NCBI GenBank assembly: GCA_913061095.1
Contig: CAJXVM010000016.1
Location: 1-64,000 of the forward strand
DNA from: an uncultured Ignavibacteria bacterium
GTDB taxonomy: Bacteria; Bacteroidota; Ignavibacteria; SZUA-365
DNA length: 64,000 nucleotides
Direction: 5' to 3'
A program made the position numbers and the translations under genes. Below, one piece after another: positions 1 through 64,000 of the stretch (positions within the stretch are counted from its first letter, which is position 1; every line of letters starts with the position of its first letter). The notes beneath the pieces were generated by a model. The model saw nothing but the letters and a program-made list of their open reading frames with translations. It had not been told where the DNA came from and searched no databases.

Positions 1-257
1 GATTCGTGACTGTGGCTTTGAGAAACAATGCTGCGATCATCGGTCTTATTGCAGTCGATCCCTCCACGCAGGGGAGCGGTATAGGATCCCGTCTCATTGA
101 TGCGGTGCTCGACTACGCGTATTCCAGATCATGCATCGAGGTGCAGGTTGCAACACAGACAGCGAACACCGGCGCCTGCCGATTCTATGAGCGGAATGGC
201 TTCAGGGAACATTCGCGACAGCTGGTCTTGCACTACTGGAGGAAAAACGCAACATGA
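1..257 (+). CDS. WecD-like dTDP-4-amino-sugar N-acetyltransferase, C-terminal part
   Basis: C-terminal end of a GNAT-fold N-acetyltransferase; the frame is open to the window edge, so the true start lies upstream. It shows the acetyl-CoA loop (QGSGIGSRL) and a VATQTANTGACRFYERNGF stretch. That stretch matches the VATQ-N-A-Y-G end of E. coli WecD (RffC), which acetylates dTDP-4-amino-4,6-dideoxygalactose. The stop overlaps the start of the WecE-like aminotransferase by 4 nt (ATGA), so the two are translationally coupled and probably act in sequence: transamination, then N-acetylation. The family is clear. The exact sugar is inferred from the neighbour. Confidence 0.75.
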   Translation, partial: FVTVALRNNAAIIGLIAVDPSTQGSGIGSRLIDAVLDYAYSRSCIEVQVATQTANTGACRFYERNGFREHSRQLVLHYWRKNAT

Positions 258-1387
258 TCCCATACAATAAACCGGCGCTCGTCGGTGACGAATTGACCTA
301 TATCCGTGATGCCGTCGAAAGAGGGAAAATCGCGGGGAACGGCCATTACACCGCCCTCTGCCAGCGGTTCTTCGAGGAGCGGTACGGCTTTGAAAAGTGC
401 CTGCTCACGACGAGCTGTACGGATGCGCTTGAGTTGGCGGCACTTCTGCTCAATATCGGACCGGGAGATGAGGTCATTCTGCCCGCGTACACCTTCGTGT
501 CCTCTGCCAATGCGTTCGTGCTTCGCGGTGCAACGCTCCGATTTGCGGACAGCAGGCCCGATCACCCGAATATCGACGCAGACCGCATCGAGGAACTCAT
601 CACCGATCGAACAAAAGCCATCGTGGTGGTCCATTACGCTGGCATGGCCTGCGATATGGATGCGGTGCAGGCACTTGCACAGCGGCACGGAATCGCCGTC
701 GTTGAGGACGCCGCCCAGGCCATCAACGTCCTGTATAAGGACCGGCCGCTTGGTGGTATCGGCGATCTGGGGACATTCTCCTTCCACGAGACGAAGAACA
801 TCAACTGTGGCGAAGGGGGAATGCTAGTCGTCAATAATCCGGAGCTGCGGGAGCGCGCGGAGATCATCTGGGAAAAGGGAACGAACCGGGCCGCGTTCTG
901 GCGCGGGGAGGTGGATAAATATGGCTGGGTGGATGTCGGATCGAGTTTCCTGCCGTCGGAACTCAATGCGGCCTTCCTGTATGGACAGCTTCAGCACATC
1001 GATGAGGTGATAGCCCGACGTGTGGTGATCTGGGATGAGTATTTCGAAGCATTGAGGCCTTTGCAGGAATCTGGTGTGTTGGAGCTGCCGCGTATTCCCC
1101 AGCATTCCACGAATAACGGACACATCTTCTACATGCTGTGCCGCAGTGAGGATGAGCGCGATGCCCTGATCGGCCATCTAAAAGAGCATGGCGTGCACTC
1201 GGTGTTCCATTACCAGGTTCTCCATCGCTCGCCGTACTATCGGAAACGCCACGATGGCCGGGCGTTGCAGAACGCGGAGCGTTACGAGAAATCCCTGCTG
1301 CGGCTGCCACTGTACTCTGGCCTGACTGATGAGGAGGTACGCCACGTCGCTGCAAAAGTCACCTCCTTCTATCGTGAAGATGGCTGA
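254..1387 (+). CDS. wecE: dTDP-4-amino-4,6-dideoxygalactose transaminase (WecE type)
   Basis: PLP-dependent sugar aminotransferase of the DegT/DnrJ/EryC1 fold, 377 aa, collinear with E. coli WecE from its MIP start onward. It converts dTDP-4-keto-6-deoxyglucose to dTDP-4-amino-4,6-dideoxygalactose. Visible landmarks are TSCTDALELAALLL near residue 53, VVEDAAQ with PLP-contacting Asp152, and SFHETKN with the Schiff-base Lys181. The start codon overlaps the upstream acetyltransferase stop. The dTDP-sugar precursor could come from the RmlA-type gene at 8674, although no rmlB is present in this window. Assignment to WecE rather than a generic aminotransferase rests on the long shared motif strings. 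Confidence 0.92.
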   Translation: MIPYNKPALVGDELTYIRDAVERGKIAGNGHYTALCQRFFEERYGFEKCLLTTSCTDALELAALLLNIGPGDEVILPAYTFVSSANAFVLRGATLRFADSRPDHPNIDADRIEELITDRTKAIVVVHYAGMACDMDAVQALAQRHGIAVVEDAAQAINVLYKDRPLGGIGDLGTFSFHETKNINCGEGGMLVVNNPELRERAEIIWEKGTNRAAFWRGEVDKYGWVDVGSSFLPSELNAAFLYGQLQHIDEVIARRVVIWDEYFEALRPLQESGVLELPRIPQHSTNNGHIFYMLCRSEDERDALIGHLKEHGVHSVFHYQVLHRSPYYRKRHDGRALQNAERYEKSLLRLPLYSGLTDEEVRHVAAKVTSFYREDG

Positions 1388-1403
1388 CAGGCGGTCTTTG
1401 CAT

Positions 1404-1432
1404 AACTCCCCATCTCCCCATATATTACTCCC
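1404..1432. repeat. short CTCCCCAT-type repeat arm
   Basis: The gap between wecE and etfB holds a pyrimidine-rich, loosely periodic tract (CTCCCCATCTCCCCATA). It resembles the other short-period intergenic arms in composition and placement but has no obvious inverted partner. A related string (ACTCCATTCCCC) abuts the start codon at 5070. The assignment to the repeat class is weak. Confidence 0.3.
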
Positions 1433-1469
1433 TTGTGAACAATGACATCAACGCAGTACAGGATAATCA

Positions 1470-2219
1470 ATGAACATCTTCGTTTGCGTCAGTCACGTAC
1501 CTGACACCACCACGAAGGTCCAGGTCGGAGAGGACGGCAAGAGCATCGATCCCTCCGGCGTCACCTGGATTCTCAATCCATATGATGAATATGCCGTCGA
1601 GGCGGCGCTGCAGCTCAAGGAAGCCCGCGAAGGCGAGGTGACCGTGGTCTGCTTCGGTCCGGATGCGGTGAAGGAAACCATCCGCAAGGGACTCGCCATG
1701 GGCGCTGATAAAGGACTCCACATCAAGTCCGATCAGCCGCGCGACAGCTTCGGCACCGCGAAAGCGCTTGCCGAGACGCTGAAGGACCGCGAAGCTGACG
1801 TCATTTTCTGCGGCCGGCAGTCGATCGACTACGACGGCTGGCAGATGGCCGGACTCCTCGGCGAAATGCTCGACCTGCCGTCGGTTACCGTGGCATCGAA
1901 GCTGGAAATCAAGGAGGACGGCTCGATCGAGGCCGAACGCGAGATCGAGGGCGGCATGGAAACCGTCGTTTCGAAACTCCCCGCGGTGATTTCCGCGCAG
2001 AAGGGACTCAACGACCCGCGCTACCCGAAACTCCAGGGCATCATGCAGGCCAAGCGCAAGCCCATCGAAGACGTCGAGCCCTCGCCCTACAAAAACCGCG
2101 TCGAAGTGCTCGAAATGAGCAAGCCGCCCGTCAAATCCGCCGGCAAAATCGTCGGCGAAGGTCCTGACGCAGTCAAAGAGCTCGTCAAGCTGCTTCATGA
2201 AGAAGCAAAAGTAATCTGA
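1470..2219 (+). CDS. etfB: electron transfer flavoprotein subunit beta
   Basis: EtfB, 249 aa, the usual family length. It forms the soluble EtfAB heterodimer that carries electrons from acyl-CoA and related dehydrogenases to the quinone pool through ETF:quinone oxidoreductase. Recognisable features are the N-terminal VCVSHVPDTTTKV strand and loop, NPYDEYAVEAAL near residue 37, AMGADKGLHI, FCGRQSIDYDGWQ near 113, and the C-terminal KPPVKSAGKIV segment that docks onto EtfA. It is followed by etfA after a 104-bp gap filled by two repeat arms. It is a housekeeping gene, apparently unrelated to the polysaccharide locus. An O-linked or bifurcating specialisation cannot be judged from sequence alone. 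Confidence 0.95.
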   Translation: MNIFVCVSHVPDTTTKVQVGEDGKSIDPSGVTWILNPYDEYAVEAALQLKEAREGEVTVVCFGPDAVKETIRKGLAMGADKGLHIKSDQPRDSFGTAKALAETLKDREADVIFCGRQSIDYDGWQMAGLLGEMLDLPSVTVASKLEIKEDGSIEAEREIEGGMETVVSKLPAVISAQKGLNDPRYPKLQGIMQAKRKPIEDVEPSPYKNRVEVLEMSKPPVKSAGKIVGEGPDAVKELVKLLHEEAKVI

Positions 2220-2230
2220 CGGATTCAGAT

Positions 2231-2309
2231 TCTTCACCGCTTCACCCCTTTACCTCTTCACGAATGTAACAACCGACTTTACGCCTTTACCCTTTACGTC
2301 TTTACGAAA
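2231..2309. repeat. two same-direction family-A repeat arms between etfB and etfA
   Basis: Two arms at about 2231-2265 and 2272-2309, built from TTTAC/TTCAC units spaced 7-9 nt apart. Both point the same way and end in the family-A terminus (reverse complement WTCGTRAAG). The second carries the inner ACCGACTTTACGCC motif seen beside the four-helix-bundle cassette. Only pyrimidine-rich copies are present, so no hairpin forms. The second arm ends about 15 bp before the etfA start codon. Confidence 0.75.
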
Positions 2310-2323
2310 CAAACAGATACACC

Positions 2324-3295
2324 ATGAACATCCTCGTAATCACTGAACAACGCGACGGCAAGGTCAAAAAAGCTTCGTACGAAGCCATCCGTGCAGCGAA
2401 AAATGTCGCCGGCGAGCTCAATGCTGATGTTACCGCCGTACTTTTCGGCGCTGATGAAGCTGCCGCGAAGGCCATGGGCGGCTACGGGGCCGCGAAGACG
2501 GTGCATGTCGCCGACGAGAAGCTGAATCTCTATTCCAACGGCGCGTATGTGAAGTCCGTCGTGCAGATCGCCGAGAAGGAGGGCGCGGATATCGTGATGC
2601 TGCCCGCCACGGCGCTCGGCAAGGATCTCGCACCGCGGCTGGCCGTGCGCATGGACGGCGCGCTGGCGCCCGACGTGACCGAGCTGTCGGTGGACGACGG
2701 CGATATCGTCGCCCTGCGTCCCGTGTACGCCGGCAAGGCGCTCATCAAGGTGAAAGTCACCAGCCTGAAGAAAGTGTTCTCCCTGCGTCCCAACGTGTTT
2801 TCCGCGGGCGAAGCCGACGGCGCGGAAGCGCAGGTCGAAGCGTTTTCGCCGCAGCTCGACGACGCCGATTTCGTGACGAAGTCAACCGGTACATCCATCG
2901 CCAGCGGCAAACTGGACGTGGCGGAAGCGACGGCCATCGTGTCCGGCGGACGCGGACTGCAGGCTCCCGAGAACTGGAATCTCATCGAGGATCTCGCTTC
3001 GGCGCTCGGCGCGGCCACCGGCGCATCCCGCGCGGTCGTCGACGCCGGCTGGCGTCCCCACGCCGAGCAGGTCGGACAGACGGGCAAGACCGTCTCCCCG
3101 AATCTCTACGTCGCCTGCGGCATCAGCGGCGCCATCCAGCATCTCGCCGGCATGTCGTCCAGCAAAGTCATCGTCGCCATCAACAAAGACAAAGACGCCC
3201 CCATCTTCCAGGTCGCCGATTACGGAATCGTGGGGGATGTGTTTGAGGTGGTCCCCGCGCTTACTGACGAGCTCAAAAGTTTTCTCGGAAATTAA
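2324..3295 (+). CDS. etfA: electron transfer flavoprotein subunit alpha
   Basis: EtfA, 323 aa, partner of the preceding EtfB. The N-terminal half has the alpha/beta fold ([20 protein letters not shown]). The C-terminal FAD domain is intact: SGGRGL at about 207-212, [18 protein letters not shown] at about 238-255 and [15 protein letters not shown] at about 263-277. It binds the redox FAD at the dimer interface. Its stop codon TAA touches the next repeat hairpin, which occupies the entire gap to the bifunctional nuclease gene. Base composition is GC-rich, as in etfB. Confidence 0.95.
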
Positions 3296-3360
3296 TCGTG
3301 AAGGGTAAAGGGTAAAGCCGTAAAGCCGGCTTCACCCTTTACGCCTTTTCCCTTTACGAA
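3295..3360. repeat. family-A hairpin filling the etfA/nuclease gap
   Basis: Two facing arms of about 33 bp (3295-3329 and 3328-3360) meet at a GCCGGC centre. The left arm reads ATCGTGAAGGGTAAAGGG; the reverse complement of the right arm reads TTCGTAAAGGGAAAAGGC. The whole 64-bp intergenic space is this element: it starts at the last base of the etfA stop codon and its last base begins the next ATG. No T-tract follows, so it is not a classical terminator. Confidence 0.82.
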
Positions 3361-3929
3361 TGAATAAGATTCGCGTTGAAATACTCGGCCTCTCCACCTC
3401 CACCTCCTCCGGCGGAGCGTACGCGCTCATTCTCCGCGAGGCGGAAGGTCCCCGGCGGCTGCCGATCATCATCGGGGCGTTCGAGGCGCAGGCCATCGCC
3501 CTGGAGATCGAGGGCATCAAGCCGCCGCGGCCGATGACGCATGACCTGTTGAAAGACATCGTGGACACGCTCGGGTACAACATCACCGAGGTGACCATCA
3601 CCGAGCTGCGCGAGGGCACGTTCTACGCGCGGCTGTCGCTTGACACCGCCGTCAGTGATGAAGTGGACTCCCGTCCCAGCGACGCCATCGCGCTCGCGGT
3701 GCGCTACGGCGTCCCGATATTCGTCGAAGAAGACGTACTTGCCGAAGCCGGCTTCGTGCCGGAAGGCGAAGAGGAGAGCACCGCCGTCGACGCCGACACC
3801 TACATGGAGCCGCGCGATCAGAAAATCGCCGACCTCAAGGAGAAGCTCGACGAAGCTATCAACAAAGAAGACTACGAAGCCGCCGCGCGCCTGCGGGACG
3901 AAATCCTTCGTCTCGAAAGCGGCGGATAA
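3360..3929 (+). CDS. bifunctional nuclease family protein (DUF151) with C-terminal UVR motif
   Basis: 189 aa. Residues 1 to about 130 are the BFN/DUF151 domain (LPIIIGAFEAQAIALEIEG, RPMTHDLLKDIVDTLGY, YARLSL, SRPSDAIALAVRYGVPIFV). A negatively charged linker follows, then a UvrB/UvrC (UVR) coiled-coil motif near the C terminus (IADLKEKLDEAI, then YEAAARLRDEI). Plant and bacterial DUF151 proteins have been described as nucleases, and the UVR motif suggests contact with UvrA/B-type or other protein partners. This two-domain arrangement is common in Bacteroidota and Chlorobiota. The start ATG directly abuts the repeat hairpin and no Shine-Dalgarno sequence is visible. The cellular role is not established. 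Confidence 0.9.
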   Translation: MNKIRVEILGLSTSTSSGGAYALILREAEGPRRLPIIIGAFEAQAIALEIEGIKPPRPMTHDLLKDIVDTLGYNITEVTITELREGTFYARLSLDTAVSDEVDSRPSDAIALAVRYGVPIFVEEDVLAEAGFVPEGEEESTAVDADTYMEPRDQKIADLKEKLDEAINKEDYEAAARLRDEILRLESGG

Positions 3930-3933
3930 GAAA

Positions 3934-4037
3934 ACTGGAACAACGAAGAGACGAAGAAAGCGAAGATTTTTTCAAGAAGCAGCCAACGTTCTCCTTTCAA
4001 TAGCCCTTCGTTTCCTTCGCTACCTTCGCTGTTCCCA
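3934..4037. repeat. family-E (GCGAAG) hairpin after the nuclease gene
   Basis: Left arm 3934-3966 (AACTGGAACAACGAAGAGACG...) and right arm 4004-4037, whose reverse complement starts AATGGGAACAGCGAAGGTAGCG. The arms match over about 33 bp around a loop of about 37 nt. It begins five bases after the nuclease stop codon. It has the same design as the other inverted short-period repeats but its own sequence. Confidence 0.78.
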
Positions 4038-4323
4038 TTAATTGCCCAGTTGACGAGACGTATGAAGCGTTTTACTCCACGGATTTCTGTGGGGATGCAG
4101 TATAGAGTGGCACACTGCACGGCACCGGTACGGCCCTGATTTCAGGGGCGAAGGTGCTGTTTTTCTTTTAGGTAAACCGGCCTCCGCATAACGAAAAATT
4201 AAGGAACCGACAAGTTCCACCGAACGCGCGGACGCAGTATATTTGAGGAATACATCCTCGGTCCCATTCCCCGAAATGGGACTGAATTGGCGGAGCCATA
4301 CCTAGTGGACAAGAATCATCTTT
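4038..4323 (+). promoter_or_regulatory. structured leader upstream of the NusG-like gene
   Basis: About 285 bp without a convincing ORF. On the plus strand it can form four successive hairpins: an intrinsic-terminator-like structure at 4120-4169; GGAAC/GTTCC with a 6-nt loop (4203-4218); GAGGA/TCCTC with a 5-nt loop (4245-4259); and a perfect 8-bp stem GTCCCATT/AATGGGAC (4261-4282). UpxY and RfaH proteins act on leader RNA or paused complexes near the start of long surface-polysaccharide operons. A terminator-bearing leader just before such a gene fits autoregulated antitermination. No confident -10/-35 pair was identified. The regulatory role is inference. Confidence 0.5.
4120..4169 (+). terminator. 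putative intrinsic terminator or attenuator in the leader
   Basis: CGGCACC (4120-4126) pairs with GGTGCTG (4153-4159) with one G-U pair. An inner stem GCCCTGA/TCAGGGGC sits between them, and TTTTTCTTTT (4160-4169) follows immediately. This is the layout of a rho-independent terminator, placed about 260 bp before the NusG-like start codon. Confidence 0.55.
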
Positions 4324-4403
4324 GTGGCACGAAGGCACAAGGACACGAAGCCACCAACAGAAAATTCCTTTTGTGTCTTTGTGTCTTCGCGACTTCGTGC
4401 TCC
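4324..4403. repeat. family-D (CACGAAG) hairpin
   Basis: Left arm 4324-4350 (GTGGCACGAAGGCACAAGGA...) and right arm 4370-4403 (TTGTGTCTTTGTGTCTTCGC...), with units of 8-9 nt around CACGAAG/CACAAAG. It lies 27 bp before the NusG-like start. A second, single family-D arm occurs at 4938-4975, so this gene is bracketed by family-D sequence. Confidence 0.75.
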
Positions 4404-4429
4404 CAAGATCATGAAATGCCCCCAAGATC

Positions 4430-4927
4430 ATGAGAAAGTGGAGAGTACTGTACGTACGGCCGCGGTGGGAGAAGAAGGTCGATGCGCAGCTGGAGGAGCG
4501 GGGCATCGAGCGCTTCCTGCCGCTGCGGGAGGAAGTACGGCAGTGGTCCGACCGGAAGAAGAAAGTCATCGCGCCGCTCTTCCCCGGCTACATCTTCGTG
4601 CATGTGGACGAAAAAGAGCGCGTCGCCGCCTTCGACGTGCACGGCACGCTGAAATACGTGCATTTTTCGGGCAAACTCGCCGAAGTACGCCCCTATATAA
4701 TAGATAGCCTTCGCATCGCCGTATACGGTCCGGCGGACATCGAAGTCACCGGGGAGCGCCTCGAATCCGGCACCCCCGTCAAGATCATCCACGGACCAAT
4801 GACCGGCGTCCGCGGCCTCCTCATAGAATACCGCGGCGAAAAACGCATCGCCATCGTCGTCGACTCCATCCGGCAGGCGGTAGTCATGGAAGTGGGTTTG
4901 AATGAAATCCAGGTCCTTGACAAGTAG
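4430..4927 (+). CDS. NusG-like transcription antiterminator (UpxY/RfaH type)
   Basis: 165 aa NusG paralogue. The N-terminal NGN domain (WRVLYVRPRWEKKVDAQLEE; ERFLPLREEVRQW; PLFPGYIFVHV) binds the RNA polymerase clamp. The C-terminal KOW domain is at about 112-150 (GTPVKIIHGPMTGVRGLL). In Bacteroidota, UpxY proteins are encoded first in capsule operons and allow polymerase to pass early terminators in their own leader. The position here fits: a terminator-bearing leader lies upstream and about 55 kb of polysaccharide genes downstream. It is much shorter than housekeeping NusG and lies away from secE/rpl genes. A family-D hairpin precedes it and a mixed repeat follows it. Confidence 0.85.
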   Translation: MRKWRVLYVRPRWEKKVDAQLEERGIERFLPLREEVRQWSDRKKKVIAPLFPGYIFVHVDEKERVAAFDVHGTLKYVHFSGKLAEVRPYIIDSLRIAVYGPADIEVTGERLESGTPVKIIHGPMTGVRGLLIEYRGEKRIAIVVDSIRQAVVMEVGLNEIQVLDK

Positions 4928-4937
4928 GCTATATCTT

Positions 4938-5028
4938 GGGGGCGCGAAGACACGGAGCCACCAAGACACGAAAGACCTGTTTCTTGAAAAAAGTCCTCTG
5001 TGTATATCTGTGTACATCTGTGGTGAAT
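4938..5028. repeat. mixed repeat: family-D arm plus opposite family-C arm
   Basis: 4938-4975 carries GCGAAGACACGGAGCCACCAAGACACG (family D). 4993-5028 carries TCCTCTGTGTATATCTGTG and a continuation whose reverse complement is the CACAGATGTACACAGATAT series (family C). The two arms face each other but belong to different sequence families. The element looks chimeric, or like two decayed elements side by side, between the NusG-like gene and the first gmd. Confidence 0.6.
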
Positions 5029-5069
5029 AATATTCTGCACACTCTCCCTGAATTAATACTCCATTCCCC

Positions 5070-6038
5070 ATGAAGAAAGCACTTATCACCGGTATCACCG
5101 GACAGGACGGATCATATCTCGCCGAACTTCTGCTGGAAAAGGGGTACGAAGTTCACGGCATTGTCCGCAGAGTCGCCATCGAAGCTCCGCAGCAGCGGCT
5201 CGGGCGGATTCAGCATCTTCTGAACGACATCGAGCTGCATCCGGCGTCGCTGGAGAGCTACCCGAGCCTGTTCAAAGTCGTGCGCGAGGTGCAGCCGGAT
5301 GAGTGCTACCATCTCGCCGCGCAGAGTTTCGTGAGCTATTCGTTCGAGGATGAATTCTCCACCTTCAACACCAACATCAACGGTACGCATTACCTGCTGT
5401 CGTCGATCAAGGAGAACGCTCCGGACTGCCGGTTCTATTTCGCCGGTTCCAGCGAAATGTTCGGCAAGGTGCGCGAAACGCCACAGAACGAGGATACCCC
5501 GTTTCATCCACGCAGCGCCTACGGCATCACAAAGGTTGCCGGTTTCGATCTCACCCGCAATTACCGTGAAGCTTACGGAATCAAAGCGGCCAGCGGCATA
5601 CTCTACAATCACGAATCCCCCCGCCGCGGATTCGAATTTGTCACGCGCAAAATCAGCAGCACCGTCGCTCGCATCAAGCAGGGCAAAGCAAAGGAACTGC
5701 GTCTCGGAAACCTCGACGCCAAGCGCGACTGGGGCTACGCAAAAGAATACGTCGAAGCCATGTGGCTCATCCTCCAGCAGGACGACCCCACCGACTACGT
5801 CATCGCCACCGGACAGACCCACAGCGTCCGCGAGTTCTGCAACGTCGCATTCGAGCATGTCGGACTGAATTACGAAGATTACGTCGTCGTCGACCCGGCG
5901 TTTTATCGGCCCGCGGAGGTTGAGTTGCTGCTTGGGGATCCGTCACGGGCGAAGGCCGAACTCGGTTGGAAGCCGGAGACGTCATTCGAGGAGCTGGTGA
6001 GGATGATGGTTGAGGCGGATCTCGAAGCTATGTCGTAA
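5070..6038 (+). CDS. gmd: GDP-mannose 4,6-dehydratase family protein
   Basis: 322 aa extended short-chain dehydrogenase. It has [19 protein letters not shown] (Rossmann NADP loop), LAAQSFV, the SSEMFGKV active-site Ser/Glu region, YGITK (Tyr-x-x-x-Lys), NHESPRRG and WGYAKEYVEAM, all diagnostic for GDP-D-mannose 4,6-dehydratases. The product is GDP-4-keto-6-deoxy-D-mannose, precursor of GDP-D-rhamnose, GDP-perosamine or GDP-L-fucose. No reductase lies beside it, unlike the second gmd at 55274, so it may feed a different sugar. It is 24 aa shorter than the second copy. Its stop codon lies inside the left arm of the four-helix-bundle cassette, so that insertion defines the present C terminus. 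Confidence 0.87.
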   Translation: MKKALITGITGQDGSYLAELLLEKGYEVHGIVRRVAIEAPQQRLGRIQHLLNDIELHPASLESYPSLFKVVREVQPDECYHLAAQSFVSYSFEDEFSTFNTNINGTHYLLSSIKENAPDCRFYFAGSSEMFGKVRETPQNEDTPFHPRSAYGITKVAGFDLTRNYREAYGIKAASGILYNHESPRRGFEFVTRKISSTVARIKQGKAKELRLGNLDAKRDWGYAKEYVEAMWLILQQDDPTDYVIATGQTHSVREFCNVAFEHVGLNYEDYVVVDPAFYRPAEVELLLGDPSRAKAELGWKPETSFEELVRMMVEADLEAMS

Positions 6039-6548
6039 AGACGTAAAGGCGTAAAGGGGAAAGTCGGCTGAGCCGATGACATTATTCTTAACGGGGAGGT
6101 TTTATGGGAGAGTTCAAGCGTGCGCATGAAGATCTGGATGCGTGGAAGCTGGGGATGGATGTTGTGGATGCAGTGTATAAGTTGACTGCTTCATTTCCGA
6201 GGGAGGAGTTGTTCACCTTGACCTCGCAGATTCGTAGAGCGGCGATTTCGATCCCGACGAATATCGCCGAAGGCGCGGCGAAGGAAAGCTGGAAGGACAG
6301 TCTCCGGTTCTACATCATAGCCAGAGGCTCCCTCAGCGAACTCGAGACCGAACTCAAAATCGCTGAACGCCAGCGGTACATCAGCGATACGAACGAACTT
6401 GAAAAATTGCTTCAGCGTGAGTCGAAAGTCCTCTCTGGATTGATAAACTCAATACGACGAAAGCTGAAAAACAACGAAAGAAAATAACGATTATCAGGGC
6501 GTGAATATATCAGCCGACTTCACGCCTTCACCCTTCACCCTTAACGAC
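6032..6548. mobile_element. family-A cassette carrying a four-helix-bundle gene
   Basis: Inverted arms flank one gene. The left arm (6032-6071) starts GTCGTAAAG. The right arm (6510-6548), reverse-complemented, starts GTCGTTAAG. Both end inward with the identical 11-mer AAGTCGGCTGA. The outer terminus fits the WTCGTRAAG end of the empty family-A copies at 2265, 2309, 3295, 3360, 7444 and 10574. The cassette fits exactly between gmd, whose stop lies in the left arm, and the DegT gene, whose ATG is 4 bp past the right arm. No target duplication was recognised. Confidence 0.75.
6104..6487 (+). CDS. four-helix-bundle protein (23S rRNA intervening-sequence type)
   Basis: 127 aa. Clear family features: FKRAHEDLDAWKLGMDVVDAVY at the N terminus, FPREELFTLTSQIRRAAISIP in helix 2, NIAEGAAKES, RFYIIARGSLSELETEL in helix 3, and a C-terminal basic helix (SIRRKLKNNERK). 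Founding members are encoded in intervening sequences of spirochaete 23S rRNA genes. The fold is shared with Avd of diversity-generating retroelements and its basic surface suggests nucleic-acid binding. A strong GGGGAGG lies 6 nt before the ATG. It is the only cargo of the repeat-flanked cassette 6032-6548 and has no metabolic link to its neighbours. Confidence 0.92.
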   Translation: MGEFKRAHEDLDAWKLGMDVVDAVYKLTASFPREELFTLTSQIRRAAISIPTNIAEGAAKESWKDSLRFYIIARGSLSELETELKIAERQRYISDTNELEKLLQRESKVLSGLINSIRRKLKNNERK

Positions 6549-6551
6549 CTT

Positions 6552-7709
6552 ATGAAAGTACCTCTTCTAGATCTAAAAGCTCAGTACGAATCAATTCGCC
6601 ACGAAATCGAACCCGTCCTCCTGAAGGTCGCAGAAGACCAGGCCTTTATTCTCGGCCCTGAAGTCGAAGCTCTCGAGCAAAACATCGCCAACTACATCGG
6701 TGCAAAGTACGCCGTCGGCGTTTCTTCAGGGACCGATGCCCTGCTGCTGGCCATGATGGCGCTGGGAATCGGCGAGGGAGACGGGGTGATCGTGCCGACG
6801 TTCAGCTTTTTCGCGACGGCCGGAGTGGTGGCGCGGCTGAATGCGATGCCAATTTTCGTGGATATCGATCCCGAGACGTACAATATCGACCCGGTCGGGA
6901 TTGAGAAGGCGTACGCGAAATACAAAGGCGATGTGAATATCAAGGCCATAGTTACTGTCCACCTGTTCGGTCAGGCCGCGCACATGAAGCCGATCATGGA
7001 ATTCGCCGAGGCGAACGGACTGCATGTCATCGAGGACGCCGCCCAGGCGATCGGGTCGGCATATATGGATGAACGGCGGGTCGGAAGTATCGGTACCGCC
7101 GGCTGTTTCAGCTTTTTCCCGAGCAAAAACCTCGGAGCGTTCGGTGATGGTGGCGTTGTTACGACGAACGACGAAGAACTCGCACACAAGATGCGCCTCA
7201 TGCGCGTTCATGGCGCGGAAAAGCGCTATTACCACGAAATGATCGGCGGCAACTTTCGCCTCGACGCCATCCAGGCCGCCGTCCTCAACGTCAAGCGGAA
7301 ATACCTGGATAGCTGGCACGAATCCCGCCGCAAAAACGCGCAAAAGTACAATGAGCTGTTTGCATCTCAGGATGATATCGTAACACCTGCATCCGTATAC
7401 GAGGACGATTCTTCACCTCTTCACCCCTTTACCTCTTTACGATTCCCACATATTTACAACCAATACTCCATCCGCACACCCCGCCGGGATCAGCTCATGG
7501 CGAACCTCAACGAACACGGCATCGGCAATGCCGTTTATTACCCCGTGCCCTTCCATGAGCAGAAATGCTTCGCTGATGTTCCGAGTGCCAGAGACGCATT
7601 CCCTGTCGCAGACCAGATCTCAGCCGAGATCATAGCGATTCCAGTCTACCCTGAATTAACGAGCGATATGCAGGAGTATGTAGCGAATACTATCAAGAGT
7701 TTTCTCTGA
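6552..7709 (+). CDS. DegT/DnrJ/EryC1 sugar aminotransferase
   Basis: 385 aa PLP-dependent nucleotide-sugar aminotransferase. The start is set at MKVPLLDLKAQYESI because an in-frame extension upstream would be encoded by the cassette arm. Motifs: VSSGTDALLLAMMALGIG near 57, VIEDAAQAIGSAY near 159-171 with the PLP Asp, and CFSFFPSKNLGAFGDGG with Lys192 as Schiff base. With the WlbA- and WlbB-like genes downstream it could be the WlbC/WbpE step, 3-amination of a UDP-hexuluronic acid. A dTDP-3-keto sugar aminotransferase is the alternative. Residues about 287-297 (SPLHPFTSLRF) are encoded by a family-A repeat arm at 7411-7444, just before the conserved HIYNQYSIRTPRRDQL segment. Confidence 0.9.
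   Translation: MKVPLLDLKAQYESIRHEIEPVLLKVAEDQAFILGPEVEALEQNIANYIGAKYAVGVSSGTDALLLAMMALGIGEGDGVIVPTFSFFATAGVVARLNAMPIFVDIDPETYNIDPVGIEKAYAKYKGDVNIKAIVTVHLFGQAAHMKPIMEFAEANGLHVIEDAAQAIGSAYMDERRVGSIGTAGCFSFFPSKNLGAFGDGGVVTTNDEELAHKMRLMRVHGAEKRYYHEMIGGNFRLDAIQAAVLNVKRKYLDSWHESRRKNAQKYNELFASQDDIVTPASVYEDDSSPLHPFTSLRFPHIYNQYSIRTPRRDQLMANLNEHGIGNAVYYPVPFHEQKCFADVPSARDAFPVADQISAEIIAIPVYPELTSDMQEYVANTIKSFL
7411..7444. repeat. family-A arm inside the DegT aminotransferase gene
   Basis: CTTCACCTCTTCACCCCTTT followed by ACCTCTTTACGATT is a single family-A arm with its standard terminus (reverse complement AATCGTAAAG). It lies within an intact reading frame and adds about 11 residues at a surface-loop position. 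Composition and period match the intergenic copies. Confidence 0.75.
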
Positions 7710-7748
7710 GCACTACGATGAAGATTGGGACGAACAGCTATTCAGGAA

Positions 7749-8639
7749 ATGGTAATTGTTCTTCGTAATTATGGCCGGTTGGGAAATCAACTATTTCAAT
7801 TGGCAATGCTGTATGCGAATGCACTAGAGTACGACTACCGGATTATCAATATTCCATTCTGGCAGCATGCCGCGAAATTCCCCTATTTAGAGAGGGATGG
7901 GTTGATAAAAGTGACAATGGGGAATATCTTTGTAAACAAAGCTGTTAAAAGAGTACTTGCTCAGTTTGTTTCTAAAAAGACTGGCAGAATTCTCAGTAAG
8001 AAGGGGCTGTTTCTAAGATATCAGCAGACGGAAATGGAATCAGGAATCGAATTTTTCGATCTACGCAATGAAGACTACCTTGTTTCCGCAAAAAGAGGGA
8101 TCGCAGCATTTTTCGGGTGGTTTTTCGAAGATCTACAGAGCTGGTATGGACATTCTGATGAGATCCGAAGGGCATTTAGACCAGATGAGGTAACACAGAA
8201 ACAGGCAAAGGCAATCTTTGATGGGATTGGGCCTTCAACAAAAATTGTCGGAATACATATCAGACGTGGAGATTATCGCACGGCATACAACGGTAAATAT
8301 TGTTTTGATAATGAGGAGTGGTCGGGGATAATCTGTAGTTTGAACCATCAGTTCAAGAAATGTAATGAGAGTGTGGTGTTTCTCATCTGTTCTGATGAGG
8401 AAGTTGCTCTTGATGTGCCCGATGAGATAGATATTATATACAGTCGTGAAAATGCATATGTGGATCTCGACCTGTTGAGCAAATGCGATCTGCTCGTAGG
8501 GGTTATGAGCACCTTTGTATGTTGGGCATCATTTATGGGGCAAGTCCCGCTTATTGTAACAGAGGAACCGGAAGCTGTCTCGATGTCGGATGCACGTGTT
8601 TGCACAGGATATCTTCCAAACAAGCCTTTGTTTGCATGA
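7749..8639 (+). CDS. GT11-type glycosyltransferase (alpha-1,2-fucosyltransferase family)
   Basis: 296 aa, start chosen at MVIVLRNYGRLGNQLFQLAML, which places the conserved N-terminal GRLGNQLFQ motif of GT11 in position; a TTG start 24 bp upstream is possible. The GDP-fucose-binding motif HIRRGDY occurs near residue 175, and the C-terminal DLDLLSKCDLLVGVMSTFVCWASFMG is typical of the family. It should transfer L-fucose from GDP-fucose onto a galactose or similar acceptor in the O-unit at the cytoplasmic membrane face. The GDP-fucose genes gmd and fcl lie 48 kb away. Codon use is more AT-rich than upstream, consistent with transferred O-antigen genes. Confidence 0.85.
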   Translation: MVIVLRNYGRLGNQLFQLAMLYANALEYDYRIINIPFWQHAAKFPYLERDGLIKVTMGNIFVNKAVKRVLAQFVSKKTGRILSKKGLFLRYQQTEMESGIEFFDLRNEDYLVSAKRGIAAFFGWFFEDLQSWYGHSDEIRRAFRPDEVTQKQAKAIFDGIGPSTKIVGIHIRRGDYRTAYNGKYCFDNEEWSGIICSLNHQFKKCNESVVFLICSDEEVALDVPDEIDIIYSRENAYVDLDLLSKCDLLVGVMSTFVCWASFMGQVPLIVTEEPEAVSMSDARVCTGYLPNKPLFA

Positions 8640-8673
8640 GTTTGTATCGAATTGTCCTCTGGATGGGTGAAAA

Positions 8674-9540
8674 ATGAAAGGTATCATCCTCGCCGGTGGA
8701 TCCGGTACGCGGCTTTATCCCCTGACGCTTGTTGTATCAAAGCAGCTGCTGCCGATATACGACAAGCCGATGATCTATTATCCACTGACTACGCTCATGC
8801 TGGCGGGCATTCGTGAAATTCTCATCATCTCCACCCCGCATGATCTGCCGTTGTTCAGACGATTGCTTGGTGACGGATCACAGTGGGGGGTAAGTCTTAA
8901 ATACGCTCAGCAGCCTAAACCGGAGGGTTTGGCGCAGGCATTCATCATTGGTGAAGATTTTATAGATGGTGAGCCAAGCTGTCTTATTCTGGGTGACAAC
9001 CTGTTTTATGGTGCTAATCTTGAGCGCACTGTCACAGAGGCTGCGGCCGTTGCCGATGGCGGTGTTGTGTTCGCATACTATGTCAAGAATCCGGAGCGAT
9101 ACGGCGTCGTGGAATTCTCCGAAAACAACAAAGCTGTATCTATTGAGGAAAAGCCCTCACAACCCCGTTCGCGGTACGCGGTTCCAGGACTCTATTTTTA
9201 CGATAGCAATGCAAGTCAGTATGCGAAAGAGCAGAAACCGTCCGCCCGTGGCGAGCTTGAGATCACTGACCTGAATAACCGCTATCTGGAGCAGGGAAAG
9301 CTTCAAGTACAGGTCTTCAGCCGCGGCATGGCCTGGCTGGACACAGGCACGCATGAGTCCCTTCTGCAGGCCTCCAGCTTTATCGAGACCATCGAACAGA
9401 GGCAGGGACTAAAAATCGGTTGTCCTGAGGAAGTCGCCTGGCGTAAGGGATTCATCGATGATGATGCACTTGCCTGTTTGGCCGAGCATTATTCCAAGAA
9501 TCCATACGGTGAATACCTTTTCAGCCTTATATCCTTTTGA
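8674..9540 (+). CDS. rfbA: glucose-1-phosphate thymidylyltransferase
   Basis: 288 aa RmlA. It makes dTDP-glucose from Glc-1-P and dTTP, the first step of dTDP-deoxysugar synthesis. Signature: [16 protein letters not shown] at the N terminus, [25 protein letters not shown] with a metal-binding Asp, [17 protein letters not shown] and [17 protein letters not shown]. Length and motifs are complete. None of rfbB, rfbC or rfbD lies in this window, so further dTDP-sugar steps must be encoded elsewhere. WecE at 254 uses a dTDP-sugar. The gap to the next gene is only 17 bp and again pyrimidine-rich. Confidence 0.96.
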
Positions 9541-9557
9541 CCTTTTCGCCGTCTTCC

Positions 9558-10532
9558 ATGAATAATTTCGCTCTTACCGGTATTGCCGGCTATATCGCCC
9601 CTCGTCACCTGAAAGCTATCAAGGCTGTCAACGGGAATCTCCTTGCCGCCTGCGATCCACATGATTCGGTTGGAATTCTCGACAGTTATTTCCCGGACGC
9701 ATCATTCTTTAAGGAATTCGAGCGTTTTGACCGACATCTTGAAAAACTGCGTCGCGGCAGCCAGGAAGAACGTGTCCAGTTTGTGAGCATCTGCTCTCCG
9801 AATCATCTCCATGATGCTCATATCCGTCAGGCTGTGCGCGTGGGTGCGGATGCAATCTGTGAAAAGCCTATCGTCCTCAATCCTTGGAATCTGGATCCGC
9901 TTGTGGAACTGGAGGAGGAATATGGGCAGAAAATATGGACGGTTCTGCAGCTCCGGGTGCATCCGGCGATTCTTGATTTGAAGGCTAAACTTGAGGAGGA
10001 AAAGGGGAATCAGGAAAATGATGTAAATGGAAAGCGCTATGAGGTGGAGCTGACGTACATTACTACGCGTGGGAAATGGTACGATTATTCTTGGAAAGGA
10101 GATACAGAGAAATCAGGCGGGATCGCAACGAATATCGGCGTCCATTTCTTTGACCTGCTCCTTTGGCTGTTTGGGTACGTTCGTCACAGCGAGGTCCATG
10201 TTTCGGAACCGAGAAGGATGTGCGGGTTTTTGGACCTCGTTAACGCAGATGTACGCTGGTGCCTGTCATTGGAACGCGCTGATCTACCACCGGACGCCAC
10301 GGCGAATGGTCAGCCAACCTTCCGCACCATCAAGGTGAACGGTGCGAGAATCGAATTCACCGGCGGCTTCACCGATCTTCATACTGAAGTCTACAGGGAG
10401 ACCATCGCAGGCCGCGGCTTCGGCATTCGCGATGCATATCCGAGTATCCAGCTCGTCCACCAGCTCCGCTACGCCGTACCCGTTTCTAACTCCGACCCAG
10501 CCATAACACACGCTCTGGTTGAAAAGATATGA
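9558..10532 (+). CDS. wlbA: Gfo/Idh/MocA oxidoreductase, WlbA/WbpB type
   Basis: 324 aa, start at MNNFALTGIAGYIAPRHLKAI, which is collinear with WlbA/WbpB. These enzymes oxidise UDP-N-acetylglucosaminuronic acid at C3 with NAD. Landmarks: GIAGYIAPRH dinucleotide loop, DSYFPDASFFKEFERFDRH, SICSPNHLHDAHI, CEKP catalytic loop near 112, and GGIATNIGVHFFDLLLWLFG with the catalytic His. Together with the downstream acetyltransferase and the aminotransferase at 6552 this gives most of the UDP-2,3-diacetamido-2,3-dideoxy-glucuronate pathway. No WbpI-like epimerase is visible in the window. Confidence 0.88.
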   Translation: MNNFALTGIAGYIAPRHLKAIKAVNGNLLAACDPHDSVGILDSYFPDASFFKEFERFDRHLEKLRRGSQEERVQFVSICSPNHLHDAHIRQAVRVGADAICEKPIVLNPWNLDPLVELEEEYGQKIWTVLQLRVHPAILDLKAKLEEEKGNQENDVNGKRYEVELTYITTRGKWYDYSWKGDTEKSGGIATNIGVHFFDLLLWLFGYVRHSEVHVSEPRRMCGFLDLVNADVRWCLSLERADLPPDATANGQPTFRTIKVNGARIEFTGGFTDLHTEVYRETIAGRGFGIRDAYPSIQLVHQLRYAVPVSNSDPAITHALVEKI

Positions 10533-10538
10533 GCTGTT

Positions 10539-10574
10539 CCTTCACTCCTTTACCCCTACACCTCTTCACGATTT
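10539..10574. repeat. single family-A arm before wlbB
   Basis: CCTTCACTCCTTTACCCCTA continued by CACCTCTTCACGATTT, ending in the family-A terminus one base before the wlbB start codon. It occupies nearly the whole 43-bp gap between wlbA and wlbB and could be read in frame as an N-terminal extension of wlbB. Confidence 0.72.
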
Positions 10575-10575
10575 C

Positions 10576-11163
10576 ATGACAGACTACTTCGCACACGAAT
10601 CAGCCTACATTGACCCCGATGTCCACATCGGCTCTGGAACGAAAATCTGGCACTTCACCCATATCCAGAGTGGTGCAAGCATCGGAAAAAACTGCGTTTT
10701 TGGTCAGAACGTGAATGTCGGAAACAATGTCCAAATCGGAGATTTTTGCAAGGTGCAGAACAATGTATCCATTTATGAAGGTGTGATTCTGGAAGATTAT
10801 GTGTTTTGCGGCCCTTCGATGGTGTTCACAAACGTGTTGAATCCGCGCTGCAAATTTCCCCAGAGAGGAACCGAACACTACGTAGAGACCACTGTCGGGG
10901 AGGGTGCCTCACTGGGTGCGAACTGTACCATCGTGTGCGGGAATCAAATCGGGAAACATGCGTTCGTCGGCGCCGGTGCGGTTGTGACGAAAGGTGTTCC
11001 CGATTATGCGCTGGTGTTGGGTAGTCCGGCACGCATTGTGGGGTGGGTGAGCGAAGCCGGCGAAAGGCTGTATTTTGACTTGGAAGGACGCGCTATTTGT
11101 CCGAAAACAGAGATGGAATATCGTCTGGAAGGCGATGCGGTTAAAAAAATGAGGGAAAGTTGA
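10576..11163 (+). CDS. wlbB: left-handed beta-helix N-acetyltransferase, WlbB/WbpD type
   Basis: 195 aa hexapeptide-repeat acetyltransferase. It starts MTDYFAHESAYIDPDVHIGSGTK; the upstream in-frame codons are repeat-derived. Repeats such as IGKNCVFGQNVNVG, IGDFCKVQNNVSIYEGV, LGANCTIVCG and IGKHAFVGAGAVV form the trimeric coil. YVFCGPSMVFTNVLNPRC and the C-terminal GWVSEAGERL match WbpD/WlbB, which acetylate the 3-amino group of UDP-2-acetamido-3-amino-glucuronate. Position directly after wlbA supports this. A FdtC/QdtC-type acetyltransferase on dTDP-sugars is a less likely alternative. Confidence 0.87.
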   Translation: MTDYFAHESAYIDPDVHIGSGTKIWHFTHIQSGASIGKNCVFGQNVNVGNNVQIGDFCKVQNNVSIYEGVILEDYVFCGPSMVFTNVLNPRCKFPQRGTEHYVETTVGEGASLGANCTIVCGNQIGKHAFVGAGAVVTKGVPDYALVLGSPARIVGWVSEAGERLYFDLEGRAICPKTEMEYRLEGDAVKKMRES

Positions 11164-11177
11164 TAACGCAATCAAGC

Positions 11178-12008
11178 ATGAGCACGCAGACGACTGTTAT
11201 CGAGGCAGGATCGAAGTCCACCAGCGCCGTCATGCGCGAGGTGTGGGCCTACAGGGATCTTTTCATGTTTCTCACACTGCGGGACATCAAGGTCATTTAC
11301 AAGCAGACCGTCCTCGGTTTCCTGTGGGCATTTATCCAGCCCTTCTTCTCTGTTGTTGTATTTACTTTCGTGTTCGGTCACATGGCCAAGGTACCATCGG
11401 ACGGACAGCCCTACGCCATATTCAGCATCGTGGCCGTGGTGCCATGGACCTTCATTTCTTCAAGCATCTCCGCGTCTGGACAATCGCTCGTCAGTAATCT
11501 GAACATGATTTCCAAGGTATACTTCCCCCGAATTATCATACCATTCGTCCCTGTGACGGCGAAGATGGTTGATTTCGGGATTTCGTTGATTCTCATTGTC
11601 GCCGGCATGCTGTATTTTGGCATCAATCCAGGATGGAGCATACTCTACCTGCCAATCATGATACTGCTTATGTATCTCACCGCAGCAGCGTTTGGAGTCT
11701 GGATCACCGCGTTTGCGATACAGTATCGCGACGTGAAATTCATCATTGGTTTCCTGGTTCATTTGCTGATGTACGCCGCTCCTGTGGTCTGGCCGGCCTC
11801 CCTCGTCAAGGAGACCTATCCGGTGCTGTGGCCATGGTATGGGCTTTACCCAATTGCGGGAGCCATCGATGGAATCCGTTCCGTGCTGCTTGGCAGTACC
11901 ATCAACTGGGATCTCATCGGGTTGAGTGCACTGAGCACGTCGCTGCTGCTTACCTCCGGGATCATGTATTTCATGAAGCGCGAACGTTATTTTGCGGATG
12001 TGGCATAG
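11178..12008 (+). CDS. wzm: polysaccharide ABC exporter permease (Wzm type)
   Basis: 276 aa inner-membrane protein of the ABC-2 family with six predicted hydrophobic segments. Start MSTQTTVIEAG; a TTG at 11160 overlapping the wlbB stop is possible. RDLFMFLTLRDIKVIYKQTVLGFLWAFIQP is the hallmark cytoplasmic N-terminal region of O-antigen and teichoic-acid exporters. It pairs with the Wzt ATPase 18 bp downstream to flip completed undecaprenyl-linked glycans. Co-occurrence with Wzy-like proteins later in the window means two assembly routes may be encoded. Confidence 0.93.
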   Translation: MSTQTTVIEAGSKSTSAVMREVWAYRDLFMFLTLRDIKVIYKQTVLGFLWAFIQPFFSVVVFTFVFGHMAKVPSDGQPYAIFSIVAVVPWTFISSSISASGQSLVSNLNMISKVYFPRIIIPFVPVTAKMVDFGISLILIVAGMLYFGINPGWSILYLPIMILLMYLTAAAFGVWITAFAIQYRDVKFIIGFLVHLLMYAAPVVWPASLVKETYPVLWPWYGLYPIAGAIDGIRSVLLGSTINWDLIGLSALSTSLLLTSGIMYFMKRERYFADVA

Positions 12009-12026
12009 GGAGGAGGAGGCATAATA

Positions 12027-13292
12027 ATGATCCGCGTCGAAAATCTTTCCAAGCAATACCGTATTGGTGCCAAAGTCGAGCGTGCACGTACACTCAGCGA
12101 GGCTGTGGGGTCATTCCTGACTTCGCCACTACGCAATCTGCGCCGTCTGCAGGGACTTACGAGCTTTCGTGAAGATGATGAGGAGAATGTCCTCTGGGCA
12201 TTGAAGGACATCTCATTTGAAGTGAATCAAGGAGAGGTCGTAGGCATTATCGGGCGGAATGGTGCTGGTAAAAGTACGTTACTGAAAGTCCTATCGCGCA
12301 TCACGCCGCCATCGCATGGTCGCGTTTCGATTGGCGGTCGCGTTTCAAGCCTTCTGGAAGTAGGTACCGGTTTTCATCCTGAACTTTCCGGGCGAGAGAA
12401 TATTTATCTGAATGGAACGATACTCGGGATGCGGAAAGCGGAGGTCGATCGTAAATTTGATGAGATTGTAGATTTTTCCGGTGTGGAAAAATTCATTGAT
12501 ACTCCCGTAAAGAGATACTCAAGTGGGATGTCGGTGAGATTGGCCTTCTCTGTCGCGGCGCATCTCGAACCAGAAGTTCTCATCGTTGATGAAGTCCTCG
12601 CAGTTGGTGATATGGCATTTCAGAAGAAATGCCTCGGCAAAATGGAAACGGTTGCCGGTGAAGGAAGGACCGTTGTTATTGTTAGCCACCAGCTGGATAT
12701 GGTAAGAAATCTATGCAAAAGGACCATTTTGCTTGAGGATGGTAAGAAAATGCTGGATGGGGCATCTGCCGATGTAATTGATTCGTATCTGAATTCGGCA
12801 ATCCCCGAAGGTGTGAAGCCGCTATTTGAAGTCGAAGAAGATTCCGAAATGGACATTCAAATAGTAGCGGGTCGTGTTTTGGACGCGGAAGGAAACCTCT
12901 GTGCCAATTTTGATATCTATGATAAAATAACATTAGAAATTGATTATCATGTGCGTAGCAAAATCATAGGACCCACCCTTGGATTCGAGGTGTATAGTGG
13001 TGGAGTTGTGCTGTTTGCTTCATTTCAATCAGATGAACAATCGAATAACTCGCATCAGTACGATCCAGGAAGCTATCGTTGTAGGATGCGTATACCATCG
13101 CCCTTGTTGAAGCCAGGTAGATATTATCTTGTGTTTTCGATTGGGGTGCCAAGAAGAATGAGTCTTCAGAGAATAGAACAGGCCCTCATTTTTGATGTAG
13201 AGATGATTACGAAGGCAGGGGCGTATCTCAGTTATTCAGCGGATAGGCCTGGTACAATAGCTGTGCCGATTGTGTGGGAGCAGTGGCCCTGA
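12027..13292 (+). CDS. wzt: polysaccharide ABC exporter ATPase with C-terminal Wzt domain
   Basis: 421 aa. The nucleotide-binding domain has Walker A GRNGAGKST at 76-84, signature YSSGM at 164-168, Walker B VLIVDEVLAVGD near 184-195 and H-loop His221. Residues from about 275 form a Wzt_C beta-sandwich (VLDAEGNLCANFDIYDKITLEI...), which in Wzt proteins recognises the modified non-reducing end of the glycan before export. A strong GGGAGGAGGAGG precedes the start. The methyltransferase that follows is a plausible chain-terminating enzyme for such recognition. Base composition falls toward AT-rich in the C-terminal half, which suggests the carbohydrate-binding part is exchanged with the sugar genes. 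Confidence 0.93.
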   Translation: MIRVENLSKQYRIGAKVERARTLSEAVGSFLTSPLRNLRRLQGLTSFREDDEENVLWALKDISFEVNQGEVVGIIGRNGAGKSTLLKVLSRITPPSHGRVSIGGRVSSLLEVGTGFHPELSGRENIYLNGTILGMRKAEVDRKFDEIVDFSGVEKFIDTPVKRYSSGMSVRLAFSVAAHLEPEVLIVDEVLAVGDMAFQKKCLGKMETVAGEGRTVVIVSHQLDMVRNLCKRTILLEDGKKMLDGASADVIDSYLNSAIPEGVKPLFEVEEDSEMDIQIVAGRVLDAEGNLCANFDIYDKITLEIDYHVRSKIIGPTLGFEVYSGGVVLFASFQSDEQSNNSHQYDPGSYRCRMRIPSPLLKPGRYYLVFSIGVPRRMSLQRIEQALIFDVEMITKAGAYLSYSADRPGTIAVPIVWEQWP

Positions 13293-13319
13293 TAATGGCA
13301 TTAGTAATAGGAAATATTC

Positions 13320-14123
13320 ATGGATAATAAGACTGTAGAGTACTACAACAATTATGTTAATAAACTTCTAATCGACTATGTTGGTGGCAATCCAAGAATT
13401 ATCGCCGCCATAAAGAAGGCGCAAAGGTGGGTCCCTCAAAATGCGAAATCTATACTTGATATAGGCTGCGGGATTGGCTGGACGACACATGAATTAGCTT
13501 ATCATCGAGGGCAGTCGAAGGTGCTGGGTGTAGATTTGAGTCCGGATTTAATACGTACCGCGAAAACCCTATTCCAGCTAAACAATTTGTCTTATGATGT
13601 ACATGATTTAACGGAAATGAAATTGGGGGGGGCTTTTGATGCAGTGGTAATGATCGATGTCTATGAACATATAGCCGTCAGTGATAGACGTGTATTTCAC
13701 GGAGCGCTCGCAAATATCATGAAGCCAAACTTCGGTAGACTTATCATAACTTGTCCTTCAGTCTACCATCAAGCATATCTGAGAAACCACGTAAAAGATG
13801 ATCTTCAGCCAATCGACGAGGACGTAGACTTGAGTGCACTGTTAATGGTCGCAAGTGATATAGGTGCAGAGCTAATTCATTTTGAGTATATTAACGTATG
13901 GAGTTCATATGATTATATACATGTAGTGATGGACCGTAATGTGAATTATGCGCATGGCGCCTGTGTCGATAAAAATGAGGAATTCGAGATAGAAGATGAG
14001 GCTTCGAGAAAAAATCGCGCACTTAAGATGTATCCTGAATTGAAGGGTGAGCTGAAGGATGATGTGGGGTTCATGAAAAGGGCGAAACGAAAAGTGACAA
14101 AGATATTATCAATCAGAAAGTAA
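13320..14123 (+). CDS. class I SAM-dependent methyltransferase
   Basis: 267 aa. The SAM-binding motif I is SILDIGCGIGWTTHELAYH near 44-62, followed by VLGVDLSPDLI (acidic end of strand 2) and DAVVMIDVYEHI (motif near strand 4). The rest is not specific. It sits between wzt and a glycosyltransferase and is AT-rich. A role in methylating the glycan, possibly as a chain cap read by the Wzt C-terminal domain, is inferred from position only. Confidence 0.8.
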   Translation: MDNKTVEYYNNYVNKLLIDYVGGNPRIIAAIKKAQRWVPQNAKSILDIGCGIGWTTHELAYHRGQSKVLGVDLSPDLIRTAKTLFQLNNLSYDVHDLTEMKLGGAFDAVVMIDVYEHIAVSDRRVFHGALANIMKPNFGRLIITCPSVYHQAYLRNHVKDDLQPIDEDVDLSALLMVASDIGAELIHFEYINVWSSYDYIHVVMDRNVNYAHGACVDKNEEFEIEDEASRKNRALKMYPELKGELKDDVGFMKRAKRKVTKILSIRK

Positions 14124-14124
14124 C

Positions 14125-15258
14125 ATGATGAATCTCGCTCTTATCTCACCAGCGAATGGTGCTTACTCCGAAACGTTTATTCGCGCGCATGTCGAAAGGC
14201 TCAGCGGCAGTGTGTACTATTATTATGGGGGGCATATCCCATCAATATTAGATGGCTATGGCGCTATTAGCCCACATGGTGTTATTGGAAAGGCACGGAA
14301 TGTTCTAACAAGGGCTGTCACGAATGCTATTACTGCAGGTAGGTTCACCAATAAGGAATTGAGTCTCTATCGATCGCTGAAGGGGAACTCAATAGATGTA
14401 GTGTTGGCGGAGTATGGCACAACAGGTGCATCAGTATTGAATGTGTGCAAGCTGCTGAATATGCCGTTGATAGTTCATCTGCATGGTTACGATATTTCTG
14501 TTAAGAATGTTTTAGAAGAATATGCATCGAAGTATAGATCGTTATTTGCGTATGCACATAGAATAGTGGTTGTATCAGAACCTATGCGCAAAGCGGTTAA
14601 AAGGTTTGGCGCATCTGATTGCAAAATACTGTATGCCCCATGCGGGCCAAGAGAGTTCTTTGCGAATGTGATTCCAACATATAGTGAGAAGGCATTTGTG
14701 TCTGTGGGTCGTTTTGTCGATAAGAAAGCACCGTATTATACGATATTATCTTTTGCAAAGGTATGTGAGAAGCACTCAGATGCGATGCTGTATATGGCGG
14801 GTGCGGGCTACTTATTGAATACCTGTAAGAACCTTGTAAAGCAAATGCGACTGGAACATAATGTTGTGTTCATGGGGATTATTGACTCGGATGAATTCAT
14901 GGAGAGGTTGTCGAAGGTCCGCGCATTTGTTCAGCATTCAATTATAGCTGAGGATGGCGATATGGAGGGTAACCCCGTTGCAATTATGGAGGCACAGGCT
15001 GCAGGCGTACCCGTCGTTGCGACAAAGCATGCCGGTATACCAGAAGTTGTAATCAATGGAGAAACGGGCATCCTTGTAGATGAACACGATGTGGATGGCA
15101 TGGCAAGAGCCTTGTTGCGATTGTTAGATGATGTTGACCTTGCAAAGAAGTACGGTAGATCAGCCAAAAACAGGATGAAAGAGCATTTTACGATCGATAG
15201 ACATATTAATGCACTGAATGAAGCAATAGCGAATGCAGCACAAAATATGGTAGAATAG
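14125..15258 (+). CDS. GT4-family glycosyltransferase
   Basis: 377 aa, GT-B fold. N-terminal MNLALISPANGAYSETFIRAHVERL is typical of GT4 enzymes of the colanic-acid/WcaL-like type. Also present are VHLHGYDIS near 117 and, in the C-terminal donor-binding domain, FVSVGRFVDKKAPYYTI, MEGNPVAIMEAQAAGVPVVA (E-x7-E motif) and TGILVDEHD. It is likely a retaining transferase that uses a nucleotide sugar on the cytoplasmic face. It starts 2 nt after the methyltransferase stop; a second ATG follows at once. It is the last intact gene before the IS block. Confidence 0.88.
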   Translation: MMNLALISPANGAYSETFIRAHVERLSGSVYYYYGGHIPSILDGYGAISPHGVIGKARNVLTRAVTNAITAGRFTNKELSLYRSLKGNSIDVVLAEYGTTGASVLNVCKLLNMPLIVHLHGYDISVKNVLEEYASKYRSLFAYAHRIVVVSEPMRKAVKRFGASDCKILYAPCGPREFFANVIPTYSEKAFVSVGRFVDKKAPYYTILSFAKVCEKHSDAMLYMAGAGYLLNTCKNLVKQMRLEHNVVFMGIIDSDEFMERLSKVRAFVQHSIIAEDGDMEGNPVAIMEAQAAGVPVVATKHAGIPEVVINGETGILVDEHDVDGMARALLRLLDDVDLAKKYGRSAKNRMKEHFTIDRHINALNEAIANAAQNMVE

Positions 15259-15681
15259 CCATCTATCATTATTTCTGCTTTAGAACTGATTCGGTGAGAG
15301 TGTGAGTACTACGGCGTATTCACTCTTACTGTAAAAGTAAGAAGCAGCACGGAAGGATAGATTTAATTATCCCTCAGTAGTGTCTGGACGTTAATCAAAC
15401 AAAATCAACTGATTAGCGTCGTTGCTGACGGTTTCGTCGATTCTCGATGTGCTAAGTACTTGATTTAGCGGAACTTTTTCGAACAACGTGACGCTCAAAA
15501 TCTGTAGGATGCTGCAAAGACTTGCTTCCACATTGATGTGTATTCCGGTTTATTCTACCACCCATTCCGATTGATTCCGACCGGGCATTCTGAAGTTATC
15601 CGACCGGGGATTCTGGTGAAAAGCGACCACCTGATCGGAGCGCAGCGACGAAGGCTCGTGGAACATATCATGATCAACGGG

Positions 15682-16428
15682 TTATTGCAACTTCAGGGAT
15701 TTTGACAGGTTCTTTCGCAGGGAGTCTCCTTTCAATGTGATCTTGTGAGCGTTGTGCACCAGGCGATCCATGATGGCATCGGCCAGGGTCGCCTCACCGA
15801 GCCACTCGTGCCAGTGTTCGACGGGGAGCTGGCTGGTGCTGAGGGTCGATTTTCTTCCATGCCGGTCTTCGAGGATCTCGAGAAGGTCGCGGAGTTGATC
15901 CCCGGTCAGGGGCGCGAGCCCCCAGTCGTCAATGATGAGCAGTTCGACCTGCGAGAGGGTTTTCAGCAATCGAAGGTAGCGACCTTCGCCGCGCGCAGTG
16001 CTCAGCTCCGTGAAGAGCCGACTGAGACGGTGGTACAGCACCGAGTACCCTTCGCGACACGCCCGATGCCCGAACGCGCACGCGAGCCAACTCTTGCCGA
16101 CCCCGGTTGGCCCGGTAATGAGCACGTTGTGGTGCTGCCCAATCCACACACACTGGGCCAGCGAGAGAAAAGCAGCGCGATCGAGCCCTCTGCCGGCGCG
16201 GAGATCGACATCCTCGATGCTTGCCTGCTTTGCAAGACGTGCACGGCGTAAGCGCGCCGTCATCGAACGGTTTTCCTGTTCGATACGCTCCCGGTCGATC
16301 AGCATTCCGAGCCGCTCTTCGAAGGAGAGCGCGTTCCATTCTGCGGTCTGTTGTTGTTCTTCCAGCGCGTGAAGCATACCGAACAGGCGCAGCGCCTTGA
16401 GCGATTCAAGCGTGGGATGTAGCAGCAT
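15682..16428 (-). CDS. istB: IS21 helper ATPase IstB
   Basis: 248 aa, start chosen at MLLHPTLESLKALRLFGML, preceded by GGAGG. Further upstream codons belong to the overlapping istA in another frame. AAA+ ATPase with Walker A GPTGVGKSWLA, Walker B VELLIIDDWG, sensor region STSQLPVEHWHEWL and C-terminal HKITLKGDSLRK. IstB assembles on target DNA and activates IstA for transposition. It overlaps the istA 3' end by 23 bp, as usual in IS21 elements. Confidence 0.94.
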   Translation of the reverse strand: MLLHPTLESLKALRLFGMLHALEEQQQTAEWNALSFEERLGMLIDRERIEQENRSMTARLRRARLAKQASIEDVDLRAGRGLDRAAFLSLAQCVWIGQHHNVLITGPTGVGKSWLACAFGHRACREGYSVLYHRLSRLFTELSTARGEGRYLRLLKTLSQVELLIIDDWGLAPLTGDQLRDLLEILEDRHGRKSTLSTSQLPVEHWHEWLGEATLADAIMDRLVHNAHKITLKGDSLRKNLSKSLKLQ

Positions 16429-18004
16429 GCGGCTCCTCCATCTGTGCGTTCTCATCGGAGGACTCATTGCGGTAATATCCGGCACCGCGGACATTTTCAT
16501 GGCGGATGATGCGCAGCGGTGTCGGTCCCACGGGAAGCGGATGCTCATCCTGGTTGTTTTCGAGAATGGTACGGACGCTTCGATAGCTTGGACTGCCGAT
16601 GGCCAACGCGCGCTTGCAGGCGGCGTTGAGGCGGTCGGGACCGACTTTCTTTTCCAGACGCATGATCCCCAGACAGGATCGGTATCCCTGCTCAGGATGT
16701 TGCTTCTTTTCCATGATCGCGGTGAACAGGGCCGCGACATCCGCACCGGCTTTTCGTCCCCATGCCTGCAGGCGACCCGGTGTCCATTCAACCTGTGCGC
16801 GGTGCGCTTCCGGCATGTGTGCTGTGATTGTCGTGTGTCGGTGTTTGTGATCACTACGCGGATGCACCGCGATGCGCGTCCCGCCGTGAAGGATCTCGAC
16901 GGTGTGCGCCGTTGCACGCACATGGACAATCTGACGCGTCAGGCGGTAGGGGACGCTGTAATAATGCTCGTCGAACTCCACGTGATAATCGATGTTGACG
17001 CGCACCTTTTTCCACTCGGCGTACTCGTACGGCTGTGTGGGCAGCGGACGAAGCGCCGGTCGATCCATCGCCGCGAACAGTGAAGCGCGCGTCCCTTCCA
17101 TCTTGCGAAACGGGCGGCTGTTGAGACGGTCGAGAAGCTCGAGCATCGCCGTGTTGAGTTCGGACAGCGAAAAGAACTGCCGGTTGCGCAGCGCGGCGAT
17201 AATCCAGCGCTGGACAAATTGCACGCCGGCTTCGACCTTTGCTTTGTCCTTCGGCTTGCGGGATCGAGCAGGCAGGATCGCGACACTGTAGTACTCAGCC
17301 CATTGCTGGTAGGTCGGATTGATCTCCGGATCGTAGTAGAGTGGGTCCTTCACACCGCTTTTGAGATTATCCGGTACAATAGCCGCAGGCACACCGCCTA
17401 AGTATTGCATCGCACGCGTGTGCGCGCCGATCCAGTCCGGCAGCCGTTGCGTCCATGTCGCCTCGGCGTATGCGTAGTTGCTGGCACCGAACACGGCGAC
17501 AAACACTTCGGCCATACGTTCTTCTCCGGTATGCGGATCGATAACCGGGATGAGCGTGCCGCTGTAATCGACAAAGAGCTTTTCGCCCGGTGCATGCGTC
17601 TGGCGCATACTCAGATCGAGCGTTCGTGTATACAGGCGATACAGCTCACAAAACTGACTGTAGGAATACCCATCGCACTGTGTACTGCGGTACTCCTCCC
17701 AGAGCAACTGCAGCGTGACATGAGGGCGACGGAACTCCGTATGGATATACTGCCAATCCGGACCAGGCTTCTTCGTACGCGGTTCATCGCAGGAAGGGAA
17801 CAGGAGCCGCTCCAATGTTGCCTCATCCATTGCTGCGGCTTCAATCCAGGTGATCCCAGCCTCTCGGGCGCGCTGCAGGTAATCGCGGACCGTTGTCTTT
17901 GGAACATTGGCACCACGTGCGATCTGCCGATCACTCATTTGCGGAAAAGATGCGAGACGCAGGACTTCTTTGATTTTTCTCATCGATGCTCTCTTTCGGG
18001 ACAT
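16406..18004 (-). CDS. istA: IS21 transposase IstA
   Basis: 532 aa. N-terminal helix-turn-helix (LASFPQMSDRQIARGANVPKTTV) binds the multiple terminal subrepeats. The DDE retroviral-integrase core has FVDYSGTLIP (first Asp), IVPDNLKSGV (second Asp) and KAKVEAGVQFVQRW (Glu). The C-terminal beta-rich region (YYSVPYRL) is typical. An alternative start is Met8. The frame is uninterrupted, so the element may still be active, and the perfect target duplication suggests recent insertion. Confidence 0.95.
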   Translation of the reverse strand: MSRKRASMRKIKEVLRLASFPQMSDRQIARGANVPKTTVRDYLQRAREAGITWIEAAAMDEATLERLLFPSCDEPRTKKPGPDWQYIHTEFRRPHVTLQLLWEEYRSTQCDGYSYSQFCELYRLYTRTLDLSMRQTHAPGEKLFVDYSGTLIPVIDPHTGEERMAEVFVAVFGASNYAYAEATWTQRLPDWIGAHTRAMQYLGGVPAAIVPDNLKSGVKDPLYYDPEINPTYQQWAEYYSVAILPARSRKPKDKAKVEAGVQFVQRWIIAALRNRQFFSLSELNTAMLELLDRLNSRPFRKMEGTRASLFAAMDRPALRPLPTQPYEYAEWKKVRVNIDYHVEFDEHYYSVPYRLTRQIVHVRATAHTVEILHGGTRIAVHPRSDHKHRHTTITAHMPEAHRAQVEWTPGRLQAWGRKAGADVAALFTAIMEKKQHPEQGYRSCLGIMRLEKKVGPDRLNAACKRALAIGSPSYRSVRTILENNQDEHPLPVGPTPLRIIRHENVRGAGYYRNESSDENAQMEEPHAATSHA

Positions 18005-19344
18005 TGCCGCTTCTCCAGGTGAAATGGCGAAGAATACGGCGGTTCTGGGAAAAGAGCCATCGTCGGTTCGACCTGCCTATCCAGTAACCAACTGGTCGGA
18101 TAACGCCAGAATCAGTGGTCGGATAACGCCGGAATCAGTGGTAGGATAACGCCGGAATATGCACACATTGAGACGCTTTTTCATGATGGCAATGAGCAAA
18201 TACACGGAGACCGCGATCCACACCTGCGTCTTGACTGCATTCTCGCTCGGCCCGAAAAACGCCTGGATGCACAGATGCAGCTTGATCCATTTAAAAAAGA
18301 GTTCGACCTGACACAGGCATTTGTACAATTCTGCGATCGTCTGTGCCGGAAGAGAAAAGTTGTTGGTCAAAAAAACGAAAAATCGTTGCTTCTCTTCGTC
18401 GTAATACCGATTTCGCCGGAGCGGATCCGGATAACCGCGCAGAGAGTTCTCGCCCGTCAAAAACGATGATTTGATCACTGCGCACGCCCGTGGTTTTGTC
18501 GACGGCATGCGAGTACCTGCGGTGATGGACCATGTTGCGCTTGGCGCGTATGACGAAGAATGCCTGGCACTGGTGCAGATCGTGCAGGCGATAGAAATCG
18601 ATGTATGCTCGGTCCATCACGTAGAAGGCGCCCGTCTCGGTAAGAAGCTCGTCCAGGACCTGTACGTCATGCATCTTCCAGTCACTGATGGAGATAAAGG
18701 TCGGGATATTCCCGCGCAGATCAAGCAGAGTGTGCAGTATGATCGCCGTCTTCGTACTGCGAATCAGCGCCCACGGGAACACCGACAAACACAGATCAAT
18801 CGTGGTCGGATCCAACGCATGGACGGTATGATCGAGCTCGATACCAAACGGTTCATCACGGTACAACGGCCGAGCATTGCGAATCAGTGCCTGCGCGAGG
18901 TCGGCGTAAATCCGCCAGTCACGGACGGTGTTTGGATCAGCCAACGTGCTACGCGAGACGACGCTACGGAAGCTCATGTGATAGAGCTTGGGTTGATGTG
19001 CTCGCAGGTATGTCCCGATATCACGCAGAATTTCTCGCCAGGTGAGTTAGGCAAACGCCATGCACAGATACTGATCGCGACAGAAGAACGATTTCACCTT
19101 CCGCTCTCCTCGGTATCGACGCACACAGGTTTGCGAACTGATTTTTTGGCAAATAGTCCATAAGCTGCGCAAAAACCGTCTGACCACTGTTTATCCTACG
19201 CGTCCTCCGATAGTGGACGAGAAGAATACAGAACGGACGAGCTCAATTTCAAATAGAGACCCATCGGAAAAGGGCGTAATCTATTGTCATATGTACATTA
19301 CAGTGAATCATCCCTTAAACGACCGGATAGTAGTGATTACCGAA

Positions 19345-20061
19345 ATGAAATATCTTAAAAGATTATTCAGAAAGTTTGGATTACCGCATTTAATTAAAGC
19401 AAGATATTGCCCAGTATGCCGCAACAGATCGAGTGGCTTCAAACCATTCGGTATTGTGCCTCGGGACGACGCTCAGTGTGTTCATTGTGGATCTCTCGAA
19501 CGACATCGACTTACTTGGCTCTATTTACAGAAGAGCACGGACCTATTTGATGGAAAACCAAAAAAAATGCTTCACGTTGCGCCCGAACCATGTTTTGAAT
19601 TAAGGTTCCAGGACCAGTTGGGGAGGGGGTACTTGACTGCAGATCTGCATAATGAACGCGCTATGGTGAAAATGGATATATGTAACATTCAATATCCCGA
19701 TAACTCATTCGATGTAATCTATTGTAGTCATGTATTGGAGCATGTTCCTGATGATCGGCAAGCTATGAGAGAGTTTCATAGAATACTTCGACCTAATGGA
19801 TGGGCGATACTAAATGTACCAGTCACAAGTGAGGCGACATATGAGAATCCAACAATAGTTGAGCCAGAGGAGCGACAAAAGGTTTTTGGTCAGGAAGATC
19901 ATGTTAGGCGTTATGGGCCAGATTATGTTGATCGGCTTCGCGATTCAGGCTTTGAAGTAGAGGTCGTCAGTGTAAACAATTTAGCAAATATCGAAGAAGC
20001 AAAATTAATGGGATTAACTGAAGCAAGCGGAGAAATATACTATTGCACTAAGGTGCATTAG
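19345..20061 (+). CDS. SAM-dependent methyltransferase with N-terminal zinc ribbon
   Basis: 238 aa, start at MKYLKRLFRKFGLPHL; upstream in-frame codons run into IS4 sequence and are not conserved-looking. Two Cys pairs (CPVCRN near 24 and CVHCG near 49) suggest a small zinc ribbon. A class I methyltransferase follows (MLHVAPEPCFELRF, DICNIQYPDNSFDVIYCSHVLEHV, RILRPNGWAILNVPV). This type is common in O-antigen and EPS clusters. It is isolated between IS4 and IS630 sequence and AT-rich like the glycosyltransferases from 26.1 kb, so it is probably a surviving member of the original cluster. The substrate is unknown. Confidence 0.82.
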   Translation: MKYLKRLFRKFGLPHLIKARYCPVCRNRSSGFKPFGIVPRDDAQCVHCGSLERHRLTWLYLQKSTDLFDGKPKKMLHVAPEPCFELRFQDQLGRGYLTADLHNERAMVKMDICNIQYPDNSFDVIYCSHVLEHVPDDRQAMREFHRILRPNGWAILNVPVTSEATYENPTIVEPEERQKVFGQEDHVRRYGPDYVDRLRDSGFEVEVVSVNNLANIEEAKLMGLTEASGEIYYCTKVH

Positions 20062-20133
20062 CTAGTGTCATGTCACACTTGATATGTCGTAATATATTCC
20101 GTATTTTGTCTCCGAACATTCAGGAGACAAGGC

Positions 20134-20601
20134 ATGCCTACGATCAAGTATCGGATCCATCTTTCTGAGGACGAACGCGCCATGCTCGACGAAATTACCA
20201 CGAAAGGTCGACACAGTAGTCAGAAGATTCTCAATGCGCTGATTCTGCTGAACTGTGACGAAGGACCGCATCAGACGCACCGACTCACCAATGAGCAGAT
20301 ATCGAGCGTCCTGCGTGTCAGCATGAAAAAGATCGACCGTATCAAACGACGCTGCGTTGAAAATGGCGTGGAAGGTGCGCTCGTAAAACAAAAGCCGCAG
20401 CGGGAGTATGAGCGGAAAGCAGACGGCGACGTTGAAGCGCATCTGATCGCTTTGAGCTGCAGTGATCCACCCGCGGGATATGATCGGTGGTCATTACGTT
20501 TACTGGCTGACAGGATGGTGGAACTCCAGTATGTTGAGTCCATTTCGTACGAGACGGTTCGTCGCGTGCTAAAAAAAACGAATTACAGCCATGGAAAGTA
20601 G
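20134..20601 (+). CDS. IS630 transposase, N-terminal part (DNA-binding)
   Basis: 155 aa. It carries the helix-turn-helix region (RLTNEQISSVLRVSMKKIDRIKRRCVENG) and linker (YDRWSLRLLADRMVEL) of IS630 transposases. The zero frame runs past an A8 run (20571-20578) and stops at 20601. The expected continuation KKNELQPWK lies in the -1 frame, so the catalytic half is reached by -1 slippage on A-AAA-AAA, or the element carries a one-base deletion. Confidence 0.88.
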   Translation: MPTIKYRIHLSEDERAMLDEITTKGRHSSQKILNALILLNCDEGPHQTHRLTNEQISSVLRVSMKKIDRIKRRCVENGVEGALVKQKPQREYERKADGDVEAHLIALSCSDPPAGYDRWSLRLLADRMVELQYVESISYETVRRVLKKTNYSHGK

Positions 20602-21272
20602 TCCAATGGGTGATTCCGCCGGAACAGAGCGGCGAGTTCGTCGCACACATGGAGCAGGTGCTGGACATTTACAAGCGTCCGTACGATTGTCGTTATCCGG
20701 TTGTTTGCATGGACGAATCACCGCGCCAATTGATCAACGAAACACGAACGCTCCTGCCTGGTCGCCCGGGGCGGCCCGCACGCTACGATTATGAATATGA
20801 ACGCTGCGGTGTCTGCAATATTTTCATGGCGGTCGAGCCGCTCAACGGTACCCGCCTTGTTAGCGTCACCGAGAAAAAGACGAAAAGGGACTGGGCCTTT
20901 TTCCTCTTTGAAATCGCGACGGCCTATCCCGAAGCGGAACGGATCGTATTGGTCATGGACAATCTCAACACGCATACGCCGGGTGCGTTGTACGAAACAT
21001 TTGACCCATCGGCGGCCCGAGCCCTGTGGAGTCGGTTTGAATTTGTCTACACGCCGAAGCATGGCTCGTGGCTGAATATGGCGGAAATTGAGCTCAACGT
21101 ACTCATCAGGCAATGTCTGCGCAGGCGGATAAATACTATTGACTGCATGCGCTCAGAAGTCGAAGCGTGGGAAGGCAACCGAAACAACATGAATGCCAAG
21201 ATCAACTGGCAGTTTTCAACAGAAGATGCACGCATCAAGCTGCGAAGGCTTTATCCGACATATGATGCGTGA
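20577..21272 (+). CDS. IS630 transposase, catalytic part (-1 frame)
   Basis: Frame entered after the A8 run. It reads KNELQPWKVVQWVIPPEQSGEFV and then the DDE domain: VVCMDESPRQL (first Asp), IVLVMDNLNTHTPGALYE (second Asp), and NMAEIELNVL (Glu), with YTPKHGSWLNMAE as the usual IS630 signature. An independent ATG start at 20610 exists. Most likely made as a frameshift fusion with the upstream half. Confidence 0.87.
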   Translation, partial: NELQPWKVVQWVIPPEQSGEFVAHMEQVLDIYKRPYDCRYPVVCMDESPRQLINETRTLLPGRPGRPARYDYEYERCGVCNIFMAVEPLNGTRLVSVTEKKTKRDWAFFLFEIATAYPEAERIVLVMDNLNTHTPGALYETFDPSAARALWSRFEFVYTPKHGSWLNMAEIELNVLIRQCLRRRINTIDCMRSEVEAWEGNRNNMNAKINWQFSTEDARIKLRRLYPTYDA

Positions 21273-21382
21273 CGTGACACTAGGATATAATCTGATGTAT
21301 GACGTCAGCGTATATGGCACAGATTAGGGGTAGTGACTTCGTGATGGTTTGAGTACCATTCACCCAACATCTGGAGGACTCC

Positions 21383-21663
21383 ATGAGTGGACAAAGCCCT
21401 GTAGAGGAACGTCTCAAAGACATCAAACGCCGAACCAGACGAAAGTACACCGCCGAGGAAACGCTTCGCATTGTGCTCGAGGGGATCAAGGCAGAGAGCA
21501 GCATAGCCGAGCTGTGCAGACGGGAGGGTATCCACGCCAATCAGTATTACACCTGGAGCAAGGAGTTCCTCGAGGCCGGGAAGCAGCGACTGCGCGGGAA
21601 AACCAAGCGCGAGGCGACCAGCCCGGAGGTCGACGAACTGCGCAAGGAGAACGACCCCCCCTC
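21383..21663 (+). pseudogene. truncated IS3-type OrfA
   Basis: MSGQSPVEERLKDIKRRTRR, then the HTH (AEETLRIVLEGIKAESSIAELCRREG) and leucine-zipper start (ELRKEN), cut off where the next IS3 element begins at about 21664. Its cognate OrfB is not found in the window: the OrfB beyond the inserted element belongs to another subgroup. It is a fragment of an otherwise lost IS3 element. Confidence 0.75.
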
Positions 21664-21735
21664 TGTCAGGATAGTCGACCGCTGAAAATATCTGCATATA
21701 ATAGGTAAAGAGCGGGCACACGACAGAGGTATTCG

Positions 21736-22272
21736 ATGAAATACTCCCCTGAACGGAAGGAAGCGATCCTCAAGAAGATGCTTCCACCCCACAACAAGAG
21801 CGTACCGGAAATCGCTGAAGAGGAAGGGATATCGCAGCAAACGCTATATATCTGGCGCAAACAGGCTCGAGCGGAAGGCCGCCTGCTCCCCGACGGTGAT
21901 TCGACGCCGGAGGGCTGGACCAACAGAGACAAGTTTGCTGCGGTGTTGGAAACAGCAGCGATGAACGAAGCGGAACTGGCAGAGTATTGTCGGCAGCGCG
22001 GATTGTATCCCGAACAGATCAAGGCATGGCGCCGCGCCTGTGAGCAGGCCAACGACTGGGAAGAAGCGCATGCACGTCAGACGAAAGAAGAAGTCCGTGC
22101 TCTCAGGCAGAAGCAAAAGGAGCTTGAGCGCGAAAACCGGCGCAAGGAGAAAGCGCTGGCAGAGGCCGCGGCATTACTGGTGTTGAAAAAAAAGTGTCCG
22201 AGATCTGGGGGGAAGACGAGGACGCATGATAACGACCGAAGAACGTTTGGCCGCGTGCGGGCTGATCGCTGA
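21736..22272 (+). CDS. IS3 element B OrfA
   Basis: 178 aa in the printed frame. HTH/transposase_8 region (MKYSPERKEAILKKMLPPHNKSVPEIAEEEG...) and a second helix region with a coiled coil (RALRQKQKELERENRRKEKALAEAAALLVLKKK). At an A8 run (22186-22193) the -1 frame gives KKKVSEIWGEDEDA-stop, which is the normal-looking OrfA end and whose stop overlaps the OrfB start (ATGA). The zero-frame tail after the run does not look conserved, so slippage or a base deletion is likely. Confidence 0.82.
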   Translation: MKYSPERKEAILKKMLPPHNKSVPEIAEEEGISQQTLYIWRKQARAEGRLLPDGDSTPEGWTNRDKFAAVLETAAMNEAELAEYCRQRGLYPEQIKAWRRACEQANDWEEAHARQTKEEVRALRQKQKELERENRRKEKALAEAAALLVLKKKCPRSGGKTRTHDNDRRTFGRVRADR

Positions 22273-23365
22273 GGCCCATCGCAATGGTGCACGCATCGAG
22301 CCTGCCTGCAAGGAGGTCGGTATCAGCGTACGTACGTATCGGCGCTGGCGTGGGCAGCCGGAAGGCGACAAAAGGCCGCGTACCGATCGTACACCTCCCA
22401 GCCATGCGTTGAGCGCAGAAGAACGCTCGGAGATCCTTTCCATCTGCCATCAACCGGAATATGCGTCCTTGCCACCCATGCAGATCGTTCCGATGTTGGC
22501 GGATGCGGGACGCTATATCGCTTCGGAATCCTCCTTCTACCGTGTTTTGCAGAAGGAAAACGAGCTGCACCACCGGGGGCGGGCGGCCGCGCCGCGAAAG
22601 GTGGGTCCACCGCGGACCCATGCAGCTACTGGGCCGAACCAAGTGTGGACCTGGGATGTCACGTACTTGAAGGGGCCCGTGCTCGGCTCGTTCTTCTACC
22701 TCTACATGATCCTCGATCTCTACAGCCGCAAGATCGTCGGCTGGGAAGTCTGGGAGAAAGAGTCTGGTGACTATGCTGCAACACTGGTGGATCGAGCGGT
22801 GCTGACTGAGCAGTGTCGCATGGATTTGCGTGTTCTTCATGCGGACAACGGCGCCATCCAGAAGTCCTCGACGCTCCAGGTCAAACTCGAGGCGCTTGGT
22901 ATGATGTCATCGTTCAATCGTCCACGCGTGAGCAATGATAATGCGTACAGTGAATCGCTCTTTCGTACCTGCAAATACCGACCGGACTTTCCCGACCGCG
23001 GTTTTGCCTCGATTGAGGCAGCACGCTCATGGGTGCTCTCTTTTGTGCACTGGTACAACACCGTCCATCGGCACAGCGCCCTGAAGTTTGTCACACCCGC
23101 ACAGCGGCATGCAGGTCTTGACATCGTAATCCTTGCGGAACGTTCTAGGTTGTACGAACCGGCGAAGAAGAAGCATCCGTCTCGATGGTCTCGTGGGGTC
23201 CGTAACTGGAATCCCGTCGCGGAAGTGCATCTTCACAAGCGGAAGGATGAAGAAAGAATGATGGTCAAGCCCGTAACACCACGTCGCTGTGCACCGACCA
23301 CAGTAGCTGACCGGGTAGCCACGCTACACCAATCGTCCCGTAATGATAGATTGATTGTAGTGTAA
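22226..23365 (+). CDS. IS3 element B transposase OrfB
   Basis: 379 aa. HTH_21-like region (ACKEVGISVRTYRRWRGQPEGDKRP), then the rve integrase core: TWDVTYLKG (first Asp), LHADNGAIQKS (second Asp), SNDNAYSESLFRTCKY (Glu). Uninterrupted. The ATG overlaps the -1-frame stop of OrfA. Confidence 0.9.
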   Translation: MITTEERLAACGLIAEAHRNGARIEPACKEVGISVRTYRRWRGQPEGDKRPRTDRTPPSHALSAEERSEILSICHQPEYASLPPMQIVPMLADAGRYIASESSFYRVLQKENELHHRGRAAAPRKVGPPRTHAATGPNQVWTWDVTYLKGPVLGSFFYLYMILDLYSRKIVGWEVWEKESGDYAATLVDRAVLTEQCRMDLRVLHADNGAIQKSSTLQVKLEALGMMSSFNRPRVSNDNAYSESLFRTCKYRPDFPDRGFASIEAARSWVLSFVHWYNTVHRHSALKFVTPAQRHAGLDIVILAERSRLYEPAKKKHPSRWSRGVRNWNPVAEVHLHKRKDEERMMVKPVTPRRCAPTTVADRVATLHQSSRNDRLIVV

Positions 23366-24196
23366 GAATCACGAAGAACGGACAACTATCCTGAAATCCA
23401 CCGAGGCGCCCGGATGACACGCATGTGCGCATGCGGATCCGGGAGATCGCCAGGACGCGCGTACGATACGGGTATAAGCGGATTCATACGCTTCTTTGCC
23501 GGGAAGGATTGATGGTCAACCACAAGAAAGTATACCGCATGTACTGCGAAGACGGACTGAACCTGCGGCGCAAGCGTCCACGCCGGCGCGTTTCAGCCGC
23601 ACACCGGGTGGAACGTCCCATCGCAACGCAGATTGACGAGTGCTGGTGCATGGATTTCGTCTCGGATAGCCTGTTCAACGGCAAGCGCTTTCGGGCCTTA
23701 ACGATAGTGGAGAATTTTAGCCGCGAGTGCCCCGCGATTCTACCCGCCCAGGCGCTGAATGGAGAAGATGTCGTGTGGATGCTGGAGCAGCTGCGGCAGT
23801 CCGGCCGGAAGCCTGCACGCATCAAGGTCGACAATGGCAGCGAGTTCGTTTCGAAGGCCCTCGACAAGTGGGCGTATCAGCATGATGTCGTTCTGGACTT
23901 CTCACGGCCCGGAAAGCCTACGGACAACCCGTTTATCGAATCCTTCAACGGAAGTTTCCGCGACGAGTGCTTGAATGTCAATTGGTTCTTATCTTTGGCT
24001 GACGCCGAGGAGAAGATCGAGGAATGCAGAATCGAGTACAACGAACGTCGTCCGCACAGCTCACTGGGCGACCGAACACCGGAAGAATTTGCCGAGTTGG
24101 CTATGTTACAAGTGACCTTCTCCCTGCAAACTGATCCAGCGTAAATGTTAGTTTTTTGGCATATTCCCTGTACCAGAGAAAGGAGAAGATGCCCTG

Positions 24197-24463
24197 ATGA
24201 GGAAGTCCAAATTCACCGAAGAGCAGATCGCGTTCGCCCTGCGCCAGGCGGAGAACGGCACCCGTGTCGATGAAGTATGCCGGAAGCTTGGGATCACCGA
24301 GCAGACATTCTACCGCTGGAAGAAGAAGTATGGCGGTTTAGGGGTGGCGGAGCTCAGGAGGCTCAAGCAGCTTGAGGAAGAAAACAAGCAGCTCAAGAAG
24401 CTTGTCGCAGACCTGAGCCTCGATAAACAGATGCTGCAGGATGTCCTGCGAAAAAAGTTCTAA
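24197..24463 (+). CDS. IS3 element C OrfA
   Basis: 88 aa: [21 protein letters not shown] with the HTH ([24 protein letters not shown]) and C-terminal leucine zipper ([20 protein letters not shown]). Typical of the IS407 group. The last codons CGA AAA AAG TTC TAA contain the A-AAA-AAG heptamer (24451-24457) used for -1 frameshifting. Confidence 0.93.
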
Positions 24464-25320
24464 GGCCCGCACGGAAGCGGGCACTGGCCGGTCACCTGCA
24501 GGACGCCTACCGTGTCAGTGAGCGGCGTGCGTGTGCGGTCATCGAGCTCCCACGATCGACCTTCCGGTACATCGGCACGCGCGCGGACGATGTGCACGTG
24601 CGGATGCGGATCCGTGAGATCGCCAGGACGCGGGTCCGATACGGGTATAAGCGGATTCATACGCTGCTTCGCCGGGAAGGAATGATGGTCAACCACAAGA
24701 AAGTATACCGCATATACTGTGAAGACGGTCTGAACCTGCGGCGCAAGCGTCCGCGCCGGCGCGTAGCAGCGGCACACCGCGTGGAACGGCCGATGGCGAC
24801 CCGGATTGACGAGTGCTGGAGCATGGATTTTGTCTCGGACGGTCTGATCAGCGGGCGCAGATTTCGGGCCTTAACGATAGTGGATAATTTTAGCCGCGAA
24901 TGCCCCGCGATCCTGCCCGCGAGGGCGTTGAAAGGTGAGGACGTCGTCTGGATGCTGGAGCAGCTGCGTCTATCAGGCCGGAAGCCTGCGCGCATCAAGG
25001 TCGACAATGGCAGCGAGTTCATCTCGAAGGTTCTTGACAAGTGGGCGTATGAGCACGATGTTGTTCTGGACTTCTCGCGACCGGGAAAGCCTACGGACAA
25101 TGCTCTGATCGAATCCTTCAACGGAAGCTTTCGTGACGAGTGTTTGAATGTCAATTGGTTCTTATCTTTGGCTGACGCCGAGGAGAAAATCGAGGAGTGG
25201 AGAATCGAGTATAACGAGTACCGGCCGCACAGTTCACTGGGCGACCGAACGCCAGCAGAATTTGCCAGTTTGGCACGATCACAAGGCCAAAAAATTCACT
25301 TTATCGCTGGTACAGTTTAA
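24457..25320 (+). CDS. IS3 element C transposase OrfB (via -1 frameshift)
   Basis: In the -1 frame after the slippery site: [18 protein letters not shown]..., then the integrase core [22 protein letters not shown] and [15 protein letters not shown] (DDE), ending [10 protein letters not shown]. No ATG lies near the OrfB 5' end, so synthesis as an OrfAB fusion is expected; the first GTG is at 24592. Confidence 0.9.
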
Positions 25321-25499
25321 GGGGAGCCCTCAAAGGTCGAAAAATTCACTTTTTGGCTGGTACAGTTTAAGGGGAGACCTCAGGAGCGCTTTTCAAAACC
25401 CTTGACAAAGGAATCGAGTTGCGATACTTTTCGGGGAACTTTCATGCTGGCCTCTTCTTTGTGTGATGACAAAGAGAAAGTGCAGATACTTTCGCTTAG

Positions 25500-26025
25500 A
25501 GGCTAGCACGATATTTTAGCACGTGACGAACCGTCTCGTACGAAATGGATTCAACATACTGGAGATCCACCATCCTGTCCGCAAGCAACCGCAACGACCA
25601 CCGATCGTATCCCTTCGGAGGATCGCTACAGCTCAGAGCGATCAGATGTTCTTCAACGTTGCCATCTGCTTTCCGCTCATACTCCCGCTGAGGCTTTTGT
25701 TTTGCGAGCGCGCCATCGAATCCACTTTCAACGCAACATCGTTTGATACCGTCGATCTTCTTCATGCTGATACGCAACACACTCGAAATCTGCTCATTGG
25801 TAAGCCGGTACGTCTGATGCGGTCCTTCGTCACTATTCAACAGAATCAGTGCGTTGAGGATCTTCTGGCTGCTGTGTCGTCCTTTCGTGGTGATTTACTC
25901 GAGCATGGCACGCTCGTCTTCAGAAGGGCGGATGCGGTATTTGACTGTAGGCATGTCTTGTTTTCTGAATGCTCGGAGACAGCATACGGAATTTATTACG
26001 ACACATCAAGCGTGACATGACAGTA
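25500..26025 (-). pseudogene. IS630 remnant (N-terminal half only)
   Basis: Minus-strand relic of the same IS630 family as 20063-21282. Its terminal inverted repeat is at about 25985-26025, followed by MPTVKYRIRPSEDERAMLE, an in-frame TAA replacing a Glu codon, then ITTKGRHSSQKILNALILLN and so on to SYETVRHVLK. Homology stops right after CTAAAA, where the intact copy has its A8 slippery run; the catalytic half is gone. Confidence 0.85.
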
Positions 26026-26030
26026 GGCAC

Positions 26031-26101
26031 GAATTATCTACTGAATGTTCGTAGATAAAATACACAATCTGTTATGACATATCCTGTGCGACAGGACGCT
26101 A
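26031..26101 (-). repeat. solo IS630-type end
   Basis: The reverse complement reads TAGCGTCCTGTCGCACAGGA, then ATATGTCATAACAGATTGTG, and continues to ACGAACATTCAGTAGATAA. It follows the left end of the intact IS630 almost base for base, with more divergence. It abuts the previous remnant, which suggests one related element inserted into or next to another. Confidence 0.7.
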
Positions 26102-26118
26102 ATATGTAGCTTTAGGCA

Positions 26119-27111
26119 ATGAATGACGCTCCAGTATTATACATAGCATATAACAGACCAAATAAGGTGAAGGAGACTTTGGCAGCCCTTGTGCATTCAT
26201 ATAAAGCGCCAGAATACATTGCACTAGATGGTCCCAAGGCAGGTAACATAATTGATGAGGAGAAATGTACCGGAGTCAGAAATGAAGTACGAAAACTTAC
26301 GGGGAAAGAAAGTAAACTTTTAGTGTCCGATGTGAATATGGGCTGTAAGTCAAGAATATCAAGTGCTCTTGATGCGATATTCAAAGAGCATGATTCCGTA
26401 GTTGTGATTGAAGATGATATTCTTGTTTCGGCAAGTTTTGTTCCCTATATGAAGATGATGCTGGAGAAATACAATGAAGACGATAGGGTGTATGCGCTAC
26501 ATGGATATAACTTTGGAATGGACTACAAGCCCACTGAGGTAAGAGTTACTAAGTACTTTAATATGTGGGGGTGGGCCACTTGGAGGCGTTCGCGGCAATT
26601 GGTGGATTATTCTATGTCGGAGTGGATAAGGCAGTCAGAATTAAATAAATATAGATTTTTATGGAAAAATCTTGGATCAATAGTGCAGGATCCTGGTTGG
26701 TCGCAATATTATAAGCTAATGTACGATAAGGTTGCTAATGGAGCGCTTGATTCATGGGCTTATTGTTGGATGTATGCTCAGTTGAAATCGGGGGGGGGTA
26801 GTATAATACCACCAAAGAATATGGTTAAACTAATTGGGTACGATGAAGATGCGCTTCATACAAAAAGCGACGAGAGTGGATTGACAGATGTAGACATAGA
26901 AATTTATGATTCGAGAGTTTCCATACCCTCTGGGGAATTAGTGTATGATCATAGATATGATAAAGAAGCTGTCCGAGGTATGTGGGAACCATACAATCAG
27001 GATTATAAAATACATAGATTGGGGAGTATCGCGAAGGAAATAGTAACAAATGGGCATGGTAAAAAAGTGTTAAAAGCACTGCGCTCATATATTTATAATA
27101 AAAGGAAATAA
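26119..27111 (+). CDS. GNT-I-like glycosyltransferase (GT-A fold)
   Basis: 330 aa. N-terminal VLYIAYNRPNKVKETLAAL, a DxD-type metal site in VVVIEDDILVSASFVPYMKMML near residue 95, and WGWATWRRSR near 155 are shared with proteins related to N-acetylglucosaminyltransferase I and POMGnT-type enzymes in bacterial capsule loci. The C-terminal GYDEDALHTKSDES also matches the paralogue at 28034. It begins 18 bp after the IS630 remnant and is strongly AT-rich. Donor and acceptor are unknown. Confidence 0.82.
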   Translation: MNDAPVLYIAYNRPNKVKETLAALVHSYKAPEYIALDGPKAGNIIDEEKCTGVRNEVRKLTGKESKLLVSDVNMGCKSRISSALDAIFKEHDSVVVIEDDILVSASFVPYMKMMLEKYNEDDRVYALHGYNFGMDYKPTEVRVTKYFNMWGWATWRRSRQLVDYSMSEWIRQSELNKYRFLWKNLGSIVQDPGWSQYYKLMYDKVANGALDSWAYCWMYAQLKSGGGSIIPPKNMVKLIGYDEDALHTKSDESGLTDVDIEIYDSRVSIPSGELVYDHRYDKEAVRGMWEPYNQDYKIHRLGSIAKEIVTNGHGKKVLKALRSYIYNKRK

Positions 27112-27126
27112 AATTAGGGATTCCGT

Positions 27127-27981
27127 ATGATCTTGTACTTAGCAAGAGAGACTAAGAAGCTAATTCAGACTCAAAAAAAAATGATGGTTCTAGGAAGTTT
27201 ATGGAGCCGGGAACTCGATACGATTATCCTGCAAGATCGCAAGGCGGGATTGTTTTCCTTGATATTCCAAGTTCTCGCGACAGCAATGATATGTGAAAGG
27301 AAAAAGCTGAATTTAGTAATAGATTTCGTTAATTCATCGTATTCGCAAAATGCCCATCAAGGGAATACAAACTGGTGGAGCTGTATCTTTAAAAGCTGTG
27401 AGATTATTAACAATCCAAATAGAGGTGAAAAGCGACTGCTGGCTTCAAATATTCAACAGATGCACAAGCTTGCGGATATAGGCGGAGGTCTGCCGAGATA
27501 CTTTGGGTGGCGTACGCTAAGGCGATTTGAACTACAAGACCACATCTCGTCGTTTATAAGTACGACTGTAATAAAAGACTTCAAAGGTAAGAATGTTCTG
27601 GGGGTACATTATCGTGGTACGGATAAGGTGTCAGGTGATTATAGGGAGACTTCTCGTGTACCGTACGAAAATATGATGAATGTGATAGATAAATATATAT
27701 ATGGTCGAGATAAATTATTTATCGCGACCGACGAAGAAGGATTTTTAGAATCAGCAATAAGTAAATATGGCGATATGGTTCTTTTCCAGGAAGCCACAAG
27801 AAGTAAAACGAATGAATCTGTTCACATGAGTAATATGAACGATAATGGTCAGAAAATTGCTAGAGAGGCGGTAATAGATTCGGTTCTGCTCTCGAAAACT
27901 AATATGCTTCTTCGAACAAAGTCCAATCTTTCAATAGGATCTCTGTACTTTAACCCTTACCTGAAATATATGACAATTTAG
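27127..27981 (+). CDS. NodZ/GT23-like fucosyltransferase family protein
   Basis: 284 aa. The GDP-fucose-binding motif region reads GVHYRGTDKVSGDYRET near residue 160. FIATDEEGFLESAISKYGD and SVLLSKTNMLLRTKSNLSIGSLYFNP follow, as in O-fucosyltransferase/NodZ-like enzymes. A role in adding L-fucose to the glycan fits the GDP-fucose genes in the same locus. It lies between two GNT-I-like paralogues, with a short 15-bp gap upstream. Start at ATG 27127; a start at Met19 or Met20 cannot be excluded. Confidence 0.72.
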   Translation: MILYLARETKKLIQTQKKMMVLGSLWSRELDTIILQDRKAGLFSLIFQVLATAMICERKKLNLVIDFVNSSYSQNAHQGNTNWWSCIFKSCEIINNPNRGEKRLLASNIQQMHKLADIGGGLPRYFGWRTLRRFELQDHISSFISTTVIKDFKGKNVLGVHYRGTDKVSGDYRETSRVPYENMMNVIDKYIYGRDKLFIATDEEGFLESAISKYGDMVLFQEATRSKTNESVHMSNMNDNGQKIAREAVIDSVLLSKTNMLLRTKSNLSIGSLYFNPYLKYMTI

Positions 27982-28033
27982 ATGCTTTGTTCAAAGGGCA
28001 ATGTAGCTGTTTAAAAGATAAGTGTGAAAATAT

Positions 28034-28981
28034 ATGGATAATGCCTATCATGTCAAGACAGCAATTGCACTGATAGTTTATAAGCGCCCAGATAAAACGA
28101 GAAAGGTGCTTGAGGCGCTGTCAAAAGTAGTTTGTGGTAGGGTATATGTAATTGCTGACGGTCCGAAGAATGAGCGTGAAAGAGAGAGCGTCTATAATGT
28201 TCGGGAAATGATCGAAACGAAATTAAGTGGAAATGTATATAATATATACTCAGAAAATAATATGGGCAGCCGCCAGAGGGTGGTTTCGGGCTTGAATCAT
28301 GCTTTTCAGTATGAAGATGAACTTATAGTGATTGAAGACGATATTATTCCGACACCTGCGTTCTTCGAGTTTTGCGACAATATGCTGGAGCGTTACCGCA
28401 AAGATGAAAGAGTGTTTATGGTAAGCGGTAGAAACCACCTAGGCAGCTATGGCGACGGAGATAATTCCTATATATTTACCCTGGAGGCATACACCTGGGG
28501 TTGGGCAACTTGGAGGAGGGCATGGGAAATGTATGACTCAACATTAAAAATCTATGAGAACCGTGTGTCAAAGAGACGTTTTAATCAAAGCCTTAAGGAG
28601 ATGAAGTACCTGAGGATAAGCATAAAGCGGGGAGTGAGAAAGGCACTTCAGAATAGATTGGACGCATGGGATTACCAATGGAATTATGCAATGATATGTA
28701 ATGAAGGGCTATGTATTGTTCCGGTCGTAAATATGATTAGAAATGATGGTTTTGGTGAAGATGCTACTCACACAAAGAACGAGTCTAGTGCGCTCAGTCA
28801 GGTGTATGTTGGTGAATTATACCCACCGTACAGACACAATGTTGATATGAAAAACAACTTGTATTATTATGATGAAGTTGTAAGAAGGGTGTATAAATGG
28901 AATCGTGTGATGTTGATGAAATCGTGGTGGAGAGAGATAAAATCTACTATAAAGTATTGGTTGAAATCACTTTTCTCTTAG
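28034..28981 (+). CDS. GNT-I-like glycosyltransferase, paralogue of the 26119 gene
   Basis: 315 aa. Same architecture as the gene at 26119: IALIVYKRPDKTRKVLEAL, VYVIADGPKN, NMGSRQRVVSGLNHAF, LIVIEDDIIPTPAFFEF, TWGWATWRRAWEM and DAWDYQWNYAMI, GFGEDATHTKNESS. The pair probably arose by duplication and may add two linkages of the same unit. AT-rich. Confidence 0.83.
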   Translation: MDNAYHVKTAIALIVYKRPDKTRKVLEALSKVVCGRVYVIADGPKNERERESVYNVREMIETKLSGNVYNIYSENNMGSRQRVVSGLNHAFQYEDELIVIEDDIIPTPAFFEFCDNMLERYRKDERVFMVSGRNHLGSYGDGDNSYIFTLEAYTWGWATWRRAWEMYDSTLKIYENRVSKRRFNQSLKEMKYLRISIKRGVRKALQNRLDAWDYQWNYAMICNEGLCIVPVVNMIRNDGFGEDATHTKNESSALSQVYVGELYPPYRHNVDMKNNLYYYDEVVRRVYKWNRVMLMKSWWREIKSTIKYWLKSLFS

Positions 28982-29042
28982 AGTGCTGGTCATAGTAACG
29001 CGTGACGCAGATGATGAGGTAATACTAAGAGACGCCCTTAAA

Positions 29043-30029
29043 ATGGAAGCCCTAGTAAGCACAATAATCCCAACAATAGGGAGAACCCGACTTCTTGAAG
29101 ATGCAATTTCGTCCGCACTTAATCAAAGAGGTGTAGAGCAGGAGGTAATCGTTGTTGTTGATGATATTGAAGCTTATAGCGGCGTTCTTTCGGCCTGCAG
29201 TGCTTATAACGTGAGAGTTGTTGTTAATGATGGAAGACCCGGTCCAGCAGGAGCGAGGAACTACGGTGTTAACATCTCTAAAGGTGATTACATAGCATTT
29301 CTTGATGATGACGATATATGGCATCCAGAGAAATTGAAAAGTCAAGTAGCGGTATTTAATGAAAACAGTAATGATGTAGGAGTGGTATTCTGTCAGGCAG
29401 TATACTATGACAGTACAACTGGAGTCATTCGCTATACGAAGCGGGAAGTAGATGCGTTTACGAAAATGAGTGATATTATTACTGGTATAAAGATTAATGG
29501 CCCGCCGACCGCTCTTTTCAAAAAACACTGCTTCAATGATGCCGGGGCATTCGACGAAAATATATCTTACTGGGAAGATCAGGAATTGTATGCAAGAGTA
29601 TGTCGATTGTGCGCGATTATTAGTATGCCTGATATTATGACGCTAATACGCGTTAATCATGGGTACAATAGATTAACGGATCAGGATAGCATAAACTGTA
29701 AGAGATCGGCGGAGGCGCTAAAATATATATATGAAAAGCATGAGTTAGATATCGAGGGAGAGATGGGGACCAAAATGTTGGTGAGAGTGGCGCAAGAATA
29801 TCTAAAGGCAAAGGAGTTCAAACGAAGTACGGTGGCAACCCTACACGCATGCGTTAAATACAGACTAAATATTAGGCCATTGCTGGTCATGATGCGCATG
29901 ATTTTTAGAGGTGTTGGGGTGCGTGGAAGGGAAAAGAAAACGGCTCTTGATGAACCATATTATGGTTTAACTGATGAAAATAGGATTAAAGAAGTAGAAC
30001 TTTTGTTGAAGATGATCGGTAATATCTAA
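29043..30029 (+). CDS. GT2-family glycosyltransferase
   Basis: 328 aa, start at MEALVSTIIPTIGRTRLLEDA. A GTG at 28983 gives a longer form that overlaps no gene but adds unconserved residues. GT-A fold with SALNQRGVEQEVIVVVDD, GPAGARNYGVNISKGDYIAFLDDDDIW (DxD region) and DENISYWEDQELYARVCR (base region). Likely an inverting transferase. AT-rich like its neighbours. Confidence 0.88.
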   Translation: MEALVSTIIPTIGRTRLLEDAISSALNQRGVEQEVIVVVDDIEAYSGVLSACSAYNVRVVVNDGRPGPAGARNYGVNISKGDYIAFLDDDDIWHPEKLKSQVAVFNENSNDVGVVFCQAVYYDSTTGVIRYTKREVDAFTKMSDIITGIKINGPPTALFKKHCFNDAGAFDENISYWEDQELYARVCRLCAIISMPDIMTLIRVNHGYNRLTDQDSINCKRSAEALKYIYEKHELDIEGEMGTKMLVRVAQEYLKAKEFKRSTVATLHACVKYRLNIRPLLVMMRMIFRGVGVRGREKKTALDEPYYGLTDENRIKEVELLLKMIGNI

Positions 30030-30547
30030 AAACTTTGTCTTGTTGACAGGTAATTGGGTGCTTAATCCGGAAGTATGACGAGGTCCGTAAGATAGTGACT
30101 AGATTATTGTGCAGACAGAAAATTCTCGCGAACGAATGATTGTTCCCTCGAGCGTTGCGTGGCGCGGGGAGACTGCCCTTCCGGGCCAGGCATAGCCCAA
30201 GATGGATCGGCGATAAGGGACGCGCGTCTGCCTCGCACTTCATCCGAATTTCTTGTACTTTCGGGTAATCAAGCATCCGGATTTTGTATTATGAATCGTT
30301 CCGACGAGCAGCTCGGGGCGACGTAGCTTAAGATATTGCGTCCTTTCCAATTTGTCGCTTCCTTGCGCCATCAGCAGTTTATATTGGGCTTGGTCGACAT
30401 CGTATAGCACTACAGTAGACAGTTGTTCGATTATGATACCCCTTATAATTCGAAAACGGTGCTTTAGACAGTTATTTCCAACACTACTCATCTTTGTGGT
30501 TAGCCACAAGCCTCTCGGAAGAACCGAAATATTTGAAACATGATGAT
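30030..30547. other. 518-bp gap without a recognised gene
   Basis: The first part (30110-30250) is GC-richer than the surrounding AT-rich genes. A minus-strand ORF (30240-30593) carries VDQAQYKLLMAQGSDKLERTQYLKLRRPEL and overlaps the next gene, with no family I recognise. It may be a decayed gene or IS scrap. No terminal repeats or tRNA-like structures were seen. Confidence 0.4.
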
Positions 30548-31543
30548 ATGAGCCTTGTAGTATTAAGTAATTCGGAAACATTATACAATGCATGGAATAA
30601 TGGTTGCAATAATTCAGGATTAACGGGAGGTGTGAGGTACAATATCAACATGATGGGCGTCATCCAGGCGTATGAAGGGTGGATGGATCGTAGATTTGTA
30701 AAACGTAAAAGCGAAAGAATGTGGGAATATGCGAAAAGGATACGTAAATATGAGGTTAATGAGAAGCTCCAGATATTAGAACCGATGGTCGCTGCGTTTA
30801 TAAAACAGAATAATGAGAGTCGTAAGATTGCGATATTACATCACTTTGATAACGCGCTGCGATATGGTCTTCATAGATACCTTTATACAAAATATGTGAT
30901 AAGGAAATTGCAGCTTTGCGATCGCATTGTCGTTGTATCGCCATATTGGGAGAACCTATTACAGGATCATGGGATTGGTAATGTCGTAGTTATACGGAAT
31001 TCTTATCCCAGATCCTATGCAGATAATATTGTTAGAGATGATTCCGTATTTTCTGAACTTGGATTGCCAAGGAGAGAGACCATGGTGTTTGGGGGAAAGG
31101 CGACTTCCTCGAAGGGATTTTTCCAGCTTTGCGAGCACTTAAGTGGAGATGTCTTCGTAATTGGCACTGGGCAAGATCAACAAAGACAAACGAAATGGGC
31201 AGTATGCGACCTTGATTCGCTTATGTATAAAAGGATTGTTGCAGCTTGCGATATAACCATTCTAAACACTAATATGATAGAGGGATGGAGTCGGGTTGCA
31301 CATGAGTCCCTGCTTCTCGGTACCCCAGTCCTGGCGCGACCGATGGGGGGGCTGATGAATATGATTAAGGAGGGTGGGCAGCATAGTTACAATGACTACA
31401 AAGAAATGAACAAAAAATGCAGACAGATAGTGGAGGATCGAAATAAGTATTCACTTCTCGGTAAAAGTGCAATGGCGAAATACGATATGGAATATTTTCG
31501 TACAAGCTGGGAGGATGTAATTAATTGTGTAAATAATCCATAA
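30548..31543 (+). CDS. glycosyltransferase, GT1/GT4-like
   Basis: 331 aa, start at MSLVVLSNSETLYNAW (30548), preferred over an upstream in-frame ATG because upstream codons lie in unconserved gap sequence. GT-B fold: KIAILHHFDNALRYG, LCDRIVVVSPYWENLLQDHG, VFGGKATSSKGFFQLCEHL and a C-terminal EGWSRVAHESLLLGTPVLARPMGG (E-x7 donor-site type). Function within the glycan is unknown. Confidence 0.78.
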   Translation: MSLVVLSNSETLYNAWNNGCNNSGLTGGVRYNINMMGVIQAYEGWMDRRFVKRKSERMWEYAKRIRKYEVNEKLQILEPMVAAFIKQNNESRKIAILHHFDNALRYGLHRYLYTKYVIRKLQLCDRIVVVSPYWENLLQDHGIGNVVVIRNSYPRSYADNIVRDDSVFSELGLPRRETMVFGGKATSSKGFFQLCEHLSGDVFVIGTGQDQQRQTKWAVCDLDSLMYKRIVAACDITILNTNMIEGWSRVAHESLLLGTPVLARPMGGLMNMIKEGGQHSYNDYKEMNKKCRQIVEDRNKYSLLGKSAMAKYDMEYFRTSWEDVINCVNNP

Positions 31544-31709
31544 CATGATCGTACATAGGACGATATACCATAAACTGCAAAAAGGAAATCATTATATTAA
31601 TCACTCTAAACGTTACTTGATAGTGGCCGGGAAGAATGCAGACCATAAATGATCAATTTATATCGGCAGCACGGTTTAATGGTGGAGTGGTATATTCGAT
31701 GACGGGGCT

Positions 31710-32477
31710 ATGAAAATATCTGTAGTCACCATTGCATTAAATGACGAAATGCGAATAGCGAGAACACTAGAAAGTGTGCGAAGACAGACAAGGCCGCTGG
31801 ACGAATATATAGTTGTCGACGGGCTGTCTACAGATAAAACGAATGATATAATACGAAGCTATTCTGATATTGTAACAGATCACATTAGTGAACCTGATAA
31901 GGGGATTTACGATGCGATGAATAAAGGTATATTGCGAGCTACTGGCGACATAATAGGTATCCTGAATGCGGGGGATTATTACTATCCGAGAACCATTGAA
32001 CGAGTTCAGCAAGCGAGCGCTGGATGCGATGCGGACATCTATCATGGCGACCAAATGACATTTACTGAGTACAGTGATTTTTCGTTTTATCGATACCAGA
32101 AACCTGAAACGGAAATAGAGAGTCTAGAGTCGGGACCAACAATATATCATCCTACTTGTTTTGTCAGTAAACGATTATATAAAAGCATCGACATGTATGA
32201 CACTTCTTACCGAGTGAATGCAGACTACGAATTTCTGTTGCGCGCGAAAAGGGCTGGAGCTGTGTTTATGTACATCCCGTATACGCTTACGGGATTTCAA
32301 ACAGGTGGAGTAAGTGGCGGGTGTAGTAGATATTATGAGGCATACAGAATCATTATGTCATACGATCTGCCCCTGTGGGGGATTGCGACGTGTAAGCTTA
32401 TTCGTTGCATTGTTTATGATCGCATTGGTAAGCTAGTAAGGTGGGATAGACTGCTAGAACGCAGACGAAAGCGTTAA
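31710..32477 (+). CDS. GT2-family glycosyltransferase (WcaA/PssE-like)
   Basis: 255 aa, typical short GT2: MKISVVTIALNDEMRIARTLESVRRQ, EYIVVDGLSTDKT, SEPDKGIYDAMNKGI, IGILNAGDYYYP and ADYEFLLRAKRAGA with TLTGFQTGGVS near the end. The SEPDKGIYDAMNKGI string marks the WcaA/WbbD-like branch of O-unit transferases. A 166-bp gap without visible signals separates it from the previous gene. Confidence 0.9.
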   Translation: MKISVVTIALNDEMRIARTLESVRRQTRPLDEYIVVDGLSTDKTNDIIRSYSDIVTDHISEPDKGIYDAMNKGILRATGDIIGILNAGDYYYPRTIERVQQASAGCDADIYHGDQMTFTEYSDFSFYRYQKPETEIESLESGPTIYHPTCFVSKRLYKSIDMYDTSYRVNADYEFLLRAKRAGAVFMYIPYTLTGFQTGGVSGGCSRYYEAYRIIMSYDLPLWGIATCKLIRCIVYDRIGKLVRWDRLLERRRKR

Positions 32478-33371
32478 ATTGTGTATGATTCGGTTGACAA
32501 GGAATGTCGTCCCATGGACCTTTTCCGACATGTGTGCTGATTTCACGCATCAGTGTCACGAAATATGTGATCGAAAAGCGGTACCCTGCAGGCTCAGGTC
32601 ATATGGGCGCAGCCGGAAAGTAGCCTCACGATGTTGTACAAAGCACTAGGATTAAGCATAGCGACCATATACAGGATATGTGTGTGCACGGGCATCTGTG
32701 CGTGAAGGGTATATGTGGGTGTCTCATACTGCGTTCCTTGTCGCACCACTCGAGAATGGGAAGCATATCATTCTGTTGATACCCTTGATGCAGTGGCGTC
32801 CGATGAGGCCTCGTGCTGACGAAGACACCTGTATAGAAGCCTGTTTGCTCAAATCAAAGGACACAAGGGTGGGGCACTCCAGGACGCGATAAGAAGGTCA
32901 ATGAGAAGTTGGTCAATGTTTCTCACAGGCATAGTGAAGACCCTGACGCGATTCGGTAAGTGAGTAATAAATGTAGTTTGTTTTCATTGTCGGTTTGTGC
33001 GGGTGCCTGTTTAATGCGCGGATTCCTTATAATCATTTTAATCTGTCTAAGCATGTGAACGAGACACCCAATACGATCCGCCGAAAAGAACTGATAGAGA
33101 GCCTACTTTTGAAGCGGAGCGAGTATCTGCGGCCGATAAATCCCAGTCATTTCGGCGCTCGGCGGGAATACCAGTTCGATGATCTCGGGCATGTGACACG
33201 GGAGAACCCTCTCGCATACGGCATCGCACAGGGACATCTGCCGTCTTTCGAATTGGCTAAGAACCTGGACGGACCCTACCAGTATAGGTTGAACCAGCGG
33301 ACACTCAGCAGCTGGCTCACGCCGATAATGGACTCCGCATTGACAACCAAACGGCACTGAACTTACAGGAC
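32478..33371. other. 894-bp gap without a supported gene
   Basis: Two plus-strand ORFs (32680-32892 and 32995-33360) and overlapping minus ORFs exist, but none shows a recognisable domain, ribosome site or neighbour coupling. 33060-33360 is GC-richer than the flanking genes and may be an eroded insertion or gene remnant. No inverted ends were found. Confidence 0.4.
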
Positions 33372-34877
33372 ATGATTTACGAATATTTTAGAAAATACTC
33401 ATCTCTTTATACCGGCAGAGTTGCTCTTGAGATTGGATCAGAACGCTATACATATGCGGAGTTAAATGAAAGAGCAAAGAACATTGCGAAAAAATTAGAG
33501 CAATCGAAGTCGTCTCGTATAGTAGGAATATTGGCAGCTAAAAGTGTGAGTGCTTATTCTGGTGTCCTCGGTGTGCTAGCAGCGCATCGCTGCTTTGTAC
33601 CTTTTACCAAGAAAATGCCGCCTGCCCAGATAGCCGATATACTTGATGAAACAGGCGTGGACACTTTAATCGTGGGTGAAGAGTATGTAAGTTATTACCA
33701 TGACGTTATGGCTGCGGCCCAGCGGCCTCTAATATGTATTCGGCCGGAAAGCGAAAAATCGGACGTAAGTATATCAAAAACTGTTGATTACGGCAAGGAG
33801 AAGAAAAACGATCGTGTAAAGTGGGAATCTGACATCGCGTATATTCTATATACATCGGGTTCAACTGGTAAACCAAAGGGGATTCCAGTGTCTCATAGCA
33901 ATGTGGTCGCTTATCTAAAGAATGTGTTGCCACAATACGACATTGGCCCAGGTGATAGATGCTCACAAATGTTCGATTTAACATTCGATCCGAGTATCCA
34001 TGATATGTTCGTCACTTGGTACGCCGGTGCTACCCTGGTCATTCCAAATGCCGGAGACATAATAGCTCCTCGCAAGTTCATCATCGACCGTCATCTAACG
34101 GTGTTTGCTACGGTACCCTCAACCGCATATTTTATGATCAAGACAAGAATGCTACGCCCTGGGGATTTTCTAAAACTACGATATACGCTGTTCACGGGGG
34201 AAGCACTTTCGTACCGTATCTATCGAGAATGGCAGCTAGCAGCCCCGAATGCGCAGGTAATTAACGGATACGGCCCGACCGAGTTGACTATAAACATAGC
34301 TGCGTATCCTATTCCAGCAGAGCTCACGTATGAGCAATGTTACAATGGCATCGTTCCGATCGGCACACTGTATGACGAACATCAGATGCTAATTCTAGAT
34401 GAAAATGAAGACGGAATTGGTGAGCTCGCAGTTTCTGGACCGCAGGTATTCGATAGATACATAAATAACAAGAAAAAAACGGCCGAGACCTTTTACGAAT
34501 ACGAAAAAAATAAATATTACAGAACTGGTGATCTGGTTCAAGTTGGTGATGGAAATGTCATACGCTTTGTTGGTCGCCATGACTCACAGATCAAGTTGCG
34601 GGGGTATCGCGTGGAACTGTCGGAGATCGAAGCATGCATAAAGGAGCGGATACGTGGCGAAGTTGTGGTAATCGCTTGGCCTTTCAGCGATAGCATCGCT
34701 CAGGGCGTTGTGGCTTTCCATGATGATCCATCTGTCACAGACTCAGAGATAATCAGGCATTGCCGAGAAACACTTCCTGAGTACATGGTCCCACTTAAGA
34801 TACGGGTACTGCAAGTGTTTCCACTGAACAGCAATGGTAAAATTGACCGTAACCACTTATTGGAGTTTCTAAAATGA
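33372..34877 (+). CDS. amino-acid adenylation domain protein (DltA/NRPS A-domain type)
   Basis: 501 aa stand-alone adenylation enzyme. Core motifs: ILYTSGSTGKPKGIPVSH (A3 P-loop), FDLTFDPSIHDMF (A4), NGYGPTELTINI (A5), YYRTGDLV (A7), FVGRHDSQIKLRGYRVELSEIE (A8) and a terminal NGKIDRN with the catalytic Lys (A10). It should activate an amino or short carboxylic acid as its adenylate and load it onto the carrier protein whose gene overlaps by 4 nt (ATGA). D-alanine-type ligases of teichoic acid are the nearest functional analogy; the substrate is not determined. Confidence 0.9.
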   Translation: MIYEYFRKYSSLYTGRVALEIGSERYTYAELNERAKNIAKKLEQSKSSRIVGILAAKSVSAYSGVLGVLAAHRCFVPFTKKMPPAQIADILDETGVDTLIVGEEYVSYYHDVMAAAQRPLICIRPESEKSDVSISKTVDYGKEKKNDRVKWESDIAYILYTSGSTGKPKGIPVSHSNVVAYLKNVLPQYDIGPGDRCSQMFDLTFDPSIHDMFVTWYAGATLVIPNAGDIIAPRKFIIDRHLTVFATVPSTAYFMIKTRMLRPGDFLKLRYTLFTGEALSYRIYREWQLAAPNAQVINGYGPTELTINIAAYPIPAELTYEQCYNGIVPIGTLYDEHQMLILDENEDGIGELAVSGPQVFDRYINNKKKTAETFYEYEKNKYYRTGDLVQVGDGNVIRFVGRHDSQIKLRGYRVELSEIEACIKERIRGEVVVIAWPFSDSIAQGVVAFHDDPSVTDSEIIRHCRETLPEYMVPLKIRVLQVFPLNSNGKIDRNHLLEFLK

Positions 34878-35137
34878 TCCCTGCTTCTGATATAAAAAAG
34901 TTTATCACGACAAAGCTTCATGAGAAGGCAGCGTTGCTAGGTGAACCTCAGCCGGATGTCACACATGATTATGATATCATGGCTTCAGGTCTGCTTGATT
35001 CCATGGAGTTTTTGGTAATGATTTCTGAAATTGAGGATAAGTATTTCGTAGAAGTTAATTTTAGTGAGGCCGATCCAGAGTCAATGTCGACTGTCGAGGG
35101 CTTTCTTGGTTCCATGAAGCCTATAAAGGCATCATGA
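34874..35137 (+). CDS. acyl carrier protein
   Basis: 87 aa. The phosphopantetheine attachment motif is GLLDSMEFLVMISEIEDKY with Ser43 (DSM instead of the common DSL). It overlaps the adenylation gene (ATGA) and the following GNAT gene (ATGA), so the three are translated as a unit. It presumably carries the activated acyl or aminoacyl group for transfer to an amino sugar. Confidence 0.92.
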   Translation: MIPASDIKKFITTKLHEKAALLGEPQPDVTHDYDIMASGLLDSMEFLVMISEIEDKYFVEVNFSEADPESMSTVEGFLGSMKPIKAS

Positions 35138-35616
35138 GTCATTCAGATATTGAGATATTTCCGATAGAACCCGGAGATAAACGTCTATCACAGGTAGCCG
35201 AACTGTTCCGAGAACTCTATGCGTCAGAAATGGAATTCGGTTTGTCGCTTCCGCTTGTTGAGGGCGGGGAGTTTTTATGGATTAAATCAGTAGAAAAAAT
35301 TCTAGGGAAATATGCTCAAATCATCGTAGCTGTTGATGCTGGAATGATCGTGGGCTTCAGTTACGGTAGCATCCGAATAACTCCTCCTTACTTCGGAGCA
35401 AAGGCGATCGGCTACTGGGAGGCGATGATGCTGCGAAAACCATATCGTAAGCGTGGGATCGGTGATGAGATGACGAGACAATTGATGAACTGGTGGCGCA
35501 GTCGTAAGGTGTGCTTATTCGAAGGTGAGCGTCTCGTAAATAATTGTAACGCAGAGCGTAACTTCGAGCGCCTGGGATTCAAGATAGAGCTAGTAAAGTA
35601 CAGACGCGAAGCATGA
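35134..35616 (+). CDS. GNAT-family acyltransferase
   Basis: 160 aa. GNAT core: IIVAVDAGMIVGFSYGSI (beta4), YWEAMMLRKPYRKRGIGDEMTRQL (motif A with the R/Q-x-x-G-x-G/A-like loop RKRGIG) and NFERLGFKIEL (motif B). Four-nt overlaps on both sides tie it to the ACP and the next acyltransferase. It may take the group from the carrier protein to a sugar amine, but acetyl-CoA as donor is equally possible. Confidence 0.8.
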   Translation: MSHSDIEIFPIEPGDKRLSQVAELFRELYASEMEFGLSLPLVEGGEFLWIKSVEKILGKYAQIIVAVDAGMIVGFSYGSIRITPPYFGAKAIGYWEAMMLRKPYRKRGIGDEMTRQLMNWWRSRKVCLFEGERLVNNCNAERNFERLGFKIELVKYRREA

Positions 35617-36194
35617 GCAGAGTGGTTAAACTGATCCTGGGTTTGTTGGGGGTAGCCAGAGTAAAAATATGGTATGTCCGTGGCTATATATTGAAGTTGT
35701 ATTTGAGTCTTTATGGATGTAAAGTCGGTAAGCGCTTAAAATGTAAACAATGGCCGGTCTTTCGGTCACTTGCATATAAATCGATAGTTGTTGGTGATGA
35801 TGTAAGCATTGGATATAGGATTACTTTAGAAACAGTTCCTGGTGGTATAATTAGATTGGAGAACAGCGTCCAGCTTACTCAGGATATACTAATTAGTGCG
35901 AGGGAACTCGTTCATCTTGGAGAGTATGTCGGAATCGCTGAATACGTAAGTATCAGAGATAGTGATCACGAGATAAAGAGAGGAATAATCCCACACCGAC
36001 AAGGCCATATTGTACAAAAAGTAGCCATCGCACGAGGTGCTGGAGTTGGAAGAGGTTGCGCGATACTAAGGGGATCGCAGATTGCAGAAGGTGCCTTGAT
36101 AGGAGCGAATACGATTATTATGCGTGGATTTGTTTGTGTCGAAAACGGAATCTACTTTGGTAATCCACCAAGGCTGATCGGAATTAGGAGGTAA
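35613..36194 (+). CDS. left-handed beta-helix acyltransferase (WbbJ/maltose-O-acetyltransferase type)
   Basis: 193 aa. Hexapeptide-like turns (VVGDDVSIGYRI, IIRLENSVQLTQDILI, VHLGEYVGIAEYVSI, VAIARGAGVGRGCAIL, IAEGALIGANTIIM) and the active-site-like RDSDHEIKRG (His) fit O-acetyltransferases that modify glycans. C-terminal YFGNPPRLIG is typical. Last gene of the four-gene overlapping acyl module; a 240-bp gap with no visible signal follows. Confidence 0.85.
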   Translation: MSRVVKLILGLLGVARVKIWYVRGYILKLYLSLYGCKVGKRLKCKQWPVFRSLAYKSIVVGDDVSIGYRITLETVPGGIIRLENSVQLTQDILISARELVHLGEYVGIAEYVSIRDSDHEIKRGIIPHRQGHIVQKVAIARGAGVGRGCAILRGSQIAEGALIGANTIIMRGFVCVENGIYFGNPPRLIGIRR

Positions 36195-36436
36195 GTATTG
36201 TATAACACTATGGCAAATCATGTGGATATGATAAAAGTCGGCTCCCTCGCTATTTCGTCTGGGCAAGCTGAAGAACCAGGTTTTTGGAAACCATTTAGAC
36301 TATCGTATAAAATTATACTGCTGAAAGCTTGATATTAAACAGGTGTAATTATATATGAATGACACGAAAAAGGAAAAATCAGTAAGTCGATTGCAGGCTT
36401 ATGCCTGTCAGCGGAGTTAATTCTAAACTGAGAGAG

Positions 36437-37624
36437 ATGAAGAAGAATCCGATCGCGTCTATGAAGACGAATGCGGGCGCGAGAGCCATCCGGCGTAAGC
36501 GGTGCGCGCTCCTTGTGACGAATATTCCGAATCCCTACCGAATCCCGCAATTCAATCTCCTGAGTGAGGAGTTTGAAAGAAATTCAATACGGTTTATTGT
36601 TGTGTACGGAGCACGAGGCTACCGTGAGAGAATGTGGGTGTATGACGACAGTGAACTGAAGCATGAAGCGTATTTTCTTGACGAACGTATCAGGAAAAGT
36701 GCACCTCGCCTTTATCCCGGTTTTACAAGGGCATTGGTACGTTTCAGTCCGGATGTCATAATAGGGAACGGGTTCTCCCTTGCCACGGCAAAGGCAGCAA
36801 TGTATTGTCATCTCACGAACCGAGGAATGATGATCATGGCTGAGACGATTGCGGGTCCGAATGGTGTCACAGGGGTACCCGTAGGTCTCATACGTGGGCT
36901 GATGACACGGCAGGCTCGAAAAATGCTGCTTAGCGGCTCCAAAAGCAGGGAATATGTCGTCAGTCTTCCCTTCGGTGGCCGCACACCAGTCGAAACGGGC
37001 GTGCTGAATATAGATACGAGAGTATTTGAAGCTCTCGGGGAGAGAAGACAAATCCATGAGAATAGAGTAGTGAAGCGCCTGTTGTTTACTGGATACTTGA
37101 ATAAGCGAAAGAATGCGCAGGCGGTAATCCATCTCGCTGCGCGGCTCGCAAAGAAAAGAAGTGATTTCCTCGTAACTATCGTGGGCGACGGTGAGGAGAG
37201 ACCCAGCTTGGAGCGACTGACGGTTTCGCTTGGAGTCGCTACATTTGTCAGCTTCGTGGGCTACAAACAATACAAAGAAATTCTCCACTACTATGCCGCA
37301 TCGGATATCTTTCTGTTTCCAACGCACTATGATATCTGGGGCCTGGTACTGAACGAGGCGATGGCATCTGGTCTTGCATGTATAGTTTCGGACAAAGCCA
37401 ACGCTCACGTGGACCTGATACAGGACGGTGTAAATGGGTATGTAAGGAGTTTTTCGGATCTTGATTCAGTCGAGGCGCTCCTCTTGCAGCTTTTGGACGA
37501 CCCTGAGCGAGTTTATAAGGTGGGAAAAACCGCCGTCGCATTTATCAGGGATCATGCGAGTATTAACAAGAGTGTGCAGATCATAAGTGATTCGGTATTG
37601 GAAGAATTGGAGAACCTGAAGTGA
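36437..37624 (+). CDS. GT4-family glycosyltransferase
   Basis: 395 aa from MKKNPIASMKTN; an in-frame ATG at 36401 gives 407 aa. The N-terminal domain has ALLVTNIPNPYRIPQFNLL. The C-terminal donor domain has RLLFTGYLNKRKNAQAVIHL, VTIVGDGEERPSLE, FVGYKQYKEILHYYAASDIFLFPTHYDIWGLVLNEAMASGL and VNGYVRSFSDL. Its stop overlaps the GTG start of the epimerase. Base composition returns to GC-richer from here on. Confidence 0.9.
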   Translation: MKKNPIASMKTNAGARAIRRKRCALLVTNIPNPYRIPQFNLLSEEFERNSIRFIVVYGARGYRERMWVYDDSELKHEAYFLDERIRKSAPRLYPGFTRALVRFSPDVIIGNGFSLATAKAAMYCHLTNRGMMIMAETIAGPNGVTGVPVGLIRGLMTRQARKMLLSGSKSREYVVSLPFGGRTPVETGVLNIDTRVFEALGERRQIHENRVVKRLLFTGYLNKRKNAQAVIHLAARLAKKRSDFLVTIVGDGEERPSLERLTVSLGVATFVSFVGYKQYKEILHYYAASDIFLFPTHYDIWGLVLNEAMASGLACIVSDKANAHVDLIQDGVNGYVRSFSDLDSVEALLLQLLDDPERVYKVGKTAVAFIRDHASINKSVQIISDSVLEELENLK

Positions 37625-38670
37625 ACGTCCTTGTAACCGGGAGCGCAGGCTTCATTGGTGCGCATGTTGTCCGCATGCTCACGCAATATGGCGGTGAGAT
37701 TGTCGGTGTAGATAACCTGGATTCGTATTACGATACAAATATGAAACTGGATCGCCTCGCGTGGAGTGGTATTAGCACAGATCCCGTCCGGGATGGCACG
37801 GCAGTGAGCCCTGACGGCCATTATAGATTCTATCGGGCAGATATCTGTGATCAGGATAACATGAGACAGATTCTCAGGGATCATGATGTTTCGTTGATAT
37901 TTCACCTGGCAGCCCAAGCAGGTGTGCGCCATTCCCTGGAGAAACCGCTGAAGTATGTGCATAACAACATACTAGGTTTCGCGACCATGGTAGAGGCGGC
38001 CGTCAGCGAGAATGTGAGAAATATCATATACGCGTCCTCGAGCTCCGTCTATGGAGACAGCAAGGTCGTCCCGTATACGGAGGATCTTCCTGTAAACAGG
38101 CCGTTGTCCATTTATGCTGCGACGAAAAGTGCAAATGAATTGTACGCCTACGCAGCCTCCTCCCTGAATCGATTGGTCATGACCGGTGTGCGTTTTTTTA
38201 CCGTATTCGGCCCGTGGGGCCGTCCTGACATGGCATATTACCTCTTCGCTGACAAGATCATGAAAGGGGAGACTATTCGATTGCGTGGCAATGGAAATAT
38301 GAGAAGGGACCACACTTTCATTGATGATGTCGTGGAAGGTTTGAGGCGGTTGTATGAGGACTATAAGAATAAGTCAGCAAACACGGCATCTTCGTTTGGG
38401 GAGCATACTATTTACAATATTGGGTATGGTCAGCCGGTTAGCACGCACAGTATTGTGCTAACGCTCGAAGCGTTGCTGGAGAAGAAAGCGATTGTGGAAT
38501 ACGTTGATGAGCAACAGGGTGAGCCGTTGCAGACCTATGCCGACTCATCAAAGATGGAAACGCATTACGGCTTTCTCCCGCGCACGGATTTTCAGGCTGG
38601 AATGAAAGCGTTTACAGAATGGTACTTGCGTTATACGAACGGACATGGAGTACAGGAGCGAAAGGAATGA
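37621..38670 (+). CDS. NAD-dependent epimerase, UDP-glucuronate 4-epimerase type
   Basis: 349 aa, GTG start overlapping the previous stop (GTGA). Rossmann loop GSAGFIGAHV, DNLDSYYDTNMKLDRL, FHLAAQAGVRHSLEKP, ASSSSVYGDS with catalytic Ser, YAATK (Tyr-x-x-x-Lys), and FTVFGPWGRPDMAYYLFADKIMKG, a string characteristic of UDP-GlcA 4-epimerases (CapI-like). It supplies UDP-galacturonate for the repeat unit. Assignment within the family rests on the GPWGRPDMA motif. Confidence 0.88.
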   Translation: MNVLVTGSAGFIGAHVVRMLTQYGGEIVGVDNLDSYYDTNMKLDRLAWSGISTDPVRDGTAVSPDGHYRFYRADICDQDNMRQILRDHDVSLIFHLAAQAGVRHSLEKPLKYVHNNILGFATMVEAAVSENVRNIIYASSSSVYGDSKVVPYTEDLPVNRPLSIYAATKSANELYAYAASSLNRLVMTGVRFFTVFGPWGRPDMAYYLFADKIMKGETIRLRGNGNMRRDHTFIDDVVEGLRRLYEDYKNKSANTASSFGEHTIYNIGYGQPVSTHSIVLTLEALLEKKAIVEYVDEQQGEPLQTYADSSKMETHYGFLPRTDFQAGMKAFTEWYLRYTNGHGVQERKE

Positions 38671-39611
38671 GAACCTATCCGGAGTATTCAATCGTCATTC
38701 CGCTGTATAATGAAGAGGAAAATGTTCCAGAGCTGGTAAATCGATTATCCCGCCTTGTCGACGAAGCGCCATATGCGATCGAGTTCGTGTTTGTGGATGA
38801 CGGAAGCAGTGATCGCACCGTGGAGGAGCTTAAGAACCTGGTCGCGACCACGGCAGGGAGAATCGTCGTGCTGTCTCGAAATTTCGGACATCAGACTGCC
38901 GTCACTGCGGGTTTGGAGCACGCGCGAGGTGCTGCCGGGGCATTGATCATTGACGGCGATCTGCAGGATCCACCGGAACTCCTGCTGCCCATGATTGAGA
39001 GAATGAAGGAGGGGTATGACGTCATATATGCTGTGCGGCGTAACAGGAAGGAGAGCATCGGAAAGAGAGCCCTGTATTTCATCTACTATCGGCTCTTGAA
39101 GACGATGTCTGACACGATGATCCCTGTTGATGCGGGGGATTTCGCCCTGTTGAGCAGAAGGGTCGTCGATATTCTCAACGCTATGCCGGAAGAGAGCCGC
39201 TTTCTCAGGGGAATGCGCGCGTGGGTGGGATTTCGGCAGGTCGGGTATGAGTACGACAGATCGGAACGGGCGCACGGAGAATCAAAATACACCTTCCGTC
39301 GGCTCTTTAAACTGGCATACGATGGCATATTCAATTTTTCGACTGCGCCTGTTCGGCTCATCAGAATCCTTGGTGGTGTGAGCATGGCCGGCGCAGGGCT
39401 CTATCTGTTTTCCGTCCTGCTGAAAAAACTCATTTACGGTACTGTCCCTGAGGGATTCACCGCGCTTTTCGCTGCGATCGTATTGTTCAGCGGGGTGATT
39501 TTATTCTCTCTCTCCGTGCTTGGCGAGTACATCATCAGGATATTTTTCGAGGTAAAAGGAAGGCCGAAGTATATTGTCAGCGAATTGTATGAGAGCGATC
39601 AGCGCAGCTGA
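38667..39611 (+). CDS. GT2 polyprenyl-phosphate glycosyltransferase (DPM1/GtrB-like)
   Basis: 314 aa, start at MRTYPEYSIVIPLYNEEENV, overlapping the epimerase stop (ATGA). Catalytic domain with FVFVDDGSSDRT, LSRNFGHQTAVTAGLEHA, IIDGDLQDPPELL (DxD) and ERAHGESKY, followed by two C-terminal transmembrane segments. Such enzymes charge undecaprenyl phosphate with a sugar that a GT-C protein then uses in the periplasm. The next gene encodes a GT-C-like membrane protein, a matching partner. Confidence 0.92.
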   Translation: MRTYPEYSIVIPLYNEEENVPELVNRLSRLVDEAPYAIEFVFVDDGSSDRTVEELKNLVATTAGRIVVLSRNFGHQTAVTAGLEHARGAAGALIIDGDLQDPPELLLPMIERMKEGYDVIYAVRRNRKESIGKRALYFIYYRLLKTMSDTMIPVDAGDFALLSRRVVDILNAMPEESRFLRGMRAWVGFRQVGYEYDRSERAHGESKYTFRRLFKLAYDGIFNFSTAPVRLIRILGGVSMAGAGLYLFSVLLKKLIYGTVPEGFTALFAAIVLFSGVILFSLSVLGEYIIRIFFEVKGRPKYIVSELYESDQRS

Positions 39612-39623
39612 CCGGGCCTGAAT

Positions 39624-40892
39624 ATGCTTCGTTCATCACAATGTCGGGTCGCATGCCTGCTGTCGATCGCTACGGTTATAAAGATTGTGGCAATGCTGCT
39701 GTTTTATCAGAACGTGATGCAGCAGTTGAACGGGCAGTGGGAGCTTGCAATAGGGTACACATGGGATGATTACATCTCATCGATTACTGACGGCGAGTAT
39801 CAGGTTCCCCCGCAGAAAAGTCTCTCTGGTGTCGTTGCGCTGGAGTCCCGGTCGTATCGGCCTCCGGTGTATCCATATCTCATCTACGCCTTGCACACCA
39901 TCAGAAGCTGGGGGCCGCTGATCCCGATTGTTCTGTTTTCCGTGCTCACGAGCCTGATCGCCTGGTTCGCGTTTCTGATCGTGAGGGGAAGAGCCGGGCC
40001 CGTTCCGGGTTACCTGGCAATGGGCCTGGTATTCCTCTTCCCGATGAATCTGCTGAAATCGGCTTCATTTGATGAGGCTGTTGTCATGATGGTGCTCATC
40101 CTGGCGGGCATAGTCATCCTTCTCAAGAGGAAGGATGCCTGGTACAGCATTCTTGCTGGGATGCTGCTTGGCCTTGCCATCCTCACCCGATATACGGCCC
40201 TGTTTGCCGTCGTAGGGTTGCTGCTGGCAGTTGTGATCAGCATGAACTGGCGAGTCGGGTTGCATGTCTCTATTGGTATCATGCTTGTGGTTAGTGTCTG
40301 GCTCATACGGAACTGGACGGTGTACGATACGTTCGTGATATCAACCGGCGGTAGTCGGTTCGCTGTTATCACGTTGACGGATGATTTCATAGAGAATTTT
40401 CCTGAAAAATCGATCGACCGCATCGAAATCGTTTACTTTCTGCAAAATGAAGGTAAGTATGAGATTCTGGACAGGATGACTGAGCTCGAGAGGGAAGCCT
40501 ATTTTTCTCGCGAAGCTATGGATTGGATCCGCAGTGACCCAATGCGGCTCGCTGAGTCGGTCGCAGTGAAGTTGAAAGTGTTTCTTCCCTTCTCATATTA
40601 CCCGGTCCGGGGCGACACCTTGAAAGATCTGGTGTACCTGCTGTTTTACGTCCCGGCCCTCCTAATGCTTCTGCATCGGCTCGTTCTATTTCGGCAACCC
40701 TGGTGCCTGTGGTTGTGGCTTCCCGCACTGGGCTATGCTGCTCAGGCCGTGCTGTTCGTGATGACCAGCCGGCATATGTACCCGGTCATCCTGATGATAT
40801 ACATCGGCTGGTTCTGTGATTTTGCGTCTCATTTTCTGAAGAAATGGAGTTTCGCAGGTGTTCCGGCCGGGGACGCAGGTGCTCACGGATGA
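39624..40892 (+). CDS. GT-C (GT39/ArnT-like) membrane glycosyltransferase
   Basis: 422 aa with about 10 hydrophobic segments. The first periplasmic loop (residues about 40-85, WDDYISSITDGEYQVPPQKSLS...RSYRPPVYPYLIYALH) has the acidic/PPxYP pattern of polyprenyl-linked sugar-using enzymes. It likely transfers a sugar from undecaprenyl phosphate, made by the preceding GT2, onto the glycan in the periplasm. It overlaps the next start by 4 nt. Confidence 0.78.
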   Translation: MLRSSQCRVACLLSIATVIKIVAMLLFYQNVMQQLNGQWELAIGYTWDDYISSITDGEYQVPPQKSLSGVVALESRSYRPPVYPYLIYALHTIRSWGPLIPIVLFSVLTSLIAWFAFLIVRGRAGPVPGYLAMGLVFLFPMNLLKSASFDEAVVMMVLILAGIVILLKRKDAWYSILAGMLLGLAILTRYTALFAVVGLLLAVVISMNWRVGLHVSIGIMLVVSVWLIRNWTVYDTFVISTGGSRFAVITLTDDFIENFPEKSIDRIEIVYFLQNEGKYEILDRMTELEREAYFSREAMDWIRSDPMRLAESVAVKLKVFLPFSYYPVRGDTLKDLVYLLFYVPALLMLLHRLVLFRQPWCLWLWLPALGYAAQAVLFVMTSRHMYPVILMIYIGWFCDFASHFLKKWSFAGVPAGDAGAHG

Positions 40893-42118
40893 AGCGGTTT
40901 GTCCTCTACTTTATCGCACTCCGTACTATCATCGCGGCATTCTACAGCGTCAATCTCATCGGTCCGATACGGATGACAGACATAGCGGGTCTGCTTTTTC
41001 CGCTTGTATCCATTATTTATCTCATGAGTTCGGGGAGCAGGGAGAAGGTTGCGCGCAAAGGGATCGTGCTGGTTCCGCTGATATGGTTGATACTGTCCTC
41101 GGCCTATGTCGTGGTCGTGGAGGAGCAGCTCGGATTCATCTACCTGTATGCGAAGCAGATCTTTCGCTTTGCGAACGGTGTGTACGCATTCATCGTGTTC
41201 CCCAGGATCTTTACGAATTACAGTGACGTGAAGCAATTTGCCTATGCTTCGCTCATTGCAACCGTCTTTCCCATGGCGCAGATTTTCGCGATTACTGTGA
41301 TCGGTCCTGGAGCATTTGGTTTGCAGGTCGTGAATTTGGAAGACGTCACGCTCGTCAAAGGTGTGTATGGAAATTACGGCGTCTTTGCGACAAGTACATA
41401 TATTGGATTAGTAGCTCTGATGATCCTGCTTGCTGATCCCGGCAGAAAGAAAAGCAGGGACCGCTACGTGGCACTGGGATTTGTGAGCTACATATTCATG
41501 GGTCTTGTAACGCTCAGCAGAATCCTGATGTCCCAGATCATGAGCATCGTTGCCATTTTTGTATATGCTGCCGGAAAAAGGGGCTCCTTTGGAATTCTCG
41601 CAGTCTTTTTACTTGCCATGGTCATATTCTCACAGACTTCCCTCTTCGAATCGAAAACAGATGAGTTATTGGCGAGATCCGAGTATGAGTTTGATGTTTT
41701 GCAGGGAGAAAAGGGCTACCATTATGCCATGAATGGTCGTGTAGACAGATGGGATGAGGGGATAGAAGTATTTACGAATGATTATAATACCATGGACCAG
41801 TTATTCGGAACGAAAATACGAATAGGCCCGCATGGCGATTATTTCTACTGGCTTTTCGCATATGGATGGATCGGATTCCTTGTCTTTTTGCGCCTGACAA
41901 AGGATGTCACGGTAACTTCGCTCGTGGCGTGGCGGAGATACAAGGACACGTCCTATCGTATGTTTGGTGCTGCCGTGCTGTCGCTGGCGCCAATATGGAT
42001 CCTCTCCGCAGTGGGAACAACACCATCCGCTATGCCGGATACGCTGTACCTCGTTTTCGGTCTCATGGGAATCGTTCTTAATCATGATTTCAGAGAAGAG
42101 AGTGATGCCAGTACCTGA
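40889..42118 (+). CDS. O-antigen polymerase/ligase-like membrane protein (Wzy-like)
   Basis: 409 aa, start MKRFVLYFIALRTIIAAFYS chosen for the ATGA overlap. About 10 transmembrane segments and one long periplasmic loop (about 265-320: ESKTDELLARSEYEFDVLQGEKGYHYAMNGRVDRWDEG), ending in a GPHGDYFYWLFAYGWIGFLVF motif like the HN-x-x-L/GxHxxY region of Wzy_C proteins. Probably polymerises the O-unit or EPS repeat. No Wzx flippase was recognised in the window. Confidence 0.75.
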   Translation: MKRFVLYFIALRTIIAAFYSVNLIGPIRMTDIAGLLFPLVSIIYLMSSGSREKVARKGIVLVPLIWLILSSAYVVVVEEQLGFIYLYAKQIFRFANGVYAFIVFPRIFTNYSDVKQFAYASLIATVFPMAQIFAITVIGPGAFGLQVVNLEDVTLVKGVYGNYGVFATSTYIGLVALMILLADPGRKKSRDRYVALGFVSYIFMGLVTLSRILMSQIMSIVAIFVYAAGKRGSFGILAVFLLAMVIFSQTSLFESKTDELLARSEYEFDVLQGEKGYHYAMNGRVDRWDEGIEVFTNDYNTMDQLFGTKIRIGPHGDYFYWLFAYGWIGFLVFLRLTKDVTVTSLVAWRRYKDTSYRMFGAAVLSLAPIWILSAVGTTPSAMPDTLYLVFGLMGIVLNHDFREESDAST

Positions 42119-43220
42119 GACCAGGGTACTGCTGTTTGGCAAGATCCCTCCCCCGTATATCGGTCCCGCAGTCGCAACCTCTCTTCTGTTGAATTCATCT
42201 CTGCGGGAGAGGTATGGAATAATTCACCTTGACACATCGGATCCGCGTGGCATCGAGACGCTCGGCAAATTCGATGTGCAGAATGTCTTGGTGGCTCTTC
42301 GGCAGTATGCAAGGACTGCGAAGCTACTGCGCAGGCACCGGCCTGGCATCGTTTACATTCTATGCGCCCAGACTACCATTGCATATCTGCGTGACATCCC
42401 ATTTGTCCTGCTTGCCAGGCTGTTTCGTGCTCGTGTGGTATTTCACCTGCGTGGAGGAAGATTTCGTGCCTGGTATGAGTCGCTCGGACCGGTGATGAGA
42501 TGGATCGTCCACGTCGTTCATCCCCGCATTCACGCGCAGATTGTTCTCGGGACAAACCTCAGGGGCATGTATGAAGGCATTATCCCACTCGAGAGGGTTC
42601 ATGTCGTGCCGAATGGTGGGGACTACGGTTTCCGTCCGGGACAGAATAACGGTTCGGACACCGTAACGGTTCTGTACCTGGGGAATTTCATTCCAACGAA
42701 GGGAATTATGGAGTTCATGGAGTCGGCTCGTCTGGTCCATGGTGCTTATAGAAATGTACGTTTCATCGCGGCCGGCAACTGGCAGGATCCAGAGACGAAG
42801 GAAGCGATGCTTTCGCAGCAGGAATCCATGAGGGAATGTTTTACTATCATGGAAAATGTCGCCGGGGATGCAAAAAAGGAACTGCTGGAGAATGCCGACA
42901 TCTTTGTATTCCCGACATACTATCCATACGAAGGACATCCCTGGGTAATCGTAGAGGCGATGGCGGCGGGGCTTCCCATTATTACGACGGACCACGCGGC
43001 GATTGCAGAATCGGTCGTACATGGCGAAAACGGCTTCCTGGTTGAGAAGCAAAGCGCCGAGGCGGTTGCTGAGGCAATCGAGATGCTTCTAAAGGATGAA
43101 TCTCTGCGTATGAAAATGGGGGAGATGTCGCGCAAGCGTTACGAGGAAGGGTTCACCCTGGATCACATGGTGAATCGCCTTTCTGCCGTGTTTGACCATG
43201 TTCTGCAGCACGACAGCTGA
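42105..43220 (+). CDS. GT4-family glycosyltransferase
   Basis: 371 aa, start at MPVPETRVLLFGKIPPPYIGPAVATSLLL, preceded by GAAGAGAG; a start 21 nt upstream is possible. FHLRGGRFRAWYESLGP in the N-terminal domain; VTVLYLGNFIPTKGIMEFMES, ADIFVFPTYYPYEGHPWVIVEAMAAGLPII (E-x7-E) and ENGFLVEKQSAEAVA in the donor domain. It overlaps the Wzy-like gene by 14 nt and touches asnB. Confidence 0.92.
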   Translation: MPVPETRVLLFGKIPPPYIGPAVATSLLLNSSLRERYGIIHLDTSDPRGIETLGKFDVQNVLVALRQYARTAKLLRRHRPGIVYILCAQTTIAYLRDIPFVLLARLFRARVVFHLRGGRFRAWYESLGPVMRWIVHVVHPRIHAQIVLGTNLRGMYEGIIPLERVHVVPNGGDYGFRPGQNNGSDTVTVLYLGNFIPTKGIMEFMESARLVHGAYRNVRFIAAGNWQDPETKEAMLSQQESMRECFTIMENVAGDAKKELLENADIFVFPTYYPYEGHPWVIVEAMAAGLPIITTDHAAIAESVVHGENGFLVEKQSAEAVAEAIEMLLKDESLRMKMGEMSRKRYEEGFTLDHMVNRLSAVFDHVLQHDS

Positions 43221-45088
43221 TGTGCGGACTCTACGGATCAGTTTCTCAATCTGATCGACAGATTGAGAGCGGGGTTTCGTCACTCGGTCACCGCGGTCCC
43301 GACGACAGTGGTGATGAAAGCATCCGGGATCGTGACCGCTTTATACGTCTGGGCCACACGCGGCTGAGCATCCTTGATCTGAGTGAGCGCGGTCACCAGC
43401 CGATGCGTACAAGTGATGATGCCCATCACATCGTCTATAACGGAGAGATTTATAATTTCGGTCGGCTGGCTGGATCCATGGGATTCGGAGAATCCCTCCG
43501 CTCCGGTACGGACACGGAGGTACTTCTCCGACTTTTCAGTCAGATGGGGCCTTCATGCATCCCGCTTCTTGAAGGTGATTTTGCCTTTGCGTGTTTTGCG
43601 CAGACCGAGGGGAAGCTGTACCTGGTCCGTGACCGTCTGGGTGTGAAGCCGCTGTACTACGCTCTGCATGACGGTGACCTGTACTTCGGATCCGAGCTGA
43701 AAGTGTTCCCGGAACTGGGGTTCGAAATATCGGAGAACACGGATGACCTGCGCTCGTATTTTGTCTTCAAGTACTTTCCTGAGGACAGCACGCCATATGC
43801 CGGGATCAGGCGTCTGCCGCCGGGATCGTATCTGGAGTATGACCTGAGTTCCGGTTCTGTCTCCATGCATACCTACTGGAGGCCGGATCACTCCGCGATT
43901 CGTGTAGCTTCATATGACGATGCAGTGGCCGGTCTTCGCGCACACCTGCGAGATGCCGTGGAGGACCGCCTCATCGCTGACGTCCCGATCGGAACCTTCC
44001 TCTCCGGTGGCCTGGACTCCTCCGCTATCGCATACTTCCTTCGGGAGCGCGGTGATGTCGAACATCACTGCGCTCGGAAGTCACAGACTGATCTGAAAAG
44101 AGAGGGAACCAGCTCGGACGGGTACTTCGCTGAGCGTCTGTCGCAGGACTGGGGGCTGCGTACCCATTTCTACGATATCGGCTTCGACCAGACGGACGAG
44201 CGCCTCATCGCGGAATCAGTTTACTACGGCGACGACCTGATCGCGGATGGCTCACAGATCCCGTCCTACCTGATCACGAAAAATGCGGCCAGTGTGTCAA
44301 AGGTTCTCCTATCGGGCATGGGCGCCGATGAACTATTTCTCGGTTACGGCGGACACCTGCTGACACTACTTTCGAGATACATGGACAGGCTGCCCGCCTC
44401 CGTCAGGAAACTGTTGACTGCGCGCCTTGCAACTCTGCAACCCGGAAAAGGCCGCGCAAAAGGGTATAAACGGTTTCTCGTCAAATTGGGGCGCTACGAG
44501 ACCTATGGCAACAGCAAGTATGGCCTATACTCCATCGTCGGCGATTATGAACGTTCTCGGTCTGTGGTAAATGGTGGGAACAATCCGCTGCAGTACATCA
44601 CCCCGTACTTCGAGAACGCGGACGATCCGTTCGAAGCGCTGACGCAGTTCGAGATAAAGAACTTCCTGGTCAAGAACCTGAATTATCTCGACAGGATGTG
44701 CATGGCGAACGGCGTGGAAGGCCGCGTGCCCTTCATGGACCATCGCCTGGTCGAATTCGCGCTCTCGCTCCCGGTGGAATACAAGCTCTCTTCGTTCGGC
44801 AATTCGAAACGCATTCTGAAAGATGCGATGAAGGGACTCCTCCCCGACTACATCCTGAACCGCAGGAAGGCGGGGTTCGGGATGCCGCTGCGCAGCGTGT
44901 TTTCTGATCGACAGAAACTGGATGACCTGCTGCAGATCGACTACTTCGGAGGGATGCCGCATTTCAACACAGACAACATCATCGCGCTGGCCGATGAACA
45001 CATCGCCGGCGTCAACGATAACTCCTCCATTCTCTACTCGCTCGTTTCCTATCGCATCTGGCGTCAGCGGTGGATAGAGACTCATTGA
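43220..45088 (+). CDS. asnB: asparagine synthase (glutamine-hydrolysing), polysaccharide-locus type
   Basis: 622 aa. Class II glutaminase domain begins MCGLYGSV with the catalytic Cys2. RGPDDSGD, TRLSILDLSERGHQPM, YNGEIYNF and RSGTDTEVLL follow. The synthetase domain has FLSGGLDSSAIAYFL (PPi loop) near 260 and LLSGMGADELFLGYGG. In capsule and EPS loci such proteins are thought to amidate uronic acids or make amide-linked substituents rather than free Asn; the neighbouring uronate epimerase fits that. The start overlaps the GT4 stop by one base (TGATG). Confidence 0.92.
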   Translation: MCGLYGSVSQSDRQIESGVSSLGHRGPDDSGDESIRDRDRFIRLGHTRLSILDLSERGHQPMRTSDDAHHIVYNGEIYNFGRLAGSMGFGESLRSGTDTEVLLRLFSQMGPSCIPLLEGDFAFACFAQTEGKLYLVRDRLGVKPLYYALHDGDLYFGSELKVFPELGFEISENTDDLRSYFVFKYFPEDSTPYAGIRRLPPGSYLEYDLSSGSVSMHTYWRPDHSAIRVASYDDAVAGLRAHLRDAVEDRLIADVPIGTFLSGGLDSSAIAYFLRERGDVEHHCARKSQTDLKREGTSSDGYFAERLSQDWGLRTHFYDIGFDQTDERLIAESVYYGDDLIADGSQIPSYLITKNAASVSKVLLSGMGADELFLGYGGHLLTLLSRYMDRLPASVRKLLTARLATLQPGKGRAKGYKRFLVKLGRYETYGNSKYGLYSIVGDYERSRSVVNGGNNPLQYITPYFENADDPFEALTQFEIKNFLVKNLNYLDRMCMANGVEGRVPFMDHRLVEFALSLPVEYKLSSFGNSKRILKDAMKGLLPDYILNRRKAGFGMPLRSVFSDRQKLDDLLQIDYFGGMPHFNTDNIIALADEHIAGVNDNSSILYSLVSYRIWRQRWIETH

Positions 45089-45089
45089 T

Positions 45090-47228
45090 ATGAAACAGCT
45101 CACGCAAAATCTCAAGAACGGCACAATGCGTGTGATGGATGTCCCGCAGCCGGTTCCATCTTCTGGAAAGATCCTCGTGCGGACAATGTATTCCGTGATT
45201 TCCGGCGGTACGGAGGGCAAGACGGTCTCCGATGCGCGAAAGGGATACATCGACAAAGCAAAATCTCGCCAGAAAGAAGTTCGCCAGGTCATAGAGCTCG
45301 CAAAGAGTTCCGGCCTTCGGGATACCTACGATCTCGTCATGAACAAGCTCGAGGCTTACGCAGCGCTCGGGTACACAGCGATGGGACGCGTCATCGAAGT
45401 GACGGATGATGTATCAGCCATACATGTGGGCGACCTGGTCGCCTGTGGCGGTGCTGACGCTGCCCATGCCGAAGTACTGTCCGTGGGAACGAACCTGTGC
45501 GCGAAAGTTCACGAGGGCACGGATCCCCGTCACGCGGCACTCGCCACTATTGCTTCCATTGCCATGCAGGGCGTGCGCCAGGCGGAGGTGCGTCTCGGGG
45601 AGTCCGTCGTGGTAGTCGGTCTCGGTTTGATCGGACAGCTGACCATGCAGTTTCTTGCCGCCCAGGGTTGCCGGACTATCGGCATCGATCTCGATCCGCA
45701 GCAGGTGGAACTGGCGAAGCGCTGCGGTTTCGAGTATTCCTACCACGCTGAGATGGAGGGGATAACCTCAGCGGTGCTGGACCTGACCGGCGGCATCGGC
45801 ACGGATGCAGTTATCATCACTGCCGGCACTTCCTCGCTCGGGCCGGTTAACCTTGCCGGTGAACTGTGCCGAAAGAAAGGAAAGGTCGTCATCGTTGGCG
45901 CCGTGCCGACGGGCTTCGAGCGGAAGCACTACTACAGGAAGGAACTGGACCTGCGTATGTCTTCGTCCTACGGTCCGGGCCGCTACGATCCGCAGTATGA
46001 AGAGAAAGGCATTGACTATCCGGTCGGGTACGTGCGCTGGACAGAGCAGCGCAACATGCAGGCCTATCTCGATCTGCTCGCAGCGGGCAGGCTCAACATC
46101 GAACCGCTCATTACGCATGAATTCGCGCTCGAACGCGCGAAGGAAGCGTATGACATGATACTTTCCAGGTCCGAGCATTATTGTGCGGTTTTGCTCAAAT
46201 ATGATATTGACCGGGAAATAGAGAGCACTGTGTACAATGGAGTGCAAAGTGCAAAGTGCAAAGAGCAAAGGGCGCATGGGGTGAAGGCCGCGTTCATTGG
46301 TGCTGGATCTTTCGCTCAAAACATGATATTGCCAAACCTGAAGGAACTTGTTGATTTCGTCGGGATTTCGACGCGGCACGGGAATACGTCGCGGTATGTG
46401 ATGGACAAGTATGGATTCTCCTATGCGACGGATGATATCGGGAAAATCCTTTCAGACGATGCGGTCAATACAGTATTCGTGATGACAAGGCACGATACGC
46501 ATGCGCACTATGTGCTCGGAGCGCTGCGCGCCGGGAAGGACGTGTTCGTAGAAAAACCGCTGACGCTCAGACCGGAGGAGCTGGAAGAAATTGCCAAGGA
46601 GTATCAGAACGGTTCGTCCCGCCTGATGCTCGGTTTCAATCGGCGATTCGCGCCGCATGTGATGGAAGTGAAACGCATGTTCCGCGACGATCAGCCGAAG
46701 GCCATTCAGATGCGCATCAACGCCGGCATCCTTCCACCAGAGCATTGGGTGCATGACCCCGACGTCGGCGGCGGACGCATCATCGGCGAGGCATGCCATT
46801 TCATCGACCTCGCCATGTACATCGCGGGTTCGAAGATTGTCTCCGTTGCTGCGCATGAAACCTCGTCAGGTGCAAATCTGCGGGATACCGTCTCAATCAG
46901 TCTCGGGTTCGCCAACGGCAGTTCGGCGACGATTTCCTACTTCTCCAACGGCAGCAAGAAACTCCCGAAGGAGTATATCGAAGTATTTTGCCATGGAGTC
47001 TCCGTGGTCATCGACGACTTCCGTGAGATGACAGTGTACGGCCAGAAGAAAAAGCGCAGCAAACTCAAGAAGCAGGACAAGGGTCACGCTGCGGAGCTGA
47101 AGGCCTTCGTCGAGTGCATCGAGCAGGGCAAACCCGCGCCTATCCCGTTCGAGGAAATTTATCTGTCGACGAAGGCGACATTTGCTGTCCTCGAGTCAAT
47201 CAGGGAAAGAAAGATGGTTCATCTGTAA
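45090..47228 (+). CDS. two-domain oxidoreductase: zinc-type alcohol dehydrogenase-like plus Gfo/Idh/MocA
   Basis: 712 aa fusion. Residues 1 to about 370 are a medium-chain dehydrogenase-like half (SVISGGTEGKT, ALGYTAMGRVIEV, VVVVGLGLIGQLTMQFLAAQGC). From about 397 follows a Gfo/Idh/MocA half (VKAAFIGAGSFAQNMILPNL, VFVEKPLTL, DVGGGRIIGEACHFIDLAMYI). This two-domain protein recurs in EPS loci next to heparinase or six-hairpin proteins. The linker (about 383-397, NGVQSAKCKEQRAHG) is encoded by a GTGCAAA repeat. It begins one base after asnB. The substrate is probably a nucleotide sugar or uronate. Confidence 0.9.
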   Translation: MKQLTQNLKNGTMRVMDVPQPVPSSGKILVRTMYSVISGGTEGKTVSDARKGYIDKAKSRQKEVRQVIELAKSSGLRDTYDLVMNKLEAYAALGYTAMGRVIEVTDDVSAIHVGDLVACGGADAAHAEVLSVGTNLCAKVHEGTDPRHAALATIASIAMQGVRQAEVRLGESVVVVGLGLIGQLTMQFLAAQGCRTIGIDLDPQQVELAKRCGFEYSYHAEMEGITSAVLDLTGGIGTDAVIITAGTSSLGPVNLAGELCRKKGKVVIVGAVPTGFERKHYYRKELDLRMSSSYGPGRYDPQYEEKGIDYPVGYVRWTEQRNMQAYLDLLAAGRLNIEPLITHEFALERAKEAYDMILSRSEHYCAVLLKYDIDREIESTVYNGVQSAKCKEQRAHGVKAAFIGAGSFAQNMILPNLKELVDFVGISTRHGNTSRYVMDKYGFSYATDDIGKILSDDAVNTVFVMTRHDTHAHYVLGALRAGKDVFVEKPLTLRPEELEEIAKEYQNGSSRLMLGFNRRFAPHVMEVKRMFRDDQPKAIQMRINAGILPPEHWVHDPDVGGGRIIGEACHFIDLAMYIAGSKIVSVAAHETSSGANLRDTVSISLGFANGSSATISYFSNGSKKLPKEYIEVFCHGVSVVIDDFREMTVYGQKKKRSKLKKQDKGHAAELKAFVECIEQGKPAPIPFEEIYLSTKATFAVLESIRERKMVHL
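46241..46272. repeat. family-F (GTGCAAA) tract in the domain linker
   Basis: AGTGCAAAGTGCAAAGTGCA followed by AAGAGCAAAGGG. Period-7 units lie in frame within the oxidoreductase linker. It sits between the two folded domains, where an insertion would be tolerated. No inverted partner is nearby. Confidence 0.7.
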
Positions 47229-47249
47229 TCGATGCAGCAGGAACAGGAA

Positions 47250-47345
47250 ACCTTGAAACACAGAGGACTCAGAGGACCCAGAGGCTTTATCGAAATGCGA
47301 ACTGAAAAAGCCTCTGTGTCCCCTGAGTTCTCTGTGTCTCAAGGT
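47250..47345. repeat. family-B empty hairpin (96 bp)
   Basis: Left arm 47250-47288 begins ACCTTGAAACACAGAGGACT. The reverse complement of the right arm (ending 47345) begins ACCTTGAGACACAGAGAACT. Both continue with CAGAGG/CAGGGG units to GGCTTT around a short loop. The outer ends equal those of the GxxExxY cassette at 52939-53497. It fills most of the gap before the six-hairpin gene. Confidence 0.87.
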
Positions 47346-47376
47346 CTATTTCTCGTTCTGTACTGTTAAGCTCCGT

Positions 47377-48597
47377 ATGATCGAAGAGGCGCTTGCGAGG
47401 TTGTTGCGGTATGCAGAGTCGGAGGACTACGCTGGCTATGACCCCTACGACACCCTCAACTCTCCCCTCCCGTTTCACTGGCTGGGGAAGTGGGGGCCGG
47501 TTCTCGCCATACAGTTCCAGAAGCGCAATCCGCTGAACATCCGTCCTCTGCTGGGCGTCAGAAAAGGCCGCAATCCCAAGGGAGTCGGCCTTTTTTTGCG
47601 AGCGTACAGCCTGCTGTATCAACAGAGCGGAGACCAGGAATACCTCAGAAAAGCCGAGAAGTTGTTCACGTGGCTTCGGGAGCATCCTTCGAAAGGCTAC
47701 AGCAGCTACTGCTGGGGATACAACTTCCCATGGGCCTCACCGGTGAAGCATCTCGGAGCATACGAACCTTCTGTCGTCGTGACGGGCTTTGTGGCGAAAG
47801 GACTGCATGAGTATTACCACAGCTCAGGCGATGAACGGGTGATCGAGGTGATGGAGGGCGCCGTTCACTTCGTGCTGAACCAACTACCGCGTTATGAAGA
47901 TGAGACAGGTGTCTGCATCTCGTACACGCCGGTCATGAAGGATGCATGTTACAATGCATCGCTGCTGGGGGCGGAGCTACTTGCACGATATGTGAATGTT
48001 TTAAGCAGCTCTGAGGGGTCTACGGCCCCTCGATACGCCGCGCCTTCGTCCCTCGACGCGGGACTTCGGCGGACTACTCGGGGTGACGATCTGTTGGCTC
48101 TGATCGAATCGGCAGTCAATTTCGTAGTCAATCGTCAGCAGTTTGACGGGCGGTGGAATTACAGTCTCGATCTCGATTCCGGAAAGGAACGGGTGCAGAT
48201 CGATTTTCACCAAGGGTACGTGATCGAATCGATCGAAGAAATTATGCGGCTGACCGGGATACGGAAGCCGGAATGGGAGGATGCTGTGCGGAAGGGACTG
48301 ACGTTCTATCGCAATGACCAGTTTTTCGAAGACGGCAGATCGAAATGGCGGCTGCCGAAGGAATGGCCGGTGGAGATTCACAACCAGGCACAGGGCATCG
48401 TAACGTTCAGCATGTTCGATAAATACCGCGACTTCGCCAGAGTGATCCCGGAGTACACGATCCGCGAGATGCAGGACAGGCGCGGATATTTCTACTATCA
48501 GAAATTCCCCTGGTACACAAACCGTATCTCGTATATGCGCTGGTCCAACGCCTGGATGGCCGTGGCACTCTCTACCGTATTGAATCACCATGGCTAG
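47377..48597 (+). CDS. six-hairpin (alpha/alpha toroid) glycosidase-like protein
   Basis: 406 aa. Alternating amphipathic helices and motifs such as GYDPYDTLNSPLPFHW, GVGLFLRAYSLLYQQSGDQEYLRKAEKLF, SYCWGYNFPW, VVTGFVAKGLHEYYHSSGDERVIEV and DFHQGYVIESIEEIM match the alpha/alpha-barrel proteins found beside two-domain oxidoreductases in EPS loci. No catalytic residue can be assigned. No signal peptide is visible, so it acts in the cytosol if at all enzymatic. About 27 residues (about 210-237, SSSEGSTAPRYAAPSSLDAG...) are encoded by a hairpin-forming GC-rich insert. It overlaps the deacetylase by 8 nt. Confidence 0.75.
   Translation: MIEEALARLLRYAESEDYAGYDPYDTLNSPLPFHWLGKWGPVLAIQFQKRNPLNIRPLLGVRKGRNPKGVGLFLRAYSLLYQQSGDQEYLRKAEKLFTWLREHPSKGYSSYCWGYNFPWASPVKHLGAYEPSVVVTGFVAKGLHEYYHSSGDERVIEVMEGAVHFVLNQLPRYEDETGVCISYTPVMKDACYNASLLGAELLARYVNVLSSSEGSTAPRYAAPSSLDAGLRRTTRGDDLLALIESAVNFVVNRQQFDGRWNYSLDLDSGKERVQIDFHQGYVIESIEEIMRLTGIRKPEWEDAVRKGLTFYRNDQFFEDGRSKWRLPKEWPVEIHNQAQGIVTFSMFDKYRDFARVIPEYTIREMQDRRGYFYYQKFPWYTNRISYMRWSNAWMAVALSTVLNHHG
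48011..48088. repeat. GC-rich double-hairpin insert inside the six-hairpin gene
   Basis: Contains GAGGGGTCTACGGCCCCTC (48013-48031, 6-bp stem) followed by CGCCTTCGTCCC and GGGACTTCGGCG facing each other. The surrounding coding sequence is helical repeat protein, while this stretch encodes a low-complexity loop in frame. Its composition resembles the loop of the hairpin at 62004-62148 (GGACGAAGGCG). Confidence 0.55.
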
Positions 48598-49513
48598 AGT
48601 GTGTCTCTGGACAAATGATGTCGAAACGCACTCGATTTATCATAATCGTCTGAGGGATGAAACCGGCGAGCGTGTTCTGAAAGAAGGTATGCCCCGGCTT
48701 CTCGAACTCTACGACAGGCACGGGATCAAGAGTACATTCTTCTTCACAGGATATATTGCCGAGCGTTTCCCCGAAGTGGTGCAGATGATTGTTCCGCATG
48801 GGCACGAAGTGGCGAGCCATGCATATTCACATGAGCCAGATGAAGCACTGGATCGTTTGAATTACGATCAGCAGGTTGAAGCCATGTCGCGCACAAAAAA
48901 GATCCTCGAGGATATTTCCGGGGAAGAAGTAGTCGGCTTTCGTGCACCAGCGCTGCGCGTGAATCGGTACACGGCAGAAGCCCTGTTGAAAACGGGCTAC
49001 CTTTACGATAGTTCCGTCGCGTCACAGCGCTTCGATCTTTTCCTCTCCTTCGGTGGTCGAGAGAAGCTCAAGTGGCTGCGAGCCCCAAGGAGGCCGTATC
49101 GTGTCCATTCCGAAGGACTCCATATAGCTGGTGATCTGCCCCTGATCGAAGTACCGCTTTCTGCATTTCTTTTTCCCTACCTGAGTACGACAATGCGGAT
49201 TTTTCCGTTTCAGACACGTCTGATACGGGGTTTGATTGCTATTGAGGCAGCTAGGACAGGAAAGCCGATCGTGTTTGATACGCATCCTAATGAATTCATC
49301 GACGAAAGCGATGAGGAATTCAGCGTCCATCGCAGAACAGATTCATTTCTGTCCCATCTACTCGGTGACCGAATCCGTCGCCGTCTGAAACTGAAGAATC
49401 TCGGTCCTGCCGGGCTTCCCCTCTATGAAACTCAGCTCACGTACTTCCGTGAGAGGAACTTCACGTCAATGACGATGGCATCATATGTATCCGCATACCA
49501 TGATGCGCAATGA
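48590..49513 (+). CDS. polysaccharide deacetylase family protein
   Basis: 307 aa NodB-homology domain: LWTNDVETHSIYHNR (catalytic Asp region), GIKSTFFFTGYIAERFPEVVQMIVPHGHEVASHAYSHE (metal-binding HxxxH: HAYSHE), FRAPALRVNRYTAEALLKTGYLYDSS, and DTHPNEFID with a DUF3473-like C terminus. Such enzymes remove N-acetyl groups from EPS. There is no signal peptide, so it may act on lipid-linked or nucleotide sugars in the cytosol. It overlaps both neighbours. Confidence 0.9.
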   Translation: MARVCLWTNDVETHSIYHNRLRDETGERVLKEGMPRLLELYDRHGIKSTFFFTGYIAERFPEVVQMIVPHGHEVASHAYSHEPDEALDRLNYDQQVEAMSRTKKILEDISGEEVVGFRAPALRVNRYTAEALLKTGYLYDSSVASQRFDLFLSFGGREKLKWLRAPRRPYRVHSEGLHIAGDLPLIEVPLSAFLFPYLSTTMRIFPFQTRLIRGLIAIEAARTGKPIVFDTHPNEFIDESDEEFSVHRRTDSFLSHLLGDRIRRRLKLKNLGPAGLPLYETQLTYFRERNFTSMTMASYVSAYHDAQ

Positions 49514-50304
49514 GAATACTGATCATCACAATGGATGATCCCGCGTTCACGGTTGATTTCATCAAGGAGATCATTCGGGAGCGGCAGAATGACGTCGTGG
49601 GGGTTGTTGTAGCGCGGGGGGACAGAATGCGCATCGGCAAGAAGCGTTCGAAAATCGGGTATCTCATTGCGCTTCTGTTCATCATGGGACCCCTGTTCTA
49701 TTCAAAAAATGTTCTGTTGAAAGGAACGTACTGGCTGCGCAAGAAAATGCCAATGTCCTGGCAGAATACTGAGAAGCTGCCTCTCTCAGCGTTTGTGCAG
49801 GCGAGAGGTATCGATGTTGTTCATGCGTATTCGCTGAAGGATTCGGCTGTCAGAACCTGGATACGAGAGAAAAAGCCTGACATCATTATCCACCAGAGCC
49901 AGAATATTGTAGGAAAAGAGATTCTCGAGGCAGCATCCATCGGCGTTCTCAACAGACATAATGCGTTATTGCCGAAAAACAGGGGGCGGCTCACCCCCTT
50001 CTGGGTATTGTACCGGAAGGAGGCGGAGACAGGTGTTTCCATTCACTGGGTAACGGATGCCATCGATGCAGGGGATATCGTATACCAGGAACAGTTTCGC
50101 GTTGATGATCACGAGACGTTTGCGTCACTGGTAAAAAAGAACTACGAGGTCGCTCCACGGGCCATGCTTCACGCTCTTGAGAGGATTGAACAGGGCGAGA
50201 TGGTGATGAAAAGAAATGACGAAGTCCATGCGTCGTATAATTCCGTTCCGACGCTCGGTGATGCAGTCCGCTTCCGGTTACAGAGGATGAAACTGATCCA
50301 CTGA
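49510..50304 (+). CDS. formyltransferase family protein (sugar N-formyltransferase-like)
   Basis: 264 aa. Catalytic region VLNRHNALLPKNRGRLTPFW near 155-174 has the Asn-x-His pattern of 10-formyl-THF-dependent transferases, with the partner Asp in AIDAGDIVYQEQF. The N-terminal half diverges from Met-tRNA formyltransferase and no tRNA-binding domain is present, as in sugar formyltransferases. An amino group exposed by the preceding deacetylase is a logical target (inference). Confidence 0.82.
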   Translation: MRILIITMDDPAFTVDFIKEIIRERQNDVVGVVVARGDRMRIGKKRSKIGYLIALLFIMGPLFYSKNVLLKGTYWLRKKMPMSWQNTEKLPLSAFVQARGIDVVHAYSLKDSAVRTWIREKKPDIIIHQSQNIVGKEILEAASIGVLNRHNALLPKNRGRLTPFWVLYRKEAETGVSIHWVTDAIDAGDIVYQEQFRVDDHETFASLVKKNYEVAPRAMLHALERIEQGEMVMKRNDEVHASYNSVPTLGDAVRFRLQRMKLIH

Positions 50305-51374
50305 TGCGAATACTGATCCACCTCGCCCATCCTGCGCATTATCATCTTTTCAAGCATGTCGTAAACAGACTGCGCGATGAGCACGAGGTACACATTTCCT
50401 ACAATGAAAAGGATGTGCTTGAAAAGCTCATTGATCCGGAGGAAGTCCCGGTATCGTGGCACCGTATTCGTACCGGAGGTGAAAGGAAAGGGAAGTGGGC
50501 CTTCCTCGGACAGTTTGTCCGCAAGGAGCTTGGTTTTTTTCGGCTCGCAAAGAGACTGCGTCCGGATATTCTCGTAGGTACACCAATTATTATTGCCCAT
50601 GCAGGCTGGCTGCTCGGAATTCCCTCAGTCATCGTCAATGAAGATGATTTCGATGTCATTTCCAGTTCGACGGCGATCGGCTATCCGTTCGCCTCGGTGA
50701 TCGTTGCGCCCAGGAGCTGTTCCCCCGGGAAATGGGGGCAAAAGACTGTTCATTATGACGGCTACCATGAACTGGCCTACCTCCGTTCGGACTATTTCAA
50801 GCCTGACCGCTCTGTTGTCGAAGACTATCTCGGATCTCCTGAACGGTATTTCCTGCTTCGTTTTTCCTCACTCTCAGCTCACCATGATATTGGGAAGTCC
50901 GGCATCAGCACCGAGCTCGCGTTGGACCTGGTTGCCATCCTTGAGAAGCATGGAAAGGTTTTCGTGAATTCGGAGAAGCAGCTTGATCCGGCGCTGGAAG
51001 CCTACAAGCTGCCGGTTCATCCCCGTGATATCCATCACGTACTCTATTTTGCGGATCTGTATGCCGGGGACAGCCAGACCATGGCGGCCGAGGCAGCCGT
51101 TCTCGGTACGCCGTCTGTTCGGTACAATGATTTTGTAGGGAAGCTCGGGTATCTTGCAGAACTAGAACATTCGTACCAGTTGACTGTCGGTATTTCCACT
51201 GGTGATACACAGAAGCTGCGGCAGACAGTTGAAACAATCGTGTCGGATATCAAAGAAAGACAGAACTGGCGCGATCGTGCGATGGAGATGCAGGCAGACA
51301 AGGATGATGTCACTGCGTGGCTGGCAGATTTCATCGTGACCTACGGCTCAAACCCGGTTGAAGCGAAGCCATGA
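50304..51374 (+). CDS. DUF354 family protein (GT-B-like)
   Basis: 356 aa. LIHLAHPAHYHLFKHVVNRL at the N terminus, DILVGTPIIIAHAGWLLGIPSVIVNEDD, FDVISSSTAIGYPFASVIVAP, and DLYAGDSQTMAAEAAVLGTPSVRYNDFVGKLGY near the C terminus are standard for DUF354, which resembles UDP-GlcNAc 2-epimerase and MurG-type folds. Probably a glycosyltransferase or epimerase for the repeat unit; no biochemical assignment. It starts on the last base of the preceding stop (TGATG) and overlaps the next start by 4 nt. Confidence 0.87.
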   Translation: MRILIHLAHPAHYHLFKHVVNRLRDEHEVHISYNEKDVLEKLIDPEEVPVSWHRIRTGGERKGKWAFLGQFVRKELGFFRLAKRLRPDILVGTPIIIAHAGWLLGIPSVIVNEDDFDVISSSTAIGYPFASVIVAPRSCSPGKWGQKTVHYDGYHELAYLRSDYFKPDRSVVEDYLGSPERYFLLRFSSLSAHHDIGKSGISTELALDLVAILEKHGKVFVNSEKQLDPALEAYKLPVHPRDIHHVLYFADLYAGDSQTMAAEAAVLGTPSVRYNDFVGKLGYLAELEHSYQLTVGISTGDTQKLRQTVETIVSDIKERQNWRDRAMEMQADKDDVTAWLADFIVTYGSNPVEAKP

Positions 51375-52888
51375 GCAGACTGCAGAAGTACCTGTTCTTT
51401 GTCGGCTTCGATGCGCTATTTATCGCAGCCGCGTTCTACCTGACCGCGCTCTTCCGCGGACACAACCTGGCAGAGTTCATCGTGGATTACCGCACGCCTA
51501 TCGCGGTGTTTTCAGCTGTCTGGCTGATCGGATCTCTCCTTGGCCGGAAATTCCAGCTCAAGCGCGAGATGAGCATGAACGAGGCCACGATAGCAGTGTT
51601 CCGCACGAATGTGATTCTGCTGCTCGTGGTCACGGCCATCATCCTTTACGGCGGCATCGATTATTCACGTGTCGTGCTCATCGGCGCCATGGTGTTCACG
51701 ACAGCATTTGAGCTGCTCGCGACCTATGTGTATACGCTTGATCGCGAACTGACTGCGGCGAGCCGGCTTCGCGACACCATGCGCGAAAAGCCACGCCTGG
51801 ATTTCGAGTCGGAAGTCGAGCGGTCGGTACAGGAGTGGCGGATCGATGAGGGGCTCCATGATTCCATCGTCGATGAGGCGGGTGAAGCGGCATTTTCATT
51901 CATTCGTCTTCACCTGGGTGACCATCCCGGCCAGACGCTCTTCATCTCCACGACCACGCGATTCAATATCCTCGCTCAACCGATTGATGTCTACCGGAAT
52001 ATCGTAAACCTGCATCGCATCAACGACATCCAGTACGTCAACAAGTTTTTCGAATCCGTCAACGAACGTCTGCCGGCTGGTGGAATTTTTATCAACTGTG
52101 TTGAGACACAGGAACAGCGCAAAAAACGGCTTCTCGGGAAATATCCGCCGGTATTCAATTACCTCTACTACCCCCTTGACTACGCCTTCAAGCGTGTGTT
52201 TCCCAAGCTGGCATTCACAAAAGGAATTTATTTTCTCCTGACAAGAGGAAACAACCGCGTCATGTCGCGTGCCGAGACCCTGGGTCGGCTCTATTCATGC
52301 GGATTCGAACTGCTCGGTGATACCGCTTCCAACGGACGCATGTACTTCGCCGCGCGGAAGATCAAGGAACCGGTTTTTGATAAGAGTCCGACATACGGTC
52401 CCCTCGTCAAACTCAACCGTATCGGCAAGGACGGTAAGCTCATCGGCGTCTACAAGATGCGCACCATGTATCCATTCGCCGAGTACCTCCAGGAGTACAT
52501 CCATCGGAATGAGGGACTCGACGAGGGGGGAAAGTTCAAGGACGATTTTCGCATCACCACCCTTGGCCGTTTCATGCGCAAGCTCTGGCTGGATGAATTC
52601 CCCATGTTCCTCAACGTCTTCAAAGGCGAGATGAAGATCGTTGGAGTTCGCCCCCTGAGCCCACACTATTATAGCCTGTACGATGAAGACCTGAAGCAGC
52701 GGCGCATCAAGTACCGTCCCGGGCTCGTACCCCCCTTCTACGCCGACATGCCCAAAACGCTGGAAGAGATCATGGACTCCGAGCGGCGGTATCTCGATGC
52801 CTACGAAAAAGCGCCCTGGCGCACGGATACCGTGTACCTGTGGAAGGCCATGGTGAACATATTCTTCCGCAATGCGCGCAGCGGGTAA
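51371..52888 (+). CDS. initiating sugar transferase (WcaJ/PF02397) with an embedded methyltransferase-like segment
   Basis: 505 aa. Four hydrophobic segments lie within residues 1-125. A central soluble region (about 165-325: ERLPAGGIFINCVETQEQRKKR, SRAETLGRLYSCGFELL, GRMYFAARK) resembles the C-terminal half of a SAM-methyltransferase fold. A bacterial sugar transferase domain follows (YGPLVKLNRIGKDGKLIGVYKMRTMYPFAEYLQ, DDFRITTLGRFMRKLWLDEFPMFLNVFKGEMKIVGVRPLSPHY, YRPGLVPPFYADMP). It should move a sugar-1-phosphate to undecaprenyl phosphate, the first step of unit assembly. The usual hydrophobic hairpin before the catalytic domain is replaced by the soluble segment. Confidence 0.88.
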   Translation: MSRLQKYLFFVGFDALFIAAAFYLTALFRGHNLAEFIVDYRTPIAVFSAVWLIGSLLGRKFQLKREMSMNEATIAVFRTNVILLLVVTAIILYGGIDYSRVVLIGAMVFTTAFELLATYVYTLDRELTAASRLRDTMREKPRLDFESEVERSVQEWRIDEGLHDSIVDEAGEAAFSFIRLHLGDHPGQTLFISTTTRFNILAQPIDVYRNIVNLHRINDIQYVNKFFESVNERLPAGGIFINCVETQEQRKKRLLGKYPPVFNYLYYPLDYAFKRVFPKLAFTKGIYFLLTRGNNRVMSRAETLGRLYSCGFELLGDTASNGRMYFAARKIKEPVFDKSPTYGPLVKLNRIGKDGKLIGVYKMRTMYPFAEYLQEYIHRNEGLDEGGKFKDDFRITTLGRFMRKLWLDEFPMFLNVFKGEMKIVGVRPLSPHYYSLYDEDLKQRRIKYRPGLVPPFYADMPKTLEEIMDSERRYLDAYEKAPWRTDTVYLWKAMVNIFFRNARSG

Positions 52889-52938
52889 TCACCTCAACCT
52901 TTGTGTCGTTTCCCTCAGAATCACATACGAGTGAATTT

Positions 52939-53497
52939 ACCCTTGAAACACAGAGGACACAGCGGACACAGAGGATTCAGTTAGTCCCAACGTCTTATGC
53001 GATTTATTCCGTCGGTCAGTCTGACGACATTGAAGTTGATCAACAGACCGAGGTTCAGCTTCAGTACCTTCAAGTAGGTGAGAATTTGGGATTTATGGAC
53101 AGGAAGGACGGTTTCGACAGCTTTCAGTTCGACGACGATCAGCTTGTCAACGAGCATGTCGAGTCTGAAGCCTGTGTTCACAAGAATCCCGTCATATTCA
53201 ACAGGAACTCGGAGTTGTCTTTCAACCGTATGTCCCATTTTGACGAGGTCGTGTGTAAGACAGGTCTCGTAAAGTGCCTCCAGCATTCCAGGACCAAACC
53301 GTCTGTGAACTCTGATTGCACACTCAATGATGTCAGATGTGATTCTGTTCTGAAGAGCAATTCCCTTCATCGTGTTCCCCCTATTTTGTGCACGTAACAG
53401 CAATCTCAACATAGCGCCAGCCAATGCTCCGATCCATACAAAAACGCTTCCCTAAAAAAATCCTCTGGGTTCTCTGGGTTCTCTGTGTTTCAGGGTT
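52939..53497. mobile_element. family-B cassette carrying a GxxExxY gene
   Basis: Inverted arms 52939-52978 and 53459-53497. From TGAAACACAGAG inward they match at 29 of 34 positions and both end GAGGATT. The outer ends (ACCCTTGAAACACAG and AACCCTGAAACACAG) equal those of the empty family-B hairpins at 47250-47345 and 55135-55226. The stop codon of the cargo gene (TTA on plus, 52981-52983) lies two bases inside the left arm. The right arm lies inside the 5' end of the Wzi-like gene. No target duplication was found. Confidence 0.78.
52981..53370 (-). CDS. GxxExxY protein (putative PD-(D/E)XK nuclease fold)
   Basis: 129 aa on the minus strand, against all neighbours. Start MKGIALQNRITSD chosen: AGGGGG lies 6 nt upstream, and the longer TTG-initiated form adds unconserved residues. 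Family hallmarks: IRVHRRFGPGMLEALYE with G28-x-x-E31-x-x-Y34, VPVEYDGILV, FRLDMLVDKLIVVELKAVE with Asp71, Glu81 and Lys83 in PD-(D/E)XK spacing, PVHKSQILTYLKVL and GLLINFNVVRL. This family is uncharacterised; a nuclease fold has been predicted. It is the only cargo of the repeat-flanked cassette 52939-53497. Confidence 0.93.
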   Translation of the reverse strand: MKGIALQNRITSDIIECAIRVHRRFGPGMLEALYETCLTHDLVKMGHTVERQLRVPVEYDGILVNTGFRLDMLVDKLIVVELKAVETVLPVHKSQILTYLKVLKLNLGLLINFNVVRLTDGINRIRRWD

Positions 53498-55115
53498 GAC
53501 CCACTCGTACGATACCGTGTACGCACAGGACGTACCGGAACATATTTCCTGGACGACTCTCTATGAGTTTCTCGACGAACTCGCTTCAGCGCAGGTAATC
53601 GATCTGAACACGAGCGTGAAACCCTACTCACGGAAGCTGATCATGCAGAAACTCCTGGAGGCACAGAGTGTGCAGGACAAGCTTTCGACGCGGATGCGAG
53701 GGGAGCTGAAGTTCTATCTTCGCCATTTCCAGTTGGAGCAGGGCACGAATGAGCGCCGGCCGGGCGATATCGATTTGCTCAGAGACCGCGACAGGGCTTC
53801 GGCTTCGTTTTATCCTACCGGGATATTCTACGCCGACTCACTATTCCGGCTGGGCGTGACTCCGGTTCTCGGCCTGCAGTATTTCTCGAATGAGAATGAG
53901 AGCTTCTACCACCGCTGGCACGGGATCAATGCGTTCGGCTATATCGGTGAGCACGTGGGAGTCTATGCCAGCCTCCGAGACAACCAGGAAAACGTGCAGA
54001 TCACGCGTCCTGAATACCTGAACCAGCGATTTGGTGCGCCCGCGAAGGGCGCTGTCGGAGGTGGTAAGGACTACAGTGAGACGCGCGGTGGTATCACTGT
54101 CGGCTGGGATTGGGGATCGGTCGGCATCATGAAAGATCACTTCCAGTGGGGCAGCGGGTACAACGGGACGAACATCTTTTCCGGTCGTTTCCCGTCGCCC
54201 GGACAGCTGAAACTGCATCTCGCACCCACAAACTGGTTTGAATTCAACTACGTGCATGCGTGGCTGGTGTCGGAAGTGCTCGACAGCACACGCTCGTACA
54301 ATACCAGTGATGGTGTATTCCGTGAAGTTTTCCACGACAAGTACCTCGCGGCGAATCTCTTCACGTTCAAACCGCTGCGGCAGCTGCATGTATCATTCGG
54401 TAACTCCATCGTGTATTCCGACATCGGCGTGCAGGCGGCCTATCTCGTGCCGTTCTTGTTTTACAAGTCCGTCGACCACACCCTGAATGCAGCCGGCAAC
54501 AAGACAGGTCAGAATGCTCAGATGTTCCTGGACATCAGTTCACGGAACATCCGGCACCTGCATCTTTTCACAACGATATTCTTCGACGAACTGAACACGC
54601 GCCGTTTCACCGAGGGGGACGACAACAACTTCTTCAGCATCAAAGCCGGCGCGCAGCTCAGCAACTGGCCACTGCGGAACGTGATCGTTCGCGGTGAATA
54701 CACTCGCACGAATCCCATGACGTACAAGCACAACCTCGAAACGACGACCTTTGAGACCAACAGCTTCGTGCTCGGGCATTATCTCCGTGATAACTCTGAC
54801 GAGATGTACGCGTCGGTCATCGTCAAGCCGTTTCGCGGGCTTCGGCTGCAGGCTGAATTCACGAACGCACGAAAGGGACCGGACGTCACTTACATCAGGG
54901 GGACGGATGCAATCAAGGTACCGTTCATGGAGGAAGTGCGCTTCGAGATGCAGAGCATTCGCTTCGAAGCGGGCTACGAAGTCACGCACAACGGACGCGT
55001 ATTCGCGGCCGTCAACCTCCGGGACGTCAGCGGTCCCGATGCCGCGGCGTACGTCCCGAATGTGTACCTTGGGAAAACGACCACTCTGAGTGGTGGTTTC
55101 CAGATCGGCTTTTAG
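53424..55115 (+). CDS. Wzi-like capsule assembly outer-membrane protein
   Basis: 563 aa. N-terminal signal-like sequence (KRFPKKILWVLWVLCVSGL), a helical segment (WTTLYEFLDELASAQVIDLNTSVKPYSRKLIMQKLLEA), then a beta-barrel with alternating strands ending in FQIGF, the aromatic terminus for BAM recognition. FQWGSGYNGTNIFSGRFPSPGQLKLHLAPTNWFEFNYVHAWLVSEV is typical of Wzi-like proteins, which hold polysaccharide at the cell surface. The hydrophobic core of the signal peptide is encoded by the right arm of the GxxExxY cassette. Whether 53424 is the native start or one acquired with the cassette is open. Confidence 0.82.
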   Translation: MLRSIQKRFPKKILWVLWVLCVSGLTHSYDTVYAQDVPEHISWTTLYEFLDELASAQVIDLNTSVKPYSRKLIMQKLLEAQSVQDKLSTRMRGELKFYLRHFQLEQGTNERRPGDIDLLRDRDRASASFYPTGIFYADSLFRLGVTPVLGLQYFSNENESFYHRWHGINAFGYIGEHVGVYASLRDNQENVQITRPEYLNQRFGAPAKGAVGGGKDYSETRGGITVGWDWGSVGIMKDHFQWGSGYNGTNIFSGRFPSPGQLKLHLAPTNWFEFNYVHAWLVSEVLDSTRSYNTSDGVFREVFHDKYLAANLFTFKPLRQLHVSFGNSIVYSDIGVQAAYLVPFLFYKSVDHTLNAAGNKTGQNAQMFLDISSRNIRHLHLFTTIFFDELNTRRFTEGDDNNFFSIKAGAQLSNWPLRNVIVRGEYTRTNPMTYKHNLETTTFETNSFVLGHYLRDNSDEMYASVIVKPFRGLRLQAEFTNARKGPDVTYIRGTDAIKVPFMEEVRFEMQSIRFEAGYEVTHNGRVFAAVNLRDVSGPDAAAYVPNVYLGKTTTLSGGFQIGF

Positions 55116-55134
55116 CAATTAACCGCACGGAAGT

Positions 55135-55226
55135 AACCCTTGAAACACAGAGAACCCAGAGAACACAGGGGCTTTTTTCAAGAAATGACTCCTCTGAGTC
55201 CCCAGTGTCCTCTGTGTTTCAATGGT
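55135..55226. repeat. family-B empty hairpin (92 bp)
   Basis: Left arm from 55135 (AACCCTTGAAACACAGAGAA, continuing CCCAGAG). The reverse complement of the right arm starts ACCATTGAAACACAGAGGAC, continuing ACTGGGG. The loop is about 10 nt around TTCAAGAAATGA. It lies between the Wzi-like gene and gmd, 47 bp before the gmd start. Confidence 0.87.
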
Positions 55227-55273
55227 AGAATCGCTCTTCATGAACCGATAACACGCATAATAGACAAATAGCA

Positions 55274-56314
55274 ATGAAAACCGCTCTTATTACTGGTATT
55301 ACGGGCCAGGACGGCTCTTATCTCGCTGAACTTCTGCTCGAGAAGGGCTACACCGTCCATGGCATCATTCGCCGCAGTTCATCGTTCAACACCGGCCGCA
55401 TCGATCATCTCTACCACGATCCGTCCGTTTACAACGAGCGTCTGTTTCTTCACTACGGTGACCTCACCGATTCAAGCAATCTCAATCGTCTGCTCGAGAA
55501 AGTCGATCCTGATGAGGTATATAATCTTGCGGCACAGAGTCATGTTAAGGTATCCTTCGAAGTGCCGGAGTACACTGCGGAGGTGGACGCCGTCGGTACG
55601 CTGCGCTTTCTCGATGCAATCAAGGAGACCGGTGTGAAGACGAGATTCTACCAGGCCTCGACGAGTGAACTGTACGGGAAAGTGCGGGAGATTCCGCAGA
55701 GCGAAACCACACCGTTCTATCCACGTTCACCCTACGCCGTGGCGAAAATCTACGGTTTCTGGATCGTCGTGAACTACCGTGAGGCCTACAATCTCTACGC
55801 CTGCAATGGCATCCTGTTCAACCATGAATCACCCCGGCGCGGCGAAACCTTCGTGACGCGCAAGATTACCCGCGCCGCGGCACGCATCAAGGATGGCCTG
55901 CAGGAAAAACTTGTCCTCGGCAACATGGATGCAAAACGCGACTGGGGGTATGCACCCGAGTATGTCGATGCGATGTGGCGCATGCTGCAGCAGGACAAGC
56001 CGGATGATTTCGTCGTCGCGACGGGGGAAACCCACACTGTTCGTGAATTCACGGAGATTTCGTTCCGTGAGCTCGGGATCAACCTCCGCTGGCAGGGGAA
56101 GGAGGAGAATGAGCAGGGGATCGATGAGGCGACCGGGAAAGTGCTCGTTGAAGTGAGTCCCCGATATTACCGGCCGACCGAGGTTGACATCCTCATCGGT
56201 GATCCGGGCAAGGCGAAGGAGCAGCTCGGCTGGCAGCCTGAGGTGAAATTCGAGGAGTTGGTGAAGATCATGGTCGACGCGGACCTGGAGAAGGTGCGCC
56301 GACGGGGGTACTGA
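55274..56314 (+). CDS. gmd: GDP-mannose 4,6-dehydratase
   Basis: 346 aa, full-length Gmd: [110 protein letters not shown] (Tyr-x-x-x-Lys), [18 protein letters not shown] and [12 protein letters not shown]. It produces GDP-4-keto-6-deoxymannose for the GDP-L-fucose synthase gene downstream. It differs from the copy at 5070 in the substrate loop (RSSSFNT versus RVAIEAPQQRL), so the two are separately acquired rather than a recent duplication. Confidence 0.95.
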
Positions 56315-56332
56315 TTTGCCATTTGCGCATCC

Positions 56333-56375
56333 AACCCCTCAGACACAGAGGACACAGGGAACACAGAGGTATTTC
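56333..56375. repeat. single family-B arm abutting fcl
   Basis: AACCCCTCAGACACAGAGGA, then CACAGGGAACACAGAGG, ends 7 bp before the fcl ATG. An in-frame ATG upstream (56323) would translate it as HRGHREHRG, a repeat-encoded peptide, so that extension is rejected as the start. Confidence 0.8.
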
Positions 56376-56376
56376 T

Positions 56377-57411
56377 ATGAAAAAATCTGACACGATTTAT
56401 ATAGCCGGTCACACCGGGATGGTTGGCTCTGCGATCTGGCGCCGGCTCGAATCCGAGGGATACAGCAATCTTATCGGCAGGCCGCTCGAAGAGCTGGATC
56501 TCACACGGCAGGCGGATGTCGAGCAGTTTTTCAAAAACGAGAAACCTGACTATGTCTTTCTCGCGGCTGCGCGCGTCGGGGGGATTCATGCGAACAACGT
56601 CTATCGCGGTGAGTTTATCTACCAGAATCTCGCGATTCAGAATAATGTCATCCACACCGCGCACGAGCATGGCGTGAAGAAGCTGCTGTTCCTCGGATCG
56701 TCGTGTATCTATCCGAAGCTCGCTCCGCAGCCGATGACGGAGGATGCACTGCTGACTGGTGAACTCGAGCCAACGAATGAGCCGTATGCGATCGCGAAGA
56801 TCGCGGGGATGAAGATGTGCGAGTCATACAAGCGTCAGTATGGCGATGATTTCATCTCCGCCATGCCGACGAACATGTATGGGAGAGGAGATAATTTCAA
56901 TCTGAAGAACAGTCATGTGCTTCCGGCACTGATCAGGAAGTTTCATCTGGCGAAGCTGATGAGGAATGGTGATCATGATGCTGTTCTGGAGGATCTGAGC
57001 AGGGATAATGCAACCACAGATTACACGGATTACACAGACGATCTTATCGAAGAGCTGGCCGAAAAAGGTGTTACGAAAGACTATGTGGAGATCTGGGGGA
57101 CGGGGTCGCCGAGGAGGGAGTTCCTGCATGTGGATGACTGTGCGGAGGCGCTGGTGTTCATGATGAAGAACTATGATGGCGAACAGCATTTGAATGTCGG
57201 TACCGGTGAGGATCTGACCATCAAGGAGCTGGCTGAGACGATCAAGGATATCGTCGGTTTCGATGGAGAGTTGCGATTCAATCCCGATTATCCGGATGGG
57301 ACGCCTCGAAAGTTGCTGGATGTATCGAAGATTAAGTCCCTTGGGTGGGAACCGGGGATTTCACTTGAACAGGGGATCCAGCGGACATATCATTGGTATC
57401 TATCACAATAA
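56377..57411 (+). CDS. fcl: GDP-L-fucose synthase
   Basis: 344 aa epimerase/reductase. [53 protein letters not shown] (catalytic Ser/Cys), [18 protein letters not shown] (Tyr-x-x-x-Lys), [27 protein letters not shown]. Converts GDP-4-keto-6-deoxymannose to GDP-L-fucose, the donor for the GT11 and NodZ-like transferases. Start at [12 protein letters not shown] loop near 212-221 ([12 protein letters not shown]) is encoded by a family-C repeat arm and lies where Fcl proteins vary in length. Confidence 0.93.
57013..57040. repeat. family-C arm inside fcl
   Basis: ACCACAGATTACACGGATTA followed by CACAGACG: 9-nt units CACAGATTA/CACGGATTA in frame, coding for TDYTDYTD. Same series as the arms at 4993, 58704 and 62004. 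Confidence 0.75.
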
Positions 57412-58713
57412 TTGACGCAGTTTTTCAGTGTGCGTGGTTTGTATCAGTCATTGAGGGGCTTCAACGAGACCGATAAATGGCCTTTAATGGTCATTCTATT
57501 TCTGATAGCTGCAAGACCACTGATCGACATCACCTGGGACTGGAAACACTCACTCGGCATTTCACCGCTGCAGCTGATCGGCGTGGGACTGCCGTTTTTT
57601 CTTTTATGGGCGGTGTGGAGAAAAACAGGCGATTTCAGCTCGTTTTTGCGATGTCACCAGGTGGTGACATCCGGGTGCGTATGTCACCGGGTGGTGACAT
57701 CGTGGCTTTTTCTCGGTTTTGCGGCCGGAGTGGCCGCTCTCGTCGTGGATCCGTCGAAGGAATCCGCCGGCATGGCGTTGAAGTTCGTTCTACCGGGTCT
57801 GATGATCCTTTTCGGCTTCCATTACCTGCGCAGTGAGCTGGTGTTGACGCGCATCGCGCAGGCGGTGCTGATCGCTGCGATTGTGCCGGCGGGATTCATC
57901 GTGTATGAGCTGATATTCGGTCCGATCGGCACATCGATCCGCAGCGGCGTGATCAGGTATACCGGTCCCTACGCCCAGGTATCCCTCTATGGCATCCATT
58001 TCAGCATGGCGCTGATGGGGGCCGGGTATCTCGCGCTGCGGCGGGAGAGTGCGGGCTGGTTCTATGCACTGCTCACGCTTACGGCGCTGCTGGCCTTCTC
58101 TTCCGCCTGGATAGTGCATCTCACGACCTGGGTGGTGTACATGGCTGTCCTTTCCCTGCTCATCCTGTTTCTGATCCTGCGCCGGGCATGGCTGAAATCG
58201 GGTATGCTCGTTGCGGTCGCATTGCTCCTGACTTCTGCCGGCTTCAGCATCCGCTCCGGCGAAGAATACGTGCCCATTGTCACGCCGGATATCGACGTGA
58301 TCACGGGCGAAGCGCCGCTGGATAATTTCGGAAATGCGAGGGGATATATCTGGCGCAATATCCTGTCCGCATTCGAGGATCTTCCGCTGCATGCGCAATT
58401 GCTGGGGTCATCGTTCTCCGGCAGGAATTACTTTGGTGCCGCCGGCTTCGGTGCGCATAACGACTTCCTGCGGATATTGATGATGTCGGGTATCGCCGGA
58501 CTGCTGCTGTACCTGGCCTGGCTGGGTCTGACGATTCGTGCGGTGCTGAGGCTGAAGGGGGAATTGAGGTTTCTGGGATTGGCGGCGGTGGTGATTCTGC
58601 TGGGGTTCTCGGTGGGATTGACGGCGACGTATATTGTGCCGCTGGGGGTGGTGGTGTTGGGGATTCTGGGAGGATTGGGGCAGATTAATCAGAGAAATCA
58701 TATCGCAGATTAG
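57412..58713 (+). CDS. O-antigen ligase/polymerase family membrane protein (Wzy_C)
   Basis: 433 aa with about 11 hydrophobic segments. The periplasmic loop contains EAPLDNFGNARGYIWRNILSAFEDLPLHAQLLGSSFSGRNYFGAAGFGAHNDFLRILMMSGI, with the GAHNDFLR signature of Wzy_C/WaaL-type proteins. A second Wzy-like candidate after 40889. The TTG start directly follows the fcl stop; Met26 (57487) is an alternative. Residues about 80-95 (RCHQVVTSGCVCHRVVTS) are encoded by a double palindrome in a loop between membrane segments. The stop codon falls in a repeat arm. Confidence 0.8.
   Translation: MTQFFSVRGLYQSLRGFNETDKWPLMVILFLIAARPLIDITWDWKHSLGISPLQLIGVGLPFFLLWAVWRKTGDFSSFLRCHQVVTSGCVCHRVVTSWLFLGFAAGVAALVVDPSKESAGMALKFVLPGLMILFGFHYLRSELVLTRIAQAVLIAAIVPAGFIVYELIFGPIGTSIRSGVIRYTGPYAQVSLYGIHFSMALMGAGYLALRRESAGWFYALLTLTALLAFSSAWIVHLTTWVVYMAVLSLLILFLILRRAWLKSGMLVAVALLLTSAGFSIRSGEEYVPIVTPDIDVITGEAPLDNFGNARGYIWRNILSAFEDLPLHAQLLGSSFSGRNYFGAAGFGAHNDFLRILMMSGIAGLLLYLAWLGLTIRAVLRLKGELRFLGLAAVVILLGFSVGLTATYIVPLGVVVLGILGGLGQINQRNHIAD
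57650..57701. repeat. tandem palindromes inside the Wzy_C gene
   Basis: GATGTCACCAGGTGGTGACATC (57650-57671) and ATGTCACCGGGTGGTGACAT (57681-57700) are near-perfect palindromes with the same ATGTCACC half-sites, 9 nt apart. They lie in frame within a hydrophilic loop. They differ from the nine-base-period families but share the inverted, frame-neutral character. Confidence 0.8.
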
Positions 58714-58740
58714 CGCGGATTCATGCACAGATTAGCGCAG
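58704..58740. repeat. family-C arm providing the stop and start of adjacent genes
   Basis: CGCAGATTAGCGCGGATTCA, then TGCACAGATTAGCGCAG. The TAG within the first unit stops the Wzy_C gene (58711-58713) and the ATG in TTCATGCACAG starts the next (58723), whose first residues MHRLAQRF are repeat-encoded. Confidence 0.75.
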
Positions 58741-60300
58741 AGGTTTTTGGTATGTTTGTTGCCGGTGGGACCGGTGCTGCATTTCTGGGCGATGAATCCA
58801 TTGATGGTGTCGGGGTGGACGGTGGGGGTGGTGAGTGGGGCGCTGGTGGCGGGGACGCTGCTGCTGGGTGCTCTCGTTGGACTCGTGACGCGGCGCTTTG
58901 ATGCGTCGGTGACGGCGGCGGCGGTGCTTCTGTTCCTGATGATGGCGAACGGACATGTGCTGACGGTGATCGAGGCGACGGGGGCTCCGCCGGCGCTGGT
59001 GCGGCGCCTGCTGTCGCAGGCCGCGGTGCATGCGTTCTACCTTCTCGCGGCGATCGGCGCCTGGACTGCCGTCCGCTCAGGAAGCATGCCGATGCGTGTG
59101 CCTGCGATCACGGCCGCGGTGCTTGTCGTCCTGCCGCTGGCCACGCTCATCACGCGCGGCGGTGACGGCGCGTCCGTCCCTCCTTCTGATACACGTCCTT
59201 CCCCCGCATCGCTCGCCATCCCCGATACCGTCGATCCTCCGCATATCGTCGTGATGCTGCTCGACGGCTACGCGCGCGCGGATGTGCTGCGCGACGTGTA
59301 CGATTTCGATAACAGTGCATTTGTGTCCGCTTTGTGCGGGCGCGGCTTTTTCGTGGCGGACAGCGCCGGGGCGAATTATACGCAGACGATGCTGTCGCTG
59401 TTCAGCCTGTTCGAGATGCAGCCGCTGCCGGTCGGGGAGGGCGCGCCGTTCGCTTCCTCTGCGGACGGCTACCGCGTCCGCACACGCCTGGCCGAGCGCT
59501 ACCGCCGCGCGGCGGTGTGGCGGATGCTCGGGGAGGCGGGCTATCTGCGCGCCGCCACGGCGATGTACAACGTGCCGCCACCCGCGAACGCGGATGTCGT
59601 GCTGCAGGACGATGTCATGCGCAGTATCGAGCTGGCAATGCTGGCCGAAGAGACGTCGTGGTCCTTCCTGCGCAAAGTCCTCGGCCGGATTCCCGGGCGG
59701 AAACGCGCGTCGGCGATCAACGCGTTCATGCGCGAACAGCTGGAATACGGCGTGCAGCTGGTGCACCGGCCGCAGCCGGCGATGCTGTTCCTGCACCTGC
59801 TCGCGCCGCATCCGCCGTTCACGCTCTCGGCGCGCGGATGCAGCGGCGGCGAGATATTTCCGAAGATCCATGACGGCAGCCACTTCCACCGCGTGTACGG
59901 AACCACGCCGCGCGAGTATATCCTCCGCTACCGGGAGGAGTTGCCCGTGCTCAACCGCATGGTGCTGGCGGCGGTGGACAGCATGCGCGCGGCGGACCGG
60001 CCGCTGCTGCTGGTGCTGATGTCCGACCACGGTCCGGGCGCGCGCTTCGATTTCGAAAGCCGCGTCCGCTCGGATGTGCGCGAACGCCTGTCGTCGTTTT
60101 TCGCGGTGTATTCCTCGCACGGCGACGTGTCGGACTTCCCCCACCGCATCACGCCCGTGAATGTCTTCCCGCTGCTGTTCAACAGTCATTTCGGAACGGA
60201 TTTCCCGCTGCATCCGGATCGTGCGTGGTATTCGACGTGGAGCAGGCCGCTGGAGCTGGTGGATGTGTCAGGAGAGGTTTGGGGGACCATGGATGAATGA
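58723..60300 (+). CDS. sulfatase-like membrane protein (alkaline phosphatase superfamily), copy 1
   Basis: 525 aa. Four hydrophobic segments in residues 1-145, then a sulfatase/LTA-synthase-like catalytic domain: HIVVMLLDGYARADVLRDVYDFDNSAFV (metal Asp), FVADSAGANYTQTMLSLFSLF (Thr nucleophile region), LHLLAPHPPFTL, and LLVLMSDHGPGARFD (metal DHG). Likely adds or removes a phospho-linked group on glycan or lipid outside the membrane. Unusually GC-rich. Paralogous to the protein at 62163. The first eight residues come from a repeat arm, so the real start is uncertain. Confidence 0.85.
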   Translation: MHRLAQRFLVCLLPVGPVLHFWAMNPLMVSGWTVGVVSGALVAGTLLLGALVGLVTRRFDASVTAAAVLLFLMMANGHVLTVIEATGAPPALVRRLLSQAAVHAFYLLAAIGAWTAVRSGSMPMRVPAITAAVLVVLPLATLITRGGDGASVPPSDTRPSPASLAIPDTVDPPHIVVMLLDGYARADVLRDVYDFDNSAFVSALCGRGFFVADSAGANYTQTMLSLFSLFEMQPLPVGEGAPFASSADGYRVRTRLAERYRRAAVWRMLGEAGYLRAATAMYNVPPPANADVVLQDDVMRSIELAMLAEETSWSFLRKVLGRIPGRKRASAINAFMREQLEYGVQLVHRPQPAMLFLHLLAPHPPFTLSARGCSGGEIFPKIHDGSHFHRVYGTTPREYILRYREELPVLNRMVLAAVDSMRAADRPLLLVLMSDHGPGARFDFESRVRSDVRERLSSFFAVYSSHGDVSDFPHRITPVNVFPLLFNSHFGTDFPLHPDRAWYSTWSRPLELVDVSGEVWGTMDE

Positions 60301-60395
60301 CGGATTGAAATCCCGTGTCGATGAGGTTTCGAGAAATCCGTATGTTGTGTGCGGGTCGATTTTGTATGTTATGCACTGAATGGATTTCAATCCGT
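60300..60395. repeat. 14-bp inverted repeat between sulfatase copy 1 and the microprotein
   Basis: ACGGATTGAAATCC (60300-60313) and its exact reverse complement GGATTTCAATCCGT (60382-60395) enclose 68 nt. It fills the 113-bp intergenic gap. The loop has no ORF and no second copy was noticed, so a CRISPR repeat is excluded. Confidence 0.75.
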
Positions 60396-60413
60396 CCTCC
60401 AGAGAAGTGATCT

Positions 60414-60572
60414 ATGAAATTTTTCCTTTTATACGTTGATCCCGGTACGGGGAGTTTTATTGCGCAGGTGCTGATCGCGGGATTCCTGGGATTCCTGTTT
60501 GCGATCAGGAGCTGGCTCTATAAAATGTGGCGGAAGATGCGGGGGCTTCCCCTGGAGGACGATGACGACTGA
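60414..60572 (+). CDS. DPGTGS microprotein, 52 aa, one membrane segment
   Basis: Reads MKFFLLYVDPGTGSF, then a hydrophobic stretch (IAQVLIAGFLGFLFAI) and a basic C-terminal part (RSWLYKMWRKMRG) ending LEDDDD. The LYVDPGTGS motif followed by a single transmembrane helix is a recurring small hypothetical protein in surface-glycan loci, as far as I recognise it; no function is known. GAAGTGATCT precedes the ATG. The stop overlaps the start of the methyltransferase gene by 11 nt, which supports real translation. Confidence 0.8.
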   Translation: MKFFLLYVDPGTGSFIAQVLIAGFLGFLFAIRSWLYKMWRKMRGLPLEDDDD

Positions 60573-61986
60573 CGCGCCGCGGCATCCGGGGTCGTTTCGG
60601 CATCCCGGGTCGTTTCGGGATCCGGCGGGATTCGTGGCCGTGCGGGAGGATCACGTCCTGCGCGTGGTCCTGCCGCCGGGGCGGGACGATTACGCACTGT
60701 TCGCCGCATCCCCCCTGGCGGAGAAGCTGCGTGAGAAGCAGCTCATCCTTCCCTTCGAGGAAATCCCCGCCTCCGAATCCCCGCATCCCGGTGCCGCGCA
60801 TGTGCTGCGTTCGCCGCGCCTCGCGCTGTATTCCTTCCCGTATGAATGGAGTGTTTCGCAGCTGCGGGATGCCGCGCTGCTGACGCTGCGCGTGCTGCGC
60901 CTCGCCCTGCGCCACGGCATGACGCTGAAGGATGCCTCGGCGTTCAACGTCTCCTTCGCCGGCGCCCGGCCGGTGTTCACCGACCTGCTCTCCTTCACCG
61001 CGTACCGCGAGGGCGAGCCCTGGGCCGGCTACCTGCAGTTCTGTGAACAGTTTCTCGTCCCGCTGCTGCTTTCCCGCAGGGCGGGACGCGCTGTTTCCGA
61101 CCTTCTGCGCGCGCGGCACGACGGCATTCCGCTCGACGCGGGCGCGCGGCTGCTGCGCGGATGGTCGTCCCTGCGTCCCGGCCCGCTCATGCACGTGCAC
61201 CTGCACGCGCGCTCCATCCGCCGCGATGCGCGCAGGATGCGGCGGGAGGGGGTGTCCGGCCGACTGGCGCCTGCTGCCGCGCCGAGGCAGTCCCTGAAAC
61301 AGACCCTCGCTTTGGTCGACAGCCTGCGGCGCACCGTTGAGAGCATCACGCTGCCGGGCGGGGGGTCCGCGTGGGACCGCTACTACGACGACACCGTGTA
61401 CAGCGGCGCGGAGACGCGGAAGAAGGAGGATCTCGTGCGCGGGTGGATCGCGCGTGTTTCGCCCGCGAGTGTCTGGGATCTCGGCAGCAACACCGGCCGC
61501 TACGCGCGGCTGGCCGCCGATGCCGGCATCCCGACCGCCGCCTTCGACGCCGACGACGCCGTGGTGGATGCCATGTACCGCGACGCCCGCGAGCGCGGTG
61601 ACGAACACCTCACGCCGCTCGTGATGAACCTCGCGAACCCGTCGCCCGCGCTCGGCTGGGCGCACAGCGAGCGGGAATCTCTGGAGGCGCGGGGTCCTGC
61701 CGGCCTCGCGCTTTACCTCGGACTCATGCATCACCTGCGCTTCACGCACATGGTGCCGCTGGAGGAGCAGATGTCCTACCTCGCGCGCATCGCCCGGCAT
61801 GCCATCGTGGAGTGGATTCCGCGGGAGGATGTGAACGTGCGTGCCATGACCGAGGGATCGGTGCGGGAGGGATTCGCGTATTCGCGGGAGGGATTCCTGT
61901 CCGCGCTGGAGGGGAGATTCAGGGTGGTGGAATCGGTGGTGCTGGGGGAGTCGGGGAGGGAGATGTTCCTCGTAAGTCGCACGTAA
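60562..61986 (+). CDS. NoeA-like SAM methyltransferase with kinase-like N-terminal half
   Basis: 474 aa, start MTTDAPRHPGS set by overlap with the microprotein. The N-terminal half contains LRHGMTLKDASAFNVSFAGARPVFTDLLSF, resembling the catalytic loop of aminoglycoside-kinase-like folds (D-x4-N ... D). The C-terminal class I methyltransferase has SVWDLGSNTGRYARLAADAG (motif I), AAFDADDAVVDAMY and AIVEWIPREDVNV. It resembles the nodulation protein NoeA-related family. The first residues include a tandem duplication (HPGSFRHPGSFRDPAGF). Very GC-rich, with a long spurious ORF on the opposite strand. Substrate unknown. Confidence 0.8.
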   Translation: MTTDAPRHPGSFRHPGSFRDPAGFVAVREDHVLRVVLPPGRDDYALFAASPLAEKLREKQLILPFEEIPASESPHPGAAHVLRSPRLALYSFPYEWSVSQLRDAALLTLRVLRLALRHGMTLKDASAFNVSFAGARPVFTDLLSFTAYREGEPWAGYLQFCEQFLVPLLLSRRAGRAVSDLLRARHDGIPLDAGARLLRGWSSLRPGPLMHVHLHARSIRRDARRMRREGVSGRLAPAAAPRQSLKQTLALVDSLRRTVESITLPGGGSAWDRYYDDTVYSGAETRKKEDLVRGWIARVSPASVWDLGSNTGRYARLAADAGIPTAAFDADDAVVDAMYRDARERGDEHLTPLVMNLANPSPALGWAHSERESLEARGPAGLALYLGLMHHLRFTHMVPLEEQMSYLARIARHAIVEWIPREDVNVRAMTEGSVREGFAYSREGFLSALEGRFRVVESVVLGESGREMFLVSRT

Positions 61987-62003
61987 TGGAAAGGCAACCA
62001 CAT

Positions 62004-62148
62004 AAAGGCAACCACAGATTAGCACAAATTTTTGCACAGATTTCACGGTAGAAATGTCACTGTGAGAATCTGCGCGCCAGGCCGAAGTTCTCGCGAAGCG
62101 AGGACGAAGGCGGGTGCAAAAATCTGAGAGAATCTGTAGTTGCCTTTA
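62004..62148. repeat. family-C hairpin (145 bp) between the methyltransferase and sulfatase copy 2
   Basis: Left arm 62004-62040 (AAAGGCAACCACAGATTAGC, continuing ACAAATTTTTGCACAGA) and right arm 62112-62148, whose reverse complement is TAAAGGCAACTACAGATTCT followed by CTCAGATTTTTGCAC. The loop contains a GC-rich piece with GGCCGAAGTTCTCGCGAAGC and GGACGAAGGCGG. It ends 14 bp before the next ATG. Confidence 0.8.
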
Positions 62149-62162
62149 CTTAACTGCTCACC

Positions 62163-63734
62163 ATGTCTAAATCATACTGGTCATATCTATTCGCGGTTCT
62201 TTTCCCGGTCTATCCGGTGCTGCATTTTTATGCTGAGAATCGCGTGATGATTACGCCGGGGGCGGTTGTGATGGTGGGCGTGGCAGTGCTGTTGGGTACT
62301 CTTGTTATCGGTGCGGTGGTCAGCCTGCTGACGAAGGAAGCTGCCGCGTCATTTGCCGCGGTATCCGCTGCGGTGTTTCTGCTTCTGGTGAACGCGCATG
62401 TGCGTCGTATGCTCACCGAGGTCGGGATACCATTTTCTATGACGTCGCGATTCGTTGTCCAGATTCCGCTGCATCTGGTGATTGGGATCGTCACCGTCGC
62501 CGTATGGTTTGTTGTCAGGCGTCACACGAACGTCCTGAAACTGATGGGCGTATTCTCGGTCATTCTGCTGCTGTTTCCGTCCTGGGATATCGTCCGGTTT
62601 CATCTGCAGGCAGAAAAGTATGCTCCCGGCACCGCTGTCGCGGCTGCAGACTCGGCCATCGCGCCTTCCGCGGACAACCCGAATATCATCCTGCTTCTCC
62701 TCGATGGATATGCACGGGCTGATGTCCTGCATGATCTGTATGGCATGGATAATACGCCCTTCATTCAGCAATTGCGCGATCGCGGTTTTTTCGTTGCTGA
62801 CAGTTCTGCTTCGAATTATGCACAGACGCAGCTGACACTCCATGCGCTGCTAGGGATGCAGCCGATCGATCCTGACGATTTTCCAGACCACGATGCAGAT
62901 GCAGTCAGGGGTGTCCTTGCGCAGGAATATCCGGATCTGCCGGTATGGACGATGTTCAAATCGGCGAAATACATGCTGGCTGCGACGGCCATGTACGGTT
63001 CCCCGAAAGTGAAACAGGCGGATCTTACCATCAATGAAGAACTGACGAGAGATATCGCAACCGATCTGTATCTCGAGGAGACGTCTTGGGTATGTATCCG
63101 AAAGATCCTTCGCCAGTTCGGTGCAGATCCGACCGGGAGACGCATTTCTTCCCTCAACAGCGATATCGACGATGCGCTGAATTTTGCAGTGCGGGCCGGC
63201 CGGCATCCCCGGCCACTATTTTTTCTGGGGCACATTCTTGCTCCGCATCCACCGTTCACGCTTGCGGCGGATTCCTCTGTTTCCACGCAGCATGTTGATA
63301 TTCGCGACGGGAGCCATTACCGTGATGCGAACGGAGTAAGCAGTGCTGGATATGCTGATTCCTATTCTGCAGAGATTTCAGCTCTGAACAGGCACATTAT
63401 AAATACGGTGGATGCTATCATCTCTTCCGAGCGTCCGCTCACGCTCATGATCATGTCCGACCACGGTCCCGGTGCGTATCTCGACTGGGAGAGCATGGAA
63501 AATAGCGATATGCGTGAGCGCATGGCGAACTTTTTTGCCGTGTATTCTTCGCATGGGGATGTTTCCGCGTATTCACATCATGTTACTCCGGTGAATGTGT
63601 TTCCCGTCCTGCTGAACAGTCACTTCGGTCTGAATCTGCCGCTGCATGAAAATCGCTCCTGGTTTTCCTGCTGGGATTCGCCGCTGGAATTTCAAGATGT
63701 GACGGAGGAGCTGTGGGGTGAATCGTATCACTAG
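62163..63734 (+). CDS. sulfatase-like membrane protein, copy 2
   Basis: 523 aa paralogue of the 58723 protein. N-terminal membrane segments (YLFAVLFPVYPVLHFYAENRVMITPG...), then IILLLLDGYARADVLHDLYGMDNTPFIQQLRDRGFFVADSSASNYAQTQLTLHALLGMQP, LGHILAPHPPFTLAAD and LTLMIMSDHGPGAYLDWESMENSDMRERMANFFAVYSSHGDVS, ending WGESYH. Metal-binding Asp/His positions are preserved. Base composition is much lower in GC than copy 1, so the pair diverged long ago or came from different sources. Confidence 0.86.
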   Translation: MSKSYWSYLFAVLFPVYPVLHFYAENRVMITPGAVVMVGVAVLLGTLVIGAVVSLLTKEAAASFAAVSAAVFLLLVNAHVRRMLTEVGIPFSMTSRFVVQIPLHLVIGIVTVAVWFVVRRHTNVLKLMGVFSVILLLFPSWDIVRFHLQAEKYAPGTAVAAADSAIAPSADNPNIILLLLDGYARADVLHDLYGMDNTPFIQQLRDRGFFVADSSASNYAQTQLTLHALLGMQPIDPDDFPDHDADAVRGVLAQEYPDLPVWTMFKSAKYMLAATAMYGSPKVKQADLTINEELTRDIATDLYLEETSWVCIRKILRQFGADPTGRRISSLNSDIDDALNFAVRAGRHPRPLFFLGHILAPHPPFTLAADSSVSTQHVDIRDGSHYRDANGVSSAGYADSYSAEISALNRHIINTVDAIISSERPLTLMIMSDHGPGAYLDWESMENSDMRERMANFFAVYSSHGDVSAYSHHVTPVNVFPVLLNSHFGLNLPLHENRSWFSCWDSPLEFQDVTEELWGESYH

Positions 63735-63773
63735 CCTTCGTTCTCGCATGGCTCGAACTGCGGCCTGGCAAGC

Positions 63774-63811
63774 TGATTTTCACGGATGAGGTCACTGGTT
63801 TTCACGGATTG
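63774..63811. repeat. TTTTCACGGAT-type repeat arm
   Basis: GATTTTCACGGATGAGGTCA, then CTGGTTTTCACGGATT: two units of about 25 nt of the TTCACGGAT series, related to family C. It lies in an open frame just upstream of the last gene. Confidence 0.55.
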
Positions 63812-64000
63812 GAAATAACAAGAAAAAATAGCCACGGTGCGTTACACGGCCGGTATCGGTATGTGGTGATGGCAGTTCTGCTGCTGGGGTTGCTGCACAG
63901 TATCGCGGTGACATTGCATCGGTCGGATCTCAATCTCGATGTGGGATACAATGTGACCGCGGCGCAGACCATTCTTGAGCTCGGCGAAACCGGACGGCAT
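63809..64000 (+). CDS. GT-C-like membrane glycosyltransferase, N-terminal part
   Basis: Open to the window end. A basic N-terminal stretch (RKNSHGALHGRYRY) precedes a first transmembrane segment (VVMAVLLLGLLHSIAVTL) and the loop HRSDLNLDVGYNVTAAQTILELGETG. That loop fits GT39/ArnT-like enzymes, which have an acidic Asp-x-GYN/EGYN motif after helix 1. The start is uncertain: TTG 63809, GTG 63863/63866 or ATG 63869. The frame is also open through the preceding repeat. Confidence 0.6.
   Translation, partial: MEITRKNSHGALHGRYRYVVMAVLLLGLLHSIAVTLHRSDLNLDVGYNVTAAQTILELGETGRH

Follow-up and report, generated by a model that had tools for sequence, protein, structure and literature searches.

The hydrophobic core (h-region) of the predicted signal peptide of a Wzi-like outer-membrane β-barrel protein is encoded by one arm of an inverted repeat that flanks the neighbouring, divergently oriented GxxExxY gene. 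The window, i.e. the whole stretch of 64,000 nucleotides that was analysed, corresponds to bases 1-64000 of contig C16 of a 4.61-Mb genome. Taken as a whole, the arrangement is probably best explained by an old insertion of a GxxExxY cassette, the right arm of which came to lie in frame and took over the h-region of the wzi-like gene.

A cassette arm within the wzi-like reading frame

The wzi-like gene is located in a polysaccharide gene cluster, downstream of a sugar transferase gene (Table 1), which likewise precedes its orthologues in G009, G001, and L042. The AF2 model of its 563-aa product (pLDDT 84.6, pTM 0.84) is predicted to have a Wzi-type β-barrel fold. The top Foldseek match of this model, which bears out the label given to the protein in the sequence-only reading, was the Wzi structure 2ynk (E 1.6e-13; TM 0.70 by target), and the same structure was the sole PDB match in the family sequence-profile search (E 0.0033). 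PF14052 was matched by 16 of the 21 homologues at E<=0.1 (best 1.4e-14). The Pfam model search gave no match to PF14052 in the window's own protein, which is therefore named Wzi-like and not filed as a member of PF14052.

Before the arm, the sole possible start of the ORF is ATG 53424; an in-frame stop lies four codons 5' of it, and there is no ATG, GTG, or TTG between that stop and ATG 53424. From this start, the protein begins MLRSIQKRFPKK-ILWVLWVLCVSGL-THSYDTVYA↓Q (the arrow marks the predicted junction), which can be divided into an n-region, MLRSIQKRFPKK (+5), a 13-residue h-region, ILWVLWVLCVSGL, and a c-region, THSYDTVYA↓Q. The charged n-region, the hydrophobic core, and the Gln-exposing junction agree with the pattern of Sec/SPI signal peptides. 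They also agree with the Q-rule of Bacteroidetes, by which Gln is exposed at the signal-peptidase junction (PMC5837995) and which A34↓Q35 fits. Cleavage at A34↓Q35 is thus predicted from the sequence, and the [AG]↓Q junction is aligned across the orthologues. The first helix of the AF2 model comprises residues 11-26 and is coded by the arm, without which the β-barrel would keep no hydrophobic N-terminus. The arm-coded stretch therefore probably works as a signal peptide.

The GxxExxY gene scored 136 bits against TIGR04256 (E 6.9e-40; curated cut-off 35) and also matched PF13366 (E 4.1e-39), so that its product belongs to the GxxExxY protein family. It is flanked by inverted periodic arms: positions 53452-53495 pair with 52941-52984 (44 nt, 80%, 467 nt apart), and in a gapped alignment of approximately 53452-53509 with 52926-52984, 46 of the 59 positions are identical. 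The alignment scored 31.0-31.5, whereas shuffled sequences reached at most 13-18 (13 in the comparison on which the cassette is defined, at a score of 31), and the RNA duplex predicted for the two arms has an energy of -65 kcal/mol (shuffled mean -24, minimum -43.5). The gene and its arms thus constitute a cassette. The start codon and the n-region of the wzi-like gene sit inside it, on the stretch leading from the GxxExxY start codon (53370) to the arm.

The right arm has a 9-nt period at 53463-53497 (TRF), which yields the series LWV-LWV-LCV at codons 14-22; in the frame matching that of the coding arm, the left arm reads N-stop-ILCVRCVLCVSR. These data agree with the sequence-only reading in that the signal-peptide core, ILWVLWVLCVSGL, lies within a repeat arm (codons 10-29), that a 9-nt period gives LWV-LWV-LCV, and that this arm is part of a GxxExxY cassette. 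The overlap between codons 13-25 and the arm also stands, but these codons occupy 53460-53498, one base away from the range of 53459-53497 given there.

Table 1. Coordinates of the cassette, the wzi-like gene, and related features in the window.
Feature	Position	Strand	Basis
Gene-less palindrome, same ends as the cassette arms (CCTTGAAACACAGAG...CTCTGTGTCTCAAGG)	47251-47344	.	Sequence, pattern matches
Bacterial sugar transferase, upstream neighbour	51371-52888	+	PF02397, E 3e-24
Left non-coding arm	52926-52984 (core 52941-52984)	-	Inverted repeat with right arm
GxxExxY gene (PDDEXK_3 superfamily), 129 aa from ATG 53370	52981-53370	-	TIGR04256, PF13366
Cassette spacer between the divergent starts (GxxExxY 53370, Wzi-like 53424)	53371-53423	.	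Spacer alignment
Wzi-like outer-membrane β-barrel protein, 563 aa	53424-55115	+	ORF, AF2, Foldseek, profile search
Predicted signal peptide, codons 1-34, probable cleavage A34↓Q35	53424-53525	+	Aligned [AG]↓Q, Q-rule, AF2 helix
Right arm, in frame as codons 10-29	53452-53509 (core 53452-53495; weaker to about 53509)	+	Inverted repeat with left arm
Gene-less palindrome, same family, between the Wzi-like gene and gmd	55137-55225	.	Sequence
Solo arm copy between gmd and fcl	56336-56369	-	Sequence, TRF

Related repeats are concentrated in the window. A 16-nt repeat pattern (<=2 mismatches) has 11 matches in the 4.6-Mb genome, 10 of which are inside the window, and its reversed control has none; a degenerate arm pattern gave no match in the window's own genome. 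The two gene-less palindromes are each approximately 90 nt long and lie between genes of this polysaccharide cluster. The gap between the wzi-like gene and gmd contains a palindrome both in the window (55137-55225) and in G001 (L275 2162-2270), and the repeat sequences of the two are different, as if the slot had been kept while the sequence turned over. In addition, a 9-nt repeat of the CACAGATTA type is present in frame in the fcl-like gene (57013-57039), where it is read TTDYTDYTD; the fcl of G001 is without it at that loop.

Orthologues and the history of the locus

Among the roughly 48 Wzi-homologue loci fetched, a GxxExxY gene near the wzi homologue was found only in the window and in G009, which belongs to another genus of the same family and encodes a Wzi-like protein (75% identity) with the N-terminus MTINPTTTKILLALLALCGSILFSPTTRA↓Q. 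The gene order in G009 (L010 and L039, which are one contig) is sugar transferase, GxxExxY (divergent), and wzi-like, and the slot and orientation of the cassette are as in the window. The two G009 arms match each other at 39 of 43 positions. The right arm again forms the h-region, reading KILLALLALCG, which aligns without gaps to KILWVLWVLCV of the window, and the right-arm sequence itself differs between the two genomes.

Three orthologues were found free of the cassette. Their N-termini are MQKLHKILLIALLFLCAMSIQA↓Q in G001 (the window's genus; 75% identity; same operon), MINRTFLALLIVIFWSTSLSFG↓Q in L040 (42%), and MHKFILLITFLFLTSIGIA↓Q in L042 (46%; sugar transferase directly upstream). As each of these proteins has a signal peptide of the ordinary type with the same [AG]↓Q junction, the export signal is older than the cassette. 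In the comparison of cassette-free N-termini, none had the residues of the window protein beyond the generic K-I-L...L-C of G001. Of the two possibilities raised from the sequence alone, i.e. that the insertion had replaced or had created the export signal, the first is the better reading since the cassette-free h-regions differ, and the second is not supported since the orthologues (75, 46, and 42% identity) have signal peptides. Most likely, the arm replaced the h-region of an older signal. The search turned up no close relative in which the empty site is intact; the G001 operon comprises the sugar transferase, three other genes, wzi-like, the palindrome, gmd, and fcl, so that three genes separate the sugar transferase from wzi.

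It seems unlikely that the h-region is original to the gene, the cassette having been inserted just upstream at an arm-like signal peptide, or the left arm having been copied from it, so that the two converged. Such an origin would suit the pyrimidine-rich codons that signal peptides share with the arms, and it would suit KILLIALLFLC of the cassette-free G001, which is close to KILLALLALC of G009; given this K-I-L...L-C pattern, part of the N-terminal likeness may predate the arm or have arisen by convergence. However, both arms have the ends of the element and not those of a signal peptide: the two gene-less palindromes, which lie away from any signal peptide, share TTGAAACACAGAG termini with them. 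Moreover, such arms flank GxxExxY genes that have no adjoining signal peptide.

Under the preferred reading, in which the arm replaced an older h-region, a GxxExxY cassette whose inverted arms have a 9-nt period would have settled between the sugar-transferase and wzi-like genes, either in an ancestor of the window and G009 loci or in a locus that passed from one lineage to the other, and its right arm would have joined the reading frame of the wzi-like gene at the 5' end. From that point on, the cassette interior would have provided the start codon and n-region, the arm the h-region, and the original gene the signal-peptidase junction; the resulting Sec signal peptide would be of the ordinary type, with cleavage at A↓Q. 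The insertion may have been tolerated because, in the outward direction, nearly all arms are rich in pyrimidines and so give hydrophobic codons. The coding arm would have kept changing together with its non-coding partner, through gene conversion or the action of the element, while selection held it open and hydrophobic.

A single old insertion shared by the window and G009 is likeliest, because the cassette spacers of the two appear to be homologous: their alignment score of 21.5 exceeds those of all 200 shuffles (null maximum 18.0). The window spacer gave no significant alignment with any of the other five cassettes compared. The start codons of the two wzi-like genes do not align. Identity between the two loci is 75% for Wzi, 63% for the sugar transferase, and 53% for GxxExxY, and the low value for GxxExxY could also be explained by a second insertion or by replacement of the cassette. 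Two independent insertions, or the swapping of one cassette for another, at the same place in both genera would also account for the differing arm sequences and for the position of the window's GxxExxY protein, which branches outside that of G009 within the f1 clade. This history is nevertheless quite unlikely, as slot, orientation, and frame are the same, the h-region aligns without gaps, and the window spacer is homologous only to that of G009 among those compared. It is highly improbable that the fusion is an artefact, with the true start downstream (TTG 53496 or GTG codon 32) and the arm untranslated: ATG 53424 is not preceded by a clear Shine-Dalgarno sequence, but no downstream start, neither of these two included, would leave a hydrophobic segment on this outer-membrane barrel, the orthologues all begin with a signal peptide, and in both genera the coding arm is open in this frame, whereas the matching frame of the left arm is not.

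Arms of GxxExxY cassettes in other genomes

Arm identity is higher within a genome (46/59 in the window and 39/43 in G009) than between the two genomes (26/37 for U-U and 24/35 for D-D). These values, which come from short periodic sequences with few differences, suggest that the coding and non-coding arms are evolving in concert. A Leu of the G009 coding arm corresponds to Gln in the left arm, and Lys and Leu of the window's coding arm correspond to a stop and Arg in its left arm; these differences fit copying between the arms combined with selection on the coding arm. In the cassettes between hemE and hemN, compared in four genomes, a similar within-genome likeness of the arms was observed, though not in every pair. 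GxxExxY cassettes have apparently been kept at this position across species (L168, L178, L189, and L209), and the same applies to a position on the mutS side (L044, L060, L061, and L067). Such same-position cassettes would allow a proper test of concerted arm evolution, and if a coding arm and a non-coding one change together, the concerted evolution of a signal peptide becomes open to testing.

In total, 124 GxxExxY loci were sampled (100 from 294 genomes of the class and 24 from the family), of which 123 had a usable gene. At the threshold used, arms were present at 86 of these 123 genes, and 154 of the 172 arms of the 86 cassettes were purine-rich inward, i.e. toward the gene. The mean hydropathy was 0.7 for outward frames, -1.21 for inward frames, and -0.26 for the control, and a mean KD above 1.5 was reached by 22% of the outward frames, compared with 2.8% of the control stretches and 0.8% of the inward frames. 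A gene that starts inside a cassette therefore tends to gain an h-region-like stretch. Stops interrupt about half of the outward frames, so that an open hydrophobic fusion is not automatic. Because the arms are hydrophobic outward and hydrophilic inward, a simple rule can be suggested, by which neighbours starting inside a cassette gain h-region-like N-termini and those ending in it gain charged tails.

Arms overlap the C-terminal ends of neighbouring genes several times, e.g. the hemE tails in L178, L189, and L209. The signal peptide of a neighbour is clearly coded by an arm only in the window and G009 among the cassettes examined; most other overlaps of an ORF N-terminus with an arm were judged by eye to be spurious upstream extensions or antisense frames. 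At L201 (G459), at approximately 2869-3000 as oriented to the GxxExxY gene, an M1-peptidase-like protein (named by eye) encoded beside a GxxExxY cassette has the signal peptide MKAISLKLLWFCGFCVCNFLFNSNVKA↓Q, the DNA of which resembles the nearby arm and would be a second copy of the repeat. A scan of the 294 genomes for ATGA followed by two repeat units and Ala-Gln gave matches in 32 genomes, which are mostly ordinary intergenic arms, with a few reading as signal peptides. Among them, a prolyl-oligopeptidase-like protein of G500 (also named by eye) has the N-terminus MKRFLVFLVTFVVISLTAMA↓Q, a stretch much like the dispersed repeats of that genome, in which the repeat pattern has 18 matches against one for the control. 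G569 and G313 yielded weaker candidates than G500, and one in G060 was set aside as chance. The cases of L201, G500, G569, and G313 are regarded as leads from sequence likeness. That GxxExxY cassettes are portable donors of signal-peptide cores, repeatedly supplying h-regions, with copying between the arms rewriting these signals in a coordinated manner, is a rather doubtful generalization at present.

Relation to known systems

The gene in the window matches the TIGR04256 and PF13366 models of the GxxExxY family and has the inverted periodic arms of that family. REP sequences are dispersed by RAYT transposases, which are Y1 tyrosine transposases. The occurrence of gene-bearing cassettes alongside gene-less palindromes and solo arms resembles the REP/RAYT arrangement, but GxxExxY is PD-(D/E)XK-like and not a Y1 tyrosine transposase, and the cassette is only mobile-looking. 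In a literature search, GxxExxY was mentioned in only two papers, the titles of which are not relevant here, and no paper was found for PDDEXK_3.

Rickettsia palindromic elements (RPE) are inserted in frame in genes (reviewed in PMC2229807) and likewise show that repeat elements are tolerated in frame in conserved proteins. An RPE adds a tolerated segment, whereas the repeat in the window would take over a targeting signal, and the two are likened by layout and not by sequence. A closer precedent is the RU-2/YPAL repeat, which contributes to the signal peptide predicted for YPO1552 (Delihas 2007, PMC2759123, PMC2229807). Both are dispersed palindromic repeats that are fused in frame and supply some of the codons of a signal peptide; the repeat of the window is read in frame as codons 10-29 and is present elsewhere in the genome, which suggests a signal peptide of the same MITE-derived kind. 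In YPO1552, a 168-bp MITE begins a small putative exported protein, and there is no repeat-free comparison. In the window, by contrast, one arm of a gene-bearing cassette gives the h-region of a conserved β-barrel, repeat-free orthologues show the earlier signal, and the layout is found in two genera with differing arms. Repeat-derived signal peptides are thus already known; what is new here is the comparison of loci with and without the repeat, the setting within a cassette, and the fact that the two arms appear to change together. The locus thereby offers a comparative case in which a selfish or mobile-looking repeat appears to have taken over a targeting signal and the protein was not lost.
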